From Parapedobacter defluvii (lineage in GTDB: Bacteria; Bacteroidota; Bacteroidia; Sphingobacteriales; Sphingobacteriaceae), in NCBI RefSeq assembly GCF_014642075.1, contig NZ_BMIK01000009.1, positions 124,001-188,000 on the forward strand: a stretch of DNA of 64,000 bases, read 5' to 3'. This document shows positions 1 through 64,000 of this stretch, piece by piece. Both the position numbers and the translations under genes were made by a program. How positions within the stretch are numbered: position 1 is the first letter of the stretch; every line of letters starts with the position of its first letter. Below the pieces are notes generated by a model, which worked only from the letters and a program-made list of their open reading frames with translations, did no database searches and was not told where the DNA came from.

Positions 1-44
1 CGTTTCATAATCCCAATCGTGCAAAGGTTATACCAAATGTGCTT

Positions 45-1019
45 TTACAGCATCCGCTGTGTCTTAAACCAGTGGATGGCTTTGCTGATGCCGCTTTCAA
101 TCGGGTGAAAGGTAGTCCCTAGTTCGGCCCGGGCTTTTTGGTTAGCATAGTAATTCCGTACACAAAGAATTTTCATGTTGACGGATGAAAGGGGCGTCTT
201 AATACCCAGGAAGCGCATGAAATTGCCCAAATATCCCGCTGTTGACAGAACGGCACGTGGTATCTGTACAAGGAGGGCGTGCTGTCCTGTTTGGTCACCC
301 AGTTTCCTGAAAAATTGTCGGTAGGTGAGATTTTCGCCGGCCAGGAGGTAAGCTTCGCCATTTTTTCCTTTTTCAAGTGCGTCTACCACACCGGCTGCGG
401 CATCTTCTACATTTACGAAATTCTTACCGCCGGGAGGATGTAAAATCAGTTTCCGGCCATACCCCATCCGGATAATAGCGCCCGAACTGGGTTTCCCGTC
501 GTATGGGCCGATCATGAAGGTAGGGCTGACGACGGTAACAGCCAGTTGATGCCCCACGGCTAAGATTCTTTGTTGGCCCTCTAATTTGCTTTTTGCGTAC
601 CACGCCTGGCTGAAAGGTGCTTTGGGAGGCAGGGTTTCGTTGCCGGGTACCTGTAAGGAGCCATAACCAAATGTATTGGCGGTGCCTACATATACGATCT
701 TTTTTACGGCGTGCTTCAATGCGGCCTGGATGACATTTTCGGTTCCGGTTACATTGATGCGATGGTAGGCTTCGTAACGGAGCAAGTTTTGATCGGTAGT
801 GGCCGCACAATGGATAATGCTATCGCAGCCTACTACGGCTTTTTCCAATGATTCGGGGTGGGTAATGTCGCCCACCGCCAATCGGAGATTGGGATGGGAG
901 GGTAAAAGGAATTTATTTGTGTTACGGAGGAGGCCTGTTACCCGATAGCCCCGTGATAGGAGTACAAGGATGGTGTTAGTAGCTAGCAGGCCATTTGCCC
1001 CGGTAACCAGTACATTCAT
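45..1019 (-). CDS. NAD-dependent epimerase/dehydratase (extended SDR)
   Basis: The 324-residue product has the extended short-chain dehydrogenase fold. A nucleotide-binding turn TGANGLLA lies at residues 6-13, with Ala where the third Gly of TGxxGxxG usually sits. The catalytic Tyr/Lys pair is in YAKSK (Y141, K145). The family oxidises, reduces or epimerises sugar nucleotides, steroids or flavonoid-like compounds; the substrate cannot be read here. The start ATG overlaps the stop of the upstream SDR gene by 4 bp (ATGA type), so the two are translationally coupled and probably act on related substrates. It is the last gene of a likely RNA methylase-SDR-epimerase transcript. The family is sure; the function is open. 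Confidence 0.85.
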   Translation of the reverse strand: MNVLVTGANGLLATNTILVLLSRGYRVTGLLRNTNKFLLPSHPNLRLAVGDITHPESLEKAVVGCDSIIHCAATTDQNLLRYEAYHRINVTGTENVIQAALKHAVKKIVYVGTANTFGYGSLQVPGNETLPPKAPFSQAWYAKSKLEGQQRILAVGHQLAVTVVSPTFMIGPYDGKPSSGAIIRMGYGRKLILHPPGGKNFVNVEDAAAGVVDALEKGKNGEAYLLAGENLTYRQFFRKLGDQTGQHALLVQIPRAVLSTAGYLGNFMRFLGIKTPLSSVNMKILCVRNYYANQKARAELGTTFHPIESGISKAIHWFKTQRML

Positions 1020-1804
1020 GCGCGGCTAATTTCCTTTTTGATGGCATTGGTCAGTAACGGCAGCCGGATATAGATCGGTAAAAATTTCATAACCATCCAG
1101 GTGAGCCGGTTTACCCAATTGAGCATGATAAGTGTATCCCGCTTGAACAATTGCCGGATGGATATGGCAGCTACCTGTTCAGGTGAAAGGAGACCCATCG
1201 TAGCAAAACGTCCCTGTTGCTGCAGGCGGGAGCAGGAGTCTGAGTTGGTCATCATCGGTCCGGGGTTGACAACGCTGAAAAACACGTTGCTATCCGCAAA
1301 TTCCTGATAAAGCCCCCGGGTAAAACTATGAACAAATGCTTTGGATGCCGGATAAACGGTTTTATATCCGATCGGGCTGTAGGCAGCCACGCTTCCCACA
1401 TTAAGTACGTATGCACATTTTTGCCTGCTGAGGTTGGGAAGCAATTGATGGGTAAGAAGAGAAGTGGCTCTTACGTTGAGTTGAATGATGCGGTCAAGGT
1501 AGTCCACACTGGCATTACGGAAACTTTGGGTACCACCGCAACCCGCATTATTGATCAGGATGCTGAGGGGGAAACGATCATTAACCCAATCGGCCAATGC
1601 AACGATGTTTTCTTTTTGGGTGAGATCAGTTTCGTAACAATGTGCCTCCATTCCCAATGCCTTAACCTCATCAGCAATGAACGCCAATCCTTCTCCGGGT
1701 AGGCTAACCAAAATGGGATTGATCTTTCTTTTTGCCAGCTCTAAAACAAAAGCCTTCCCCAACCCTTGGCTTGCCCCTGTAATTAATGCATACGTTTTTT
1801 CCAT
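1016..1804 (-). CDS. SDR family NAD(P)-dependent oxidoreductase
   Basis: A classical SDR of 262 residues. It has the cofactor motif TGASQGLG (residues 9-16), NNAG (85-88), a catalytic Ser near 138 and YPASK (Y151, K155). I chose the ATG at 1804 because the reading frame upstream of it lacks SDR character and the Rossmann strand begins at residue 4. The C-terminal tail has a hydrophobic helix, as in 3-ketoacyl/sphinganine reductase-like SDRs, so a lipid substrate is possible but unproven. It overlaps the downstream epimerase gene by 4 bp and lies about 50 bp after the RNA methyltransferase gene on the same strand. Confidence 0.85.
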   Translation of the reverse strand: MEKTYALITGASQGLGKAFVLELAKRKINPILVSLPGEGLAFIADEVKALGMEAHCYETDLTQKENIVALADWVNDRFPLSILINNAGCGGTQSFRNASVDYLDRIIQLNVRATSLLTHQLLPNLSRQKCAYVLNVGSVAAYSPIGYKTVYPASKAFVHSFTRGLYQEFADSNVFFSVVNPGPMMTNSDSCSRLQQQGRFATMGLLSPEQVAAISIRQLFKRDTLIMLNWVNRLTWMVMKFLPIYIRLPLLTNAIKKEISRA

Positions 1805-1853
1805 TGGTCGTAAAAATACGACAAAATTCCTTACCTCCAACTGGTTGGCTCTT

Positions 1854-2609
1854 CTACTGCATGGTCATTCCACCTCGCGCCAATTCGGCACAAAAGAGCG
1901 CTGCGGAAATAGCTACATTGAGTGATTCTGCGCGTCCAATGCGTGGAATGGTCACAGGTTGCTGAATATGTGATAAAACCAAGTCGCTGACGCCTTTGCC
2001 TTCATTGCCAAGAACAATCAGGCCTTCGTGGCCAAAATCGGTTTCATAAATTGACGATCCGTGCAGCATAGCACCGAAAACAGGGACCGATGCCTGGCGT
2101 GTGAGCTTCGCGATGTCTGTGTAGTATACCTGTGTCCGGGCTAATGACCCCATGCTAGCTTGTACGACTTTGGGGTTATAAGCATCCACCGAGCCTGTAG
2201 AGCAGATAATACGGTGAAAGCCGAACCAATCGGCCGTACGGATGATAGTGCCCAGGTTGCCTGGATCCTGTATATCGTCGAGTACCAGGTGGAATGTGTC
2301 GTGCAGCATTTCTCCCGTAAGCGGCGGATAGGTGGGTAGCTCGATCAGCGCGAGGACACCCTGGGGCGTTTTCAGCGAGCTGATGCGTTTGAGATCGTCG
2401 TTGCTGACTTCCTCCGATTTTATATTTTGCGGGATTTTAATCAACTTTGTAGCCGCTTGGGAGGTGTAAAAAATATGTTTCACAGAATGGTCAGCATGGA
2501 GGAATTCCATGACTGATTTCGCGCCTTCTACAACAAACAGCCCATGTTCTCTTCGGAATTTTTTATGTTGAAGTGAGGTGATGGTACGGATTTGCGGTTT
2601 TGATAGCAT
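1854..2609 (-). CDS. TrmH/SpoU family RNA 2'-O-methyltransferase
   Basis: A 251-residue SPOUT-class RNA methyltransferase that uses S-adenosylmethionine to methylate ribose in rRNA or tRNA. The N-terminal ~95 residues match a SpoU substrate-binding domain. The trefoil-knot motifs follow: DPGNLGTIIRTADWFG, then LGNEGKGVS, then IPRIGRAESLNVAISAAL. The ATG at 2609 is preferred over a TTG two codons upstream. This leaves only 5 bp to the divergent tamL-type start at 2615, so each gene's promoter should lie inside the other. The target nucleotide is not predictable from sequence. Confidence 0.88.
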   Translation of the reverse strand: MLSKPQIRTITSLQHKKFRREHGLFVVEGAKSVMEFLHADHSVKHIFYTSQAATKLIKIPQNIKSEEVSNDDLKRISSLKTPQGVLALIELPTYPPLTGEMLHDTFHLVLDDIQDPGNLGTIIRTADWFGFHRIICSTGSVDAYNPKVVQASMGSLARTQVYYTDIAKLTRQASVPVFGAMLHGSSIYETDFGHEGLIVLGNEGKGVSDLVLSHIQQPVTIPRIGRAESLNVAISAALFCAELARGGMTMQ

Positions 2610-2614
2610 TGTCA

Positions 2615-4963
2615 ATGGTTAAACGGGATTGTCTTTTTGCGTATGCAAGTATAATGCTTTTGCTGATATTTTCCACGTCATGCCGTTCGACCCGGTTGTT
2701 GGAGGAGGGGCAGGCTTTGGTTACCAAGACGGCAATCACGGGAATCGATCCATCACTGGAAGAGCAGGCACATGCCTATATACCCGTGGATATCCGTCCG
2801 AATTCCCGCATCAACTTATTTATTTATAATTTGGCGAATGCCAAAAAAGGAAGATACCGGATAGAGAATATACGTAATGTAGGTGAGCCGCCGCATATTT
2901 TGGACAGCGCGTTGGTTGATTTTTCCACACAGCAGATTAACCGGTACTTAAGATCCAAGGGCTATTTCAATGCATCGGTGAGTAACGAGATTGTCACTAA
3001 CGGCAAGCGAGCCCATGTTTTTTTCCGTGCGGTACTAGGGGAACCATTTACACTCCGCAAAATAGCGGTGGATATTGCCGACCCCCAAGTAGCCCAATTG
3101 TATGCCGAAAGGAAAGTGGGCTTTAGCCAGATCAGACCGGGAATGCGTTACGATGAGGATTCACTGGTCGTCGAGCGGGAGCGAATTTATCACCTCATGC
3201 GACAGGAGGGATATTATGACTACTTAAGGCAATATATGCGGGTTGACGTGGATACCGCTCTTAAGAATAATCAAGCGGACGTGAAGCTCATTGTTGACAA
3301 TCCAGAAGGTAGGGAGGTCCATACTCAATTTGTAGTGGATAGCAGTTTCGTAACCGTCCGGCATGACCGTCCGGAACTGAATCTGCAAAGCCCCGAAACG
3401 TTTAATTTAACTGGCGGGCTGTATTTTGAAGATTACACAGGCCGCTTCAGACCGACACCCATCGCACGTTATCTCTTTCATCAGCAAGGAGACCGGTATA
3501 ACGTAGATAAAGAAGATCTTACCTACGATAGGCTTTATGAATTGAATGGATTCCGTAGTGTGAAAATTACGTATGACAAACCCGATACAAACCGGCTAAA
3601 TGTACATTATGAATTGATTCCCAGGGCGTATATGGGTAATCAGATAGAAGGGGAATATACGTTTAATGCCGGGATGAGCGGGTTCAACATTGGAAATACC
3701 TTTACACATCGTAATTTATTCGGCGGTCTTGAGCAGCTGGAGGTTAAATTACGTTATGGCGTCTTGTTCGATTCACGGCTTCCGGGAAATTTGTTGGATC
3801 GTGTATTCAATAACGATTTTCAGATCGGGGTCAATATTACGGTTCCCCGGTTGATTACGCCATTTAATATTCCTCCGGTCGTCAGCAATGGATTGCCCCG
3901 CACTATTTTTTCGGCCAATATTCAGGCCTTCGACCAATTTCAGACCTATTCCAACCGCTATTTCAACGGGACCCTGTCTTACAATTGGTATAGCAGCCGC
4001 TACAGACAGCATACATTTGCTCCGTTGGTGCTGGAATACCGATATGGGCAATTAAATGAAGAATTTGCACAAAAACTGATTGATCAGGGTTTTTTGCTCT
4101 ACGTGCGAAGCAACAACCGCGCTTATTTTGGATTGGGCTCGCAATATACGTATGCCGTCAATGCAGCTAAACTTTCGCGACTTGCCGATTTTCTGTATTT
4201 CCGTGGGGCACTGGATCTCAGTGGCAATGTATTGGGCCTAGCCAGTAAGGTGATCAATTTCAAACGGAATGAGGACGGAGAGAAGGAAGTGCTGGGAGTT
4301 CCGTACCTTCAATATGCAAAAGCGGAAGTAGATTTGCGGTACTACCGGTACCTTGGAGGCGACCGTCAATTGGTGATGCGGCTTAACCCCGGGGTAGCGG
4401 TTCCATATGGTAATAATTCCAGTTTACTGATTTTTGAAAAAAGCTTTTTCGGAGGTGGAATGAACGGCATGAGAGCCTGGCAGGCACGCACCCTTGGGCC
4501 TGGTAACTATAATCGTGAGGTGCTAGATCCTGGTTTACGCCTGAATCTCCGTAACCTGGATCAGCTCGGGGAGATTAAACTAGAGGGAAACGTGGAATAC
4601 CGTTTTAAGCTGGTAAACGATATCTTCGGCGCAAAATTAAAGGCTGCAACGTTTGCTGACTTCGGTAACATTTGGCGGATCCGGGAAAATGAATTGAACC
4701 CCGGCGGCGAATTTAAGTTTGATAAATTTCTCGGACAAATTGCATTGGGGGCGGGGGCAGGTCTCCGCTTTGATCTGGATTACTTTGTGATCCGGTTGGA
4801 TGCCGGAATGAAAGTCCGCGATCCGCAGTTTGATGGGACAAAACAGTGGGTGATTTCGGAGCTTTTTAACAGCCGGGAATTTAAAAACCAATACCGGCTT
4901 ACCAATGCGCCCGATCGTTATAATTTTATTCAGTATAATTTTGGCATTGGAATGCCGTTTTAA
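2615..4963 (+). CDS. tamL: TamL-type BamA/TamA family outer membrane lipoprotein
   Basis: A 782-residue Omp85-superfamily protein. The N-terminus has a hydrophobic signal ending at Cys23 in a relaxed lipobox (IFSTSC), as in the lipidated TamA homologues of Bacteroidota. POTRA-like segments occupy roughly residues 30-260. The C-terminal half is a 16-strand-type beta-barrel rich in aromatic/glycine strands and ends in a terminal Phe (GIGMPF), the usual outer-membrane insertion signal. Known relatives work with TamB to insert or assemble outer membrane proteins. No tamB gene is visible nearby. The ATG at 2615 is used; a TTG at 2600 would overlap the divergent methylase gene. It converges with the next gene, overlapping it by 4 bp. 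Confidence 0.88.
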   Translation: MVKRDCLFAYASIMLLLIFSTSCRSTRLLEEGQALVTKTAITGIDPSLEEQAHAYIPVDIRPNSRINLFIYNLANAKKGRYRIENIRNVGEPPHILDSALVDFSTQQINRYLRSKGYFNASVSNEIVTNGKRAHVFFRAVLGEPFTLRKIAVDIADPQVAQLYAERKVGFSQIRPGMRYDEDSLVVERERIYHLMRQEGYYDYLRQYMRVDVDTALKNNQADVKLIVDNPEGREVHTQFVVDSSFVTVRHDRPELNLQSPETFNLTGGLYFEDYTGRFRPTPIARYLFHQQGDRYNVDKEDLTYDRLYELNGFRSVKITYDKPDTNRLNVHYELIPRAYMGNQIEGEYTFNAGMSGFNIGNTFTHRNLFGGLEQLEVKLRYGVLFDSRLPGNLLDRVFNNDFQIGVNITVPRLITPFNIPPVVSNGLPRTIFSANIQAFDQFQTYSNRYFNGTLSYNWYSSRYRQHTFAPLVLEYRYGQLNEEFAQKLIDQGFLLYVRSNNRAYFGLGSQYTYAVNAAKLSRLADFLYFRGALDLSGNVLGLASKVINFKRNEDGEKEVLGVPYLQYAKAEVDLRYYRYLGGDRQLVMRLNPGVAVPYGNNSSLLIFEKSFFGGGMNGMRAWQARTLGPGNYNREVLDPGLRLNLRNLDQLGEIKLEGNVEYRFKLVNDIFGAKLKAATFADFGNIWRIRENELNPGGEFKFDKFLGQIALGAGAGLRFDLDYFVIRLDAGMKVRDPQFDGTKQWVISELFNSREFKNQYRLTNAPDRYNFIQYNFGIGMPF

Positions 4964-5493
4964 TACCACCCTTTGATGCCATGTACCAGGGTTTCAAACA
5001 GATTCTCCAGATTCAAACCTTTGCTATAGTTGAAAATAAAGAGTCCTACTAAAATTACAACCGCCAAAATCATCAGCCGTTTAAATAGATAGGCAATTAG
5101 CAGGATAATTGCCGGAATGAGGATGAGATAATACCAGTTGATAACAATCGGGTTGAGACCGTTGTCGTTTTTCAATACGTAATAAAGCCGTCCGTTTGAG
5201 CCTTGCTGATTGCGGTGTTTAATGAATACGAACGCCGATGTCTCAATGGCGTGTGGCGTGATGGCAACACCGTCATTGAATTTCAACGTCTGCTCGAATC
5301 CGTTGATCACAAACTGATAGGTTCCCGAAATGGAATCAAGCGGGTTTTCGTTGGCATCGGTAGCAATGATGGCCAATTTGCCATTCTTGATGAGGTTTTC
5401 CTTAACGATAAAATGATTGATGTTGTTGCGATCCTGCGCATGAGACCGTGCCGGAAACAATGCAAGAGTCAACAGGTAAAGATAGATCCGCAT
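4960..5493 (-). CDS. hypothetical secreted protein with C-terminal membrane anchor
   Basis: A 177-residue protein with a cleavable signal peptide (start ATG at 5493, MRIYLYLL to SHAQ). It has a small periplasmic domain of about 90 residues, predicted mostly beta. Two adjacent hydrophobic helices near the C-terminus (from YYLILIPAIILLIAYLF onward) should anchor it in the inner membrane. The frame remains open upstream of 5493 but encodes no recognisable sequence. I do not recognise a family. Its 3' end overlaps the convergent tamL gene by 4 bp; its 5' region is shared with the divergent gluconokinase gene. Confidence 0.65.
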   Translation of the reverse strand: MRIYLYLLTLALFPARSHAQDRNNINHFIVKENLIKNGKLAIIATDANENPLDSISGTYQFVINGFEQTLKFNDGVAITPHAIETSAFVFIKHRNQQGSNGRLYYVLKNDNGLNPIVINWYYLILIPAIILLIAYLFKRLMILAVVILVGLFIFNYSKGLNLENLFETLVHGIKGWY

Positions 5494-5555
5494 ACACTTT
5501 ATTGATAATGGACCCTGCAATGTTAAGTAAAAAACGCAAGAGTTAGGCATTTTTA

Positions 5556-5563
5556 TATATTTG
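5556..5563 (+). promoter_or_regulatory. Bacteroidota -7 promoter box for gntK-gntP
   Basis: TATATTTG matches the TAnnTTTG consensus and lies 44 bp upstream of the gluconokinase ATG. A clear -33 TTTG element at the right spacing was not found. The assignment rests on the consensus and the position. Confidence 0.5.
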
Positions 5564-5607
5564 TGCAGACGACATGCATTTCCAGTTATAAGCTGAACAT
5601 TGTGTTC

Positions 5608-7095
5608 ATGGATTATATTATAGGCGTAGATATCGGTACCTCCGGCACAAAAGCAATCGCATTTGGTGATGCGGGCAAGGTGCTTGCCCAGCATCATGTA
5701 GGCTATTCGATTCTGAATCCGCAACCGGGGCACTTCGAGCAATCGCCGGAAGTGTTATTTAAAGCGGTCATTGACGCGATTGCTGCTACGGTGCGATCGG
5801 TTAACAGCAGATTAAACCGGGTTAAGTTAACAGGAGTCGGTTTCAGCAGTGCCATGCACGGCCTGATTGCCTTAGATAAACAGCACCAACCGATGACCCA
5901 CTGTATTATTTGGGCGGATACACGCAGTGAACCCTTTGCCAGCAAGCTGAAAGCAAGCCCCGACGGTTTCGATATATACTCCAGAACTGGTACGCCGATA
6001 CACCCCATGTCTCCACTATGCAAACTGGGTTGGATGCGCGAGCACCTTCCGGCGGTCTTCAATGCGGCATATAAGTTTATTTCTATTAAGGAATTTGTTT
6101 TTTTTAAGCTCTTCGGGCGCTATGTGGTTGATGAGTCGATCGCTTCTGCCACGGGGTTGTTTGATATCCATGCATTAACCTGGTACCGCCCGGCGTTGGA
6201 TTTGGTAGGTATTTCCCCTGGGCAACTTGCTGAGCCGGTGCCGATAACCTATGTAATCTCGGGTATGGACCAGCGGGTGGCCGGGCAAATGGGTATTCCG
6301 GTGGATACACCTTTTATCATCGGAGGCAGTGACGGATGCCTGGCTAATTTGGGATCCCATGCGATTACGCCCGGCGACGCTGCGGTTACCATTGGAACAA
6401 GCGGAGCCATACGGATGATGTCCCACATTCCGGTAACCGATGAGAAAGCCCGTACATTCAGTTATGTGCTTACCCCCGATATGTTCGTGTTAGGTGGGGC
6501 CGTCAACAGCGGTGGAGTGGTACTTCAGTGGTATAAAGATACTTTTGGAGTGTCAGGGGTATCAGGATCTAACCCGTACGAAGCACTCGCCGAAGAGGCG
6601 GCAACGGTACCTGCAGGGGCAGCGGGATTGATTTTTCTGCCCTATCTTGCAGGTGAACGTGCACCCCATTGGAATGCGGAGGCTAAGGGTCTGTTTTTTG
6701 GTGTGCAGATGCATCACCGCAGATCTTATTTTACGAGAGCTGTATTCGAAGGCATCATTTATGGTCTGTATAGCGTGGGAAAAGTGCTGGATGGAATTGC
6801 CGGACCGATTCAGGTGATCCACGCCAGCGGAGGCTTTGCGCGGGCAACCCTGTGGGTTCAGTTATTGGCTGATGTGTTTAATAAGCAGGTGATTGTACAC
6901 GATCATGTGGAGGGTGCTGCACAGGGTGCCTATATGACGGTACTGAAAGCGTTCGGTATGCTGAGTGATTTCAGCGAATTTGAAGATGAAGCACCCCAAA
7001 AAGTTTATGCACCCCATGTGGGCAATCATCGCATATATATGGAAAATTTCGGCCGATTTGAGCGGCTATATGACAAAGTAAAGGACGAATTTTAA
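5608..7095 (+). CDS. gntK: FGGY-family gluconokinase
   Basis: A 495-residue FGGY carbohydrate kinase. The actin-fold phosphate loop GVDIGTSGTKA is at the N-terminus, an SAMHGL substrate motif is in the first domain, GGSDG/TIGTSGA in the middle, and the FGGY signature region HASGGFARATLWVQ lies near residue 410. The fold alone fits xylulokinase or gluconokinase. The next gene is a GntP permease, which makes gluconate the best substrate (gluconate + ATP to 6-phosphogluconate, feeding the pentose phosphate pathway). The ATG at 5608 is chosen because homology begins immediately there; an upstream in-frame stretch is unrelated. Confidence 0.85.
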   Translation: MDYIIGVDIGTSGTKAIAFGDAGKVLAQHHVGYSILNPQPGHFEQSPEVLFKAVIDAIAATVRSVNSRLNRVKLTGVGFSSAMHGLIALDKQHQPMTHCIIWADTRSEPFASKLKASPDGFDIYSRTGTPIHPMSPLCKLGWMREHLPAVFNAAYKFISIKEFVFFKLFGRYVVDESIASATGLFDIHALTWYRPALDLVGISPGQLAEPVPITYVISGMDQRVAGQMGIPVDTPFIIGGSDGCLANLGSHAITPGDAAVTIGTSGAIRMMSHIPVTDEKARTFSYVLTPDMFVLGGAVNSGGVVLQWYKDTFGVSGVSGSNPYEALAEEAATVPAGAAGLIFLPYLAGERAPHWNAEAKGLFFGVQMHHRRSYFTRAVFEGIIYGLYSVGKVLDGIAGPIQVIHASGGFARATLWVQLLADVFNKQVIVHDHVEGAAQGAYMTVLKAFGMLSDFSEFEDEAPQKVYAPHVGNHRIYMENFGRFERLYDKVKDEF

Positions 7096-7119
7096 TTATA
7101 CATAGCTAACCAATTTGAT

Positions 7120-8442
7120 ATGATACCTGTGATTGTCGTTGTAGGCGGTATACTGTTACTCTTGCTGCTGGTAATTGTCTTCAAACTCAGTGCTTTTTTT
7201 TCATTGCTCATTACCTCCCTGGCGGTTGGTGTCGCCCTCGGTATGCCGGTTTTAGATGTGATCGCCTCCATCGAAAAGGGAATTGGAAGTACCCTGGGTT
7301 CATTAATCATGATTCTGGGGTTTGGAGTTATGCTCGGTAAATTGATAGCCGATGGGGGAGGGGTACAACGCATGTCCACGAGTCTGATCCGCGTGTTCGG
7401 AACGAAGAATGTGCAATGGGCGGTAGTGCTCATTGGGTTTGCCGTTGGTATTCCGATGTTTTATAATGTTGGTTTTGTCATTCTCGTACCGTTTATTTTT
7501 GCCATCGCTGCGCAGACAGGACTTCCGCTTATTTATGTGGGCCTGCCGATGCTTGCCTCCTTGTCTGTAACCCATGGCTATCTGCCGCCGCATCCGGGGC
7601 CGACGGCAATTGGTGCAATGTATCATGCGGATATGGGCCTAACCCTTATTTACGGAATAGCGGTGGCAATTCCAGCGATTCTTTTAGGCGGTGTTTTTTT
7701 TTCCTGGACGCTGAAAGGTATCAAACCCAATCCACCTGTGCAGTTCACCAACGTAGAATTGCCCGCTGAAGAAAATATCCCAGGGTTTTGGACCAGCTTG
7801 TTTACGGGCTTGCTACCCGTACTGCTCATAGCGTTGGCTTCGTCCCTGTCTTTTGTTCTCCCGGAAGATTCACCCGTGTTGGCAGCCGTTACTTTCATTG
7901 GGAACCCCAATATCGCACTACTAATATCTGTGTTTGTGGCTGTCTTTACCATGGGGATTTCGCGTGGAAAATCCATGAAGGAGGTGATGGACAGCCTAGA
8001 AGAATCCGTGCGTAGCATTGCGATCATTTTGTTTATTATCGGTGCTGCCGGCGCCTTCAAAGAGGTGCTGGTAGACAGCGGTGTAGGTGATGATATCGCT
8101 ACGTGGGCCAGCCGCTTATCGCTCTCGCCGTTGGTTTTGGTGTGGGCAATTGCTGCCGCCATCCGGGTGGCGCTGGGTTCGGCGACCGTTGCTGGGCTGA
8201 TGGCGGCTGGCATCGTCTTACCCATGATTGAGGCTACCCATACGAGTCCGGAGCTGATGGTGTTAGCTACGGGAGCAGGGTCGCTGATGTTTTCCCATGT
8301 TAACGACACGGGTTTCTGGATGTTTAAAGAGTATTTCGGTCTGAACATCCGCGATACCATTTTATCGTGGTCACTGATGGAGACAATTGTTTCCATTGTA
8401 GGGCTTGTAGGGGTTTTGGTACTGAATAATTATGTTGCATAG
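7120..8442 (+). CDS. gntP: GntP family gluconate:H+ symporter
   Basis: A 440-residue, very hydrophobic inner-membrane permease with about a dozen transmembrane helices. Family features include the N-terminal GMPVLDVIASIEKGIG segment, the conserved HPGPTAIGAMY motif near residue 155, and the C-terminal GSATVAGLMAAGIV and FSHVNDTGFW motifs. GntP proteins import gluconate or related sugar acids with protons. It follows gntK by 24 bp, so uptake and phosphorylation are co-expressed. No gluconate repressor (GntR) is next to the pair. Confidence 0.92.
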   Translation: MIPVIVVVGGILLLLLLVIVFKLSAFFSLLITSLAVGVALGMPVLDVIASIEKGIGSTLGSLIMILGFGVMLGKLIADGGGVQRMSTSLIRVFGTKNVQWAVVLIGFAVGIPMFYNVGFVILVPFIFAIAAQTGLPLIYVGLPMLASLSVTHGYLPPHPGPTAIGAMYHADMGLTLIYGIAVAIPAILLGGVFFSWTLKGIKPNPPVQFTNVELPAEENIPGFWTSLFTGLLPVLLIALASSLSFVLPEDSPVLAAVTFIGNPNIALLISVFVAVFTMGISRGKSMKEVMDSLEESVRSIAIILFIIGAAGAFKEVLVDSGVGDDIATWASRLSLSPLVLVWAIAAAIRVALGSATVAGLMAAGIVLPMIEATHTSPELMVLATGAGSLMFSHVNDTGFWMFKEYFGLNIRDTILSWSLMETIVSIVGLVGVLVLNNYVA

Positions 8443-8560
8443 CTGATTGCTAGGATCGTCCATGGATGAGGAATCGGATTACTCCTCTTGTTGAACTACT
8501 TTATGCAAACCCAGTTCAGTAAAAAATGTGATACAGCGGTAAAATACTTAGGGGTTCCTG

Positions 8561-8568
8561 TAGTTTTG
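8561..8568 (+). promoter_or_regulatory. -7 promoter box for the RND efflux operon
   Basis: TAGTTTTG fits TAnnTTTG in the 196-bp gap between gntP and the efflux operon, 70 bp before the first ATG. The rest of this gap shows no hairpin or other gene. Confidence 0.45.
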
Positions 8569-8638
8569 GCCCGCAAAAGGCGTATTTTTATGCGTTAAGA
8601 AGAAATGGGGATACCCGGTTCTCCACTCAGATACTAAA

Positions 8639-9703
8639 ATGAAGAAGAAATACCTATATATTGCGATAGCGATCGTTGCTGTGGCCTTTGTAAGTTATCG
8701 CCTGACACGAAGTGACAGGGCAAAAATCGCACCGCCTGTTCAAACCAGTGGAGGAGGTCCAATGGAAGTTAACGCAATTGTTGTAAAACCCCGGGAATTT
8801 TCCAATATGATCACCCTTTCGGGTTCGATAGAACCCAATGAGCAGGTACAGATACGTTGCGAGGTATCGGGCATTGTACGTGAGCTTTCATTCCATGAAG
8901 GAGGAATGGTACAAAAGGGTCAGGTGCTTTTACGCATAGACGATTCAGAGTTACAGGCACAGCTTATTCAGGCGCAAAGTACCGAGAAACTGGCGGAAGA
9001 TAACGAAAACAGAGCCCGTTTGCTGTTGGAAAAGGAGGCGATCAGCCAACAGGAGTATGATGTAGCACATGCCGATTACGAGTCGGCTAAAGCGCAGACT
9101 GCACTCATCCGGGCGCAGATCGCCAAGACGACAGTACGTGCTCCTTTCAGCGGCCGCATAGGGCTCCGGTCTATTTCAGAAGGCGAATACCTTACGCCCG
9201 CTACCGTGGTAGCTAACCTGTTGAGTATTAATCCGGTTAAAATTCTCTTTTCGGTGCCGGAGAAATACAGTAGCCAAATCCGCGTAGGACAAGGGATTTA
9301 TTTTGGTGTGAGTGGGTCGAATGCCCGGTATCGTGCAGACATTTACGCCATTGAACCGGGCGTAGATGCGACAACACGTACCATCCGTATCCGTGCGGTG
9401 GCAGAAAATCCGGGAGAACAGCTTTTTCCCGGCTCTTTTGCACGCATCGAGCTTCCGCTGGATCATGTGTTGGATGCGGTATTGGTGCCGACGGAGGCAG
9501 TAATTCCTGTACAAAATGGAAAGCAGGTGTATTTACTTAAGGATGGAAAAGCCAAGGCGGCACCTGTGGAAGCAGAAAACCGTACCCGTACGGATGTGTT
9601 GATTACAAGCGGTGTAGATATTGGCGATACCGTCTTGGTCTCCGGTATCATGTCGCTGAAAGATGATATGCCCGTACGTGCACAGGTTGTTGAACACGAT
9701 TAA
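8639..9703 (+). CDS. RND efflux periplasmic adaptor (membrane fusion protein)
   Basis: A 354-residue HlyD/AcrA-type adaptor. It has an N-terminal membrane anchor (residues ~4-20), a lipoyl-like half motif (IEPNEQVQIRCEVSGIV), a short coiled-coil hairpin (~residues 95-155), the second half motif (TTVRAPFSGRIGLRSISEG), then beta-barrel and membrane-proximal domains. It links the inner-membrane RND pump to the outer-membrane channel across the periplasm. The pump gene starts 11 bp downstream and the channel gene follows, forming a complete tripartite system. No lipobox Cys is seen, so it is anchored by its helix. The substrate is unknown. Confidence 0.92.
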   Translation: MKKKYLYIAIAIVAVAFVSYRLTRSDRAKIAPPVQTSGGGPMEVNAIVVKPREFSNMITLSGSIEPNEQVQIRCEVSGIVRELSFHEGGMVQKGQVLLRIDDSELQAQLIQAQSTEKLAEDNENRARLLLEKEAISQQEYDVAHADYESAKAQTALIRAQIAKTTVRAPFSGRIGLRSISEGEYLTPATVVANLLSINPVKILFSVPEKYSSQIRVGQGIYFGVSGSNARYRADIYAIEPGVDATTRTIRIRAVAENPGEQLFPGSFARIELPLDHVLDAVLVPTEAVIPVQNGKQVYLLKDGKAKAAPVEAENRTRTDVLITSGVDIGDTVLVSGIMSLKDDMPVRAQVVEHD

Positions 9704-9714
9704 AATCCAAGGCC

Positions 9715-12700
9715 ATGAGTCTCTCCACCATTAGTATTAAAAGGCCGGTTCTCACCATCGTGATGAATCTCGTGCTTATCTTATTCGGTGTCATCGGATA
9801 TACATTTCTTGGTGTACGCGAGTTTCCATCCATTGATCCGCCGATTGTATCCGTACGTACAAACTATGCAGGGGCAAACCCGGATATCATCGAATCTCAG
9901 ATCACGGAGCCGTTAGAGCGCTCCATCAATCAAATTGATGGTATCCGCAATATATCTTCATCGAGCAGCCAGGGATCTAGCCGTATCAACATCGAATTTT
10001 TACTAAGTAAGAACCTGGAGGAGGCAGCCAATGACGTGCGTGATAAGGTGTCGCAGGCAATGCGGAGCTTACCCCAGGATATCGATGCTCCACCGGTGGT
10101 TTCAAAAGCCGATGCAGATTCAGAACCGATCATTGTGATGACGGTACAAAGTGAGACACGTTCGCCACTTGAATTGGGCGATATTGCAGATAATATCATT
10201 GCGCAGCGGCTACAGACACTTCCCGGTGTAAGTTCGGTGCAGATTTGGGGTGAAAAGCGATATGCCATGCGGTTGTGGATCGATCCGATGCGTTTATCGG
10301 CATATGGCCTCACACCGCTTGATGTCCGTGACGCACTGAACCGTCAAAATGTGGAGTTGCCTTCGGGGAAAATAGTTGGAGAAAATACCGAATTGTCGAT
10401 TAAAACCATTGGCAATTTGACTACCGAGGAGGAATTTAATAACCTGATTATCCGTTCCGAAGGCGATCGGATTATTCGATTCGGGGATATCGGTAATGCG
10501 GTGCTCGGCCCGGAGAATCTGGAAAGCGAATTCCGGGAATCGGGATCAGTGATGGCAGCCATGGCGGTTATTCCGCAGCCAGGTACAAACTATATCGACA
10601 TTGCCAATTCGTTTTATGAGCGATTTGAGCAATTGAAAAATGAAGTGCCCAATGACATTAGGATGGAAGTGGCGATGGACAATACGTTGTTTATAAAACG
10701 GTCCGTGTTGGAAGTAGGCGAAACGATTGTCATTGCATTGGTGTTGGTAATACTTATCATCTTTGTCTTTTTCCGGGATTGGGGAATCGCTTTTCGTCCG
10801 TTGATTGATATACCGGTTTCTTTAATCGCGACCTTCTTTGTGATGTATCTGCTGGGTTTTTCGGTCAACGTGCTGACATTGCTGGCTATTGTGCTGGCAA
10901 CGGGATTGGTGGTCGATGACGGTATTGTGGTGACCGAAAATATCTATAAAAAAGTGGAGGAAGGGATGTCGCCCATTATGGCCGCGATTAAAGGGGCTAA
11001 TGAAATTTTCTTTGCGGTCATTTCTATTTCTGTTACGTTGGCGGCGGTATTCCTGCCGGTAATGTTTATGGAAGGATTCGTGGGTCGGTTATTTAGAGAG
11101 TTCGGCGTGGTGATTGCAGCTGCGGTTTTAATCTCGGCATTTGTCTCATTGACACTTACACCGATGCTCAATGCCTATTTAATGCGGAGTGGGGGAGCTA
11201 AACATTCTTGGCTGTATAATGTCACGGAACCTTATTTTGTCAAAATGACCACCGGATATGCCAACTCATTGAAGCGTTTTATGAAGGCAAAATGGGTGAG
11301 CTTTCCCGTATTGGCGATTTGTTTTGGGTTAATTGCATGGTTTTGGGTACACCTGAAGAAAGAGACCGCACCTTATGAGGATCGCAGCCTGCTTCGGGCC
11401 AGTGTGACTGCCCCCGAAGGAAGCACATTTGAATACATGGATCGTTTCATGCTGAAAATGATTCAATTGGTAAATGACTCCGTACCCGAGAAATCGGTAA
11501 ATATGGTGAACACCTCGCCCGGTTTTTCAGGAACAGGTTCGCCCAACACCGGAATGATGCGTATCGGTCTGGTACCACCCGAAGAAAGAGAACGCTCGCA
11601 GGAAGAAATTGCCGAGGCCCTGACCCGGCAAGTCCGCGAGTTTACCGAAGCGCGGACATTCATCTCGCAGCAACCCACGATTTCGGTTAGCCGCCGAGGC
11701 GGCATGCCCATCCAGTACATCATACAAGCGCCGAATTTTGAGAAATTGCAGGAAAAGATACCTGAGTTTATGAACCTGGCAACGGTCGATCCGACCTTCG
11801 TGAACGTCGATGTCGATCTGAAGTTCAATCGACCCGAGCTGAATGTCAGCATTGACCGGGACAAGGCACAGGGCTTGGGTGTGTCTGTGCTTGACGTGGC
11901 GCAGACCTTACAACTTTCGTTAAGCGGGCAACGTTTTGCCTATTTCTTGATGAATGGTAAACAATACCAGGTTATCGGCCAGTTCTCCGATACGGATCGC
12001 AGCTCGCCACTGGATTTGGCGACGATATTTGTTCGCAGTTCCTCCGGAGATTTGATTCAGCTGGATAACGTTGTCAGCATGGTGGAAAAAAGTAGCCCAC
12101 CTCAATTGTATCACAACAACCGTTTCATGTCTGCCACGGTTTCTGCCTCATTGGCGAAAGGAAAAACCATTGAAGATGGAATTGATGCAATGGACCGCAT
12201 CGCTGAAAAAGTGCTGGATGATAGTTTCTCCGTGGATTTAGGCGGGGAGTCCCGTGATTTCCGGGAAAGCAGCTCCAATACGTTGTTTGCATTTGGCTTG
12301 GCGTTGTTACTGGTTTACCTGATTCTTGCTGCCCAGTTTGAAAGCTTTCTGGATCCGTTTATTATTATTCTGACAGTCCCCATGGCGGTTGCAGGTGCCA
12401 TGCTGTCGTTGTGGATCACTGGAGAATCATGGAATATTTTTAGTCAGATCGGTACTGTCATGCTCATCGGGCTGGTTACCAAAAATGGGATTCTGATTGT
12501 GGAGTTTGCTAATCAGTTGAAAGAGCGGGGTAAGCCGGTGCGGGAAGCGATTGTGGAGGCGGCCGAAGCACGGCTACGTCCGATATTAATGACCAGTTTG
12601 GCAATTTCGTTGGGCGCATTGCCTATTGCCATGGCGTTGGGTGCTGCGGCCACAAGCCGGGTTGGCATGGGTGTCGTAATCGTCGGAGGAACCCTATTTT

Positions 12701-12825
12701 CGCTGATCCTTACACTGTATATCATCCCGGCAGTTTACGCCCTATGGTCCAGAGAACACAAAGTGAATCCAGACTTGGAAGAAGCCAAGCGTATCGAGGA
12801 AGAAGTGATGGCAGGTGCCCATTAA
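9715..12825 (+). CDS. HAE1-type RND efflux transporter (AcrB-like)
   Basis: A 1036-residue inner-membrane proton/drug antiporter of typical AcrB length. It has twelve predicted membrane helices, one at each domain start plus two clusters of five, and two large periplasmic loops. The proton-relay acidic pair is in TGLVVDDGIVVTEN and the partner Lys in GLVTKNGILIVEF. It exports hydrophobic or amphiphilic compounds with the adjacent adaptor and outer membrane factor. The intact residues and gene order argue for a working pump; specificity cannot be inferred. No TetR/AcrR repressor is adjacent. Confidence 0.95.
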   Translation: MSLSTISIKRPVLTIVMNLVLILFGVIGYTFLGVREFPSIDPPIVSVRTNYAGANPDIIESQITEPLERSINQIDGIRNISSSSSQGSSRINIEFLLSKNLEEAANDVRDKVSQAMRSLPQDIDAPPVVSKADADSEPIIVMTVQSETRSPLELGDIADNIIAQRLQTLPGVSSVQIWGEKRYAMRLWIDPMRLSAYGLTPLDVRDALNRQNVELPSGKIVGENTELSIKTIGNLTTEEEFNNLIIRSEGDRIIRFGDIGNAVLGPENLESEFRESGSVMAAMAVIPQPGTNYIDIANSFYERFEQLKNEVPNDIRMEVAMDNTLFIKRSVLEVGETIVIALVLVILIIFVFFRDWGIAFRPLIDIPVSLIATFFVMYLLGFSVNVLTLLAIVLATGLVVDDGIVVTENIYKKVEEGMSPIMAAIKGANEIFFAVISISVTLAAVFLPVMFMEGFVGRLFREFGVVIAAAVLISAFVSLTLTPMLNAYLMRSGGAKHSWLYNVTEPYFVKMTTGYANSLKRFMKAKWVSFPVLAICFGLIAWFWVHLKKETAPYEDRSLLRASVTAPEGSTFEYMDRFMLKMIQLVNDSVPEKSVNMVNTSPGFSGTGSPNTGMMRIGLVPPEERERSQEEIAEALTRQVREFTEARTFISQQPTISVSRRGGMPIQYIIQAPNFEKLQEKIPEFMNLATVDPTFVNVDVDLKFNRPELNVSIDRDKAQGLGVSVLDVAQTLQLSLSGQRFAYFLMNGKQYQVIGQFSDTDRSSPLDLATIFVRSSSGDLIQLDNVVSMVEKSSPPQLYHNNRFMSATVSASLAKGKTIEDGIDAMDRIAEKVLDDSFSVDLGGESRDFRESSSNTLFAFGLALLLVYLILAAQFESFLDPFIIILTVPMAVAGAMLSLWITGESWNIFSQIGTVMLIGLVTKNGILIVEFANQLKERGKPVREAIVEAAEARLRPILMTSLAISLGALPIAMALGAAATSRVGMGVVIVGGTLFSLILTLYIIPAVYALWSREHKVNPDLEEAKRIEEEVMAGAH

Positions 12826-12827
12826 TT

Positions 12828-14129
12828 ATGAAGAGACTTATTTGTATTGTATGCTACCTATTCCCTTTTTTGGGGATTGCACAACAAGAACTTACCCTGG
12901 AGGAGGCAGTCGCCATTGCATTAGAAAATAATTATGACATCCGTTTGGTGTCAAAAGACGTGGCCATTGCCGATAATAACGTGAGCATAGGAAATGCCGG
13001 CATGCTCCCATCGGTCAGCGCGGATGTATCTGCGGCGGCCGGCATTCAGAACACGACGCAGACGCTGTTAAGCGGAGAGACCCGTGCCGTGCGTGGGAAT
13101 AGGACTCGCTCGTCTGCATATGGCGCGAGTTTGGATTGGACTATCTTTGATGGACTTCAAATGTTTACCCGCTATGAGCAGCTGAAAGAATTAAAAGCAT
13201 TAGGCGACGCGAATCTGAAAGCTTCCATACTGGCTACGGTTTATGACGTGGTAAGTAGCTACTTTGATCTGGTACAGCAGCAGCAACTGATCAATGCAAC
13301 GCAGACAGCGCTGGATTTATCGGCATTCCGGCATCAGACAGCGGAAAACAGGTATCAGATTGGAAGGGCCTCCAAGTTGGAAGTCCTAGCTGCAAGTGTG
13401 GATCTCAATACCGATACAACCAACCTCCTGAGGCAGCGAGATCAATTTAGAAGTACGCAAATACGGCTCAATGAGCTCCTTGCGCGCGACGTAAATATGG
13501 TATTCAGTGTTGCAGATACCATCGTTATCGGCAATGACCTTTACTATGATGTATTAAGTCAACAGGCAAAAGAATTAAATCCGACGCTGCAATCTGCGAT
13601 TGTTAATCACCGTATTGCACAATTGGAATTGAAACGCATAAAAGGAGAGCGGTACCCCATTGTCAACCTTTCTTCGGCCTATACCCGTTCACAATCCCAA
13701 ACCGCATTGGGCTTCTCCACGCAGTCAAAAAATAATGGGTTCAGTTATGGTATTTCGGCTTCTATGAATATATTCAATGGATTCCAGCAGCGACGAAACG
13801 AGCGGAATGCTGAATTTACAATGGAAGCCGCGGAGATTGAAGTCGATAAGGTCAGGCAGAACATCGAAGCACAATTACTTGCGGCTTACCAAACCTATTT
13901 GATGAATTTGGAATTAGTACGGCTGGAGGAACGAAATAAGGACATCGCCCAGCAGAATATGGAGATTACCCTTGAAAAATTTAAACTGGGAAGCATTGCT
14001 CCCCTGGAATTCCGTGAAGCCCAGCGTAATTTTGTGGATGCCGTCGCCCGCTTCAGTACCGCCCAATACCAAGCGAAATTGGCCGAAATCACCTTACATC
14101 AAATTGCAGGAACGTTGAAGATGAAGTGA
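12828..14129 (+). CDS. TolC family outer membrane efflux channel
   Basis: A 433-residue outer membrane factor with a signal peptide (MKRLICIVCYLFPFLGIAQ) and two copies of the TolC repeat. Each repeat contains long helices (for example LTLEEAVAIALENNYDIRLV, and a later copy around PTLQSAIVNHRIAQLELK). The ATG at 12828, two bases after the pump's stop, is preferred over an upstream in-frame start lying inside the pump gene. It supplies the outer-membrane exit duct for the RND pump and closes the operon. Confidence 0.92.
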   Translation: MKRLICIVCYLFPFLGIAQQELTLEEAVAIALENNYDIRLVSKDVAIADNNVSIGNAGMLPSVSADVSAAAGIQNTTQTLLSGETRAVRGNRTRSSAYGASLDWTIFDGLQMFTRYEQLKELKALGDANLKASILATVYDVVSSYFDLVQQQQLINATQTALDLSAFRHQTAENRYQIGRASKLEVLAASVDLNTDTTNLLRQRDQFRSTQIRLNELLARDVNMVFSVADTIVIGNDLYYDVLSQQAKELNPTLQSAIVNHRIAQLELKRIKGERYPIVNLSSAYTRSQSQTALGFSTQSKNNGFSYGISASMNIFNGFQQRRNERNAEFTMEAAEIEVDKVRQNIEAQLLAAYQTYLMNLELVRLEERNKDIAQQNMEITLEKFKLGSIAPLEFREAQRNFVDAVARFSTAQYQAKLAEITLHQIAGTLKMK

Positions 14130-14131
14130 CA

Positions 14132-14163
14132 TTGGTTTTTTTCTGAAATTTTATGTAAGTTTG
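14132..14163 (+). promoter_or_regulatory. Bacteroidota promoter upstream of the BadF-type kinase
   Basis: TTG at 14132-14134 and TAAGTTTG at 14156-14163 are separated by 21 bp, which fits the -33/-7 arrangement of Bacteroidota promoters. The start codon is 38 bp downstream. It is one of the best two-element matches in the window. Confidence 0.55.
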
Positions 14164-14201
14164 ATATCCCAAAAGAGGCTAACGCATAAACACTATATTT
14201 T

Positions 14202-15068
14202 ATGATATTGGTAGCAGATAGTGGATCTTCACAATCGGATTGGATGTTGGCGCTTCCTGATGGCAAGCGGTTGGCGTTTACGACCAAAGGGCTAAATCCT
14301 TTTTTTGTGAATGAAAAGGACATTGCGAAGGTCATACAGAATGCAGAGGAAATCACGCCGTATGCAGACCGTGTAAGTGAAGTTTATTTTTTTGGCTCAG
14401 GCTGTACCAGCCCCGATCGGCGGGAGATGGTTTCAAATGCGTTATCGCAGTTGTTTACCCATGCCTTTATTTCGGTGGAAACCGATTTGGTGGGGGCAGC
14501 CTATGCAACCTGTGGCAACCGGAAAGGATATATTGCTACGTTGGGTACAGGATCTGATGTCAGCTTTTTTGATGGTGAAGAGGTTCTACCCACCCGCCAG
14601 GGGATCGGCTATGTGTTGGGCGACGAAGGTTCGGGTGTTTGGTTCGGAAAGCATTTGGTAACCAGTTTTTTGTATGATACAATGCCTGCAGATCTTATGG
14701 CAGCATTCCGTACGAAATATCGGATCAATAAGGAAATAGTGATCAAAAATGTCTATCAGCGCGCATTTCCTAATGCGTATTTAGCGTCCTTTGCGGTATT
14801 CCTGAGCGACCATATAGATCATCCCTATGTGAGTGAACTGCTCAAGGCGGGGTTTACGGAATTTATCGTTACGAACATTAAGCCGTTTCCCGATTACAGG
14901 GATTATGTGTGTCACTTTGTGGGATCGGTGGCATTCCATTTTATGGAACAGTTGCGTGAGGTATGTGAAGAGCATGGAGTTAAAATTGGAAAAGTGCTGC
15001 GGCGCCCGATTGAGGAGCTGTTTCATTACATTATTCAACGGGAAAAAAATTACGAAATACAACTGTAG
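14202..15068 (+). CDS. BadF/BadG/BcrA/BcrD-type sugar kinase (N-acetylglucosamine kinase-like)
   Basis: A 288-residue ASKHA-fold ATPase. The N-terminal phosphate motif is DSGSSQSDWML, the adenosine/phosphate-2 region is TLGTGSDVSFFDG, and GDEGSGVWFGK follows. Bacteroidota members are usually annotated as N-acetylglucosamine kinases, which phosphorylate amino sugars with ATP. Residues after ~250 are less conserved. It is a single gene with its own promoter and is not linked to an amino-sugar locus, so the substrate is inferred from the family only. Confidence 0.75.
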   Translation: MILVADSGSSQSDWMLALPDGKRLAFTTKGLNPFFVNEKDIAKVIQNAEEITPYADRVSEVYFFGSGCTSPDRREMVSNALSQLFTHAFISVETDLVGAAYATCGNRKGYIATLGTGSDVSFFDGEEVLPTRQGIGYVLGDEGSGVWFGKHLVTSFLYDTMPADLMAAFRTKYRINKEIVIKNVYQRAFPNAYLASFAVFLSDHIDHPYVSELLKAGFTEFIVTNIKPFPDYRDYVCHFVGSVAFHFMEQLREVCEEHGVKIGKVLRRPIEELFHYIIQREKNYEIQL

Positions 15069-15171
15069 TTATGAACCGTCCATGTTTAAAATTTCATTTT
15101 TATCACACAACGAAATGTAAATTTTAAATAGGATAAGCTCCATCTGACCGATGAAATAAAATTATATACAG

Positions 15172-15687
15172 ATGAAATCATTGTTTTTAGTGTTAGCGGC
15201 CGTGCTGATGGTCAACCCGGCAGAAAATGTATATCAATTCAGTATTACCTCTATTGATGGGAAAAAAGTGGATTTGTCTCAATTTAAGGGTAAGAAGTTG
15301 TTGATTGTGAATACCGCATCCAAATGCGGATATACGAAGCAATATGCGGGCTTGCAGGAGCTTTCGGAAAAATATGCGGATAAGGTAGTAGTGATTGGCT
15401 TTCCGGCTAATAATTTCGGTGGACAGGAGCCGGGGAGCAACGACGAAATCCAAGGCTTCTGTGAAAAAAACTTTGGGGTGACTTTTTTATTGGCGGAGAA
15501 AAGCAGCGTGGCCGGTGAAGATATTTCCCCTTTATTTAAATACCTTACCGAAATGGAGAACCCAGATTTTACGGGTGAAATCAAGTGGAATTTTGAGAAG
15601 TTCTTGATCGATGAACAAGGAAATCTCATTCACCGTTTCCGAAGCAAAATAGAACCGATGAGTGCTGAACTTACCGGTAAGCTATGA
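15172..15687 (+). CDS. glutathione peroxidase (thioredoxin-type, Cys-based)
   Basis: A 171-residue peroxidase with an N-terminal hydrophobic segment (residues 1-16) that suggests export or membrane association. The catalytic set is complete: Cys52 in NTASKCGYT, Gln85 in GGQEPG, and Trp139/Asn140 in KWNFEKF. A second Cys97 in FCEKNFGVTF may be the resolving residue of thioredoxin-dependent members. It reduces hydrogen peroxide or lipid hydroperoxides. A strong stem-loop terminator begins 3 bp after the stop. Confidence 0.92.
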   Translation: MKSLFLVLAAVLMVNPAENVYQFSITSIDGKKVDLSQFKGKKLLIVNTASKCGYTKQYAGLQELSEKYADKVVVIGFPANNFGGQEPGSNDEIQGFCEKNFGVTFLLAEKSSVAGEDISPLFKYLTEMENPDFTGEIKWNFEKFLIDEQGNLIHRFRSKIEPMSAELTGKL

Positions 15688-15689
15688 AA

Positions 15690-15716
15690 AAAGCCTCCTG
15701 ATAGGCAGGAGGCTTT
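15690..15716. terminator. perfect 11-bp stem-loop after the glutathione peroxidase gene
   Basis: AAAGCCTCCTG (15690-15700), loop ATAGG, then CAGGAGGCTTT (15706-15716) pair perfectly. The A-rich left and T-rich right flanks allow bidirectional rho-independent termination between convergent genes. Confidence 0.85.
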
Positions 15717-15743
15717 CAAACTAACCAATTATAAACCTAAATT

Positions 15744-15773
15744 ATGAAAAGTACGTTGTTTCTTAACCTTTGA
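15744..15773 (+). other. nine-codon open frame just after the terminator
   Basis: ATG to TGA reads MKSTLFLNL. It is preceded by an A/T-rich stretch (CTAACCAATTATAAACC). An imperfect hairpin AACTAT/ATAGTT (15775-15804) follows. It resembles a leader peptide, but no gene follows on this strand because thymidine kinase is convergent. It may be an element copied elsewhere in the genome, or chance. Confidence 0.25.
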
Positions 15774-15848
15774 TAACTATAACGAATAACCGTCGAAAAT
15801 AGTTTGTAATTTATTTTTTATATAAAATTAAAATTTTTTAATAAAAAG

Positions 15849-16433
15849 TTAAGTTTTTCGCCCCCGATAGAAGCACGCCCGGCATCTCGGTTCATAGCTT
15901 TCCTTTTCTCCCAGTAAGAACCGTTTCTCTTCTTCAACGATGCGATATGAGTAATTTGCGGGTGCTCCACAACGTACACAAACAGCATGCACTTTGGTGA
16001 CATGCTCAGCTATTGCCATTAAGGCGGGTACGGGCCCGAATGGGCGTCCTTTGAAGTCCATATCCAACCCGGCGACGATCACACGGATTCCGTTGTTGGC
16101 CAGTTGATTGCAAACCTCCGGTAGCTCATCGTCAAAAAACTGAGCCTCGTCGATGCCAACCACCTTGGTTCCGCTACTCAATAACAGGATAGCGGATGAA
16201 CTGTCTACGGATGTGGACGGTATGCGATTGCTGTCATGTGATATAATAATCTCGTGATGATGTCGTGTATCAATTGCCGGTTTAAAGATCTCTATTTCGA
16301 GTCGGGCTAATTGAGCACGCCGCATTCTACGAATCAATTCTTCCGTTTTACCCGAAAACATCGAGCCACAGATTACTTCGATGCTGCCATACGAAGCATC
16401 TTTGCGCACGAGCCGGTCTTCCGAAAATAACAT
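15849..16433 (-). CDS. tdk: thymidine kinase
   Basis: A 194-residue type II thymidine kinase that phosphorylates thymidine for the dTTP salvage pathway. It has the P-loop GSMFSGKT (residues 23-30), the Walker-B-like IDEAQFFD, the lasso-region tyrosines, and four zinc-ligand cysteines (C152, C155, C184, C187), the usual structural zinc site. A purine-rich AGGAGA lies about 10 bp before the ATG, an unusually good Shine-Dalgarno sequence for this phylum. The gene is convergent with glutathione peroxidase and divergent from the acidic protein gene. Confidence 0.96.
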
Positions 16434-16499
16434 GAAACATCTCTCCTTTTTGTGTGAATATATCTGCTTTCGAGGGCTGCTAATATCAGAATTTAATGT

Positions 16500-16507
16500 T
16501 AATTTTG
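16500..16507 (+). promoter_or_regulatory. -7 promoter box for the acidic protein gene
   Basis: TAATTTTG fits TAnnTTTG and sits 61 bp upstream of the ATG at 16569. The -33 partner is not evident. Confidence 0.4.
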
Positions 16508-16568
16508 GCTAAACTTTTTATAGAAGGACAGTTTGCCCTAGGTGTAAAATAAAAACTTTTCATTGAAT

Positions 16569-17540
16569 ATGGCGACAAAACAGCAGATTTTAGAGAAAAT
16601 TACCGTATTACTGCAAGATATCAACCACCAGTTTGAGCAATTAGCAGACCATGCTACTGCTTCAGATGATCTAAAAGGAGATCTTTTCGAAGCAACCGTA
16701 AATTATTTCGCTGCGCATGTAACCATCTATAACAAGCTGTTGAAAAATGACACTTCCCAACAGTTGGAATCCAAGGAGGAGACAGTATTTACACCCACTA
16801 TTGATTCCGAGCGGGAAAACGAGATACATGCAGAGCAGATAGAGGAGGTGAGTCCGGCGGAATCGGAAATAGCAGCAGAGTCAGAAGTATCCGATGAATC
16901 AGCCGGCGAAGCGGATACGGAAGAGGAAGTTACGCCAATTGAGATTAATGCTGAGGAAAATGAAACCGAATCTTCGGAAGAGGTATTACCTGTGGATGCA
17001 GAAGACAATGAAAGCGCGGATGATTTAAATACAGATGGTTCAGATGAAGAGGCAGCAGGAGAGGCAGATGATGCGGAAAGTGAGGAAGACAGCGGCGATC
17101 GGAGCGAAACGGAAGCCGCGGAAGTAGCTAATGAGGTGAAGGAAGTGGTCAATGAGGTAACGATTGAAAACAAGGAGGTGCAGGTCGAGCCAGAGCGACC
17201 GACAAGACCCTTGTCTTTAAACGAACGCATTTCGGCCCAACGGAGGGGAGAGACGACGACGGGTGTTCATCCGTTGCTGTCGGCGCAGCGCGGAGAAACC
17301 GAACGGATTGCAGATATTAAATCTGCCATTAGCCTTAATGATAAATTATTGTTCATTAAAGATCTGTTCAATGGGTATAGCCTGGCTTATAGCGAAGCCA
17401 TTGAATTGCTTAATCGCTACGATGATTTTGCATCAGCCGATGCATTCTTGCAGGCGAATTATGCCCAAAAAAATAATTGGGCCGATAAACCCGTTGCAGT
17501 GGATAAGCTTTATGCCGTTCTACGGAAACGGTTTGGATAA
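16569..17540 (+). CDS. acidic low-complexity protein with conserved helical ends
   Basis: A 323-residue hypothetical protein in three parts. The N-terminal ~70 residues are helical ([19 protein letters not shown]). Residues ~75-215 are a very acidic, Glu/Asp/Ser/Ala-rich disordered linker. The C-terminal ~110 residues are well ordered and include [40 protein letters not shown] and a basic end. The C-terminal pattern looks conserved and may bind a partner; I cannot name a domain. The ATG at 16569 is chosen over a TTG two codons upstream. It is not obviously linked to thymidine kinase, which is divergent. Confidence 0.75.
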
Positions 17541-17557
17541 CTTTTTCTACGTTAACG

Positions 17558-18637
17558 CTATTTGAGACTAACGGCACCATAGCGTGAACTGATGTTTACG
17601 GAGTTATTCGTGGATTTGTTCCAATAACCCGTATAACTTTTTGATGTTGTGCCTTCAGAGCTGTTGCTGATGCTGACACGGTTTTGATTGTAGTCGAATC
17701 CACCATAGCTTACCGCGACGTTGAAATTGAACGTTGCTTCAGCCGCCGGTTCAATGTTTACTTTGGCATAAGATGCAGCTACATTGACTTTTTTGATGGC
17801 CGGGCCAAGCCCTATTTTGAAAGGTGCACCGTAGCGTAAAGCGATATCTGCTTCCTGATTGATCTGACCGATTTCACCACCGCTATAGCTGATTGCAAGC
17901 GTAAGTTTTTCTCCTTCCGATAGGGTGAATCCGCCGTATTTTACAGAGACGTCACCATTCTGCAGGTAGTCGATCTCCGCTTTTGAATAGGCAACCGAAA
18001 GAGAATTGTCATTGGCATTCAGCCGACCTGCCCGCAAGCTACCATAGCTGACAGATAGCGAGACCTTACCATCACGATCGTCTAGCTCAATCGGTCCATA
18101 TCGATTGGCAAGGGTTAGGTCATTTCGCTTGGGCATGTACACTTCGTAGTCTATGTTTAAGGCTCGGTCGCCGCCTCCGTTGGTCAGCGAAGACCACCAG
18201 TTGGAGTCCGAAGAGGAAATGTTCGTCTTCAATGAGATCGTGTTTCCCGAGGTCGATTCATCGATCTGTACACGGTCCAAGGCATCCTGAGCTCGTTTTT
18301 CAGAATTTTCAGCCGTACGTATTGTGATCGTTATTTTTACTTCATTGCGGTTCCAGTTGTGTATGGAAATTTTGCCGTATCGATTGTCGATCGAAAGCCG
18401 GTGACTACTGTTGACCGGATATACTTTTTCAATAACCTTTTCCTTTTGGAAAGAAAGAGACGGCGAGACAAAATCAATGGAAGCTATGGACTGTATTACT
18501 TCCTCCTGAATATGCAACGCAATTTGTTCAACATCATCGACGATCGGCTGAGCAATTGTTTGTGTGCTGTATAGGCAGGCAAGAGCTGCCATTGAAATGT
18601 ATGTGTTAAATTTGTTCATTTTTGGTTTGGTTTTCAT
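17558..18637 (-). CDS. DUF4097-like putative adhesin/surface protein of a sigma-factor operon
   Basis: A 359-residue exported protein. The signal peptide ends near residue 29 (STQTIAQ). After it comes a right-handed beta-helix-like stretch of repeated short strands with recurrent SYG/RYG turns (NRYGPIELDD, VSYGSLRAG, SYSGGEIG), the pattern of DUF4097/putative auto-transporter adhesin head domains. It is the third gene after an ECF sigma factor and its putative anti-sigma factor, and overlaps the latter by 32 bp, so it is translationally coupled. Such proteins are common targets or signals of ECF systems in Bacteroidota; the actual role is unknown. An alternative ATG lies at 18619. Confidence 0.72.
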   Translation of the reverse strand: MKTKPKMNKFNTYISMAALACLYSTQTIAQPIVDDVEQIALHIQEEVIQSIASIDFVSPSLSFQKEKVIEKVYPVNSSHRLSIDNRYGKISIHNWNRNEVKITITIRTAENSEKRAQDALDRVQIDESTSGNTISLKTNISSSDSNWWSSLTNGGGDRALNIDYEVYMPKRNDLTLANRYGPIELDDRDGKVSLSVSYGSLRAGRLNANDNSLSVAYSKAEIDYLQNGDVSVKYGGFTLSEGEKLTLAISYSGGEIGQINQEADIALRYGAPFKIGLGPAIKKVNVAASYAKVNIEPAAEATFNFNVAVSYGGFDYNQNRVSISNSSEGTTSKSYTGYWNKSTNNSVNISSRYGAVSLK

Positions 18638-19160
18638 TTTTATCCAGATAATTCAAAATTTCCATTTGTTGGCTAAGCACCTCAATCTGCGCTTGAAGGT
18701 TACGTATCATTGCGGCTAAGGTCAACTCCTTATTGGGGCTGTTTGCAAATTCCTGTTTAAGCGTTTCATAGTTGGCTTCTATCTGGCTGAGCGCTTTTGA
18801 AAATTCATTGTGCAGCGAGGGGTTTTTAGTCGCGATGATGGCAACCGAATCCTTTTTCTGCAGCACCAATTGGCTGTAAGTTTGCTGCTCAGCTGCCAGT
18901 TCCGGATTAATGTGGCGATAATCTTCATAGGCATTTTTCTTTCCGTAAAAATACACCAGAATACCAGCCGTTCCGATCAGGAAAGTGATTGCTGCCACTT
19001 TGAACACACGGATTAACATCTTTCGGACCGTTATTTGGTCGGCTGATTTTTCCCGCTCTTCCAGTTCTTTTTCAATCCGTTGCCAAAGCTCTTTGGGTGG
19101 ATGTGCACTGTCAAATGCCGTCCTGTTTTCTGTTACAAATTTTTTCAAGTTCCTTTTCAT
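18606..19160 (-). CDS. putative anti-sigma factor, single-pass membrane protein
   Basis: A 184-residue protein with a cytoplasmic N-terminal ~45 residues, one transmembrane helix (VAAITFLIGTAGILVYFYG, about residues 53-71) and a periplasmic coiled-coil-forming tail rich in Gln/Glu/Leu. This topology and its position directly after an ECF sigma gene (20-bp gap) suggest an anti-sigma factor. The N-terminal segment lacks the HxxxCxxC zinc motif of ZAS-type anti-sigmas. The role is inferred from topology and neighbourhood. Confidence 0.65.
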   Translation of the reverse strand: MKRNLKKFVTENRTAFDSAHPPKELWQRIEKELEEREKSADQITVRKMLIRVFKVAAITFLIGTAGILVYFYGKKNAYEDYRHINPELAAEQQTYSQLVLQKKDSVAIIATKNPSLHNEFSKALSQIEANYETLKQEFANSPNKELTLAAMIRNLQAQIEVLSQQMEILNYLDKNENQTKNEQI

Positions 19161-19180
19161 CTCTCCTCCTATTAGTTCAT

Positions 19181-19717
19181 TCAGTTCCTCAAATTAGCTA
19201 GCAGTTTCCGTTTTCCCCGGAGAAATTGGCTCCGTGAGGTAGCTTCACTGATGCGGAGGATATGGGCAATTTCCTCGTGGTCATATCCCTCCAGCAAGTG
19301 TAAGGTAAGTACCAGTCGATAACCGTCAGGCAATTGGCTGATTGCAGTTTTGATGGTTTCTACCCGCCACTCCAAATTGTCTTCTTCGGCTGTCTCATCG
19401 GCGATTTGTTCACTCTCCTCCAAGGATTGGAATGCCAGTTTCCGTTTCCGAAGTGCCGATATCGATTTGTTGACAACAATTTGTTTCATCCACAGCCCAA
19501 ATGTGCTCTCTTGGCGGAAACTGTCCAAACGGGTGAACGCATCCACAAATGCTTCCTGCAATACATCGGCGGCTTCCGCCTCGTCCTGAACAATACGGAG
19601 CGCCGTATTATACATCGCCTTTGCATACAGGTTGTATAGTTTGAATTGGGATTGGCGGTCGCCCCGTTTACAGGCTACTACCAACTCATAATGCTTATCA
19701 TTGAATGAAGTTTCCAA
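19181..19717 (-). CDS. ECF-type RNA polymerase sigma factor
   Basis: A 178-residue sigma-70 family ECF factor. Region 2 contains the core-binding and -10-melting helices (AEAADVLQEAFVDAFTRLDSF). Region 4 is a helix-turn-helix (YDHEEIAHILRISEATSRSQF) that reads the -35 element. It is first in a three-gene operon with a membrane protein and a DUF4097-like exported protein, an arrangement that suggests envelope signalling. The 145-bp divergent region upstream, shared with the rRNA methyltransferase gene, probably carries its autoregulated promoter, but no clear box is visible on this strand. Confidence 0.92.
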   Translation of the reverse strand: METSFNDKHYELVVACKRGDRQSQFKLYNLYAKAMYNTALRIVQDEAEAADVLQEAFVDAFTRLDSFRQESTFGLWMKQIVVNKSISALRKRKLAFQSLEESEQIADETAEEDNLEWRVETIKTAISQLPDGYRLVLTLHLLEGYDHEEIAHILRISEATSRSQFLRGKRKLLANLRN

Positions 19718-19849
19718 TTATGTACTTCGTCTAACGTTCAACATTGCCGTATTCTTTTTTCCTGTTTTGATCTTAACTTGTTTATATAATAGACGCAGCC
19801 GATTGAACGCATGTTGCATATTATTGGAGAAAAGTTACTGAAAGTTCTC

Positions 19850-19857
19850 TAAGTTTG
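19850..19857 (+). promoter_or_regulatory. -7 promoter box immediately before the rRNA methyltransferase gene
   Basis: TAAGTTTG is only 5 bp from the ATG at 19863, with a TTG 23 bp upstream at 19824-19826. If used, the transcript would start at or next to the start codon, giving a leaderless mRNA. Confidence 0.45.
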
Positions 19858-19862
19858 CAGCG

Positions 19863-21050
19863 ATGCATACCATTAAATTGAAAAAGGACAAGACGAAAGC
19901 TGCCCATCAACGGCATCCCTGGATATTTTCCGGTGCGGTGGCGGAAAGCGGAGGGAGACCCCAGGATGGGGATGTAGTGCGGGTAGTTGACCATTTAGAT
20001 GAATTTATCGCTTATGGTCTGTATAACGGGCAGTCGCGTGTAGCTGTCCGGCTGATCGAGTGGGACGTTGACCGGTTCCCTGACGAGGACTGGTGGCGTG
20101 TACGTGTACGACGGGCGGTAGAAGCTAGAAATCCCTTGTTGCGGTCTTCAGATACCAACACCGTACGCCTTATATTTGCGGAGTCAGATTTTCTGCCCGG
20201 ACTGATTGTTGATAAATATGCCGATTTCCTTTCCATCCAGATTCACGCCTCTGGAGTTGAGCGGGTCAAGCAGCTGGTAACAGACGAGTTGAATCAATTA
20301 CTGAATCCACAGGGTATTTACGAACGTAGCGACGCCAATGCGCGCCAGCACGAGGGGTTGGTGCCTGCAAACGGCGTGTTATCGGGTAACCTTCCCCCAG
20401 AGTGGCTGGAAATCAAGGAAAATGGTATTCGCTATCAGGTAAATATCGCGGAAGGACAGAAATCCGGTTTCTATTGTGACCAACGGGATAATCGTTTATA
20501 TACAGCACATTACGCCTGCGGTAAGCGGGTGTTGGATTGTTTCTGCTATTCGGGAGGATTTTCTTTGAATGCATTTGCTCACGGGGCCGCATCGGTTGTA
20601 AGTGTTGACAGCTCGGCATTGGCAATGGAAACGCTGAAGCGGAATGTAGCAGTTAATGGCTTTGATGAAAGCAAGCATATAGCCATACAGGCGGATGTAA
20701 ACAGGCAGCTTCGGATATTTTCGGATAGCGGTCAACGGTTCGATTTGATTGTATTAGATCCACCCAAATATGCACCCTCGCGATCTAGACTTGAAAAGGC
20801 AGCGCGTGCGTATAAAGACTTGAACCGACGGGGACTGCTTTTATTGGAGCAGGGCGGTTTGCTGGCCACATTCTCTTGTTCGGCTGCCATGGATATGGCA
20901 ACGTTTAAACAAATATTGGCGTGGGCTGCCTTGGATGCAGGTAAAGAAATTCAATTTATACGGCAATTTACACAATCGGATGATCATCCTGTACGCGCCT
21001 CATTTCCGGAAGGGGAATACCTAAAAGGATTGCTTTGCCGTGTGGTATGA
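19863..21050 (+). CDS. class I SAM-dependent rRNA cytosine-C5 methyltransferase, RlmI-like
   Basis: A 395-residue RlmI/RlmK-type enzyme. It has an N-terminal PUA RNA-binding domain (residues 1-~75), a central linker, and a Rossmann methyltransferase domain with the SAM motif VLDCFCYSGGFSLNAF and the catalytic-side motif LIVLDPPKYAPSR. A Cys in the late motif FSCS is compatible with C5-cytosine chemistry. Its E. coli relative methylates 23S rRNA. Homology begins at the first Met. It is convergent with the aminotransferase gene, with only 3 bp between stops. Confidence 0.88.
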   Translation: MHTIKLKKDKTKAAHQRHPWIFSGAVAESGGRPQDGDVVRVVDHLDEFIAYGLYNGQSRVAVRLIEWDVDRFPDEDWWRVRVRRAVEARNPLLRSSDTNTVRLIFAESDFLPGLIVDKYADFLSIQIHASGVERVKQLVTDELNQLLNPQGIYERSDANARQHEGLVPANGVLSGNLPPEWLEIKENGIRYQVNIAEGQKSGFYCDQRDNRLYTAHYACGKRVLDCFCYSGGFSLNAFAHGAASVVSVDSSALAMETLKRNVAVNGFDESKHIAIQADVNRQLRIFSDSGQRFDLIVLDPPKYAPSRSRLEKAARAYKDLNRRGLLLLEQGGLLATFSCSAAMDMATFKQILAWAALDAGKEIQFIRQFTQSDDHPVRASFPEGEYLKGLLCRVV

Positions 21051-21053
21051 TGG

Positions 21054-22250
21054 CTAGTTAACCTGTTGAGAAAAAGCGATGCCATCCCGTATTACCTTGC
21101 AAGCCATCTGAATCTCGTCATCGCTGATGGTAAGGGGCGGAGCTATACGCAGTGCCGTGTCGCAATGGAGAAACCAATCGATAATCACACCGTTTTCCGC
21201 ACAATATTGGCTGATTTGTTCCACCTGAGCAAAGTTATCCATTTGCAGGCAGAGCATTAACCCAAGACCACGTACTTCGCGAATCAGTGGGTGTTGCAGG
21301 TGTTGCCGAAATAATTGTGCCTTTCGTTCCACTCCTTCCGTCAATTGGTCGTCCAAAATTACATTGAGTGATGCCAGTGCTGCTGCGCAGCTTACCGGGT
21401 GTCCGCCAAAGGTCGTAATGTGACCCAGGATCGGGTTGTCAGTAATAACATCCATCACTGCTTTGTTTGCAACAAATGCCCCGATAGGCATTCCTCCTCC
21501 CATGCCTTTGGCGAGCAGGAGAATATCGGGAACAATACCGTAATGTGCGAAAGCAAAGAGTTGGCCGGTACGACCAAACCCAGTTTGAATTTCGTCAAAA
21601 ATTAGGAGCGAACCCGTCTCGTCACACCGTTTACGGATAGCCTGCATGTAATCTATGTCGGGTACGCGGATGCCGGCCTCGCCCTGTACAGCTTCCAGAA
21701 TTACCGCTGCAGTAGCTGAGGTAATCCGATTAACGTCTTCGACAACGTTGTAACGGATGAATTTGATCTCCGGTAGGAGAGGAGCATAGGCACAATGATA
21801 TTCCGGGTTGCCGATTAGACTTAGCGCCCCTTGGGTACTTCCATGATAGGCTTTTTCGGCCGCAATGATCTCGCGTCTTTGGGTGTATTTTTTTGCGATT
21901 TTCATCGCACCTTCCGTAGCTTCGGTGCCTGAATTGGTGAAATAGACGGTATTGAGGTGGTTGGGGAGTAACGAGAGCAGCTTAGTGGCAAACTGTACCT
22001 GCGGAGCCTGTATAAATTCACCGTAAACGGTCACATGCAGGTATTTATCGAGCTGGCTAGCTATAGCTTGAAGCACATTGGGATGGCGGTGTCCGATGTT
22101 GCTTACGGCAAATCCCGATACGAGGTCGATATATTTTTCGCCGTTGGGTCCATACAGGTATACTCCTTCGGCACGCTCAATTTCGATGAGTCTCGGTGAG
22201 TGGGAAGTTTGGGCCGTGTTTAATAAGAAAAGCTGCCTGTTGCTAAGCAT
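21054..22250 (-). CDS. class III PLP-dependent aminotransferase (acetylornithine/ornithine type)
   Basis: A 398-residue fold-type I aminotransferase. SGTEA (residues 107-111) binds the PLP phosphate, IFDEIQTGFGRTG (217-229) holds the PLP-ring aspartate, and Lys248 in LLAKGMGGGMP is the Schiff-base residue. The family uses acetylornithine, ornithine, 4-aminobutyrate or related omega-amino donors with 2-oxoglutarate. It stands alone here, away from arginine biosynthesis genes, so a role in arginine synthesis is uncertain. Confidence 0.9.
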   Translation of the reverse strand: MLSNRQLFLLNTAQTSHSPRLIEIERAEGVYLYGPNGEKYIDLVSGFAVSNIGHRHPNVLQAIASQLDKYLHVTVYGEFIQAPQVQFATKLLSLLPNHLNTVYFTNSGTEATEGAMKIAKKYTQRREIIAAEKAYHGSTQGALSLIGNPEYHCAYAPLLPEIKFIRYNVVEDVNRITSATAAVILEAVQGEAGIRVPDIDYMQAIRKRCDETGSLLIFDEIQTGFGRTGQLFAFAHYGIVPDILLLAKGMGGGMPIGAFVANKAVMDVITDNPILGHITTFGGHPVSCAAALASLNVILDDQLTEGVERKAQLFRQHLQHPLIREVRGLGLMLCLQMDNFAQVEQISQYCAENGVIIDWFLHCDTALRIAPPLTISDDEIQMACKVIRDGIAFSQQVN

Positions 22251-22262
22251 GTGCCACTGCGG

Positions 22263-22733
22263 TTATTCATTATCCCTATCGCGCCGCCGGTGTTGCAATT
22301 CCCGGAGTAGATAACTGCGGAATTCTTCTTCCACTTCAAAAAACCGGGAAGCCCGGGCCGGGCCGACTATTTCAGAGAAGCGTTTGCGATAGATTTTCTT
22401 TACCTCCAATTCCTTGGCATCAAAGGCAAGTACATCCCGGTTAGAGGGATTGAGGTTATTGCTTGGCAACTTTTGACTTTGAAGATTCGGGGTATAAGGT
22501 GTCTTGTCACTGCGTCGCTCACGTTTCAACGTAGATATTTCCCTGAAATACTGGTTATATACCGGGAAGAATTTCTGGGCTTCCGATGGAGTGAGATTGA
22601 GTTCCTTCGTGATGAAAGCAATTTTCTCCGCTTCGATTCGCTCAAATCGTTGTGCCCTGGTTTCCTGTGCCACTGCAATAACAGAAAACAGCAACATAAC
22701 GGTGGTAAAACTTAATTGTTTTATTGCGGTCAT
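22263..22733 (-). CDS. exported small helical protein, Spy/LTxxQ-like
   Basis: A 156-residue periplasmic protein with a signal peptide (…LLFSVIAVAQ). A helical core contains FITKELNLTPSEAQKFFPVY, resembling the LTxxQ motif of Spy/CpxP-type envelope-stress proteins, and a highly charged Arg/Glu-rich C-terminus follows. It begins 2 bp after the stop of the anti-sigma-like gene and is third in a sigma operon, so it is a plausible effector or sensor. The Spy relation is motif-level only. Confidence 0.65.
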   Translation of the reverse strand: MTAIKQLSFTTVMLLFSVIAVAQETRAQRFERIEAEKIAFITKELNLTPSEAQKFFPVYNQYFREISTLKRERRSDKTPYTPNLQSQKLPSNNLNPSNRDVLAFDAKELEVKKIYRKRFSEIVGPARASRFFEVEEEFRSYLLRELQHRRRDRDNE

Positions 22734-22735
22734 TT

Positions 22736-23449
22736 CTACAGCGTATGATTAAGGTAAGCCTCAAGATCCTCTTCACTAATGCTCTCGCCGATGACACGCT
22801 CGTCGAAGTCATCGAGCTGTTCCGAAATGTACATCATGTCATTGTCCGTACCGTAAAGCTCCAAATAGTTGAGTATCTCCTGGTCGGATACCGATGCCAA
22901 ATGGCTGGATGTTGCAGGCTGGTCTTCAACTGCCAACCGAGTAACGCCGACAATGCTGGCTACCAACGCGATACAAGCAGCGGCATAAGCCATCCACCTT
23001 GGTCGGCTGATTTTTCGGATGGGTATTTCCTGTTGTTGGTAAGTCTGGCGGGATAGGTTATCTTGCAGGGTTTCGAAATAAGATGCCGGAACCGAAAAAC
23101 CTGAATCCGAGGCATTTTCATTCAGCTTCTGTTGGAGTAATAACTGTTCTTCCAATTGGTCAAAATAACCGTCAGGGATGGAAAAACCTGATTCCGTAAT
23201 CGTTTCCTTCAGCTGTTGTTCTTTGATTTTTGCTAGAATACGATCGCCCAATTGATCGAAATAACCGGTAGGTACGCTCCCTATACTCTTTATGTGTTGT
23301 ACTTCTTCGATCAATCTGCATTGTTGCAGCGTGCATTCCTGAAGGTCCGTAAAATAACCGTCTGGGACAGTATACGGATTCACACGTAACACTTCGGGCA
23401 GGGATTTGTCCGGAGTGTCGATTGGGCGGTATGTGTGTTTTTCCTTCAT
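22736..23449 (-). CDS. putative anti-sigma factor with four PxGYF repeats
   Basis: A 237-residue protein whose cytoplasmic part carries four copies of a P-x-G/S-Y-F-x-x-L motif at residues 29, 60, 92 and 121 (PDGYF, PTGYF, PDGYF, PASYF), spaced 29-32 residues apart. One transmembrane helix follows at ~152-170 and then an acidic periplasmic tail. It lies 33 bp after an ECF sigma gene, and the topology fits an anti-sigma factor. The repeats may be helical hooks that hold sigma regions 2 and 4, or a separate binding array. It has no zinc motif. The anti-sigma role is inferred. Confidence 0.65.
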   Translation of the reverse strand: MKEKHTYRPIDTPDKSLPEVLRVNPYTVPDGYFTDLQECTLQQCRLIEEVQHIKSIGSVPTGYFDQLGDRILAKIKEQQLKETITESGFSIPDGYFDQLEEQLLLQQKLNENASDSGFSVPASYFETLQDNLSRQTYQQQEIPIRKISRPRWMAYAAACIALVASIVGVTRLAVEDQPATSSHLASVSDQEILNYLELYGTDNDMMYISEQLDDFDERVIGESISEEDLEAYLNHTL

Positions 23450-23482
23450 GGTAATTCTTAGATGTTTTTGTTACGTGAAGGT

Positions 23483-24031
23483 TTAATCGTTTGCTTCAAA
23501 AAATTGCGTTATTTTCTTCACGGCCAAGTGGTAAGAGGCCTTCAATGCTCCTACACTGGTACCCACGATTTCCGATATTTCTTCGTATTTTAGATCATCA
23601 AAATATTTCATATTAAACACCATGCGCTGTTTCTCGGGAAGTGTAAGCAAGGCTTGTTGCAATTTTAATTGGGCTTGCGTACCGTTAAAATAATTGGTGT
23701 CGGTCAATGAGTCGGCTAAATAAGCCGAACTCTCATCGTCTAGCGATACGTTTTGACGTTGCTTTTTCTTGTTCAGAAACGTAATGCATTCATTGGTGGC
23801 TATTCGGTAGAGCCACGTATATAATTGTGCGTCCTCCCGGAAGTTTCCAAGGTTTTTCCACACTTTAACAAAAATGTCCTGTACCAGATCATCCGCATCA
23901 TCGTGGTCGATGACCAGGCGCCGCACATGCCAATAGATTTTCTGTTGATATTTCTTTAGCAATTGTGCAAACGCCTCGTCACGCGTACGCTTGTCGGCAA
24001 ATTTATCCAGTATCTGTGCATCTTCCATCAT
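23483..24031 (-). CDS. ECF-type RNA polymerase sigma factor
   Basis: A 182-residue ECF sigma factor. Region 2 includes HDDADDLVQDIFVKVWKNLG and region 4 includes LPEKQRMVFNMKYF and the recognition helix around EEISEIVGTSVGALKAS. I use the ATG at 24031; a GTG three codons upstream is possible. The gene starts 26 bp after the transketolase stop on the same strand, so read-through from the metabolic genes is possible. It heads the unit sigma, PxGYF anti-sigma-like protein, Spy-like protein. Confidence 0.92.
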   Translation of the reverse strand: MMEDAQILDKFADKRTRDEAFAQLLKKYQQKIYWHVRRLVIDHDDADDLVQDIFVKVWKNLGNFREDAQLYTWLYRIATNECITFLNKKKQRQNVSLDDESSAYLADSLTDTNYFNGTQAQLKLQQALLTLPEKQRMVFNMKYFDDLKYEEISEIVGTSVGALKASYHLAVKKITQFFEAND

Positions 24032-24057
24032 TTGCTGCACTTTCCCTGCGTGGGTAT

Positions 24058-25011
24058 TTATTTGCGTTTAATCACCCGTTGGACAGCAGCAACGATATTA
24101 GCCGCATTCAGGCCGTATTTTTCCATCAGCTGAGCGGGAGTACCGCTTTCGCCGAAGCTGTCGTTTACGGCAACATACTCTTGGGGAGTTGGATTGTTTT
24201 TTGCCAGTACCTGGGCTACACTATCGCCAAGTCCACCTAAACGGTTATGCTCCTCGGCGGTGACCACACATCCGGTTTTGGCTACCGACTTCAAAATTGC
24301 TTCTTCATCAAGGGGTTTGATCGTATGGATATTGATGATTTCTGCGTCGATTCCCATTTCAGCCAATTGTTCTCCTGCTTGGATGGCTTCCCATACCAGG
24401 TGACCTGTGGCAAAAATACTTACGTCTTTGCCTTCGTTGACCATCCATGCTTTGCCGATTTCAAACTTTTGATCGGGTGCTGTAAAAATGGGAACTACCG
24501 GACGGCCGAAGCGCAGATACACGGGCCCGTGATGATCTGCAATGGCGATGGTGGCTGCCTTGGTCTGATTGTAATCGCACGGGTTGATCACCGTCATGCC
24601 GGGCAACATCTTCATCAGTCCGATGTCTTCCAGGATTTGGTGGGTTGCCCCGTCTTCCCCAAGTGTTAGGCCCGCATGCGAAGCACAGATCTTTACATTT
24701 TTATCGGAGTATGCGATGGATTGGCGTATTTGGTCATACACCCTTCCTGTGGAGAAATTAGCGAAAGTCCCTGTATACGGGATTTTTCCGCCAATGGTCA
24801 ACCCGGCAGCGATCCCCATCATATTAGCTTCCGCGATGCCTACTTGAAAGAAGCGTTCGGGAAATTCTTTGATAAAATCATTCATTTTCAGCGAACCGAT
24901 CAGGTCGGCACAAAGCGCCACGACATTTTCGTTTTTCCGGCCTACTTCCAATAAACCGGCTCCGAATCCAGAGCGGGTATCCTTTTTATCTGTATATGTG
25001 TATTTTTTCAT
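24058..25011 (-). CDS. transketolase, C-terminal subunit
   Basis: A 317-residue half-transketolase containing the pyrimidine-binding domain (residues ~5-165, with GIAEANMMGIAAGL carrying the conserved Glu that activates thiamine diphosphate) and the C-terminal transketolase domain (~185-305). With the separately encoded N-terminal half it makes the complete ThDP enzyme of the non-oxidative pentose phosphate pathway. Here the two genes are separated by 246 bp that contain a quasi-repeat region. Confidence 0.93.
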   Translation of the reverse strand: MKKYTYTDKKDTRSGFGAGLLEVGRKNENVVALCADLIGSLKMNDFIKEFPERFFQVGIAEANMMGIAAGLTIGGKIPYTGTFANFSTGRVYDQIRQSIAYSDKNVKICASHAGLTLGEDGATHQILEDIGLMKMLPGMTVINPCDYNQTKAATIAIADHHGPVYLRFGRPVVPIFTAPDQKFEIGKAWMVNEGKDVSIFATGHLVWEAIQAGEQLAEMGIDAEIINIHTIKPLDEEAILKSVAKTGCVVTAEEHNRLGGLGDSVAQVLAKNNPTPQEYVAVNDSFGESGTPAQLMEKYGLNAANIVAAVQRVIKRK

Positions 25012-25140
25012 CTGTGTATAATTTGCTTTTTAACGGCGATGAAGCTATCAGATTTTTCATCAGCGTATGTTTTAAACGGCATTCAAGAGGGCAAAGCCGT
25101 TTATTCATTCCCTTGTGTGATTGAATAAATCATGATGGTT

Positions 25141-25257
25141 TCATTGTTTTTAAGATTTGAGATATAAGACGTCAGATATGAAACTTGGATAAGAGGTGTC
25201 AGACTCTGTATTGCCTAAACGTTGTCTGATGTCTGAGATCTGTTGTCTAACGTCTAA
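25141..25257. repeat. degenerate GTCTGA/GTCTAA quasi-repeat block
   Basis: Between the two transketolase genes lie many short related units: AGACGTCAGATA, GGTGTCAGACTC, TTGTCTGATGTCTGAGATCTG, TTGTCTAACGTCTAATC. Units on the right are inverted relative to those on the left, so the block can fold back imperfectly. It has no coding potential. The rest of the gap (25012-25140) shows no feature. Confidence 0.6.
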
Positions 25258-26103
25258 TCAATAATCTCCGAGTGTTTCCTCCAACTGGGCGAGTGCTGCG
25301 GCGAGCTGTTCGTCATTGGGTGCTACGCCATGCCATTTGTGTGACCCCATCATAAAGTCCACCCCGTTCCCCATTTCCGTTTTCATCAGAATCAATACAG
25401 GTTTACCCTTTCCCGTACGGGATTTGGCTTCCGCCAATCCTGCCAACACTTCACTCATCACATTGCCCTTCATTTCAAGAACATCCCAGCCAAAAGCTTC
25501 CCATTTTGCCCGGAGATTGCCAAGCGACAGTACCTGCTCGGTAGAGCCGTCGATCTGCTGTCCATTGTAATCAATGGTAGCAATGAGGTTATCAACTTTA
25601 TTAAAAGGAGCATACATGGCGGCCTCCCAGATCTGCCCTTCCTGCTGTTCGCCGTCGCCCATCAACACATATACCAAATGGTTGTCGTTATTGAGTTTTT
25701 TTGCACGTGCCGCACCGATAGCCACAGACAGCCCTTGGCCGAGGGAGCCGGATGCCACGCGTATGCCGGGCAAGCCTTCGTGCGTGGTTGGATGCCCCTG
25801 AAGGCGTGAATTGATCTGACGGAAGGTTGCCAGCTCGCTCACTCCGAAGTAACCTGCACGCGCCAGTGTACTGTAAAATACGGGTGAAATATGTCCGTTG
25901 GACAGAAAGAAGATATCTTCTCCGATACCGTTTATATCAAATCCTTCCTTTCGCTCCATGGCACTGAAATATAGGGCAACGAAATATTCAGTACAGCCCA
26001 ATGATCCGCCGGGGTGCCCGGATTGGCAGGCGTGGACCATCCGTACGATGTCCCGTCTGACCTGCGATGCGATTTTTTCTAATTTCGTGATGTCTTCGTT
26101 CAT
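25258..26103 (-). CDS. transketolase, N-terminal subunit
   Basis: A 281-residue half-transketolase with the thiamine-diphosphate-binding domain. It has an SGHPGGSLGCTEYFVAL helix near the N-terminus, GSLGQGLSVAIGAA, and the Mg/diphosphate motif GDGEQQEGQIWEA ending near the conserved Asn. It transfers two-carbon units between sugar phosphates. It is promoted from a TAnnTTTG box just upstream and is likely co-transcribed with the C-terminal half despite the 246-bp gap. Confidence 0.94.
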   Translation of the reverse strand: MNEDITKLEKIASQVRRDIVRMVHACQSGHPGGSLGCTEYFVALYFSAMERKEGFDINGIGEDIFFLSNGHISPVFYSTLARAGYFGVSELATFRQINSRLQGHPTTHEGLPGIRVASGSLGQGLSVAIGAARAKKLNNDNHLVYVLMGDGEQQEGQIWEAAMYAPFNKVDNLIATIDYNGQQIDGSTEQVLSLGNLRAKWEAFGWDVLEMKGNVMSEVLAGLAEAKSRTGKGKPVLILMKTEMGNGVDFMMGSHKWHGVAPNDEQLAAALAQLEETLGDY

Positions 26104-26128
26104 TATATGGTTATTATTCGATTTGACG

Positions 26129-26136
26129 CAAAGTTA
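26129..26136 (-). promoter_or_regulatory. -7 promoter box for the transketolase genes
   Basis: On the minus strand TAACTTTG fits TAnnTTTG and lies 25 bp upstream of the ATG at 26103, within the 57-bp gap before the esterase gene stop. Confidence 0.5.
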
Positions 26137-26160
26137 AGATTTTACGGTAACTTCTCTGCG

Positions 26161-26838
26161 CTACAGCAGGGGTTTTAATACCTTCCACACGTTTTCAGCT
26201 AGGATTTGATGTCCTTCTGCAGTTGGATGGATACCGTCAGATTGATTTAGTTTGGATTCGCCGGCTACGCCTTCCAGCAAGAAGGGAACATAAGCCATGT
26301 TATTTTTTTTTGCCAATGTGGGAAAAATGGTTGTGAACGCCTTACCATAGTCGCCACCCATACTGGGCGGCACCATCATACCCGTTAATACCAATTTACA
26401 ATCGGGATACTTGGCGGTGACTTTGTCAACAATATGCTGCAAATTTTTTTGGGTTTCTTCCGTAGGTATGCCGCGTAAGCCGTCATTGGCACCCAATTCC
26501 AATACAAATATGTCTATTTTTTCGTTTAACAGCCAATCAATACGTTCATTGCCGGCAGCGGAGGTCTCACCACTTAGGCCGGCGTTGATTACGCGGTAGG
26601 GAAGTTCGAGCGAATCTATCCAATGCTGGATAATGCCCGGAAAAGCCAGCATCTGGCTTTCCAACCCCATCCCCGCGGTTAGGCTATTCCCAAAAAATAA
26701 AATATTTTTAGTTTCCGATGGAGTGATCAGGGTATCCGGTTGCACTTCGGCCGATTGTCCCTCAACACCCGTACGGGAGGAATTACCACAACCTAATGCG
26801 ATGAAAAGCCCGAAAACAGCAAATGCCCTGATCACCAT
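26161..26838 (-). CDS. SGNH/GDSL esterase lipoprotein (TesA-like arylesterase)
   Basis: A 225-residue SGNH hydrolase. A lipoprotein signal ends at Cys in IALGC (residue 17). Block I is FFGNSLTAG with the nucleophile Ser, block III is GANDG, and block V is SDGIHPTAEGH with the Asp/His pair. FGNSL replaces the more common FGDSL. It hydrolyses short esters or lipids in the periplasm or at the membrane. The stop lies 3 bp downstream of nothing on this strand, and its start is 3 bp after the Nfu gene stop, so it is co-transcribed with nfu. Confidence 0.88.
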   Translation of the reverse strand: MVIRAFAVFGLFIALGCGNSSRTGVEGQSAEVQPDTLITPSETKNILFFGNSLTAGMGLESQMLAFPGIIQHWIDSLELPYRVINAGLSGETSAAGNERIDWLLNEKIDIFVLELGANDGLRGIPTEETQKNLQHIVDKVTAKYPDCKLVLTGMMVPPSMGGDYGKAFTTIFPTLAKKNNMAYVPFLLEGVAGESKLNQSDGIHPTAEGHQILAENVWKVLKPLL

Positions 26839-26841
26839 TGA

Positions 26842-27396
26842 TTACATTGCTTCTGCTACGACTTCCTGCACTTCCGGTACCATCCGTTTTAATAATCCTT
26901 CGATACCTGCTTTAAGTGTAATGGTGGAAGAAGGGCATCCACTGCAAGAACCACGCAACTCAACCACAACAGTACCTTCATCGAAAGACTTATAATGAAT
27001 GGCACCTCCATCTTGCTCTACAGCAGGGCGTACATAATCGTGCAGAATCTGCTGTATTTTGATTTCAGTTTCTGTGCCTTCAAAGGTGACATCCTCGTCT
27101 TTTGAGATTTCCTGTACTTTAAGCTCCGACTCAACAGCACCTTTTACAAAGTCTTTCAGGATGCCTTCAATGTCTTCCCATTCAGCATCGTCAGTTTTGG
27201 TGATTGTCACAAAATTACTGGCGAAAAATACACCGTTGACAAAGTTGAACTTGAATAGCTCCCGTGCAAATGGAGAGTCCTGAGCTTTTTCCCGATCGGG
27301 ATAATCCAAGCTTCCATTGATCAATAACTTATTGACCAAAAATTTCATGGTTGCCGGATTGGGTGTATATTCGGTATAAACGTTGATCGTTGCCAT
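26842..27396 (-). CDS. NifU/Nfu iron-sulfur cluster scaffold or carrier protein
   Basis: A 184-residue protein with an Nfu N-terminal domain (residues ~5-95, NPATMKFLVNK motif) and a C-terminal NifU domain. The latter contains GSCSGCPSSTITLKAG, whose CxxC pair binds a 4Fe-4S cluster in homodimers. It delivers Fe-S clusters to target enzymes in the cytoplasm. A GAGGA lies a few bases before the ATG. The SGNH esterase gene follows after 3 bp. Confidence 0.93.
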   Translation of the reverse strand: MATINVYTEYTPNPATMKFLVNKLLINGSLDYPDREKAQDSPFARELFKFNFVNGVFFASNFVTITKTDDAEWEDIEGILKDFVKGAVESELKVQEISKDEDVTFEGTETEIKIQQILHDYVRPAVEQDGGAIHYKSFDEGTVVVELRGSCSGCPSSTITLKAGIEGLLKRMVPEVQEVVAEAM

Positions 27397-27413
27397 TTTT
27401 TCCTCGTTTTTTA

Positions 27414-27421
27414 CAAAGATA
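27414..27421 (-). promoter_or_regulatory. -7 promoter box for the nfu-esterase unit
   Basis: On the minus strand TATCTTTG matches TAnnTTTG, 17 bp before the ATG at 27396, in the short gap after purB. Confidence 0.5.
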
Positions 27422-27462
27422 TTAATATTCCTCGAACATTGCAGTCAACGTATCGTCAAAGG

Positions 27463-28806
27463 TTAGACGCCCGTGTAGTTCCAGGGGGTTATCGCTTTTA
27501 GTTCTGTTTTTACGTCATCGCTCACATTCAGGGTTTCAACAAATGCCTCGATTGTGGCTTCGGTAATCGCATCATTCGTTCGTGTCAGCTCTTTGAGTGC
27601 TTCATAGGGTTTGGGATATCCCTCCCTTCTAAGAATGGTTTGGATGGCTTCGGCTACGACCGCCCAATTCTGTTCTAAGTCGGCTTTCAACGCCGCCTCG
27701 TTGAGAATCAATTTTTTTAGCCCCCTCACCGTAGATTTGATGGCAATCAGGGTGTGGGCCAAAGGTACACCGATGTTGCGTAGCACCGTGGAATCCGTTA
27801 GATCACGTTGTAAACGGGATATCGGTAGTTTTGCCGCCAAATGTTCAAACAGGGCATTGGCTATTCCCAAATTGCCTTCTGCATTTTCGAAATCGATGGG
27901 ATTGACTTTGTGCGGCATAGCTGAAGAACCAATCTGCCCCTTTGTGATTTTCTGCTTAAAATAGTCCATGGAGATATAGGTCCAGATATCTCTACAGAGA
28001 TCGATCAAAATATTGTTAATACGTTTTAACGTATCACATTGTGCAGCGAAGTAATCGTAATGTTCGATCTGGGTAGTCGTCTGAGAACGCTGTAATCCCA
28101 ACGTTTCATTCACAAAGGCGTTGCCGAAAGCAATCCAATCTTGGTCGGGATAGGCTACTTTATGCGCATTGAAATTGCCGGTAGCACCGCCGAATTTGGC
28201 GGCGTTGGGTATGGACTTGAACAACGTCAGTTGGTTGTTCAATCGCTCGATAAATACCCGGATTTCTTTTCCAAGCCGGGTAGGAGACGCAGGCTGTCCA
28301 TGTGTACGGGCCAGCATTGGGATCACCGCCCACTCAAGTGCCAATTCTTCCAATGTGGAAATCAGGCTTTCCAGTTGCGGGATATATACCTGGGTGGCTG
28401 CTTCCTTCCACGAATAGGGAATAGCCGTATTGTTGATATCTTGTGACGTGAGCCCGAAGTGAATGAATTCCAGTGAATCAGTCAGTCCCAGCACTTCAAA
28501 TTTATCCTTTAGGAAATACTCAACCGCTTTTACGTCGTGATTAGTTTCCTTTTCTTTTTCCTTGATCCACTGGGCGTCTTCCAACGAAAAATGCCGATAG
28601 ATATCGCGCAATTTATCATCAAGGCTACCGTCAAAATGAATTAGCTGTGGAATGCCTGAATGACAAAGACTGATGAAATACTCAACCTCTACAAATACAC
28701 GATATTTGATCAGGGCATATTCTGAAAAAAAACCGGCTAACTCGTGTGTCGCCTGATGGTAACGACCATCCACCGGAGAGACAGCCATGAGCGGTGATAA
28801 CGTCAT
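27463..28806 (-). CDS. purB: adenylosuccinate lyase
   Basis: A 447-residue fumarase/aspartase-superfamily lyase that acts in two steps of purine synthesis (SAICAR to AICAR, adenylosuccinate to AMP), releasing fumarate. It starts with the MAVSPVDGRY type N-terminus of the E. coli-like group. The family signature GSSAMPHKVNPIDFENAEG is present, with the flexible-loop Ser, and TARTHGQPASPT-like ARTHGQPA supplies the catalytic His. The ATG at 28806 is chosen because the conserved N-terminus begins there. It is monocistronic, with its own promoter box 18 bp upstream. Confidence 0.96.
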   Translation of the reverse strand: MTLSPLMAVSPVDGRYHQATHELAGFFSEYALIKYRVFVEVEYFISLCHSGIPQLIHFDGSLDDKLRDIYRHFSLEDAQWIKEKEKETNHDVKAVEYFLKDKFEVLGLTDSLEFIHFGLTSQDINNTAIPYSWKEAATQVYIPQLESLISTLEELALEWAVIPMLARTHGQPASPTRLGKEIRVFIERLNNQLTLFKSIPNAAKFGGATGNFNAHKVAYPDQDWIAFGNAFVNETLGLQRSQTTTQIEHYDYFAAQCDTLKRINNILIDLCRDIWTYISMDYFKQKITKGQIGSSAMPHKVNPIDFENAEGNLGIANALFEHLAAKLPISRLQRDLTDSTVLRNIGVPLAHTLIAIKSTVRGLKKLILNEAALKADLEQNWAVVAEAIQTILRREGYPKPYEALKELTRTNDAITEATIEAFVETLNVSDDVKTELKAITPWNYTGV

Positions 28807-28824
28807 ACTGAAAATAGTTTTCCG

Positions 28825-28832
28825 CAAAGGTA
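28825..28832 (-). promoter_or_regulatory. -7 promoter box for purB
   Basis: TACCTTTG on the minus strand fits TAnnTTTG. A TTTCG (28853-28857) about 20 bp further upstream may serve as the -33 element. Confidence 0.55.
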
Positions 28833-28917
28833 GCTATTTGAACGGCGAAATGCGAAATACGAACGCAGAAATGACACATCCGCTAGTGGGATGGAACTAA
28901 TTTCGTCACTCATCCGG

Positions 28918-29112
28918 TCATGGAAGCGACGGGCTACCCAATGAGTCGGTCCTCATGGTCGTATCGGTTGTATCGCCCCATGTTGCCGTATCTTGGCCAA
29001 TTGAATCCGAAAGTGGAGGTGTGTCATTGGTGTCCTGTCGTTGTCCGGGGCCGCCGCAGGAAGCCATTCCGATTAATAATCCGCAAACTAGTACTAATCT
29101 AAGCGTTTTCAT
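28918..29112 (-). CDS. small Asp/Thr-rich lipoprotein
   Basis: A 64-residue protein with a lipoprotein signal (MKTLRLVLVCGLLIGMASC). The mature part of about 45 residues is almost entirely Asp, Thr, Ser, Gly and Pro, and is probably disordered. The ATG at 29112 is chosen because the signal peptide begins there. It lies 41 bp downstream of the SDR gene on the same strand and is probably co-transcribed with it. I recognise no family. Confidence 0.65.
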   Translation of the reverse strand: MKTLRLVLVCGLLIGMASCGGPGQRQDTNDTPPLSDSIGQDTATWGDTTDTTMRTDSLGSPSLP

Positions 29113-29153
29113 ACGATTGTTTTTATATGAGTAAAATGAATAATAAAATACCA

Positions 29154-30044
29154 TTAAATAGTGAGGCGTCCACCGGTAACCGGAAGCGTTGCACCTGAGA
29201 TGTAGTTAGCCTCATCCGAAGCAAGAAACACATAGGCAGGTGCTACTTCCACGGGTTGGCCCGGTCGTTCAAAGGGTGTATTTTCGCCAAAATGTTCGTG
29301 ATCGGGAATTGTTGAAGGAATGAGTGGTGTCCATATCGGTCCCGGCGCTACGGCATTCACGCGGATACCTTTGCCCTGTTCCAGCAATATCTGGCTGAGA
29401 TTGGCCGTAAAATTTTGGATAGCCGCTTTGGTGGCCGCATAAGGCAACAGCGTAGGATTGGGTTCATAAGCATTCACCGAGGTGGTATTGATGATGCTTG
29501 AACCGGGCGGCATATGCGGTTGTGCAGCCTTACAAAGGTAAAACATGCTGTGTATGTTGACGGCAAATGTTTTTTCCCACTCCCATGCTGGGATATCCTG
29601 TAAGGTCTCACGGGACATTTGGTACGCGGCATTGTTTACCAAAATATCGATTTTACCGAACTCTTTTAGGACGGTCTCAATGATCTTCTGACAATGTTGT
29701 TCCGAACTGATATCACCTTTTACCGATAGCGCTTTTCTGCCCGCTTCCTCGACGTATTTCAGCGTATCCTGTGCATCGCGGTCTTCCGTATCGTCTAAGT
29801 AGCTGATCACAATATCAGCTCCTTCCCGGGCAAATGCGATGGCCACCGCCTTTCCGATGCCCGAGTCGCCGCCGGTTATAAGGGCCACTTTACCTGTTAG
29901 CCTGTCTTTGCCGCGATACGATTGCTCACCATGATCCGCTTTTGGATCCATCGCTCCCTCGGTTCCGGGAACCTCTTGTGGTCTCCGCGGGAAGGGTGGC
30001 TTGGGATATTTGGCCGTTGGGTCCGTCTTTTTATCTGTCGTCAT
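29154..30044 (-). CDS. SDR oxidoreductase, general-stress type (YghA/GsiB-39-like)
   Basis: A 296-residue SDR with the ~45-residue Pro/Lys-rich N-terminal extension typical of the YghA/general stress protein 39 group. The cofactor motif is TGGDSGIG, NNAAYQ corresponds to NNAG, and the catalytic YAATK follows a Ser in INTTSVNAYEP. Relatives are NADP-dependent aldehyde or alcohol reductases induced by stress. It is divergent from the keto-sugar operon A, whose first gene is a different SDR; the two are not close paralogues. Confidence 0.88.
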   Translation of the reverse strand: MTTDKKTDPTAKYPKPPFPRRPQEVPGTEGAMDPKADHGEQSYRGKDRLTGKVALITGGDSGIGKAVAIAFAREGADIVISYLDDTEDRDAQDTLKYVEEAGRKALSVKGDISSEQHCQKIIETVLKEFGKIDILVNNAAYQMSRETLQDIPAWEWEKTFAVNIHSMFYLCKAAQPHMPPGSSIINTTSVNAYEPNPTLLPYAATKAAIQNFTANLSQILLEQGKGIRVNAVAPGPIWTPLIPSTIPDHEHFGENTPFERPGQPVEVAPAYVFLASDEANYISGATLPVTGGRLTI

Positions 30045-30140
30045 GGATTTTTTCTATTATGTTGCCGTTTTGTTTCTCAGGCTAACAATCGAGTCTTTGG
30101 ATGGTTTCATTTTTATGAGATCAACCCTCGGCTTAACCTT

Positions 30141-30176
30141 AAAATATGTGTAAAAACCGATCAGAAAGTATCAAAA
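30141..30176 (+). promoter_or_regulatory. shared operator-like element, copy 1 (operon A)
   Basis: A 36-bp sequence whose right half, AACCGATCAGAAAGTATC plus AAAA (30155-30176), recurs with one mismatch at 36901-36922 upstream of operon B. ATCA half-sites at 30160 and 30170 are 10 bp apart, one helical turn. The element ends 18 bp before the TAnnTTTG box. It is a probable activator or repressor site, with the AraC-family protein at 35857-36747 as the natural candidate. Confidence 0.7.
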
Positions 30177-30194
30177 TGCTCGTCGGTCTCCATG

Positions 30195-30202
30195 TATTTT
30201 TG
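30195..30202 (+). promoter_or_regulatory. -7 promoter box of operon A
   Basis: TATTTTTG matches TAnnTTTG, 38 bp before the first ATG. No good -33 TTTG is present; the shared element occupies that position, as expected for an activator-dependent promoter. Confidence 0.6.
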
Positions 30203-30240
30203 CTGTATAGGGTCTCCTTTGATAACACAAAGTCCTTGTT

Positions 30241-31065
30241 ATGTTGAAAAAATCAGAAAATGATCGACTCCCGCTCGCCCGCAAGAAAATCGTCATTATA
30301 GGCGGAACGGCTGGCATCGGCCTTTCGGCAGCAAAAGCATTTGTTAGGCGAGGGGCAAAAGTGGTTTCCGTTGGGCGGGATCCCGTTAACAACGAGCATG
30401 CGGAAAATGAATTGGCAGGTTCGGGACTGATTTTTCCGGGAGATGCTATGCAAGCCGGAACCGCTGCTGAAGCAATCGAATTGTGTATACGGGCTTGGGG
30501 TGGCTTTGATGGGCTTTATCACGTAGCGGGTGGCAGTGGCCGGAAGATGGGGGATGGGCCGCTGCATGAAATCACGCCGGAAGGGTGGCAGCATACATTA
30601 AATTTGAACCTGACGTCGGTAATGTTCTCTAACCAAGCAGCGGTACGGGCGTTTTTGCGTGAGAAAAGAGGGGGCACTATTTTAAACATGGGATCGGTAT
30701 TGGCTGATGCACCTGCATCCCATTATTTCGCTACTCATGCCTATGCGGCTGCCAAGGCCGCTATCATTGGTTTTTCGAAATCCATCGCAGCTTATTACAG
30801 CGCCCACAATATCCGGGTTAATGTGATTGCCCCAGGTCTTGTGGCCACGCCTATGGCGCAAAGAGCGGCTGGAGACGCTGAAATTATGCATTTTATTCAG
30901 ACCAAACAGCCCCTTGGTGGCGGCCGAATTGCCGATCCCTCCGATCTCGATGGTGCTGCATGTTATTTTATGTCGGATCTCTCCAGGTTTACGACCGGAC
31001 AAGTATTGTCTGTCGATGGTGGATGGGCACTAAGTGATGGTCAGCTTCAGTCAAGGAATGATTAA
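30241..31065 (+). CDS. SDR family oxidoreductase, first gene of operon A
   Basis: A 274-residue classical SDR. The cofactor loop is GGTAGIGLSAA near residues 20-30. The NNAG position reads VAGGSG, a Ser lies in NMGSVLAD, the catalytic motif is YAAAKAAI, and the family C-terminus DGGW is present. An Arg near the end of strand 2 (SVGRD) suggests NADP(H) preference. It begins a tight operon with a ROK protein 2 bp downstream. In this setting it is a candidate sugar or keto-sugar dehydrogenase; the substrate is unproven. Confidence 0.88.
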   Translation: MLKKSENDRLPLARKKIVIIGGTAGIGLSAAKAFVRRGAKVVSVGRDPVNNEHAENELAGSGLIFPGDAMQAGTAAEAIELCIRAWGGFDGLYHVAGGSGRKMGDGPLHEITPEGWQHTLNLNLTSVMFSNQAAVRAFLREKRGGTILNMGSVLADAPASHYFATHAYAAAKAAIIGFSKSIAAYYSAHNIRVNVIAPGLVATPMAQRAAGDAEIMHFIQTKQPLGGGRIADPSDLDGAACYFMSDLSRFTTGQVLSVDGGWALSDGQLQSRND

Positions 31066-31067
31066 TT

Positions 31068-32015
31068 ATGGGTACGGCTACAGCAATAGGGATTGATTTG
31101 GGAGGAACCAATATAAAGGGGGCTTTGGTAGACATGTCTGGAAAGATTATCCATCGGATGACGCAGGCTACCAACTGTTTTGGAGGAGAAAAAGACAACG
31201 GTCAACGTTGGAAAAAGGCCATCTTTCAAATGGTGGCTGAATTGAAAAAAAGAAGTGCTGTGGCGGCAGTTGGAATAGCGGCGCCGGGTTTGCCTAACGC
31301 TGCCAATTCCGCAATACGGCTCATGCCGGAAAGGTTGGAGGGGCTGGCGCATTTTGTTTGGGCTGATTATTTAAGGGAGAAGTCCGTTTGGGTGTTAAAC
31401 GATGCACACGCGGCACTGATTGCCGAGGCTAGATTTGGTGTAGCAAAAGGATCAAAGAATGTAGTTATGCTGACACTGGGAACGGGGGTAGGTGGGGGTA
31501 TCCTGATCGACGGAAAGCTGTATCAGGGTAAGGATCAGATGGCCGGCCACTTGGGACACATGACGCTGGATGTTGATCGTGAAGATGCCGGTATCACAGG
31601 CATGCCCGGAACCCTGGAGGATGCGATTGGAAGCGCAACCATATTTAAAAGGTCTTTTGGACGATTTGCATCAACCAATGATTTGGTAGAAGCTTATAAG
31701 GGTGGAGATCATTTTGCTACCTATGTGTGGCTGAATGCAGTCCGTAAATTGGCGTTGGGTTTATGCTCCCTGAACAACTTGCTATCGCCTGACCTTTTTA
31801 TACTGGGAGGAGGAATTACCCATACCAGCGATGCGTTGTATAAACCGTTAGCCGACTTTATGGACGTGTATGCGTGGAAAAACGCAGGCCGGAAAACACC
31901 CGTATTGCAAGCGCATTATTCGGATATGGCGGGCGCAGTAGGTGCGGCTGGTTTTGCATTTTTAAAAATGGGCATAATCGGTGGCAATGACGTTGACGTT
32001 ACGCTGCCGGTTTGA
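31068..32015 (+). CDS. ROK family protein, probable sugar kinase lacking zinc cysteines
   Basis: A 315-residue ASKHA-fold ROK protein. The phosphate-1 motif is DLGGTNIKGA (residues 10-19), the catalytic Asp is in LNDAH (110-114), and the phosphate-2 motif is LGTGVGGG (137-144). The His of the zinc site is kept in AGHLGH (159-164), but the usual CxCGxxGCxE cysteines are absent (GITGMPGTLED instead). It has no DNA-binding domain, so it is more likely a kinase than a repressor. It starts 2 bp after the SDR gene. The likely reaction is ATP-dependent phosphorylation of a hexose-like product of this operon. Confidence 0.85.
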   Translation: MGTATAIGIDLGGTNIKGALVDMSGKIIHRMTQATNCFGGEKDNGQRWKKAIFQMVAELKKRSAVAAVGIAAPGLPNAANSAIRLMPERLEGLAHFVWADYLREKSVWVLNDAHAALIAEARFGVAKGSKNVVMLTLGTGVGGGILIDGKLYQGKDQMAGHLGHMTLDVDREDAGITGMPGTLEDAIGSATIFKRSFGRFASTNDLVEAYKGGDHFATYVWLNAVRKLALGLCSLNNLLSPDLFILGGGITHTSDALYKPLADFMDVYAWKNAGRKTPVLQAHYSDMAGAVGAAGFAFLKMGIIGGNDVDVTLPV

Positions 32016-32040
32016 TTTGAACATTTTACGATAGAAGGAG

Positions 32041-32841
32041 ATGGATGTCATACAGGATTACATAGAAAAATGCCGGGAGATTGTAACGGCCATCGAAGAT
32101 CAAAAAAGTGAAATTCGAGTGGCCGCCACCTGGTTTGCTGAAACCATTTTGGCCGGACGTATGGTTCATGTGTTCGGTTCGGGTCACAGCCGTATCATGG
32201 CTGAGGAAATGTGGCCCCGATACGGTTCATTTCCCGGGTTTAATCCCATTGTGGAACTTTCGCTGACGTTCCACAATTTGGTGGTCGGTGCCAATGGTCA
32301 GCGGCAAGCCATGTTTTTGGAAAACGTATCGGGACTAGCGGCCCGGATACTCCGCAATTTCGATCTGAGTGCGCAGGATACGGTACTCATCATATCATCC
32401 AGCGGCTGCAATGTAGTACCGATTGAAATGGCCGCCTGTTTCAGGGAACAGGGCATACGGGTTGTCGCGTTGGTAACGAGGAAACATGCCGAGCAAAGTA
32501 TAAGTAAACGGCCGGATGGCAAAAAACTGACAGACTTTGCCGATTTAGTGCTGGACTCGGGGGCACCGCTGGGCGATGCCATGGTGAAAATTCCGGGACT
32601 GGAGACCCCGGTTTCTCCGGGTTCGACAGTAGGGGGAGCAGTGATGATCAATGCACTGAAAGCGGAAGTGGCACGTTTACTTACCGAGGCGGGGCATCCG
32701 CCTACGGTTTTAAGCGGTGCCAGCACCGTCGGTGCCGAACGCTCGGCGCAACTCTTTGAAAAGGCCTACGATGAACATGCCCATCGTTTAGCACGCCTGT
32801 ATCAATCGGTGGGTGAATCTAACCCTAATGGAAACGTATGA
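32041..32841 (+). CDS. SIS domain protein (UPF0309 type)
   Basis: A 266-residue protein with one SIS phosphosugar-binding domain. It has the first glycine loop VFGSGHSRIMAEE, the second serine motif IISSSGCN, and a C-terminal region (SPGSTVGGAVMINALKAE) typical of the UPF0309 group. SIS domains isomerise, bind or cleave phosphosugars. It follows the ROK kinase, so it may act on the phosphorylated sugar the kinase makes. The exact reaction is unknown. The start lies 25 bp after the ROK stop. Confidence 0.85.
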   Translation: MDVIQDYIEKCREIVTAIEDQKSEIRVAATWFAETILAGRMVHVFGSGHSRIMAEEMWPRYGSFPGFNPIVELSLTFHNLVVGANGQRQAMFLENVSGLAARILRNFDLSAQDTVLIISSSGCNVVPIEMAACFREQGIRVVALVTRKHAEQSISKRPDGKKLTDFADLVLDSGAPLGDAMVKIPGLETPVSPGSTVGGAVMINALKAEVARLLTEAGHPPTVLSGASTVGAERSAQLFEKAYDEHAHRLARLYQSVGESNPNGNV

Positions 32842-32850
32842 TATTGGACT

Positions 32851-34224
32851 ATGACAACGCTAATCAATCATCAACAGGTTCCTTTATTGACCCGCACGGA
32901 TATTTTGGTTATCGGAGCAGGCTCAGCAGGATGCTTGGCGGCTCTTGCAGCGGCGCATGCAGGAAAGCACAAAGTCATGCTCATCGAGCGGTACGGTTTT
33001 GCGGGCGGTACATCAACCCAGATGCTGGATACGTTCTACGGTTTTTTTACGCCCGGCGATGAACCCAAAAAGGTGGTGTCCGGATTGCCGGACACGATTG
33101 TAGATGCGTTATCTTCAACAGGCGATATGTTTCTACGACCTAATACCTATGGAGCTGGCACCGGTGTGAATTACAACCCCGAGCGACTCAAATATGTGTG
33201 GGACAAGAAAATCGTGGAAGCGGGCATTCAACTGCTGCTTCATACCACCCTCGTTGACGTTGCAAGGGAAGGAACCGAACGCTACCTCTGTATACTCTGG
33301 AATAAGGGTGGTTTTTGTAAGGTCGCGGCAAAACGGGTGATTGATGCATCCGGCGATGCCGATTTCTGCCACCTTGCTGGCTTCGGGTATGAAGTAGCCG
33401 GTGAGATCGAGCCTGCGCAAAGCATGACAACCACCTTCCGCATGAGCAACGTCGACCTGGATACGTTTAAAAAAGCGGGTGGCAAGCAACTGTTGAACGA
33501 ACGGATGAAAGCGGCGTATGAATCGGGGAAATATGCATTACCGCGGAAGGAAGGATCGGTGCATGAAATGTGCCAGCAAGGATGTGTGTCGACGGTTGCA
33601 GTAAAAGTATCTGATTTGCATGCATTGGATGCTGCGGAATTGACACGTGCCGAAATAACCGGAAGAAAACAAGCGTTTAACTACGAGGATTTTTTCAGGA
33701 ACGAAATTCCGGGTTATGGGGCCGCCCAGATCATTGGGCTGTCTCATCAGATCGGTGTCCGCGAAACGCGACGGGTGTATGGAGAGGCCCGTCTTACCAA
33801 AGCGGACTGTATGGCCGGAGATATTCCGCACGACCGTATTTTTCTGTGCGGCGCTCCCATTGAAGACCACCGAAAAGGGGATCAGGGAGCAGATGAAACG
33901 TATTGGCAATACATTCCGAACGATGGTGTATACGGTGTGCCTTACGGCACAATTGTGCCACGCGGCAGTGAACAAGCCTGGGTGGTCGGGCGATGTTTTT
34001 CGGCCACGCACGATGCACATGCTTCCTGTCGGTCCATGGCACAGACGATGTCCATGGGGCAAGCAGCAGGGTTGGCAGCGGCAATCACCCTCGACCGGGA
34101 TATCGCTGCCGATGAAATGAATATAACCATGCTGCATGACAGGCTGACCGAGATAGGGGCTATCCTCGAGGTGCCCAAACGGATCGCCGATACCAGCCGG
34201 CACGGTTGGGCAAACAATAAATAA
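32851..34224 (+). CDS. FAD-dependent oxidoreductase (FAD_oxidored type)
   Basis: A 457-residue flavoprotein. The N-terminal dinucleotide motif is VIGAGSAGCLAALAAA, followed by IERYGFAGGTSTQ, which corresponds to the ribose-binding acid and the family's GG-T motif. The C-terminal FAD-contact motif is CRSMAQTMSMGQAAGLAAA. No signal peptide is seen, so it is cytoplasmic. Family members are often found with sugar-catabolic genes in Bacteroidota and planctomycetes; the electron acceptor and substrate are not established. It starts 9 bp after the SIS gene. Confidence 0.85.
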   Translation: MTTLINHQQVPLLTRTDILVIGAGSAGCLAALAAAHAGKHKVMLIERYGFAGGTSTQMLDTFYGFFTPGDEPKKVVSGLPDTIVDALSSTGDMFLRPNTYGAGTGVNYNPERLKYVWDKKIVEAGIQLLLHTTLVDVAREGTERYLCILWNKGGFCKVAAKRVIDASGDADFCHLAGFGYEVAGEIEPAQSMTTTFRMSNVDLDTFKKAGGKQLLNERMKAAYESGKYALPRKEGSVHEMCQQGCVSTVAVKVSDLHALDAAELTRAEITGRKQAFNYEDFFRNEIPGYGAAQIIGLSHQIGVRETRRVYGEARLTKADCMAGDIPHDRIFLCGAPIEDHRKGDQGADETYWQYIPNDGVYGVPYGTIVPRGSEQAWVVGRCFSATHDAHASCRSMAQTMSMGQAAGLAAAITLDRDIAADEMNITMLHDRLTEIGAILEVPKRIADTSRHGWANNK

Positions 34225-34234
34225 GGACTGACAG

Positions 34235-35197
34235 ATGAAGGCACAAACTTTTGTCCGGACGGTAATGGGGGATATAGCGCCCCAAAACCTGGGTCTTACC
34301 TATTCCCATGAGCACATTGTGATCGAGGAAAGTTTTCCTACGCTGCAGAATCCCCTGTTTCTGCTTAACGATACCGATCGGATCTCCGAGGAATTATTGG
34401 CTTTTTATGCAGCCGGAGGCCGGGCCATGGTGGATACCATGCCCGCCAATTGCGGCAGGAACATCCATAAGATGGCAACGGTATCGCGCAATACCGGCGT
34501 GCACATCATCGCCGCCACCGGTATCCATTTGGAAATGTATTACCCGCCCAATCACTGGCGGTATGTGTATACCGAAAATCAACTTACACAGCTTTTTATC
34601 GAAGACGTGACGTTGGGTATCGATGCGCACGATTACAACGGCCCATATGTGGATCGCACTCCCTATAAAGCGGGGATGATTAAGCTAGCTACGGGAGACG
34701 AAAACATCACGGCACACCAGGAAAAAATATTCCACGCAGTGGTTAATACACATCGGGAGACCGGAGTGCCCATCCTGACGCACACAAATGCTGGTAAGCA
34801 TGCGATCGAGCAGGTAAAACTATTCGAAAAATTGGGGGCCGATCTAAGGCATGTGGTAATTTCTCATGTAGACCGCTATCCGGATGTTGGCTACCATAAC
34901 GCACTCCTGGAAACCGGTGTCTGTGTGGAATATGACAGCGCATTCCGGTGGAAAAAGGAAGAAGCCAATTGGACCTATCAGCTGCTGGAAGCATTACTCG
35001 GGGATTTTCCCGATCAGATTACCATGGGAATGGATGCTGCCAAGCATAGCTATTGGAAATCCTATGGAGGCGCGCCGGGACTTGATTTTTTGTTAACTAC
35101 TTTTAAGAGGGATTTAGAGTCAATGGGATTAAGCCGGTATTATGAACGGATATTTATCCGGAATCCCGCAGCGCTTTACACATTTGCAAATCATTGA
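34235..35197 (+). CDS. phosphotriesterase-family metallohydrolase (lactonase-like)
   Basis: A 320-residue amidohydrolase-fold protein. The N-terminal metal motif YSHEH has ligands H25 and H27. A candidate bridging Lys is in AGMIKLATG, and later ligands are His in LTHTNAG, His in ISHVDRY and Asp in MGMDAAKH. Known family members hydrolyse phosphotriesters, lactones or acylated compounds. Next to sugar oxidoreductases, lactone opening after sugar oxidation is the most reasonable role, but this is inference. It is separated from the FAD enzyme by 10 bp. Confidence 0.85.
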   Translation: MKAQTFVRTVMGDIAPQNLGLTYSHEHIVIEESFPTLQNPLFLLNDTDRISEELLAFYAAGGRAMVDTMPANCGRNIHKMATVSRNTGVHIIAATGIHLEMYYPPNHWRYVYTENQLTQLFIEDVTLGIDAHDYNGPYVDRTPYKAGMIKLATGDENITAHQEKIFHAVVNTHRETGVPILTHTNAGKHAIEQVKLFEKLGADLRHVVISHVDRYPDVGYHNALLETGVCVEYDSAFRWKKEEANWTYQLLEALLGDFPDQITMGMDAAKHSYWKSYGGAPGLDFLLTTFKRDLESMGLSRYYERIFIRNPAALYTFANH

Positions 35198-35218
35198 ATG
35201 GAAATAATAAAGAACACC

Positions 35219-35860
35219 ATGGAAAAACTGTCTATTTTTGTTTCTTGTATCTTTCTGTTGGCTATGTATTCTTGCGGCCCACAAAATGACCATACCTCTA
35301 CCGATTGGCAGCCGCTTTTCAACCATCAAAATCTGGACGGTTGGCATGCTTCTCCCGGAGGAACCTGGCAGGTGGAAGATGGATGTATTGTGGGTAAAAG
35401 TTCTGCCGACGAACCCCTTCACGGGATTTTGCTGCACGATGGTATATACGACGATTTTAAATTAAAAGTAGTTTACAAGGCCATCGAAGGCAACAGCGGT
35501 GTGTATTTCCGGGTTGAGGAGGTTGATGATCCCGTCCACGTCTACGGACTTCAGGCAGAAATAGATCCGGAAAAAGATGCGGGTGGATTATACGAAACCG
35601 GGGGACGGAACTGGGTGGTACAGCCTACACCCGAAGATGTCAAAAAATGGTATAAACCCGATGAATGGAATGAAATGGTGATCGTTTGCAAGGGACGAGA
35701 CCTGGCGGTTTTCCTCAATGGTTATAAAACGGCCGAGCTTCACGATGACCCGGGAAGGACGAGTGGCTTGATCGGATTACAATTGCATGGAAACATGGAC
35801 ATGGACGTCCGGTTCAAGGACATCCTGATCATGGAAAACCCCGACGACTTAAACCCTTAG
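35219..35860 (+). CDS. DUF1080 (3-keto-disaccharide hydrolase family) lipoprotein
   Basis: A 213-residue exported lipoprotein. The signal peptide ends at Cys19 (LLAMYSC), and one DUF1080 domain follows with a concanavalin-like jelly-roll pattern: LFNHQNLDGW, WQVEDGCIVGK, NSGVYFRV, and the end motif VRFKDILI. Pfam names the family after cleavage of 3-keto-disaccharides. I use the ATG at 35219 because it gives a proper lipoprotein signal; an ATG at 35198 directly after the previous stop adds seven residues. It is the last gene of operon A and overlaps the convergent AraC-family gene by 4 bp. Confidence 0.87.
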   Translation: MEKLSIFVSCIFLLAMYSCGPQNDHTSTDWQPLFNHQNLDGWHASPGGTWQVEDGCIVGKSSADEPLHGILLHDGIYDDFKLKVVYKAIEGNSGVYFRVEEVDDPVHVYGLQAEIDPEKDAGGLYETGGRNWVVQPTPEDVKKWYKPDEWNEMVIVCKGRDLAVFLNGYKTAELHDDPGRTSGLIGLQLHGNMDMDVRFKDILIMENPDDLNP

Positions 35861-36747
35861 GCGCTGGTGAGGTAAGCGACATCGGAAAGCGCATCCTGTT
35901 TATATTGCAACGGAGACTTATCCGTTATTCGCTTAAATTGCCTGTTGAAGTTGGACATATTGTTAAACCCGCTCTCATAGCAGATCTGCGAAATATTGTA
36001 ATTCTCTTCCACTAACAGTTTGCAGGCGTAGCCGATCCTGATTTCGTTGAGAAAACTTGAGAATGCCTTCCGCGTGCAGGACTTGAAGAAACGGCAAAAC
36101 GTAGGGACGGACATATTGGCAACCTTGGCTACATCTGCAAGCCCGATGTTCTTACGGAAATTTGCCATGATGTATTCATGAACCTTGGTCATCCGGTCGT
36201 TGTCGGCCACCGTATGCTGCTGCACATAGCCCGGACTTGCCAATGCAACGGCCTCTTCGCTCAGTGCTAAAATTTCAAGAATGCTCAGCAGCTGCAATAT
36301 TCGTTTGTATCCGTTTAAGTTGAACATTTCGTGCATCATGTCTGCCACGCGCTGCCGGGTTTCGCCGATGATTTTCAAGCCGCACTGTGACTTGTGGAAA
36401 AGTTTTCTAACCGGTGACATTTCGGGAATATTGAAGAATTCCTTTCCCAGGAAATCTTCGTTGAAATGAATGACAATCGCTTCAGCGGTAAGCGATGGAT
36501 TGTTTTCATAGTAAGCAGGATCATTTTGATAACAATGTGGCAGATTGGGGCCCAATAGCACCAAATCACCGTCAAAAAAAGGCTCTTCATGATTTCCCAC
36601 GGTTCGCTTGCCCGTACTTTTTACGACAAGCACCAATTCATATTCAGGATGACAATGCCAGGGAGTTGGATAATACGGATAGACATCCTTTTGCAGAACA
36701 AACGAGTACTTCGGATCTAAAATCAATTTTTCTTGCCTCGGTTTCAT
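35857..36747 (-). CDS. AraC family transcriptional regulator with cupin sensor domain
   Basis: A 296-residue regulator. The N-terminal cupin-like ligand domain includes PWHCHPEYELVLV, GDLVLLGPNLPH. The C-terminal two-helix-turn-helix DNA-binding domain (residues ~190-290) includes LADVAKVANMSVPTFCRFF and ISQICYESGFNNMSNFNRQF. It sits between operons A and B on the opposite strand. Both operons carry the same operator-like element with half-sites one turn apart, as AraC-type proteins prefer. It is therefore the probable regulator of both, sensing a sugar or keto-sugar through the cupin. Confidence 0.92.
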   Translation of the reverse strand: MKPRQEKLILDPKYSFVLQKDVYPYYPTPWHCHPEYELVLVVKSTGKRTVGNHEEPFFDGDLVLLGPNLPHCYQNDPAYYENNPSLTAEAIVIHFNEDFLGKEFFNIPEMSPVRKLFHKSQCGLKIIGETRQRVADMMHEMFNLNGYKRILQLLSILEILALSEEAVALASPGYVQQHTVADNDRMTKVHEYIMANFRKNIGLADVAKVANMSVPTFCRFFKSCTRKAFSSFLNEIRIGYACKLLVEENYNISQICYESGFNNMSNFNRQFKRITDKSPLQYKQDALSDVAYLTSA

Positions 36748-36886
36748 GAGAAATGCTTGTAATTGTCAGTATCTTTCCCTTTTTCAGCGGGTAGCACGAT
36801 AGCCGTGTTATAATTGATGTTGGTTAGTAAACTCCTCTTTCTTTCACTAAAATACCACTTTTGCTAATAATCTGCAGGTTTAAGTC

Positions 36887-36922
36887 AAAATATTTGCATG
36901 AACCGATCAAAAAGTATCAAAA
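36887..36922 (+). promoter_or_regulatory. shared operator-like element, copy 2 (operon B)
   Basis: 31 of 36 positions match 30141-30176, and the right-hand 22 bp (36901-36922) differ at one position. ATCA half-sites occur at 36906 and 36916. It ends 18 bp before TATATTTG, exactly as in copy 1. The remaining 267-bp region between the AraC gene and operon B shows no gene. Confidence 0.7.
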
Positions 36923-36940
36923 CGAAATTTGAGGCCTGCC

Positions 36941-36948
36941 TATATTTG
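36941..36948 (+). promoter_or_regulatory. -7 promoter box of operon B
   Basis: TATATTTG matches TAnnTTTG, 66 bp upstream of the ATG at 37015. The shared element occupies the -33 position, as at operon A. Confidence 0.6.
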
Positions 36949-37014
36949 ACTTCAGGGAACCAATTGAATAAGACGGCCGATCGGAAGCCATCATACAGGA
37001 AAATGTTGAACAGC

Positions 37015-37884
37015 ATGAATATCTATGATAGAAGGACTGTACTGAAAGGGTTTGCTGCGTGGGCGGTCCTCGCTGCGGTGAATGTTCCGTGGCCCGGGTT
37101 TGGGACCGGCAACAAACGGCGGTACCGCATCGGGGCGTGTGACTGGTCGATCGGCAAGCAGTGCGATACGGGTGCGCTCGAACTGGCCGGTATACTGGGG
37201 CTGGACGGTGTACAGGTGAGTTTGGGAACGGTTCAAAACGGAATGCACCTGCGGCGCAAGGTTGTGCAGCAAGCTTACCTGGAGGCCGTTGCTGCCCATG
37301 GGGTCAAAATATCCAGTCTTGCTATCGGTGAACTCAACAACGTTCCTTATAAATCTGAACCCGAGACCGAGGAATGGGTACGTGGCAGTATTTACGCTGC
37401 GAAAGCGTTGGGGTGCCGGGTTGTGCTGCTCGCATTTTTCGGCAAAGGTGACATCCGGGGAGACGGGGCGGGCATTGCAGAAGTGATCAGGCGGCTGAAG
37501 AAAGTTGCACCGCTGGCCGAGAAAGAGGATGTCATATTGGGCATCGAATCGTGGCTGAGCGCCGATGAACTGCTGGCTATCATCGGTGAGGTCGGCTCCT
37601 CACATGTACGTGTATATTACGATGTGGCAAACGCTACCGAAATGGGATACGATATCTACCACGAAATGAAACAGCTGGGCAGCGAATATATTTGCGAAGT
37701 CCACGCCAAAGAAAACGGGGCCCTGCTCGGGCAGGGAAAAATTGATTTTAAGAAAGTGCGGCATGCACTGGACGGGATTGGCTATGGGGGGTGGGTTGTC
37801 CTGGAGGGAGGGGTGCCTGCCGGAATGGATGTGAACGAGGCTTATTTGGCAAATACCCGATACATCCGGTCAGTATTCGGCTGA
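37015..37884 (+). CDS. Tat-exported sugar phosphate isomerase/epimerase-like TIM-barrel protein
   Basis: A 289-residue xylose-isomerase-like TIM barrel. A twin-arginine signal (RRTVLKGFAAWAVLAAV) indicates export of the folded protein, often with a bound metal. Core motifs include GIESWLSADELLAI, YYDVANATEMG, EVHAKEN and a final VLEGGVP strand, carrying typical Glu/Asp/His metal ligands. Exported members occur with DUF1080 and Gfo/Idh proteins in Bacteroidota keto-glycoside loci, where TIM-barrel proteins have been linked to lyase or epimerase steps. The ATG at 37015 is chosen to start the Tat signal; the frame is open upstream. Confidence 0.85.
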   Translation: MNIYDRRTVLKGFAAWAVLAAVNVPWPGFGTGNKRRYRIGACDWSIGKQCDTGALELAGILGLDGVQVSLGTVQNGMHLRRKVVQQAYLEAVAAHGVKISSLAIGELNNVPYKSEPETEEWVRGSIYAAKALGCRVVLLAFFGKGDIRGDGAGIAEVIRRLKKVAPLAEKEDVILGIESWLSADELLAIIGEVGSSHVRVYYDVANATEMGYDIYHEMKQLGSEYICEVHAKENGALLGQGKIDFKKVRHALDGIGYGGWVVLEGGVPAGMDVNEAYLANTRYIRSVFG

Positions 37885-37944
37885 CAAACGGATTCCATTC
37901 AACAAAAGTTGCATAGGATAGAACAAACAAACGGTTCAACGGTA

Positions 37945-40818
37945 ATGAATAGAATTTATATAAGCCTTATAGGAATCTTTCTAATAGGGGCCTGGGCCGC
38001 CTGCCAACAGGGAAATGCGCCACAGACGGAAGCCAAACTGTTCGTTGCGGACGATCTGGAAGCGACGGTCTGGGCTGAATCCTCGATGTTTTACAACCCG
38101 ACGAATATGGATGTGGATATCCGGGGAAGGATATGGATAACCGAAGCGGTAAACTACCGTAATTTCAATAATGATTCAGCCAGACACCTTACCCATGCCG
38201 CCGGAGACCGCGTAATGATCCTGGAAGATACTGACGGGGACGGTATTGCGGATAGCTCGAAGGTATTCATCCAGGATAAGGATATTGTATCGCCGCTGGG
38301 TATATCGGTTATCGGAAACAAAGTGATTGTATCGTGTTCGCCCTCCGTGATTGTGTATACAGATGAAGACGGGGACGACAGGCCGGATCATAAGGAGGTA
38401 TTCCTGACTGGATTCGGCGGTCTCGACCACGATCACGGCCTGCATACCGGTGTGGCCGGACCCGACGGCAAATGGTATTTCGCCGTGGGTAATGCGGGGC
38501 CCCACGTAGTTACGGATAAAAACGGGTGGACACTCCGTGCGGGGAGTGTGTACACCGGTGGATCGCCGTACAACGGAGAAAATACACCCGCCCAGCGGAG
38601 CGATGATGGCAGGATATGGACCGGGGGATTGGTATTCCGGATCAATCCGGACGGTACGGGTCTGGAAGTATTGGGCCATAATTTCCGCAATTCGTATGAG
38701 GTGGCGGTTGATTCGTACGGTAATATGTGGCAGAGCGACAACGACGATGAGGTGGATGCCTGCCGGACCAGCTGGATCATGGAGGGGGGTAATGCCGGTT
38801 TTTTCAGTGAGACCGGCGTACGGACCTGGCGGGCAGAAAGAAGACCTGGTCAGACCATACAGACCGCCCATTGGCATCAGGAAGACCCGGGTGTCATGCC
38901 GGTGGGAAAGATTTACGGCCCCGGTGCCCCCACGGGAATCGTGGTCAACGAAAGCGATGCGCTCGGTAAGGCTTACCGGGGCATATTGCTCAGTGCCGAT
39001 GCGGGAAGAAACGCGATTTTCGGGTATTACCCCACGCCGGAAGGTGCAGGTTATGACCTTTCGGACGGAAGCCCGTTCATCTCTTCCACCGGTGTGGACG
39101 ACGAATTTTACCGTTGGAACAATGTCGACGAAAATACGAAAAAGTGGTTCCGGCCAAGCGACGTAGCCATCGGAACGGACGGGGCCATCTATGTGGCAGA
39201 TTGGTATGACCCCATCGTGGGCGGGCACCAGATGATGGATTCCGTCGGTTATGGGCGTATCTACCGGATTGCACCCAAAAATAAGAAACTGATTACCCCG
39301 AAAATCGACCTGGATCAGACTTCCGGCCAGATTGCTGCCTTCCTGAACCCGGCGATTAATGTTCGGAATCAGGGATTCGAACAGCTGAAGGCGCAGGGAT
39401 CGGAAATCCTGCCTGAACTGATGAAACTATTGGAATCGGAAAACCCCTATCACCGTGCCCGTACCGTCTGGCTCTTGGGCCAACTAGGCCGGGAGGGTAT
39501 CGATAAAATCGTCGGATTGCTGGGAGACCATGACCCGCAGATCCGGATAACGGCGCTGCGGGTACTGAGGCAGGTCGACAGCGGTCATTTACTGGCGTAC
39601 GCCGATAGGATAGCGGATGACCCCTCGCCCGCCGTGAGAAGGGAGGCAGCCATTGCGATCCGGGATATACCTTTTGAACAAAGCAGTCCCGTGATCATGA
39701 AGCTGGTCGACGGCTTCGACGGCGAGGACCGTTTCTATCTGAATGCACTGGGAGTCGCAATGGAAGGCAAAGAAAGCGAAGCATACGCGGCGCTGTTGCG
39801 CCGCGCGGGAAACCCCGAACCAGAGAACTGGTCGAAAGCTTTTGCAGCGATCGTATGGGAACTGCATCCCGACGAGGCGGCGGACGCATTGAAGCAACGG
39901 GCATTAAATGAAAAGCTTGATCTGGACGTCCGGAAAAAGGCGGTCGTAGCCCTTGGTTTCATCCCCACCCGGGAGGCGGCGGTATCCATGCGCGGGTTGC
40001 TTGCGTCAGCCGATCAGGACATCGCCGGTTCAGCACAATGGTGGCTGCAGTTCCGGAAAACCAATGACTGGAGGCCCTATCTGGGGGATTGGGAATCACC
40101 GCTGGATAAACTGCTGGACGCACAGCCCGAAGCACTGGGGTATTACAATCAATACCGGGATGACAGCGGGAGCCCGAATGATAAGCGGAAAGCGGCACTG
40201 CAACTGGCAACCAGCAAAACGGGTAAACTCTACCTGATCGAACTCGCCGCTGCAGGGTTGCTGCCGGATTCATTGAAGGCGGAGTTAAGGGACCGGGTAC
40301 TGGCAGATGACGACCGGAATTTCAGAGCCCTTGCCGCCCATTATTTCGGTGCAGATGATACCGGTTCTTACGACCTGGAAGAAGTGGCGGGGTTGCCCGC
40401 GGATGCGGAGCGGGGAAAGACACTGTTCGTTGCAAACTGCATTGTATGCCACAAAATAGGTTCCATCGGCCGGGAAATCGGACCTGATCTGTCCAACATC
40501 CATACCCGCTTTGACCGCAGGGCAATACTGGACGGGATTATAAACCCTGCAGCTGCCGTGGCATTCGGTTCCGAACCGTACCTGGTGCTGTTGAAGAACG
40601 GGGCGGCACTTTATGGGTTGATGCTGTCGGATGGCCCGGTGGTGACCATCATGGATCCTTACGGCAAGCAATATGTCATAGACGGTGAAGCTGTGGCCGG
40701 AAGGCGGCATCTCAATACGAGTATCATGCCACCGCCCAGCTATATACCCTTGACACCGCAGGATGCGGCAGATATCAGTGCCTACTTATCAATGAATGAC
40801 AAAGAGCTGAATGACTAA
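37945..40818 (+). CDS. PVC-type propeller/HEAT/cytochrome c lipoprotein
   Basis: A 957-residue lipoprotein (signal to Cys20 in AWAAC). The N-terminal six-bladed-propeller region (~residues 35-440) resembles a membrane-bound sugar dehydrogenase (NPTNMDVDIRGRIWITEAVNYR region, GGLDHDHGLHTG, NNVDENTKKWFRPSDVAIG). HEAT-like helical repeats follow (~450-740). A single c-type heme domain has CIVCH at 832-836 and a probable axial Met in SIMPPPSY. This is the planctomycete/Bacteroidota PVC-type architecture. It probably takes electrons from periplasmic sugar oxidation to the respiratory chain. No quinone or PQQ-binding residues were verified. Confidence 0.87.
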   Translation: MNRIYISLIGIFLIGAWAACQQGNAPQTEAKLFVADDLEATVWAESSMFYNPTNMDVDIRGRIWITEAVNYRNFNNDSARHLTHAAGDRVMILEDTDGDGIADSSKVFIQDKDIVSPLGISVIGNKVIVSCSPSVIVYTDEDGDDRPDHKEVFLTGFGGLDHDHGLHTGVAGPDGKWYFAVGNAGPHVVTDKNGWTLRAGSVYTGGSPYNGENTPAQRSDDGRIWTGGLVFRINPDGTGLEVLGHNFRNSYEVAVDSYGNMWQSDNDDEVDACRTSWIMEGGNAGFFSETGVRTWRAERRPGQTIQTAHWHQEDPGVMPVGKIYGPGAPTGIVVNESDALGKAYRGILLSADAGRNAIFGYYPTPEGAGYDLSDGSPFISSTGVDDEFYRWNNVDENTKKWFRPSDVAIGTDGAIYVADWYDPIVGGHQMMDSVGYGRIYRIAPKNKKLITPKIDLDQTSGQIAAFLNPAINVRNQGFEQLKAQGSEILPELMKLLESENPYHRARTVWLLGQLGREGIDKIVGLLGDHDPQIRITALRVLRQVDSGHLLAYADRIADDPSPAVRREAAIAIRDIPFEQSSPVIMKLVDGFDGEDRFYLNALGVAMEGKESEAYAALLRRAGNPEPENWSKAFAAIVWELHPDEAADALKQRALNEKLDLDVRKKAVVALGFIPTREAAVSMRGLLASADQDIAGSAQWWLQFRKTNDWRPYLGDWESPLDKLLDAQPEALGYYNQYRDDSGSPNDKRKAALQLATSKTGKLYLIELAAAGLLPDSLKAELRDRVLADDDRNFRALAAHYFGADDTGSYDLEEVAGLPADAERGKTLFVANCIVCHKIGSIGREIGPDLSNIHTRFDRRAILDGIINPAAAVAFGSEPYLVLLKNGAALYGLMLSDGPVVTIMDPYGKQYVIDGEAVAGRRHLNTSIMPPPSYIPLTPQDAADISAYLSMNDKELND

Positions 40819-40834
40819 TTAAAAACTTAATATA

Positions 40835-41713
40835 ATGGTCCATTACGCGATTTTTTGGTCGGTGCGGAGCAATGGAAGCGCTCCCATAAGGCGAGCAGTA
40901 CTTTTGGTGGTTTTGGCATTTTGGAGCTGCTGGGGCTACGCCCAGCACATTTCCATAAATGAGGCCGCAGATACAATCAAGGATTTCTCGCAACCGGAAG
41001 CTACGGAAATTTGGGAGCCGGTTCCTCCTAGCGTCGTCCCGGGAGAAGGTATGAAACCACCTTCCGATGCCATTGTGTTATTTGGTATGGATGGCGACGA
41101 AAAGAATTGGGTCATGGCAAAAGACGGCTCTGAATGTCAATGGGAGGTACGTGATCATGTATTGAAGGTCAAACGGGGAACGGGAAACCTGAAAACACGA
41201 CAGCAGTTCGGCGATTGCCAACTACATATTGAATTTATGCTTCCGACGGACGCCACGGACCGTGAACATCCCACCAATTCCGGTAACAGTGGTATATTTT
41301 TGCAGGGTCGATATGAAATCCAGATTTTCGATTCCTACAATAGCGGAACATCGCTTTATTCGAATGGCCAGACGGGAAGTGTGTATAAACAAGCTATTCC
41401 GCACGTAAATGCAAGTAGGAAAAACGGGGAGTGGAACACGTTTGACATATACTATACCGCACCTCGTTTCCGCTATAATGGGACCGTGGTGCAACCCGCT
41501 TATGTGACCGTTGTCCATAACGGGGTATTGATATTAAATCACTTTGAAATCCAGGGAACAATCCAATATATTGGCATTCCGCATTATGAACCGCATGGCA
41601 AAGCAGCTATCGAATTACAGGAGCATGGCAGCGAGATAAGTTTTCGCAATATTTGGATCAGGGAAATCCCGTCCACCAGTTCATTGGAAGGAGGTAAACT
41701 ATGGCACAACTAG
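40835..41713 (+). CDS. DUF1080 (3-keto-disaccharide hydrolase family) secreted protein
   Basis: A 292-residue exported DUF1080 protein. The N-terminal hydrophobic signal ends near GYAQ (about residue 36) and lacks a lipobox, unlike the operon A copy. The domain spans ~80-285: VLFGMDGDEKNWV, WEVRDHVLKV, GNSGIFLQGRYEIQIFD, and the final ISFRNIWIREI strand. It shares the fold but little close identity with the 35219 copy, so it probably has a different substrate or step. Its end overlaps the Gfo/Idh gene by 13 bp. Confidence 0.87.
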   Translation: MVHYAIFWSVRSNGSAPIRRAVLLVVLAFWSCWGYAQHISINEAADTIKDFSQPEATEIWEPVPPSVVPGEGMKPPSDAIVLFGMDGDEKNWVMAKDGSECQWEVRDHVLKVKRGTGNLKTRQQFGDCQLHIEFMLPTDATDREHPTNSGNSGIFLQGRYEIQIFDSYNSGTSLYSNGQTGSVYKQAIPHVNASRKNGEWNTFDIYYTAPRFRYNGTVVQPAYVTVVHNGVLILNHFEIQGTIQYIGIPHYEPHGKAAIELQEHGSEISFRNIWIREIPSTSSLEGGKLWHN

Positions 41714-42906
41714 CGTTATTGGGAGCGGGTTTCATCGCCCGGTTTTATGCAGATTCCATCCAGTCACTCAGAAGCAAAGATCGAATCTGCACGGTGTATG
41801 CGCGAAGGGCGGAGAGCGCTGAAAAGCTAGTCCGGGACTATGGGGTTCCCCGCTATAGCACTTCTATCGAAGACGTAGTCAACGATCCCGAAGCCGACGC
41901 GGTCATCATTGCTTTGCCCAATCACCTGCACGAGGCAGCGGTAGAAGCATGTGTGCGTGCAAAGAAGGCCGTTCTCTGTACCAAGCCGCTTGGCAGAAAC
42001 GCTGCTGAAGCTCTTAGGATGTTACGCGCGGTTGAGAATGCCGGTATTTTTCACGGGTATTTGGAGGATCTCTTGTATACTCCTAAAACGAGGAAAGCCA
42101 TATCGGATGTGGCAAGCGGTGCGCTGGGGAAGATTCTATGGACCCGGTCGCGCGAAGCACATCCTGGGCCACATAGCGATTGGTTTTGGGACAAGGAAAC
42201 CGCTGGCGGAGGTGCCATCATTGATTTGGCCTGTCATTGCATTGAAATCGGCCGGGGCTACATTGGTAAAGATATTCGCCCACTTGAAGTAATGTGCTGG
42301 GCAGACACGCTGGTAAAACCCATCGATGCGGAAGATAATGCAATCGGATTGGTGCGTTTTGAAAATGGAGCTGTTAGTCAGTTTGAGGTGAGCTGGACAT
42401 TCCGTGGGGGACTGGATCTGCGGGACGAAGTAATGGGATCTGCGGGGACGGTATGGATCAATAATTTTCTTCGCACCGGCTTCGAAATGTACAGTTCGGG
42501 CGAAGGCAATACCTATGTGGCCGAAAAAGCCGAAAGCAACGAAGGATGGCTATTCCCTGTCGGCGATGAAGTACATGAGCTGGGATATCGGCATATGTTT
42601 ACCGATATGTTCGATTCGATGGAACGGGGTACGGAGCCCGGCGAAACATTTTACGATGGATATATCGTGAATGCCGTGATGGATGCTGCCTATCAGTCAG
42701 TACGGTCAAAAAAGTGGGAGCCGGTGGTGCTGGACGTGTGGCGGGGTAAGACATCCGTTGAAAAAGATAATCTGTTCAGGGATTATGACGAACACCATTA
42801 TTTAATTAAAGAGGAATTGACCCACTATGGTACGGTAAAAGTTATCTTGAAGAATAAACTAACAGGTGATATTGTTGAACAAGAAAAGCCTGCCGATGAT
42901 CGGTAG
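41701..42906 (+). CDS. Gfo/Idh/MocA family oxidoreductase
   Basis: A 401-residue NAD(P)-dependent sugar dehydrogenase. The Rossmann motif LLGAGFIARFYADS is at the N-terminus, and CTKPLGRNAAEA contains the conserved catalytic Lys of the EKP motif, with Thr in place of Glu. The central active-site motif is GGGAIIDLACHCIEIGR, with the proton-donor His. No signal peptide is present, so it is cytoplasmic, whereas the rest of operon B is exported. It could oxidise or reduce the C3 position of a sugar taken up after cleavage. It is the last gene of operon B; a terminator follows 34 bp downstream. Confidence 0.9.
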   Translation: MAQLALLGAGFIARFYADSIQSLRSKDRICTVYARRAESAEKLVRDYGVPRYSTSIEDVVNDPEADAVIIALPNHLHEAAVEACVRAKKAVLCTKPLGRNAAEALRMLRAVENAGIFHGYLEDLLYTPKTRKAISDVASGALGKILWTRSREAHPGPHSDWFWDKETAGGGAIIDLACHCIEIGRGYIGKDIRPLEVMCWADTLVKPIDAEDNAIGLVRFENGAVSQFEVSWTFRGGLDLRDEVMGSAGTVWINNFLRTGFEMYSSGEGNTYVAEKAESNEGWLFPVGDEVHELGYRHMFTDMFDSMERGTEPGETFYDGYIVNAVMDAAYQSVRSKKWEPVVLDVWRGKTSVEKDNLFRDYDEHHYLIKEELTHYGTVKVILKNKLTGDIVEQEKPADDR

Positions 42907-42940
42907 GTGTTAATCAGCAACAGGCGAATATACTTGTCCG

Positions 42941-42966
42941 ATACCTGGCTACGGCCGGGTATTTTT
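42941..42966 (+). terminator. rho-independent terminator of operon B
   Basis: ATACCTGGC, tetraloop TACG, GCCGGGTAT (nine pairs, one of them a T-G wobble) followed by a T run. It marks the end of the keto-sugar regulon. Confidence 0.85.
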
Positions 42967-43041
42967 ATGAAAGCCGTTTTATGAAACTTTTAAGTGCTGC
43001 AATTGTACTATAAGCAAAGTATCATCAATCCACGTAAAACA

Positions 43042-43290
43042 ATGGCAATAAAAAAAGAGAGTGCACAGGTTTCTGCCAACAGTGACCGACTGAACGATAA
43101 AAAGGGTGAAGGCTTAATTCGTGTACGCCGTGATCTAAAGGATAAAAAAGAGCAGAAGGACTATGAAGCCGGAATTGATCCTCAGGATGAACAGCTTAAC
43201 ACGGTACCGGAGGGAACGGGCAGTGAGCGGGGAAACTCAAAACCAGGAGGTGGTAACAGGCTGCAAAAAGGCATCACGAAGAAGAAATAA
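43042..43290 (+). CDS. small highly charged hypothetical protein
   Basis: An 82-residue hydrophilic protein, rich in Lys, Asp, Glu and Gly, with no Cys or hydrophobic core and probably disordered. The start is the ATG at 43042 (MAIKKESAQVSANSD), supported by the change to charged, codon-biased sequence. The frame upstream is open but uncharacteristic. The basic end (GGGNRLQKGITKKK) might contact nucleic acid. It is the first gene of the stress-type region; no family is recognised. Confidence 0.55.
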   Translation: MAIKKESAQVSANSDRLNDKKGEGLIRVRRDLKDKKEQKDYEAGIDPQDEQLNTVPEGTGSERGNSKPGGGNRLQKGITKKK

Positions 43291-43351
43291 CGGCAACTCA
43301 ATAAAAAAATAAAAAAAATCAAACAATTAGAAGGGGTAGTTGTATTCCTTT

Positions 43352-43359
43352 TAAATTTG
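43352..43359 (+). promoter_or_regulatory. -7 promoter box upstream of the single-domain response regulator
   Basis: TAAATTTG matches TAnnTTTG, 126 bp before the ATG at 43486. The leader is long and contains no obvious hairpin. Confidence 0.4.
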
Positions 43360-43485
43360 GCTAAGCTTTTTTAATTTCAGCTGATAATCACTTACAATTG
43401 ATCCAGTCGTTCTGTAACTTATGGCATGTTTCAACAAAAGGCGAAAATGAGTTGAAAAAATTAACCACGGATTTATAAATACTTG

Positions 43486-43860
43486 ATGAAAAAGAAAATT
43501 TTATACATTGAGGATGACCCTGATATGGCAGACATTGTTGCAGAAATTATGCAATATGAGGAATATGAAGTAATCACCGACAGCGGGAAATCTATGTACA
43601 AATTATTAAAGAGCAACGATATCGGGCTGATACTAATGGACGAGGGGTTAAGTTGGTGTTGGGGCAGTAACCTATGCCGGGAACTTCGGTCGAATGAGGA
43701 GACCGCCAATATACCCATTATTATGATTTCGGCTGTCAGGGAGATTGACGATATAGCCCAGCATTGCGGTGCCAACGCTTATATTCGTAAGCCGTTTGAA
43801 ATTTACGATGTTATCGATGCGGTGAACGATTATTATCCAAAAGGTGATCCCGCGATGTAA
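43486..43860 (+). CDS. single-domain response regulator with unusual phosphorylation loop
   Basis: A 124-residue CheY-like receiver with no output domain. Phosphotransfer residues are complete: acid pair D10/D11, phospho-acceptor D52, Ser82 and Lys102. The loop after D52 reads DEGLSWCWGSNLC instead of the usual DxxLPxxDG, with two Trp and two Cys in 11 residues. This may alter metal binding, redox sensitivity or partner choice. The ATG at 43486 is used. No kinase is adjacent; the nearest histidine kinase is at 55.3 kb. Confidence 0.85.
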   Translation: MKKKILYIEDDPDMADIVAEIMQYEEYEVITDSGKSMYKLLKSNDIGLILMDEGLSWCWGSNLCRELRSNEETANIPIIMISAVREIDDIAQHCGANAYIRKPFEIYDVIDAVNDYYPKGDPAM

Positions 43861-44227
43861 CCTGCGGAAGCCGAGGGTAAACGCGAGCTTTATCACCACT
43901 GAAAGCAATGGGTGCCAATGAAAATGTAGGTTACATGAGGCCATTAAAAACTAACTTAGCGAAGCGATTTCACTGATACCATTGAAGTAACAATAATGAA
44001 TCAATAATTATTCGCGAATGAAAAGAATAAAGTTAAATCGGGGAGAGGCAGTTTTGCCAACGTTTTACCGGGCAGACGGTAAGGATCAGGGAAATCGCGC
44101 CAGCGAGGAAAACAGCAATGAGACCGTGGGTTTCAGGATGCTTGAAAATCTAAAAATGGCTTTGCTTTTCAGTTGGACACAAAACCAAACGGAGAAGGAA
44201 CGTCAAGGTGGCTAAGATAGGGCAGAT
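43861..44227. other. intergenic region without a convincing gene
   Basis: The gap holds an open frame of 65 codons (44018-44215) that is in the same frame as the downstream topoisomerase gene, separated from its TTG by one in-frame stop (TAA 44213-44215) and four codons. Its product has no recognisable features. No TAnnTTTG box or clear terminator was found. Confidence 0.4.
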
Positions 44228-45244
44228 TTGACGAAGCTTCGATACTTGCCAGATGTCGTGCCCGGCTACCGGCGTGTAAAGCATGGAAGGGGATTTTGTT
44301 ACTTGGATGTTAGGGGCGTGCGGATTACGGATGCCCGCAAACTGCAGCGCTTCCGGGCGTTGGTTATACCCCCTGCTTGGAAAAACGTTTGGATCAGTCC
44401 GAGTAAGCGTGGCCATCTGCAGGTCACAGGGATCGATGAAGACGGCCGGAAGCAATATCTTTATCATCCGGAGTGGACCGCAGAAAAGCAACAGGAAAAA
44501 CTGATGCGTATGGTTGCCTTTGGCGAAGCCTTGCCATCATTCAGAAAACAGATTGCAAAGGACTTACGGCGCCAAACGTTTGACAAAGTCAAAGTGATTG
44601 CCTTAGCTTTGCGGGCCATGGAAGAAACGCTGATGCGCGTCGGTAATGAGCAATATCGCCGTAAATATGGCAGTCACGGCTTAACCACACTGAAAAAGAA
44701 GCATCTGAAGATATCGGGAGAAACCGCCGTTTTTCAATTCCGGGGTAAAAAGGGAGTTAAGCAGAAGATAAGTGTTGACCATAAAGATCTGGTCGAACAG
44801 CTAATCCTGCTGCGTAACCTTCCCCGGCCTTATTTATTTCAGTATATCAATGAAGAAAAGCAAGTCATCCGGCTGAAAGCCGCTGATATCAACCGTTATA
44901 TCCAAAATTATACAAATCCTGAATTTTCCTCGAAGGATTACCGTACGTGGTATGCTGGCCTTTGGGCGCTAAGGTTGTTTGCGGAACGCATCGATGGCAT
45001 TGGAGAGAAGGATTGCAAACCTCATATCCTATCGGTGTTGGATAGCGTATCCCAACGTCTGGGTAATACACGTACGGTTTGCAAGCAATACTATGTGCCT
45101 GATCGATTGGTGAGCGCCTTTGAGGACGGCTCATTACTTCCTTATTTGGAAAATAGCCGGGCAGGCCGGAATATCCGAACGGATAGGGCAGCTGAAAGGC
45201 AACTATTGGCTTTCCTGCGGTGTGTCACCGGGAGATCCTCTTAA
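44228..45244 (+). CDS. DNA topoisomerase IB (poxvirus/eukaryotic type)
   Basis: A 338-residue type IB topoisomerase that relaxes supercoils through a 3'-phosphotyrosine link. The N-terminal domain starts RYLPDVVPGYRRVKHGRGF. Catalytic residues lie in LRAMEETLMRVGNEQY (Arg region), the conserved GLTTLKKKHL, KDYRTWYAGLWAL, and the active-site Tyr289 in CKQYYVP after LGNTRTV. No ATG is available: the frame is stopped 15 bp upstream, so translation should start at TTG 44228. Bacterial copies are accessory genes common in stress or environmental strains. Its 3' end overlaps the convergent permease gene by 20 bp. Confidence 0.93.
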   Translation: MTKLRYLPDVVPGYRRVKHGRGFCYLDVRGVRITDARKLQRFRALVIPPAWKNVWISPSKRGHLQVTGIDEDGRKQYLYHPEWTAEKQQEKLMRMVAFGEALPSFRKQIAKDLRRQTFDKVKVIALALRAMEETLMRVGNEQYRRKYGSHGLTTLKKKHLKISGETAVFQFRGKKGVKQKISVDHKDLVEQLILLRNLPRPYLFQYINEEKQVIRLKAADINRYIQNYTNPEFSSKDYRTWYAGLWALRLFAERIDGIGEKDCKPHILSVLDSVSQRLGNTRTVCKQYYVPDRLVSAFEDGSLLPYLENSRAGRNIRTDRAAERQLLAFLRCVTGRSS

Positions 45245-46313
45245 AAAGACGTAAAAGTGAGGTCTTATTTCCTTTTGAGTGGGCTGGCCCCAATAGGGTG
45301 CCCCATGGTTGAAGCGATGGAATGTGATCACATGCTATCTTGACAATACCGATGACGGGGATTGCAAGTGCCATGCCGGCAATGCCCCAAATTAATTCAC
45401 CTGCTACCAGTGCCATAATGGTAAATAGGGGGTTAATGTTTACCTGCTGCCCCACGACAAGCGGTTCAAGTATATACGTCTGTAAAAACTGTACGGTAAG
45501 GTATACGAATATAATTCCCAGTACCATACGGCCATCACCCCCTTGGGCTAATACGGAAATAATGACGATAAGATTCCCCACGAAATTACCAAAGAAAGGA
45601 ACGATCTCTAAAAGTCCGCAGATGATCGCGAAGAATAGCGCTCCCTCAAGTCCCAGCAACGTGAAGCCGATGCCATACATAATCCATAAGATAGCGATCA
45701 TGTTAAAAAGGCCAATCAGATAACGGCCCGATACCGTTACAGATTTACGGATAATTGCATCGGCGTGTTGTCTTTTATCCTTCGGGACAATGTGCAGTGC
45801 AAATCTTTTTAAGTGCGACCTATAGAAAAGGAGTAAATAGGTGTAAACAACGACTAAAATAGCGTTGACGATCACACTGCTTACCGTGTCAATGATGTTA
45901 AAAAATAAGGTGCCCGCCCAGGTGGATGCTTTTTTTTCCTGCTCTTGCAACATGCTATTTTGTATATCCGGATCAATTCCGATCGTATCGCTGATCCATT
46001 TACGTATGATGTCAATTTTAGCAGTTATTTGAGTCTTTGTCTCCAGAAAATCTTCAGCAAGACGATTGATTTGCCACGATAGGATGAAGCCAAGTACGAC
46101 GGCTATACATACAAACAACAAAACGGGAATAAGCGCTGCTATTGCACGGTTGATGCCGATTTTTTCTAACCTATCACTGACGGTAACCAATAGCATCGCA
46201 AGCAACGCTGCGAGAACCACCGGAATAAGAAAGGACGCAGCAAAATAGAGGGCAACGACTGATAAAGTCGCAATGGTTACAATGTTTGCAATACGCGTGA
46301 TCTTAGCTTGCAT
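45225..46313 (-). CDS. AI-2E family transporter (UPF0118)
   Basis: A 362-residue membrane protein with about seven to eight transmembrane helices. An N-terminal helical pair is followed by a soluble central part (residues ~75-150), and the C-terminal cluster includes GLLEIVPFFGNFVGNLIV and the motif PLVVGQQVNINPLF, both typical of the family. Members export small molecules or act as Na+/H+ antiporters; AI-2 transport is documented only for some. The ATG at 46313 is preferred over a GTG four codons upstream. It starts 14 bp after the ECF sigma gene, so it is likely under that sigma factor's control. Confidence 0.85.
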   Translation of the reverse strand: MQAKITRIANIVTIATLSVVALYFAASFLIPVVLAALLAMLLVTVSDRLEKIGINRAIAALIPVLLFVCIAVVLGFILSWQINRLAEDFLETKTQITAKIDIIRKWISDTIGIDPDIQNSMLQEQEKKASTWAGTLFFNIIDTVSSVIVNAILVVVYTYLLLFYRSHLKRFALHIVPKDKRQHADAIIRKSVTVSGRYLIGLFNMIAILWIMYGIGFTLLGLEGALFFAIICGLLEIVPFFGNFVGNLIVIISVLAQGGDGRMVLGIIFVYLTVQFLQTYILEPLVVGQQVNINPLFTIMALVAGELIWGIAGMALAIPVIGIVKIACDHIPSLQPWGTLLGPAHSKGNKTSLLRLFKRISR

Positions 46314-46327
46314 ACATAGCTGCACAC

Positions 46328-46840
46328 TTATTTACCGATTGCGTAAGGTTTGAGCTTTTTTTTCAGTTGCTGCCTGGCTACATGTATCCGGGTTTTCACG
46401 GTGCCTATCGGAATCTGGAAATATTCGGCGATTTCATGGTATTTATAACCTTCATAGTACATTGAAAACGGATAATAATATTCTTCGGCCAATTTGGAAA
46501 GAGCGCCTTCAATATCTTCCATGACAAATTTGCTCTCTGCACCGTTGCGCAATGAACTTTTGTATAAATCAGAAGAAGAGATCGTGTCCGATTTGAGAAT
46601 GATGGCGTTGGTCTTAACTTTTCTCCGGTAATAGTTAATAAATGTGTTTTTCAGTATGGTATAGAGCCACGCTTGCAAGTTTGTGTCGTCTTTAAATTTA
46701 TTGTAGTAAGAAAATGCTTTTAGAACAGTGTCCTGCACGAGATCATTGGCATTTTCCTCATCGCGTGTAAAATAAAACGCATAACTGCTCAGGGAGCTTA
46801 CTTCTTGTACGACTTTGGTGTTAAATTCGATCTTATTCAT
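46328..46840 (-). CDS. ECF-type RNA polymerase sigma factor (stand-alone)
   Basis: A 170-residue ECF sigma factor. Region 2 is ENANDLVQDTVLKAFSYYNKF with TNLQAWLYTILKNTFINYYRRK. Region 4 includes YKYHEIAEYFQIPIGTVKTR. The missing anti-sigma gene and the stress-type neighbourhood recall general-stress EcfG-like sigmas controlled by partner switching, but no PhyR/NepR homologue is present. It is cotranscribed with the AI-2E family gene. Confidence 0.92.
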   Translation of the reverse strand: MNKIEFNTKVVQEVSSLSSYAFYFTRDEENANDLVQDTVLKAFSYYNKFKDDTNLQAWLYTILKNTFINYYRRKVKTNAIILKSDTISSSDLYKSSLRNGAESKFVMEDIEGALSKLAEEYYYPFSMYYEGYKYHEIAEYFQIPIGTVKTRIHVARQQLKKKLKPYAIGK

Positions 46841-47136
46841 AATCTATAGAATTTATCGTTTATAGTTTATATCCTCATTTCTCAGCCAGTTCACCCCTAA
46901 GCCTGCACAAGCCGACTGATATTAAGTATTCGGATAGTTATCCTATCAAACCAGGCAAATATCGGATTGTCTGTTTAGTAACGTTGTTTTCAATAGATAG
47001 TTTGTTTGTGATTAGGTAAACAAATTGACTGTTATTTTGTTTGAATTAATTTAAAATACCCTGTACAACTTACCGATCACCAGTTAAATAATAACGTTTT
47101 AATAGGTGATTTATGCATAAGTGTATCTTTTTGTAA
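46841..47136. other. AT-rich intergenic region between ECF sigma and YihY genes
   Basis: 296 bp with no gene. It contains a perfect 7-bp inverted repeat TTTGTTT/AAACAAA (47001-47007 and 47018-47024, 10-bp spacer) and several A/T runs. It is the promoter region of the minus-strand sigma gene and the 3' flank of the YihY gene. No exact TAnnTTTG box is seen; GATATTTG on the minus strand differs at one base. Confidence 0.45.
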
Positions 47137-48093
47137 TCAATTTTTTACTTCTTCCGTTCCTTTTGCAGGCGGGATATGATTTACTTCTTTTTCAGTTTCC
47201 CGTTCTTCTACATGCACCGCGAAGTCGGCAGGGGCAATACGCGATCCATTATACTCGGCATAAGCCCTGGTGAATGAAGCCCCAATATAGAGAATAGCCG
47301 CTGTATAGTAAATCCATAGAAGCAAGACAATGACGGAGGCAGCAGCCCCGTAAGTGGATTCCGGTCCCGTGGTCTGTATGTAAAACCCGATGAGAAAACG
47401 GCCTATCATGAATAATATCGCCGTGAAAAATGCACCAGCTTTCACATCCTTCCACCGGATTTTTACATCGGGCAGGAATTTGAAAATAACACCGAATAAG
47501 GTACTAATGACTACAAAATTGAGAAGTAGATCGATAGCCATGGATAAATAGACCGCCAAATCGGAGAACAACCTTTGGACGTAATCCATAAAAAACATGA
47601 GTATCCCGTTAACGATCAACGATACAACAAGCAAAAAGCCCAATGAGAGAACAAGCGACGAAGAAAGCAACCGATCAAGGATCATCTTTACCCAACCCCG
47701 TTTCGGTTTCGGCTTGATTTCCCAGATCCTGTTGATTGAATGCTGCATATCGCCAAAAACTGAAGTAGCACCCAAGAGCAATGTTGTAATGCCGACAATG
47801 AGTGCCCATGTGTTGTCTTCCTTCAGCTGAACATTTTTGATGATTTCCTGTATCTGTGCGGCAGTGCTGTTGCCAACCAACCCGTTGATTTCTTCGAAAA
47901 CTTTCCCCTCGGCCGCCTCTTGACCAAAAAAAAGTGCTGCCAGTGATATGGTCAGTACCAATAGCGGAGCAAGTGAAAACATGGTGTAGTATGCCAAAGA
48001 GGCGCTGAATTTGAGCCCTTTTACGTCCATGAAAATAGTAAAGGTGTTTTTCAGAATCGTAAACGAGCGTTTAATAAAACCCGTTGATTTCAT
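47137..48093 (-). CDS. YihY/BrkB family inner membrane protein
   Basis: A 318-residue membrane protein with six predicted helices. The family opening is LKFSASLAYYTMFSLAPLL, the middle motif is LLLGATSVFGDMQHSINRIW, and the late motif is TYGAAASVIVLLLWIYYTA with the conserved G-A-x-x-S/T-x-x-x-x-x-W. The charged C-terminal tail of ~45 residues is cytoplasmic. Despite older annotations as RNase BN, the family is now regarded as transporter- or envelope-related with unclear substrate. A 9-bp perfect hairpin lies 31 bp upstream. Confidence 0.88.
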   Translation of the reverse strand: MKSTGFIKRSFTILKNTFTIFMDVKGLKFSASLAYYTMFSLAPLLVLTISLAALFFGQEAAEGKVFEEINGLVGNSTAAQIQEIIKNVQLKEDNTWALIVGITTLLLGATSVFGDMQHSINRIWEIKPKPKRGWVKMILDRLLSSSLVLSLGFLLVVSLIVNGILMFFMDYVQRLFSDLAVYLSMAIDLLLNFVVISTLFGVIFKFLPDVKIRWKDVKAGAFFTAILFMIGRFLIGFYIQTTGPESTYGAAASVIVLLLWIYYTAAILYIGASFTRAYAEYNGSRIAPADFAVHVEERETEKEVNHIPPAKGTEEVKN

Positions 48094-48123
48094 ATGTGAT
48101 CGATTGCTTGGATCTATATATAA

Positions 48124-48146
48124 TAGCTGTTATTTGCTAACAGCTA
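48124..48146. terminator. perfect 9-bp hairpin, terminator or operator
   Basis: TAGCTGTTA, loop TTTGC, TAACAGCTA. It lies between the 58-codon gene and the YihY gene on the minus strand, so it could end the former or act as a symmetric operator for the latter. There is no strong T run. Confidence 0.55.
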
Positions 48147-48198
48147 AGCGTGCATTTTAGTTTAAAAGAAGTGGAAAAAGTCTTTCATCTGAACCGGA

Positions 48199-48375
48199 TT
48201 AAGATTCACTGAAATAAATGGCAAATACGGTTAATGCCACGACCGAACAAACGGCACTGAGTATAATAAATACCACTCCCGCTGTTTCGCGGATATAAAT
48301 CCATGCAAACCGGCCAAACATTCCCGAGATGGCGATCAAAGCAAGCGTTATCCAAAGCTTTTTTCTGTTTTTCAT
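48199..48375 (-). CDS. 58-residue two-helix membrane protein
   Basis: Translating the minus strand from the ATG at 48375 gives 58 residues beginning MKNRKKLWITLALIAISG. The two hydrophobic helices are separated by the turn RETAG: the first from LWITLALIAIS to IYI, the second from GVVFIILSAVCSVVALTVFAIYF. The start-adjacent basic residues, regular membrane pattern and position between two membrane-protein genes support expression. An overlapping longer frame on the same strand (48206-48427) has no such pattern and is rejected. The function is unknown; small two-helix proteins often modify larger membrane partners. Confidence 0.6.
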   Translation of the reverse strand: MKNRKKLWITLALIAISGMFGRFAWIYIRETAGVVFIILSAVCSVVALTVFAIYFSES

Positions 48376-48431
48376 AATTGTGCCAACAGTTGGCTTCCGG
48401 GATTGTTGGTAGTTTTTGAATCATCACCGTT

Positions 48432-49931
48432 ATGCATATGACGTTGAAACCTCAAAATGAATTAACAGAAAGAGATCTGAAGCGAGGGCTGGTCATGGTA
48501 ATTTGGGACGGTTTGGCCTCCGAAGTCGTGACTTCACTGACCGGCGGAGCGTTCCTGGTAGCTATGGCGTTATTACTGGGAGCCAACAATGTGCAGATTG
48601 GGTTGCTGGCGGCATTGCCAATGATTACCAATATTTTCCAGCTACTATCGATCGTATTGGTCAGAAAGTATCAGAACCGGCGGGCCATTTCTGTTCTCTG
48701 TCTTGCATCGGCGCGGATTCCACTGGCAATTATCGGTGTGCTGGTGCTTCTGGGCGGCGGATCCATTCATATGCTCATTTTCTTTCTTTTTTTTCATTTT
48801 TTCTTTAGTTCTGTATCGGGATTGAGCTGGAATTCCTGGATGAAGGACATGATTCCTGAAAAAATGCTGGGTGAATATTTTTCCCGGAGAAGCCGGTATA
48901 CACAGACACTCAATGTTGCACTGAGCATCGTCTTAGCTTTGCTCCTTGATTTTATCCGGAGCCGGTACCCCGCCCATGAGCTCACGACCTTCGCCGTATT
49001 CTTTATGGTAGCGGGTATTATTGGTGTGATTGGCGCTTATTTATTGTCAAGAGCTCCCGAGCCACAATCTTACCTATCCAAAGCGAGGTTGTTTACGTTG
49101 CTGAAAATGCCGCTTAAAAACGAAAATTTCCGTCGGCTGCTGGTCTTTAATTCTGCATGGGTTTTTGCATTGAATATCGCAACGCCGTTTTTTACGGTAT
49201 TCATGCTGCAGGGGATGGGATTGCCACTTTCTTATATCATCGTACTGACTATCATCAGCCAACTGTGCAGCATCATGACGCTTCGGATGTGGGGAATATT
49301 TTCAGATCGGTACAGCAATAAAAGCATAATTGCCATCAGTGCACCGCTATATATTCTCTGTATCCTTGCTTGGTCATTTGTAGGTATCTACTCAAGGATG
49401 TATATCAATCTTGGGTTACTGGTGCTGATCCATGTTTTCAGTGGTATATCCACTGCTGGCATCAATCTTTCGCTTACAAACATCGGACTGAAACTTGCTC
49501 CCAAAGAAGATGCTATTGTGTACCTCTCGGTAAAGAATATTGTGACGGCTGTCTTTTCTGCTCTTGGCCCCTTGGTCGGCGGCGTACTGGCCGATTACTT
49601 TTCGGATAAAAGTATGGAGATCAGGTTTGAATGGGATAGTCCGGGGTTTGATAAGGCATTCAAGTTGATCTCGCTTCACCAGTGGAATTTCCTTTTTTTA
49701 ATCGGAGCGTTCCTTGCTTTGTGCGCGCTGGAGTTATTAAACCGCGTAAAAGAAACGGGTGAGGTGGAAAAAGATGTAGTTAAGCGTATCATGCGTACCC
49801 GAATTAAAACGAACATGAAAGACGCCATTATTATCGGTAGCCTCATTACCTGGAATAATCAGTTAAGGGCTATTTTAAAACTCAGAAAAAAAAGACCTAC
49901 TACCTCCTCTTCCGCGACGACCGGTAAATGA
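48432..49931 (+). CDS. MFS transporter
   Basis: A 499-residue protein with about 12 transmembrane helices. The opening segment is LVMVIWDGLASEVVTSLTGGAFLVA, the loop 2-3 region has a weak MFS signature (VRKYQNRRAI), and GIFSDRYSNKS between helices 8 and 9 is the second MFS loop motif. A ~60-residue basic cytoplasmic tail follows. The family member is related to uncharacterised MFS proteins found in Bacteroidota stress regions; the substrate is unknown. ATG codons at 48432 and 48438 are both possible starts. The 28-codon minus-strand frame at 49900-49986 overlaps its end. Confidence 0.85.
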   Translation: MHMTLKPQNELTERDLKRGLVMVIWDGLASEVVTSLTGGAFLVAMALLLGANNVQIGLLAALPMITNIFQLLSIVLVRKYQNRRAISVLCLASARIPLAIIGVLVLLGGGSIHMLIFFLFFHFFFSSVSGLSWNSWMKDMIPEKMLGEYFSRRSRYTQTLNVALSIVLALLLDFIRSRYPAHELTTFAVFFMVAGIIGVIGAYLLSRAPEPQSYLSKARLFTLLKMPLKNENFRRLLVFNSAWVFALNIATPFFTVFMLQGMGLPLSYIIVLTIISQLCSIMTLRMWGIFSDRYSNKSIIAISAPLYILCILAWSFVGIYSRMYINLGLLVLIHVFSGISTAGINLSLTNIGLKLAPKEDAIVYLSVKNIVTAVFSALGPLVGGVLADYFSDKSMEIRFEWDSPGFDKAFKLISLHQWNFLFLIGAFLALCALELLNRVKETGEVEKDVVKRIMRTRIKTNMKDAIIIGSLITWNNQLRAILKLRKKRPTTSSSATTGK

Positions 49932-49986
49932 CATAGGTCAGTACTGCAATGAAGAAAATGAACCCGAATAAAATAGCGAAAAACAT
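49900..49986 (-). CDS. 28-residue single-helix membrane peptide (tentative)
   Basis: ATG at 49986 to TAG at 49900 encodes a 28-residue peptide. It has one continuous hydrophobic helix (FFAILFGFIFFIAVLTYVIY) followed by a basic end (RSSRKRR), an ideal inside-positive single-pass protein. It overlaps the MFS gene end by 32 bp on the opposite strand. The pattern is unlikely in random sequence, but very short genes cannot be confirmed without comparison. Confidence 0.4.
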   Translation of the reverse strand: MFFAILFGFIFFIAVLTYVIYRSSRKRR

Positions 49987-50137
49987 AGCAATATTGCGTT
50001 AAACGTTTATTGTTCCTAAGTTTACAACGAGCGACGATTTTAGTTTTTATTTTTTCCTTTCGTCACAAGACAACCGGTTCATTTGTTTGTTTGCGTAACA
50101 ATCCAGGCGTTGATTTGTATGTTTTAAAAACAATCAC

Positions 50138-50875
50138 ATGAAAGAGACAACAGTGACCGTAATTGGTTGTGGTGACGCTTTTGCGAGCGGCGGGCAACTG
50201 CACACGTGTTTTTTCATTCAGGCACCACATGCAAGTTTACTCCTGGATTGCGGTGCCACCGCATACCATGGAATAAAGAAACAGGGGATCAATGTGGGAA
50301 ATATCGATGCCATCGTAATTTCTCACTTCCATGGGGATCATTACGGCGGGGTGCCTTTCTTACTATTGGAAGAGGCTGGAAAAAACCGGAAAAAACCGTT
50401 GGCTATTATCAGTCCGCCAACGGGAAAAGACCGGATTACAAAACTTCTGGAACAATTGTACCCAGGCAGTAACGTGCTGGCTAAACTCAATCTGTTATTC
50501 AAGACTTATGTGCCCGATGGGGTATTGCAGGCAGATCATTTTGAAATAACGGCGTTTCCCGTAGCACATACGCCTGATACATTGCCCCACGGCGTACGGG
50601 TAAGGACAGGCGGAAAAACCATTGGATTTTCTGGTGATACGGCTTGGACGCCCATATTGATTGAATTGGCTAGAGATGCCGATTTATTTATCTGTGAATG
50701 CAATTATTTCCAATCGGAAATAAAAGGTCACATGAATTACAAAACGTTGTTGGCGTATGATGACCAGCTTCTGTACAAACAGTTGCTGCTTACCCACTTC
50801 GGTGAAGAGATGATTCAATGCAGGGATCAACTTAAGCACTCCTACGCGTACGACGGACGTAAGATCGTTTTGTAG
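50138..50875 (+). CDS. metallo-beta-lactamase fold hydrolase (RNase Z-like)
   Basis: A 245-residue MBL-fold protein. The zinc motif SHFHGDH (H63, H65, D67, H68) is followed by a His in FPVAHTPDT, an Asp in FSGDTAWT and a final His in LLTHFGEE. The order matches RNase Z/ElaC-like small hydrolases, but the exosite of true tRNase Z is absent, so the substrate may be a phosphodiester or another ester. It is convergent with the DUF421 gene, 18 bp between stops, and has no operon partner. Confidence 0.87.
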   Translation: MKETTVTVIGCGDAFASGGQLHTCFFIQAPHASLLLDCGATAYHGIKKQGINVGNIDAIVISHFHGDHYGGVPFLLLEEAGKNRKKPLAIISPPTGKDRITKLLEQLYPGSNVLAKLNLLFKTYVPDGVLQADHFEITAFPVAHTPDTLPHGVRVRTGGKTIGFSGDTAWTPILIELARDADLFICECNYFQSEIKGHMNYKTLLAYDDQLLYKQLLLTHFGEEMIQCRDQLKHSYAYDGRKIVL

Positions 50876-50893
50876 TGGAGGCAAATCAGTCGG

Positions 50894-51574
50894 TTAACTT
50901 ACTCGCTTGGTATTGATCGCCTGTACCCATTCCCGATGGGTGCAGCGGCTGCAACGATGGCGGCCGGGGGATAATTGCTTTAACGTCCCGCAATATATGC
51001 ACGCATACAGTCCATCGTGCGTAATGGAATTGATGTGTTTCCGGTAAGCATGGGGTAAAATCGGCAGCCCATATTTCACTTCTTCTTCCGGATAGAAAAA
51101 AACACTCATACTGCCATTGGTTTCCAAAATAGCGGCTCGTACCTGACCAAGATGTTCCACACCCTTATCACGCAGTTCAGCAAAAAATTCGTCTTTTGAA
51201 AGGCCGTCTTTGATGTCATCTTTAATGGTCATTATACTATCTTCCACGATGTATACCGGTTTGCCCTCCAATAGGTGTTCAAATCGTTCACTTTTGGTCA
51301 TCAACCAGGTAATCAATCGATAGAGGCCTATCGCTGTAGCACATACCAGCACGGTGGGTACCATCGCCACATCGTTATAAAACATGGGATCGCCGGCGGC
51401 TGAACCTAAGCTTAGGATGATGGCAAGTTCAAAAATCGACAGCTGCCGTACCCCGCGTTTTCCCGACAGCCGGAGAACAGCCATGATGACGATAAACATA
51501 AAGGTTGTACGGAAGATGACTTCGAGCGCAAATTGACTGTCGACTTCGTGAAGAAAAATACGTTCCCAATCCAT
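50894..51574 (-). CDS. DUF421 (YetF-like) membrane protein with C-terminal zinc ribbon
   Basis: A 226-residue protein with three N-terminal transmembrane helices (residues ~18-95) and a DUF421 cytoplasmic domain (~100-170, HLLEGKPVYIVEDSIM, DKGVEHLGQVRAAILETNGSMSVF). A C-terminal addition has two CxxC pairs (C192/C195 and C208/C211) forming a likely zinc ribbon. YetF-type proteins occur in sporulation and stress settings with unknown function; the ribbon is unusual. The ATG at 51574 is chosen because homology starts there. Confidence 0.85.
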   Translation of the reverse strand: MDWERIFLHEVDSQFALEVIFRTTFMFIVIMAVLRLSGKRGVRQLSIFELAIILSLGSAAGDPMFYNDVAMVPTVLVCATAIGLYRLITWLMTKSERFEHLLEGKPVYIVEDSIMTIKDDIKDGLSKDEFFAELRDKGVEHLGQVRAAILETNGSMSVFFYPEEEVKYGLPILPHAYRKHINSITHDGLYACIYCGTLKQLSPGRHRCSRCTHREWVQAINTKRVS

Positions 51575-51673
51575 GGTTTTTGAAAAGTATAAGCTGCTAT
51601 AAATACAATTTGCCACAATGAAATGTTTTCTTGCAACGTCCTCAACAATTGATGGAGATGGCTGTTTGAAATA

Positions 51674-51702
51674 ATACAAGCGGTCGCATTGACGGCTTGT
51701 AT
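51674..51702. promoter_or_regulatory. inverted repeat in the DUF421/baeRF3 divergent region
   Basis: ATACAAGC (51674-51681) and GCTTGTAT (51695-51702) are perfectly inverted. An inner GTC/GAC pair extends the stem past one G-G mismatch around a 5-nt loop. It overlaps a TATGGTTG near-match to the -7 box at 51700, 20 bp before the baeRF3 ATG, so it may be an operator or leader hairpin for that gene pair. Confidence 0.45.
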
Positions 51703-51726
51703 GGTTGAACACTTAACAAAAAAATT

Positions 51727-52881
51727 ATGGCAACATTAACTGAAAAACAACTCGATACACTGATGGGATATCAAGAAGGACCTGTTTTCTCGGTATATAT
51801 GCCTACCCATCGCACTCATCCCGATAATGCGCAGGATCCCGAAATTTTTAGAAAATTGGTCGAACAATTTGAACCCGTAAAGGCTGAGTATCTACGGGAT
51901 AAAGGGATTCAAAACGTGTTTTCCAGATTTGAAGCATTAGCTGATGACTATCGGTTTTGGCAGCATACGAAAGAAGGGCTGGCGGTATTTGCAACGCGCG
52001 ATTCTTTTGATGTATATCGGTTGCATATGCCGGTACATCCCCTCGCAATCGTAGCAGACAGCGCCCATGTAAAGCCCTTGCTGAAATACCTGCAAAGCAG
52101 TGACCGGTATCATGTATTGGTGCTCAGTACCAATACCGCACAACTATTCGAAGGCAATCGATATCAACTGGATGAAATCAATTTATCTCAGAAAGATGTT
52201 CCCGAATCGATGATTGACGCGTTGGACCACGAATTACGCGATTTGCATGCCACCCTCGCGGCATACCACACCGCAACCGGGGAGAAATGGGATGTAGCAC
52301 AAAACCATGGATTAAAGAAAACGGACATAGATAACGATATTGAGCAATTTTTCAGAGCGGTTGATCGGGGGGTCATGGCCAGGTATTCAATTCCTACGCG
52401 GCTACCGCTGATTCTGGCTTCACTCCCCGAACACCAGCACCTATTCCGTCGCATTAGCCGTAATAGGCAACTCATGGAAGAAGGGATAAAAACCAATGCG
52501 ACGGCGCTGTCAAAGGAAGCACTGAAGGACGCCGCCTGGGAAGTGTTTGAACCGTATTACAACAAACGCATAAACGAGATTATCGGCGAATACAGACGGG
52601 CCACCACGAAGCGGATGGGTGCTGACCAGCTGGAAGAAATTGTAAAGGACGCATTTGACGGCAAAGTGGCGACCTTATTGCTTGAAGAAAACCGTATAAT
52701 CCGCGGCCGTATCGTCGACCGCGACAATGTGTTTTATTATACGGACGATACGGACGGTTCGGTTGATGACGTGCTCGACGATCTTGCGGAACTTGTATTA
52801 AGGCGGGGCGGTGAGGTGTGGGTGATCCCGAAAGATAAGATGCCATCAGAAACCGGGGCTGCGTCGATTAACAGGTTTTAA
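51727..52881 (+). CDS. baeRF3-family protein (bacterial/archaeal release-factor-like)
   Basis: A 384-residue protein resembling family 3 of the bacterial archaeo-eukaryotic release factor superfamily. The N-terminal part is VFSVYMPTHRTHPDNAQD, LAVFATRDSF… RLHMPVHPLAIVADSAHVKPLL, then YHVLVLSTNTAQLFEG. The C-terminal domain is ValILLEENRIIRG-like (ATLLLEENRIIRGRI). These proteins have an eRF1-like fold and are proposed to act on stalled ribosomes or in stress/phage response; function is not established. Its stop overlaps the start of the phospholipase D gene (TAATG), so the two are translationally coupled. Confidence 0.82.
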   Translation: MATLTEKQLDTLMGYQEGPVFSVYMPTHRTHPDNAQDPEIFRKLVEQFEPVKAEYLRDKGIQNVFSRFEALADDYRFWQHTKEGLAVFATRDSFDVYRLHMPVHPLAIVADSAHVKPLLKYLQSSDRYHVLVLSTNTAQLFEGNRYQLDEINLSQKDVPESMIDALDHELRDLHATLAAYHTATGEKWDVAQNHGLKKTDIDNDIEQFFRAVDRGVMARYSIPTRLPLILASLPEHQHLFRRISRNRQLMEEGIKTNATALSKEALKDAAWEVFEPYYNKRINEIIGEYRRATTKRMGADQLEEIVKDAFDGKVATLLLEENRIIRGRIVDRDNVFYYTDDTDGSVDDVLDDLAELVLRRGGEVWVIPKDKMPSETGAASINRF

Positions 52882-54068
52882 TGGTTGCTGATCCGGCACG
52901 AGGCTATTTTCCAAATCATAAAGTGCGGTTACTCACCGGCGGTGAAACCTTTTTTTCGTTGCTAGTCCAGCTTATTGGGCGGGCACAAGAAAGTATTCAC
53001 TTACAAGTATACATTTATGAAGCGGATGAAACAGGACAGTTGGTTGCGGATGCATTAATCGCTGCGGCCAAACGCGGGGTAAATGTTCATGTGTTGGTTG
53101 ACGGTTATGGCTCACAGCGCTTGAAAAAGGGATTTACGTCACAATTTGCGAAACATGGCGTGCACTTCCGGGTTTTCGAACCCCTTTTTAAAAGCAAACA
53201 TTTTTACATCGGCCGCAGAATGCATCAAAAACTGCTGGTGGTAGATGCCCGGTACGCTGCAGTGACGGGTGCGAATATTGGCGATCGGTACAACGATAAA
53301 CCGGGGAGGCCTGCCTGGCTCGACTTTGCCTTGTGTGTGGAAGGCGACGTCGCTCAAAAGCTGTGTGAGTTGTGCTGGGCCATGTGGAAGAATTTTCGGC
53401 GTGTTAGAGGCGTGCCCAAACAGTGCAAACCCTCGGCGATAACGATTGATTTTGGTTATGAGGATAACTGTGCGGTCCGCATGCGGCGCAACGATTGGGT
53501 GCGCCGCAAATCCGATATCACGCGTACGTACCGGGAGATTTTCCGGGATGCCCGCGAGCAGGTAATCCTGTTGTCCAGCTACTTTCTTCCCGGTACTACC
53601 GTCCGTAGGGACATGAGCATGGCGGTGAAACGTGGTGTTAAGATACAATTGATTGTTTGCAGCCGCATGGACGTCCCCCTGGTAAAAGACGCGGAACGTT
53701 CAATGTATGAATGGCTTCTGCGGCATGGGATAGAGATCTATGAATATACCGGCGACATGCTTCACGGCAAGCTCGCTACCTGTGATGACGAATGGATGAC
53801 CATCGGTTCATTCAACGTGAATGATCTGAGTGCACGCGTAAGTATAGAACTAAACCTGGATGTGCGGGGAAAGGCTTTTGTACGGCGGACAATCCGTGAG
53901 TTAACGCATCTGATGGAGACGCAATGTCTACGTGTGAGTGCTAATGATTTTGCAGCACAAAATACCCTCCTAAACCGGTTATTTCGTGGGGTGGCGTTTA
54001 GCGTTCTACGTTTTATTTTCTTTTTGGGTACTTTTTATATGAAGCAGGAAAAGTACGATGGAAGCTAA
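52881..54068 (+). CDS. phospholipase D family protein (cardiolipin synthase-like)
   Basis: A 395-residue protein with two complete HKD motifs: H115-K117-D122 in MHQKLLVVD and H295-K297-D302 in LHGKLATCDD. GS/GAN residues follow each (GANIGDRY, GSFNVND). The arrangement fits cardiolipin synthase or a PLD-type phosphatidyltransferase or nuclease. It lacks the N-terminal transmembrane helices of ClsA, as in ClsB. One hydrophobic segment near the C-terminus (LRFIIFLGTF-like) may aid membrane contact. It is coupled to the baeRF3 gene by a 1-bp overlap. Substrate (lipid or nucleic acid) is undetermined. Confidence 0.87.
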   Translation: MVADPARGYFPNHKVRLLTGGETFFSLLVQLIGRAQESIHLQVYIYEADETGQLVADALIAAAKRGVNVHVLVDGYGSQRLKKGFTSQFAKHGVHFRVFEPLFKSKHFYIGRRMHQKLLVVDARYAAVTGANIGDRYNDKPGRPAWLDFALCVEGDVAQKLCELCWAMWKNFRRVRGVPKQCKPSAITIDFGYEDNCAVRMRRNDWVRRKSDITRTYREIFRDAREQVILLSSYFLPGTTVRRDMSMAVKRGVKIQLIVCSRMDVPLVKDAERSMYEWLLRHGIEIYEYTGDMLHGKLATCDDEWMTIGSFNVNDLSARVSIELNLDVRGKAFVRRTIRELTHLMETQCLRVSANDFAAQNTLLNRLFRGVAFSVLRFIFFLGTFYMKQEKYDGS

Positions 54069-54231
54069 CGATCCGAGAGGAGAGGGCCCACGCACGATAC
54101 CATTTGTTAAGTTAAAGATATCTGAAATTTTTTAAACAAATGGTGGCAGTCAATTGTCAACCCCATAGAAAAGGCCACCTTGAAGGTCAAGATATAATCC
54201 ATTAACAGAAAAGAATAGAAAGGAGAATTTT

Positions 54232-54693
54232 ATGGAAGATTTAAAGAAAACAGCGGAGGTACTGAACGATTTAATAAAGATCAATAACGACCGGATTGCA
54301 GGTTACGAAAAAGCTATTGCTGAATTGCCGGTTGCCGATGTAGATCTTAAAGCATTGTTTAGTAGTTTAATTGAGCAAAGCGAACGCCTGAAAGCTGAAT
54401 TGCAGCAGCACATCAGTGGATGGCAAAATAAGGTAGAGGACCAAACGACAACCTCCGGGAAAATATACCGCGTATGGATGGATATCAAGCAGACGTTTTC
54501 CATGGACGATCGTAAGGCTGTCCTAGAAAGTTGCGAATATGGAGAAGATGCAGCACAGAAGGCTTATCGCGAAGCAGAAAGAGAAGAAGGAATATCAACT
54601 CCGGCACGGGCACTTATTGCAAATCAGAAAACACAACTATTGGCATCGCACGATCACATCAAGCAGCTGAGAGATCGTGAAAAGGTTGGATAG
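54232..54693 (+). CDS. PA2169-type four-helix-bundle protein (DUF2383), copy 1
   Basis: A 153-residue all-helical protein of the PA2169/DUF2383 family, ferritin-like in fold. It has an N-terminal helix KTAEVLNDLIKINNDRIAGYEKA, a Glu/Gln-rich middle helix with ERLKAELQQHISG, and ESCEYGEDAAQKAYREAE near the end. Members are stress-associated with no proven activity. A strong Shine-Dalgarno (AAAGGAG) is 7 bp before the ATG, suggesting high expression. A paralogue starts 36 bp downstream. Confidence 0.88.
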   Translation: MEDLKKTAEVLNDLIKINNDRIAGYEKAIAELPVADVDLKALFSSLIEQSERLKAELQQHISGWQNKVEDQTTTSGKIYRVWMDIKQTFSMDDRKAVLESCEYGEDAAQKAYREAEREEGISTPARALIANQKTQLLASHDHIKQLRDREKVG

Positions 54694-54728
54694 CGCCAAC
54701 GCGGATAGGTAAAAATAATCAACACAGA

Positions 54729-55217
54729 ATGGAAAACCTAAAAACGACAGTGGAATGCCTCCAGGATTTGGAGGCATTTCATAGTGAACGGATCAATGGA
54801 TATCAGGCATTACTTAGCAGGCTCGCCGCGGATGAGCAACATTTGGTCACGTTATTTGAAGCCTTTATCAAGCAAAGTGTGGCAATGAAACTTGAGTTAA
54901 GGGAAGCGGGTAGTCAATGGGGCTTGACAGAGAGTCAGTTAGCAATGGGTGGTCAATTCGGGCTCGCCTGGTCAATAGTAAAAGCAGTTTTTTCAAGCAA
55001 AATGCCGGGATATGTCCTTGATAAATGTAGGTCCGGCGAAAATGCGTTATTGATTGCCTATCACAGCATCGAGGGAACCGACGGGTTGCCCTCATCGCTC
55101 CGGTTGCTAATAAACCGGCAAAAGCGGGAGGTAATTGCTGCACGCGATTGGATTTCGCATTTTGAAAGATTGGGTGGTCATTCCGTTCAGCCACCGCCGT
55201 TGGCTGCGGTTTCGTAA
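54729..55217 (+). CDS. PA2169-type four-helix-bundle protein, copy 2
   Basis: A 162-residue paralogue of the previous gene, with matching landmarks: KTTVECLQDLEAFHSERINGYQAL, an LVTLFEAFIKQSVAMKLELRE helix, and DKCRSGENALLIAYHSIEG. Identity to copy 1 is modest, so the duplication is old. The Trp-rich middle (GSQWGLTESQ) is not shared. It probably forms a homo- or hetero-oligomer with copy 1; its function is unknown. Confidence 0.83.
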   Translation: MENLKTTVECLQDLEAFHSERINGYQALLSRLAADEQHLVTLFEAFIKQSVAMKLELREAGSQWGLTESQLAMGGQFGLAWSIVKAVFSSKMPGYVLDKCRSGENALLIAYHSIEGTDGLPSSLRLLINRQKREVIAARDWISHFERLGGHSVQPPPLAAVS

Positions 55218-55234
55218 CCAATTATCTTAATCGT

Positions 55235-55242
55235 ACCTTTGT
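55235..55242 (+). promoter_or_regulatory. -7 promoter box for the histidine kinase/response regulator pair
   Basis: TACCTTTG fits TAnnTTTG, 61 bp before the kinase ATG. A TTTCG at 55211 is near the -33 position. Confidence 0.5.
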
Positions 55243-55303
55243 TTTCTCGTATAAGAAATGGTGAACAATTGAATCAAAACCAGCGAGGAAACGGCTTGTT
55301 TAA

Positions 55304-57289
55304 ATGAAAGAATTAGATGCTGTAGACGATTATATCTTCAAGGAGTTATTTTTGGCTTCGCCTGTCGCAAGTTACATTTGCAATCCTGTAGGACATATCA
55401 TTGCATACAACGAGGCGGCGGAATCACTTTGGGGGCGTCGACCAGAATTAGGTGTAGTCAAGTGGTCTGGTGCAACGGCCATTTATTTTCCTGACGGGCG
55501 TCCCATGCCCGTTGAAGAGAGCCCGATGGCCTTGGTATTGGGAGAGAAGGAAGAAACAGTGGATGTAGAAATGATGATTGAGCGTTCGGACGGTGTACGC
55601 AGAAACGTTTTGGTTTTTGCTAAACCCATCCGATCTCTGTCCGGACAGTTAATAGGTGGCCATAACACGTTGGTAGACATTACAGATTATAAACTTTACG
55701 AAGAAAAACAGGCCATACTCTCGGAGATTGTCCAATCATCGGACGACGCGATTGTTAGCAAAAATCTCAATGGAATCATCATGAGTTGGAATACGGGTGC
55801 CCAGCGTATTTTTGGTTACAGCGAAGATGAAATTGTCGGCAAATCCATTGAGGTATTGATTCCCTCTTATCTTAAGAACGAAGAACAAACCATCCTTCAC
55901 GAAATTCGTGAAGGAAGAAAAGTAGATCACTATCAAACCATACGGGTTACTAAATCTGGAAAGGAGATTCCAGTATCGCTCACCATATCGCCCATGCGCA
56001 ACAAGCAAGGGCAGATTGTGGGTGCCTCTAAAATTGCAAGGGATATTTCCGACCAAATCCAGCGGGAGCAGACGATTCAATTCCACGAACAGCAGTTGGA
56101 AACCCTGCATGCCATCGGAAAAGTGATTTCTGAAAAACTGGATACTCCATCCATTATTCAAACCGTCATCGATTCCACAACAAACTTGGTGGCGGCTGAT
56201 GTTGGACTTTGTTTTTATCGGGTAACGGATGAAGAGGGCCATTCGGATCTTTCTGTTGCCGTAGCTACACGTGAAGCCAATGTATATCCCGATGGGCATC
56301 GTATCCATTTGGAAGATGGAATTATTCACACGATCTTTTCAGGTGAAGACGCTGTACGATTTGATGATGTATGTGAGGTGCCTTATATACGTTCGCTGTT
56401 TCAGGTGCCCGGGCATTCCGAAGCTATTAGCATCCGGCATTGCCTGGCTATCCCCATTCGTTCTTCGGATAAGCTATTGATCGGTGCGATGTTTTTCGGG
56501 TATACACGATTGGAAGTGTTTAATACAGCCGATGAAGTGATGATGAGGAACATCGCATCGCTCGTGGCAGTGACCTTGGATAATGCACGGTTGTTTGAGG
56601 AGGTAAATGCCTTAAATCTTAAGAAAAATGAATTCATTGCCTTAGCCAGCCATGAGTTAAAAACCCCGCTGACCACCACGAAAGGTTATCTCCAGATATT
56701 GGAGCGATCGGAAATCGATCAGGTAGGACGGCGGTTCCTCACCAAAGCACTGAAGCAGCTTGAGCGAATCAACGCGTTGATAGCCGAATTGCTGGATATT
56801 TCCAAAATTGAGGCAGGTAAACTGAGTTTCCACATGGAAACCTTTGATTTGAGTGAGATGATATTGGATGTGGTGGAAACATTCCATTTCAGTAGTCAGA
56901 CTCATACCATCTTTGTCAACAATACACACGGGGATTACCGGGTTGTAGCGGATCGGCAGCGCATCGAGCAGGTAATGATCAATTTGATCACCAATGCCAT
57001 CAAGTATTCGCCCGATGCAAATAATGTACATATAACGCTTGAATCATCTCCATCGGAAGTAAGTGTGCAGGTGAAAGATGAAGGAATGGGAATGAGCCGT
57101 GATCAACAGGAAAAAGTATTCGCCCGTTTCTATCAGGTGGAAGGAACATCAAAGATGGCAGGATTAGGGCTTGGACTGTATCTCAGTAAAGAGATCATCG
57201 ACCGCCATGGCGGCCACATCGGAGTCAACAGTCAGTTGGGAGAAGGATCTACATTTTATTTTTCAATACCTCGAAACCAGGATAAGTAA
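55304..57289 (+). CDS. PAS-PAS-GAF sensor histidine kinase (cytoplasmic)
   Basis: A 661-residue histidine kinase without transmembrane helices. Domains in order: a PAS fold (~residues 12-130), a second PAS (~137-255, SDDAIVSKNLNGIIMSWN), GAF (~268-430, LAIPIRSSDKLLIGAMFFG), HisKA with phospho-acceptor H450 in ALASHELKTPL, and HATPase_c with N-box INLITNAIKYSP, KDEGMGM and GLGLGLYLSKEI. It senses a cytoplasmic signal, possibly a small ligand or redox state, and passes phosphate to the response regulator encoded 42 bp downstream, or to other local receivers. Confidence 0.93.
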   Translation: MKELDAVDDYIFKELFLASPVASYICNPVGHIIAYNEAAESLWGRRPELGVVKWSGATAIYFPDGRPMPVEESPMALVLGEKEETVDVEMMIERSDGVRRNVLVFAKPIRSLSGQLIGGHNTLVDITDYKLYEEKQAILSEIVQSSDDAIVSKNLNGIIMSWNTGAQRIFGYSEDEIVGKSIEVLIPSYLKNEEQTILHEIREGRKVDHYQTIRVTKSGKEIPVSLTISPMRNKQGQIVGASKIARDISDQIQREQTIQFHEQQLETLHAIGKVISEKLDTPSIIQTVIDSTTNLVAADVGLCFYRVTDEEGHSDLSVAVATREANVYPDGHRIHLEDGIIHTIFSGEDAVRFDDVCEVPYIRSLFQVPGHSEAISIRHCLAIPIRSSDKLLIGAMFFGYTRLEVFNTADEVMMRNIASLVAVTLDNARLFEEVNALNLKKNEFIALASHELKTPLTTTKGYLQILERSEIDQVGRRFLTKALKQLERINALIAELLDISKIEAGKLSFHMETFDLSEMILDVVETFHFSSQTHTIFVNNTHGDYRVVADRQRIEQVMINLITNAIKYSPDANNVHITLESSPSEVSVQVKDEGMGMSRDQQEKVFARFYQVEGTSKMAGLGLGLYLSKEIIDRHGGHIGVNSQLGEGSTFYFSIPRNQDK

Positions 57290-57331
57290 TACATGTTGTA
57301 ATTAATAGTCAAATATTTTAAACTTGCAAAC

Positions 57332-57691
57332 ATGAAAAAAATAATCCATGTTTTAGAAGACGATGCGGATATCGGTGAACTCATCAATTTCCTGTTGACG
57401 GAACATGGCTATCAAGTCTCGATATTCAGTAACATTGCATCGTTTCGGCAACATTCGAATCGTGAGTCGCCCGACCTTCTGATTATTGATGTCATGTTGC
57501 CCGACGGTAACGGATTGGATATCTGTCATGAGTGGAAGACCAATTTCGGTACGCATCATATCCCGGTGCTGATCATGTCTGCTTATGAAGACAATCGGCA
57601 CGATAAGCGGGCGTGCAATGCAGACGGTTTTATCAGTAAACCGTTTGATATACAATCTTTTTTATCGGATGTGCAGGCACGAATTGGATAA
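57332..57691 (+). CDS. single-domain response regulator
   Basis: A 119-residue CheY-like receiver. The acid pair is D10/D11, the phospho-acceptor is D53 in LLIIDVMLPDGNG, Ser83 and K103 (FISKPFD) are present. There is no output domain, so it acts through protein contacts or as a phosphate sink. It is encoded directly after the PAS-GAF kinase and is the natural partner. Its stop faces the DUF72 gene, 15 bp between stops. Confidence 0.92.
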   Translation: MKKIIHVLEDDADIGELINFLLTEHGYQVSIFSNIASFRQHSNRESPDLLIIDVMLPDGNGLDICHEWKTNFGTHHIPVLIMSAYEDNRHDKRACNADGFISKPFDIQSFLSDVQARIG

Positions 57692-57706
57692 TATGTCTCC
57701 TTTGGT

Positions 57707-58435
57707 TTACTGGAGAAACATAGCCAGTGTATTCGCATTATCAACCGCATAAGCCCTTTCATCGTTATCAAAATAAAAAAATACATCTTTCCCATTTTGC
57801 TGCCACGTTCTGCATTGTCCGGCCCACTCCCTTAGCGCGGTATCCGAATACTTTCCCTGATATTTACCGCAGGGGCCATGTAAGCGCACATAGGCAAAGT
57901 CGGCGGTTATCTCAACCGGAGATTGGTGACCTGCCAATTCATAGATACAAAACGCACAGTTATGTGCATGGAGAATTTCATATACTTCAGGAACATACCA
58001 CTCGGGATTCCTGAACTCGAATACGTAACGGTACCCTTTCGGCAATGCACCGGTGAAATCCGATAAGCGAGTGAGATTCAATTTCCAGGATGGGGGCAAT
58101 TGAAACAAAAAAGGTCCTAGCTTCTTTCCCAACTGGGTAGCTAACTGTATGAAGCTGTTTGTATACGCTGTAACCTCATGGAGTTTTTTGAGATGTGTAA
58201 TATAACGATTTGCTTTTACGGCAAATCGGAAATCTGCGGGTACACGATCTTTCCATGTCTTAAAGGCACCTTCGCTGGGTTGCCGATAAAAAGAATTATT
58301 AATTTCAACGGTATGAAATTGTTTAGCATAGAAGGGTAATTGGTCATTATCCCTTAAGTTTTCCGGATAAAAAATTTCCTTCCAATGCTTATAATGCCAG
58401 CCAGAAGTACCGATGTAAATTTTGGGGAGCACCAA
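57707..58435 (-). CDS. DUF72 domain protein (YecE-like TIM barrel)
   Basis: A 242-residue DUF72 protein. The conserved opening is IYIGTSGWHYKHW, then TVEINNSFYRQPS, FAVKANRYITHLKKL, FLFQLPPSW, VFEFRNPEWY and the C-terminal VFFYFDNDERAYAVDNA. It has a TIM-barrel-like fold with conserved aromatic and acidic residues but no known reaction. It is last in a three-gene minus-strand unit with a 79-residue protein and a LuxR-type regulator. Confidence 0.9.
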   Translation of the reverse strand: MVLPKIYIGTSGWHYKHWKEIFYPENLRDNDQLPFYAKQFHTVEINNSFYRQPSEGAFKTWKDRVPADFRFAVKANRYITHLKKLHEVTAYTNSFIQLATQLGKKLGPFLFQLPPSWKLNLTRLSDFTGALPKGYRYVFEFRNPEWYVPEVYEILHAHNCAFCIYELAGHQSPVEITADFAYVRLHGPCGKYQGKYSDTALREWAGQCRTWQQNGKDVFFYFDNDERAYAVDNANTLAMFLQ

Positions 58436-58453
58436 CCTTAAGGTCTTTGTGGG

Positions 58454-58693
58454 TTATCCCGTGTGCCTGGAGATAGCTTCGCCGAGTTGCTGGACAACCT
58501 GGGGTGAAAAATCTCCCCAAATCTGTACCCACTCTCCCGAAGGCTCCTGGCGTAATTGGCTGATAGATGCTCCTTCAAGGAAACAGTGGTAAACGGGAAT
58601 GCCATCGGTCGTTTGTTCCGGCCGGACGAGTATTGGCTTATCCATCCGTCGACCCGTTAGGTTCACTTCAAAAGTTTCTTCGGATTTTTCCAT
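58454..58693 (-). CDS. 79-residue hypothetical protein of the DUF72 unit
   Basis: A small acidic soluble protein with no signal or membrane segment. Visible features include PVYHCFLEG, a Trp pair in GEWVQIWGDFSP and an amphipathic C-terminal helix (QVVQQLGEAISRH). It lies 7 bp after the regulator gene stop and 18 bp before DUF72, so it is co-transcribed. I do not recognise the family. Confidence 0.6.
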   Translation of the reverse strand: MEKSEETFEVNLTGRRMDKPILVRPEQTTDGIPVYHCFLEGASISQLRQEPSGEWVQIWGDFSPQVVQQLGEAISRHTG

Positions 58694-58700
58694 GACAAAT

Positions 58701-59348
58701 TCAGTTTAATACGCCCTGCTGCAGTGCGATGCGGATAACAGTACCGATATCGGGTGCACCTGTCTTTTGCAATAAACTCTCCCGGTATTTAAGAATCGTC
58801 CGTTTGTTGGTAAAGAGCTGATAAGCGATCTCCTGATTCGAATACCCTTCCAGGATAAGCTTCAGAATCTGTTCTTCCCGCGGTGAAAATTCCACGATCT
58901 GTCCATTTTTGCCAAAATCCGTTGCCGTGATAGATTCCAGCAACTTTACATACAATGCTGTGCAGATATAAGTGTTGCCGGCAAGGATATGCTTGATGGC
59001 GAAGACCAGCTCGTCCTTGTTCGCCTCATTGACAATGTACCCATCGGCGCCTGATTTCACCAGGCGGAGGATGTCTTCGTTATAGTCAATCCCCGAAAGC
59101 ACGAGGACCCTGATGTCCGGAATCTGCTGTTTTAATGTGGATAGGTAAGCCGGGTCATCCGCTAGGAAAACGTGATCAATTACCAGTAAATTAATAGTGG
59201 GCCGGGTTGAAAGTACAGTCGCGATATCCTCTCGTTTGGAAACAATTTCCGCAAAAGTGAAATCGGGCTCTTGGCTTAGCAGTGCAACAATGCCGTCTCG
59301 GGCAAGTGTCTGAGGCGAAGCCCAAATAATTTTTGCTGAGTCTTCCAT
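58701..59348 (-). CDS. LuxR/NarL-type regulator with atypical receiver
   Basis: A 215-residue regulator with an N-terminal receiver-like domain (residues ~5-120) and a C-terminal LuxR helix-turn-helix (~150-212, FSPREEQILKLILEGYSNQEIA). The acceptor Asp is kept (D58 in VIDHVF), as is the Ser (S85). The N-terminal acid pair is lost (WASP at residues 9-12) and the conserved Lys is Asn107 (YIVNEAN). This predicts no normal Mg-dependent phosphorylation. It probably controls its own operon with the 79-residue protein and DUF72. The ATG at 59348 is used. Confidence 0.85.
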   Translation of the reverse strand: MEDSAKIIWASPQTLARDGIVALLSQEPDFTFAEIVSKREDIATVLSTRPTINLLVIDHVFLADDPAYLSTLKQQIPDIRVLVLSGIDYNEDILRLVKSGADGYIVNEANKDELVFAIKHILAGNTYICTALYVKLLESITATDFGKNGQIVEFSPREEQILKLILEGYSNQEIAYQLFTNKRTILKYRESLLQKTGAPDIGTVIRIALQQGVLN

Positions 59349-59734
59349 AATCTTTCCTTCAATCATTAAGTTGTTATCCTTTGTTTTTCAGTCGTAAGGA
59401 ATACGTTTCAATGGTTACAAAGGTTTTAGTTTTTTTAACATACTTCCGCATAACCGACAAGGAGTTCGCTTTTTAGTACATCGGAGAATGGTAGACTAAA
59501 CTATCCTAAAAGTCGGCCAAAGCAAGTTGCCAATGGGTTTAAGCAATTTGAATCAAATTGTTTTTGAAGATAACGTTCAGTGGATAAGCGCTTTGTTTCA
59601 AATCAGAAAGAGCGTAAGAAAAAAATATTTTCCGTTGTCATGCGGTGGTATACGGGTTGAATCCCCTGTATACAATACCGTACGGTGGAAGGATACCGCA
59701 TACAAGTGTTTCAGGCAATTAAACGAAAACGCAG
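59349..59734. other. 386-bp intergenic region upstream of the heptose operon
   Basis: No gene is supported. A frame at 59527-59820 overlaps the glycosyltransferase start and has no protein-like features. At 59641-59700 there are nested inverted repeats: TGCGGT/ACCGCA at the ends, two GTATAC copies at 59648 and 59668, and the 10-bp palindrome ACCGTACGGT at 59677-59686. They probably form a regulatory hairpin or operators for the downstream operon. Confidence 0.5.
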
Positions 59735-60718
59735 ATGAACGCAAACCAAGAACGGCTCCGTATTTTTACCTGGCATATACATGGAAGTTACCTGTATTAC
59801 CTGTCGCAGGGAGATTATGAACTTTATATACCCGTAAATAAAGAACGTTCGGAAGGATATTATGGGCGGGGCACAACGTTTCCCTTTGGCCACAATGTAC
59901 ACGAAGTGGACGTAGAAGATGTGCGGATGCTTGATCTCGATCTCATTTTATTTCAGACTGCCACCAACTATCAACGGGACCAATACAAAGTGCTTTCACC
60001 GTACCAGCGTGAGTTACCCAAAATCTACCTGCAGCATGATCCGCCCTGGGGGCATCCCACGGATACCAAACATATCGCATGCAGAAGTGGTGACGTTACC
60101 CTGGTTCATGTCACGTATTTCAATCAACTGATGTGGGACAATGGCTCGTTGGATGCTCGTGTTATCGAGCACGGTGTCGTGGACCGGGGATATACCTACA
60201 GCGGCGAACTGGATAAGGGGTTGGTGATTATCAACAATCTCCCTCAACGTGGACGCATGTTGGGATTTGATCTCTTCCTTGAATTACGCAAACACATTCC
60301 ACTTGATCTGGTGGGTATGGGTACCGGCTCTTACGGGTTATCAGAAGTGCTGCATCCCGACTTGCCGGCGTTTGCCGGTAAATACCGGTTTTTATTCAAC
60401 CCCATCCGTTATACCAGTATGGGTTTGGCGGTATGCGAAGCCATGACCTATGGATTGCCCGTTATCGGTTTGGCCACCACGGAAATGGTGCGGCATATCC
60501 GGGAGGGTTTCAATGGCTTTTTAGACCTCGATCCGAAAAGCCTGACCGATAAAATGGTGTTTATGCTGGAAAACCACGATCTCGCAAAATCAATGGGCGC
60601 CAATGCACGCCGCTATGCGCTGGAGCGATTCAGTATACGGCGGTTTGTGCAGGAGTGGGAATCGTTGTTTGGCCAGGTGGCCGGACGGAAAACGTTAACA
60701 AAGTTGCATAGTTATTAG
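59735..60718 (+). CDS. glycosyltransferase (GT4-like), first gene of the heptose operon
   Basis: A 327-residue cytoplasmic glycosyltransferase with a GT-B C-terminal half. It has FLFNPIRYTSMGLAVCEAMTYGLPVIG, where the E-x7-E-like pair and the nucleotide-sugar pocket lie, followed by NGFLDLDPKSL and the usual C-terminal helix. The N-terminal acceptor domain is short and divergent. In this operon it probably transfers a heptose or another sugar to an as yet unknown acceptor. The next gene starts 13 bp downstream. Confidence 0.85.
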   Translation: MNANQERLRIFTWHIHGSYLYYLSQGDYELYIPVNKERSEGYYGRGTTFPFGHNVHEVDVEDVRMLDLDLILFQTATNYQRDQYKVLSPYQRELPKIYLQHDPPWGHPTDTKHIACRSGDVTLVHVTYFNQLMWDNGSLDARVIEHGVVDRGYTYSGELDKGLVIINNLPQRGRMLGFDLFLELRKHIPLDLVGMGTGSYGLSEVLHPDLPAFAGKYRFLFNPIRYTSMGLAVCEAMTYGLPVIGLATTEMVRHIREGFNGFLDLDPKSLTDKMVFMLENHDLAKSMGANARRYALERFSIRRFVQEWESLFGQVAGRKTLTKLHSY

Positions 60719-60731
60719 CAAATACATCATC

Positions 60732-62678
60732 ATGAATAAGACAATCGCGTTAATCAGTGAGCATGCCTCGCCACTCGCCATGCTTGGCGGTGTGGACAGT
60801 GGCGGACAGAATATTTACGTAGGTGAACTTGCCCGGCAGTTGGCAGCTTTGGGCTACACAGTCGATGTTTTTACACGCAGGGACGATCCCAAGTTGCCAC
60901 TCGAAGTGCAATGGCTGCCCGATGTGCGTATTGTGCATGTCGAGGCGGGTCCGTCCAAGCAGTTGCCGAAGGAATCCCTGTTTCAATACATGGATGCATT
61001 TGCTGCATGGATGGAAACATTCATGGAGAGACAACCGAAACGGTATGCCCTGCTCCATGCCAATTTCTGGATGTCGGGTTATGTCGCCATGAAACTCAAG
61101 GAACATATCCGCATTCCCTTCGTGATTACCTTTCACGCCCTAGGAAAAGTGAGGTTAATGCATCAACGCGAAACCGATAAATTCCCCGAGGAGCGCTGTG
61201 ATGTGGAAACCCAGGTAATGCAAGCGGCGGATGGGATTATTGCCGAATGCCCGCAGGATGAAGCAGATCTGATCCAATTGTACCGGGCTGACCCCGATAA
61301 AATAACGATGGTACCGTGCGGTTTTAGCCCGCACGAGTTCCACCCGATTGACAAGGCGTATGCCCGGATGCTGCTGGATCTGCACCCTACCCGTAAGATG
61401 ATCCTGCAACTGGGCAGGATGGTGCCCCGCAAAGGGATCGATACCGTTATCCAGTCATTGGCACAATTGCGGGAGAATTCTATGGATGCTCAGTTAGTAG
61501 TTGTGGGGGGTGAATACGAGAAGCCGCATCTCCATGCCGATCCGGAATACCGGCGACTGATGGAAATGGCCACCGGCTTGGGGGTGGCAGATGCCATATC
61601 CTTTGAAGGACGGAAAAACAGAGAGCAGTTGAAATATTTTTATTCGGCAGCCGATGTATTTGTATCAACCCCTTGGTACGAACCCTTTGGCATTACACCG
61701 TTGGAAGCCATGGCGTGCGGTACACCCGTCATCGGCGCGAAAGTGGGGGGAATCCAATATAGCGTTGCCAATGGCAAGACCGGATTTTTGGTGCGACCCA
61801 AGGACCCGCAGGCCCTTGCCCGCAAACTCGAATTGGTGCTCAAAAGCGAAGATTTACAAGTATACCTGCGGCAAAATGCCATAAAACGGGTGAATGAATG
61901 TTTCACCTGGAAAAAAGTAGCGCAGCAGATGGATGAAGTATACCGCGGGCTGGCTGCTCCGCAACCGGATGGTACAGCTGACGAAAGGCAGACCATAGCC
62001 GAAGCCTTTGTGGAAGCGGCTGATACCTTACGGTTGTCCGCTGATAGCCTTGCGGATACGATACTGCGGGCAGGAAAAGCGCTTGCGAAAACCTTTGAAA
62101 GAGGGGGAAAAGTGTTGGTTTGCGGCAACGGAGGTAGCGCCGCGGAGAGCCTTCACTTTTCAGCTGAATTGCTAGGCCGGTTTGAGATACCGAACCGGGT
62201 CGGACTGCCGGTTATTTCCTTAATGGGCGATCCGGCGATGTTGACCGCATGGTCCAACGACATTGGCTTTAACGATATTTTTGCTCGCCAGGTAGAGGCT
62301 TACGGTCGCCCGGGCGACATGCTGATGTGCCTGAGCACCAGCGGCAATTCACCCAACATACTGGAAGCCATGGATCGGGCAAAGCAATTGGGTATGGCGT
62401 GCATGACATTGCTGGGCAACGATGGTGGCCGGGCGGCAGTTAAAGGCGACATCAACCTCATCGTGCCTTCCCGCAGCACCCAGCGTATCCAGGAATTGCA
62501 TCTCCATATTATCCACTTGCTTTGTACCCTCGTGGAGCGCCGACTGGTGGATTACTCGGCAAATCGGCGGGCATCCGAACGGTCTTCTTCACTGGTACAG
62601 GCGATGGATTTGTCGCTACAGCAAAAGGAAAAAGTAAAATACGATCATGCCAAACAAAAGAGCCATATTTTTGGATAA
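60732..62678 (+). CDS. fusion of GT4 glycosyltransferase and GmhA sedoheptulose-7-phosphate isomerase
   Basis: A 648-residue two-domain protein. Residues 1-~410 are a sucrose-phosphate-synthase-like GT-B transferase: LGGVDSGGQNIYVGELARQL at the N-terminus, QLGRMVPRKGID in the hinge, and YEPFGITPLEAMACGTPVIG with the E-x7-E motif. Residues ~425-610 are a SIS isomerase like GmhA: CGNGGSAAES (464-473), STSGNS (535-540), and all four zinc ligands (H475, E479, Q587, H595). GmhA makes D-glycero-manno-heptose 7-phosphate. The fusion couples heptose making and transfer. It overlaps gmhB by 32 bp. Confidence 0.9.
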   Translation: MNKTIALISEHASPLAMLGGVDSGGQNIYVGELARQLAALGYTVDVFTRRDDPKLPLEVQWLPDVRIVHVEAGPSKQLPKESLFQYMDAFAAWMETFMERQPKRYALLHANFWMSGYVAMKLKEHIRIPFVITFHALGKVRLMHQRETDKFPEERCDVETQVMQAADGIIAECPQDEADLIQLYRADPDKITMVPCGFSPHEFHPIDKAYARMLLDLHPTRKMILQLGRMVPRKGIDTVIQSLAQLRENSMDAQLVVVGGEYEKPHLHADPEYRRLMEMATGLGVADAISFEGRKNREQLKYFYSAADVFVSTPWYEPFGITPLEAMACGTPVIGAKVGGIQYSVANGKTGFLVRPKDPQALARKLELVLKSEDLQVYLRQNAIKRVNECFTWKKVAQQMDEVYRGLAAPQPDGTADERQTIAEAFVEAADTLRLSADSLADTILRAGKALAKTFERGGKVLVCGNGGSAAESLHFSAELLGRFEIPNRVGLPVISLMGDPAMLTAWSNDIGFNDIFARQVEAYGRPGDMLMCLSTSGNSPNILEAMDRAKQLGMACMTLLGNDGGRAAVKGDINLIVPSRSTQRIQELHLHIIHLLCTLVERRLVDYSANRRASERSSSLVQAMDLSLQQKEKVKYDHAKQKSHIFG

Positions 62679-63228
62679 GGACGGCACATTGATACGGGAC
62701 GTACCGTATAATGCCGACCCTGGTAAAATAGAGTTACTAGCTGGTGTGGCCGATGGCCTTCGGAAGCTGGGTTCGCTGGGGTATTCTTTTTTCGTGGTAA
62801 CCAACCAGGCCGGCGTGGCAAAGGGCTATTTCAAAGAGGAAGCACTCGCAGGTGTGGAAAACAGGTTGCAGCAATTGCTTCACGACAGTGGAGTGACACT
62901 ATCGGGGTTTTATTATTGCCCGCATCACCCAGAAGGTACGGTGCAGGCCTATATAAGACCCTGTCACTGCCGCAAACCGCAGCCGGGTTTATTGGTGGAA
63001 GCTGCGGAAGCATGTGGAATAAATTTGGGGGATTCCTGGATGGTAGGCGATATTCTGGACGATGTGGAAGCGGGCAACCGCGCCGGATGTAAAACGGTGC
63101 TGATTGACGGGCTTGGGCACGAACGCAGGAAGGGACTCAGCGGATACCGCAGTCCTTCGTATATCGCCGACAGTTTCAGCGAAGCAGCAGATTTGATTAT
63201 AAAAAATACCGGATATGGAAAAATATAA
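62647..63228 (+). CDS. gmhB: D-glycero-beta-D-manno-heptose 1,7-bisphosphate 7-phosphatase
   Basis: A 193-residue HAD-IIIA phosphatase that removes the 7-phosphate in the ADP-heptose pathway. Catalytic Asp10 and Asp12 are in FLDKDGT, the Thr/Ser motif is VVTNQAG, the Lys is in RKPQPG and the final acids are in MVGDILDD. A GmhB-type zinc loop has C91, H93, C106 and C108 (CPHHPEG…CHC). The start overlaps the fusion gene and its stop overlaps the kinase gene by 14 bp, so translation is coupled. Confidence 0.94.
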   Translation: MPNKRAIFLDKDGTLIRDVPYNADPGKIELLAGVADGLRKLGSLGYSFFVVTNQAGVAKGYFKEEALAGVENRLQQLLHDSGVTLSGFYYCPHHPEGTVQAYIRPCHCRKPQPGLLVEAAEACGINLGDSWMVGDILDDVEAGNRAGCKTVLIDGLGHERRKGLSGYRSPSYIADSFSEAADLIIKNTGYGKI

Positions 63229-64000
63229 TTGGCAATTTACAGCACAGTTTGAGCAAAAGAAAATTCTGGTAATCGGCGATTTCATCATTGATGAATACAT
63301 TGAAGGTGACAGCACACGGCTATCTCCTGAGGCGCCCGTGCCGGTGGTGGATGTACAGTCGGACGATTGTGTACTGGGCGGTGCTGCCAACGTAGCGGCA
63401 AACCTGGCTGCATTGGGGGCCCAGGTGGTTTTTTGTTCGGTCATCGGTGATGACCGGGAGGCCGATCGGGCATATGCACTGGCTGTTGCAGCCGGATTTT
63501 CTGCCGATTGGCTGATCCGTGAACAGAAAAGAGCTACCCTTATCAAAACGCGGGTTTTGGCCGGCGGGCATCCGCTGGCAAGAATTGATCGGGGAGATGA
63601 TACACCGATTTCGAGGATATCCGAGCAGCAACTCATCCAGCATTTGCAACAACATTTCGACGCGTGTGACGCCGTAGTCGTCGCAGATTATCACAAAGGG
63701 GTAATTACACCGACCATCATCGACCATCTGGTGAAATTAACGGATAAACAGCCGAAATTCATCGCGATCGATTCAAAGCGGCTGGCCCTTTTTCAGCAAT
63801 TGAGGCCAACGCTGGTGAAACCCAATTACACGGAGGCGATGCAACTGCTCGGCTATGATGGCGGTACGAAAGACAGGAAGACACAGCTCGAAAAACGTGG
63901 GGATGAGATTTACCAAAAAACCCGCGCCCATTGGGCGGTACTTACACTGGACAAGGATGGTTCCCTTTGGTTCGAAAAGGGAAAACTTGCTTTTCATATC
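63215..64000 (+). CDS. D-glycero-beta-D-manno-heptose-7-phosphate kinase, partial (RfaE1/HldE kinase domain)
   Basis: The reading frame is open to the window edge (262 codons seen). A PfkB/ribokinase-fold protein opens with KILVIGDFIIDEYIEGDSTRLSPEAP-type HldE N-terminus, seen here as KKILVIGDFIIDEYIEG, then GGAANVAANLAALG and VVVADYHKG. It phosphorylates heptose 7-phosphate at C1, the substrate of the adjacent GmhB. The catalytic GAGD region and any fused adenylyltransferase domain lie beyond position 64000, so it cannot be told whether this is a bifunctional HldE or a kinase alone. Confidence 0.9.
   Translation, partial: MEKYNWQFTAQFEQKKILVIGDFIIDEYIEGDSTRLSPEAPVPVVDVQSDDCVLGGAANVAANLAALGAQVVFCSVIGDDREADRAYALAVAAGFSADWLIREQKRATLIKTRVLAGGHPLARIDRGDDTPISRISEQQLIQHLQQHFDACDAVVVADYHKGVITPTIIDHLVKLTDKQPKFIAIDSKRLALFQQLRPTLVKPNYTEAMQLLGYDGGTKDRKTQLEKRGDEIYQKTRAHWAVLTLDKDGSLWFEKGKLAFHI

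Follow-up and report, generated by a model that had tools for sequence, protein, structure and literature searches.

A putative operator shared by two sugar-oxidation operons that flank a cupin-AraC regulator gene in Parapedobacter defluvii

Introduction

AraC/XylS-type regulators of sugar genes are mostly activators. Within the same phylum as the bacterium studied here, the AraC-family L-rhamnose regulator of Bacteroides thetaiotaomicron activates sugar genes, and its local regulon was inferred by comparative genomics; 21-bp direct repeats have been inferred for AraC-type rhamnose regulators, one of them in Bacteroides (PMC3870299). At the class II promoters of Escherichia coli AraC and Pseudomonas XylS and MtlR, an operator of ~37 bp or two half-sites lies just upstream of, or touches, the upstream hexamer (PMC4514859). 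In a flavobacterium, the TAnnTTTG promoter box has been placed at -12 to -5 (PMC9723704). As for the enzymes, DUF1080 proteins have 3-keto-disaccharides as substrates in Bacteroides (3-ketotrehalose hydrolase BT2157), and the same has been proposed for Caulobacter (PMC9007349).

Here, we analysed a 64,000-nucleotide stretch of the Parapedobacter defluvii genome (the window; all coordinates below refer to it), for which an earlier note had proposed that a cupin-AraC protein controls two sugar-oxidation operons as one regulon through a shared upstream element. By the sugar 3-oxidation route we mean PVC-type haem proteins, DUF1080 3-keto-glycoside hydrolases, an FAD oxidoreductase, and a lactonase. 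To our knowledge, the substrates and control of such operons are largely undescribed. The proposal is supported by comparison, given that the element is confined to these two sites in its genome and recurs beside orthologs of the regulator gene.

Results

Two operons and a regulator gene

Operon 1, on the forward strand, encodes an SDR-family dehydrogenase (30241–31065; PF13561), a ROK-family kinase (31068–32015; PF00480), a SIS-domain sugar isomerase-like protein (32041–32841; PF13580, NF002805), an FAD-dependent oxidoreductase (32851–34224; PF12831), a phosphotriesterase-family (lactonase-like) hydrolase (34235–35197; PF02126, under the NF045706 cut-off), and a 3-keto-disaccharide hydrolase family (DUF1080) protein (35198–35860; PF06439). 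Operon 2, on the same strand, encodes a xylose-isomerase-like TIM-barrel protein with a twin-arginine-like leader read by eye (37009–37884; PF01261), a PVC-type haem-binding protein with DUF7133, HEAT, and cytochrome c parts (37909–40818; TIGR02604, TIGR02603), a second 3-keto-disaccharide hydrolase family (DUF1080) protein (40835–41713), and a Gfo/Idh/MocA oxidoreductase (41701–42906).

The open reading frame that had been read as a cupin-AraC protein, the proposed binder of both operators, was borne out on the reverse strand (35857–36747). Its C-terminal helix-turn-helix pair is covered by HTH_18 (PF12833, E=8.5e-20, residues 207–284), and its N-terminal ligand-binding domain matched Cupin_2 (27.4 bits, cut-off 27.2) and AraC_binding (22.9 bits, cut-off 21.1), in both cases narrowly above the cut-off. 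Four close orthologs were found, with identities of 95% in Parapedobacter indicus RK1 (G093, locus L075), 71% in Catalimonadaceae bacterium JC749, and 69% in Pedobacter sp. B4-66 and P. foliorum, beyond which identity falls to 48%. In the alignment, the first recognition helix of the five orthologs reads SxP[ST]FCR, which was absent from all paralogs examined; the second, NNMSNFNRQF, is almost identical between the orthologs and the near paralogs.

The element upstream of both operons

Direct sequence comparison showed that 30141–30176 and 36887–36922 are identical at 31 of 36 positions, with 21 of 22 in the right-hand 22 bp, exactly as first described. When the two intergenic regions were Markov-shuffled as a pair 1000 times, no pair was as good, with at most 18 identities in a 22-mer and 26 in a 36-mer. 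We delimit the extended, putative operators as copy A (30139–30176, forward strand, 22-bp core 30155–30176), upstream of operon 1, and copy B (36885–36922, forward strand, core 36901–36922), between araC and the divergent operon 2. The P. indicus counterpart of an open reading frame that starts inside element B (36898) contains stop codons and changes frame; element B is therefore not coding, and we dismissed a coding role for this frame. Divergent from operator A lies a second SDR gene of an unrelated subfamily (29154–30044, reverse strand), in the same order as in P. indicus.

As the genome holds just two copies and these lie 6.7 kb apart, the likeness might be put down to recent duplication of a promoter fragment with no regulatory meaning. 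However, the likeness of A to B is limited to the element and its promoter box, the flanks being unlike, and both operators with their boxes are kept in P. indicus against diverged flanks. Three further genomes also have the element, upstream of various types of operon. Considering this conservation, the additional genomes, and the composite scan described below, a recent copy appears very unlikely, to the point of a nearly negligible chance.

Distribution of the element and of the regulator

The own-genome tests were pattern searches of 5,796,438 bp in 66 contigs. Within three mismatches, the 22-bp core was found only at operators A and B in the whole P. defluvii genome, and the composite of core, 18 bp, and box returned the same two sites at the same tolerance. 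The genome search that the earlier note had suggested thus yielded two copies, both of them before the two operons, as the few copies of a local sugar regulon would be.

The comparison with related genomes, also suggested by the note, favoured its proposal as well: the element adjoins the araC ortholog, precedes orthologous or similar operons, and is always followed by a box 18 bp on. It lies beside araC in all four close-ortholog genomes, between araC and a divergent operon in JC749, B4-66, and P. foliorum. The five genomes carry 11 elements (two each in P. defluvii, P. indicus, and B4-66, four in JC749, and one in P. foliorum), of which we count about eight as independent; two pairs among the five genomes are closely related. 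These 11 composite sites have 0–1 mismatches, and all other matches across the five genomes have 3. Ten of the elements precede sugar-oxidation-type operons, and one precedes a SusC/SusD-type operon. According to the whole-genome scan, the extra promoter copies in JC749 stand before a PSCyt/PSD1 and DUF1501 operon and a SusC/SusD and ASPIC/UnbV operon, and the extra copy in B4-66 stands before a PVC, FG-GAP, and TIM operon. Gene order around araC varies among the five genomes; the adjacency of element and araC does not.

In a sample of 395 genomes of the class, including P. defluvii, the ortholog (threshold E<=1e-100) and the composite occurred in P. defluvii only, and the 394 others had neither. 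The genus-mate G068 has homologues of the TIM and PVC proteins (73% and 84% identity) without a neighbouring araC ortholog, its best AraC match genome-wide showing 44% identity, and the element is absent there. In another genome (G322, locus L155), an SDR-ROK-SIS-FAD-lactonase operon with 51–68% identity is found with neither the araC ortholog nor the element on its contig, which suggests that the operon 1 enzymes can stand alone. Several weaker matches were discarded as sites: those to the core with 1–2 mismatches in other members of the family (G149, G086, G083, and G070) lack a -7-like box at 18 bp and lie inside open frames of 189–448 codons, and one in P. foliorum (L188) with 2 mismatches falls within an open reading frame of 638 aa and has no box.

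The operon 1 proteins are 63–77% identical between one Catalimonadaceae genome (L076) and Parapedobacter, and a close FAD homologue is present in only one of eight other Parapedobacter genus-mates, namely P. indicus. This patchy spread of operon 1 homologues suggests horizontal transfer of the cassette.

A protein encoded elsewhere could also bind the element, with araC as a mere neighbour; AraC paralogs are numerous in the genomes searched, and the binding of the element by the AraC protein is predicted from sequence. On the other hand, the element adjoins the araC ortholog in 5/5 genomes despite differing gene order, and ortholog and element are both missing from the rest of the 395-genome sample. 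Seven Parapedobacter genomes (loci L193–L199) carry a paralogous cupin-AraC group (42–44% identity) that is transcribed divergently from a PVC-protein/ThuA-like/Gfo operon. There, a different element, TGATATAATTTGACTATAAAGRGATAA, is strongly conserved in front of a TAnnTTTG-like box, which is what one site per regulator would predict. We therefore give a different binding protein only a slim chance. The paralogs with their own, different element suggest, in addition, that the arrangement is generic and that the site sequence is specific to each regulator. A further group of AraC paralogs (L200–L205), in most cases transcribed divergently from a sugar isomerase-like/kinase-like gene pair, shows an extended region of upstream conservation, CCGATYTCCAAGGAAATG...AATAAGAAGGCAATAA. 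In paralog group P3, a block upstream is conserved and the present element is absent.

Since the element is confined to the two operons within the P. defluvii genome and four other bacteria have it next to an ortholog of the regulator gene, the AraC-type regulator very probably controls both sugar-oxidation operons.

Promoter boxes and position of the element

As previously noted, each element ends 18 bp before a TAnnTTTG box, and this distance is exact for both window copies: the -7-like box of operon 1, TATTTTTG (30195–30202, forward strand), follows operator A, and that of operon 2, TATATTTG (36941–36948, forward strand), follows operator B. For all 11 elements in the five genomes, exactly 18 bp separate the end of the element from a box of the form nAnnTTYG. 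Taking the box as -12 to -5, as in the flavobacterium (PMC9723704), the core would cover roughly -52 to -31, the extended element would reach back to about -68, and transcription is predicted to start near 30207 (operon 1) and 36953 (operon 2). On this placement relative to the start, the operator adjoins or overlaps the upstream promoter hexamer region at a fixed spacing in 11 of 11 cases.

A promoter-adjacent position alone does not separate an activator from a repressor. The same AraC protein might bind the element and mainly repress, with the ligand causing derepression; at the -33 region, which the site overlaps, a bound protein could stand in the way of RNA polymerase, and within the Parapedobacter sample the -33 box does not set promoters apart. 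Against this, the fixed 18 bp at all 11 promoters suits polymerase contact better than simple blocking, and most AraC/XylS-type sugar regulators are, as a matter of general knowledge, activators. We accordingly consider repression unlikely, albeit with a modest chance of being correct, and activation the preferred reading.

Two further arguments for the regulon carry little weight. It is true that neither promoter has a TTTG at -33, but this hardly sets them apart: of 41 TAnnTTTG sites upstream of genes in the window and in related Parapedobacter loci, just 2 show a TTG at the -33 spacing. Because absence is normal in these loci, we rejected the missing box, as uninformative, as a sign of a weak, activator-dependent promoter. 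Similarly, the ATCA half-sites 10 bp apart are present in both window copies, but the first ATCA is ATAA or ATAG in 4 of the 11 related elements, these being the four JC749 elements.

Conserved blocks across the elements are TAAAA, TGYA, AACYGAT, and AAAGTATCAAAA. No internal repeat symmetry survived a search over all spacings. Spacings named beforehand reached nominal values only (p 0.03–0.08 for period 21 and p ~0.03–0.04 for period 10), and neither beats the all-spacings search.

Discussion

We consider it likely that the cupin-AraC protein uses the ~38-bp element as its operator for class II activation of both sugar-oxidation operons, with a ligand sensed through the cupin. Binding, activation, ligand, and start sites are what we infer in this model, which would run as follows. 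The cupin domain would sense a sugar or oxidised-sugar ligand, and at both promoters the AraC protein would bind the element, at about -68 to -31. From a site reaching the -33 region, the bound protein would contact RNA polymerase, and the SDR-ROK-SIS-FAD-lactonase-DUF1080 operon would be switched on jointly with the TIM-PVC cytochrome-DUF1080-Gfo operon.

As a form of gene control, the locus very probably places two operons in one local regulon under an AraC-type protein, an arrangement of a known and ordinary kind. The operator sequence proposed for the cupin-AraC protein is undescribed as far as our literature search and knowledge go, and a literature search on the combination of PVC-type heme-binding proteins and sugar found nothing. 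Tentatively, and short of calling it probable, the protein may be a previously undescribed dedicated regulator of the Bacteroidota sugar 3-oxidation route, belonging to a regulator-operator-operon cassette that is patchy across distant lineages and in some of them recruits further PVC/PSCyt cytochrome and SusC/SusD operons. The locus offers a concrete candidate operator and regulator for this class of sugar-oxidation operons. The regulon would group DUF1080 proteins, PVC cytochromes, FAD oxidoreductase, lactonase, ROK, and SIS proteins, probably in one pathway, which aids pathway prediction, and the fixed distance to the TAnnTTTG box is suggested as a way to recognise operators in Bacteroidota.

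Among known systems, the B. thetaiotaomicron rhamnose regulator, from the same phylum, resembles the proposed one in that it is an AraC-family protein that activates sugar genes, has a local regulon deduced by comparative genomics, and has a long upstream operator; it differs in its predicted direct repeat with a 21-bp period, a period that is only nominal here, and in target pathway and operator sequence (PMC3870299). The Parapedobacter paralogs of loci L193–L199 share the regulator subfamily, a similar divergent operon, and an own element upstream of a TAnnTTTG-like box, but their operator is unrelated and its spacing to the box is different. Compared with E. coli AraC and Pseudomonas XylS and MtlR, which have clear tandem half-sites, a second half-site is not evident here, and the promoter is of the Bacteroidota TAnnTTTG type. 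The resemblance to these class II promoters lies in an operator of similar length just upstream of or touching the upstream hexamer, and the TGYA-N6-GAT stretch of the element recalls the XylS half-site TGCA-N6-GGNTA (PMC4514859).
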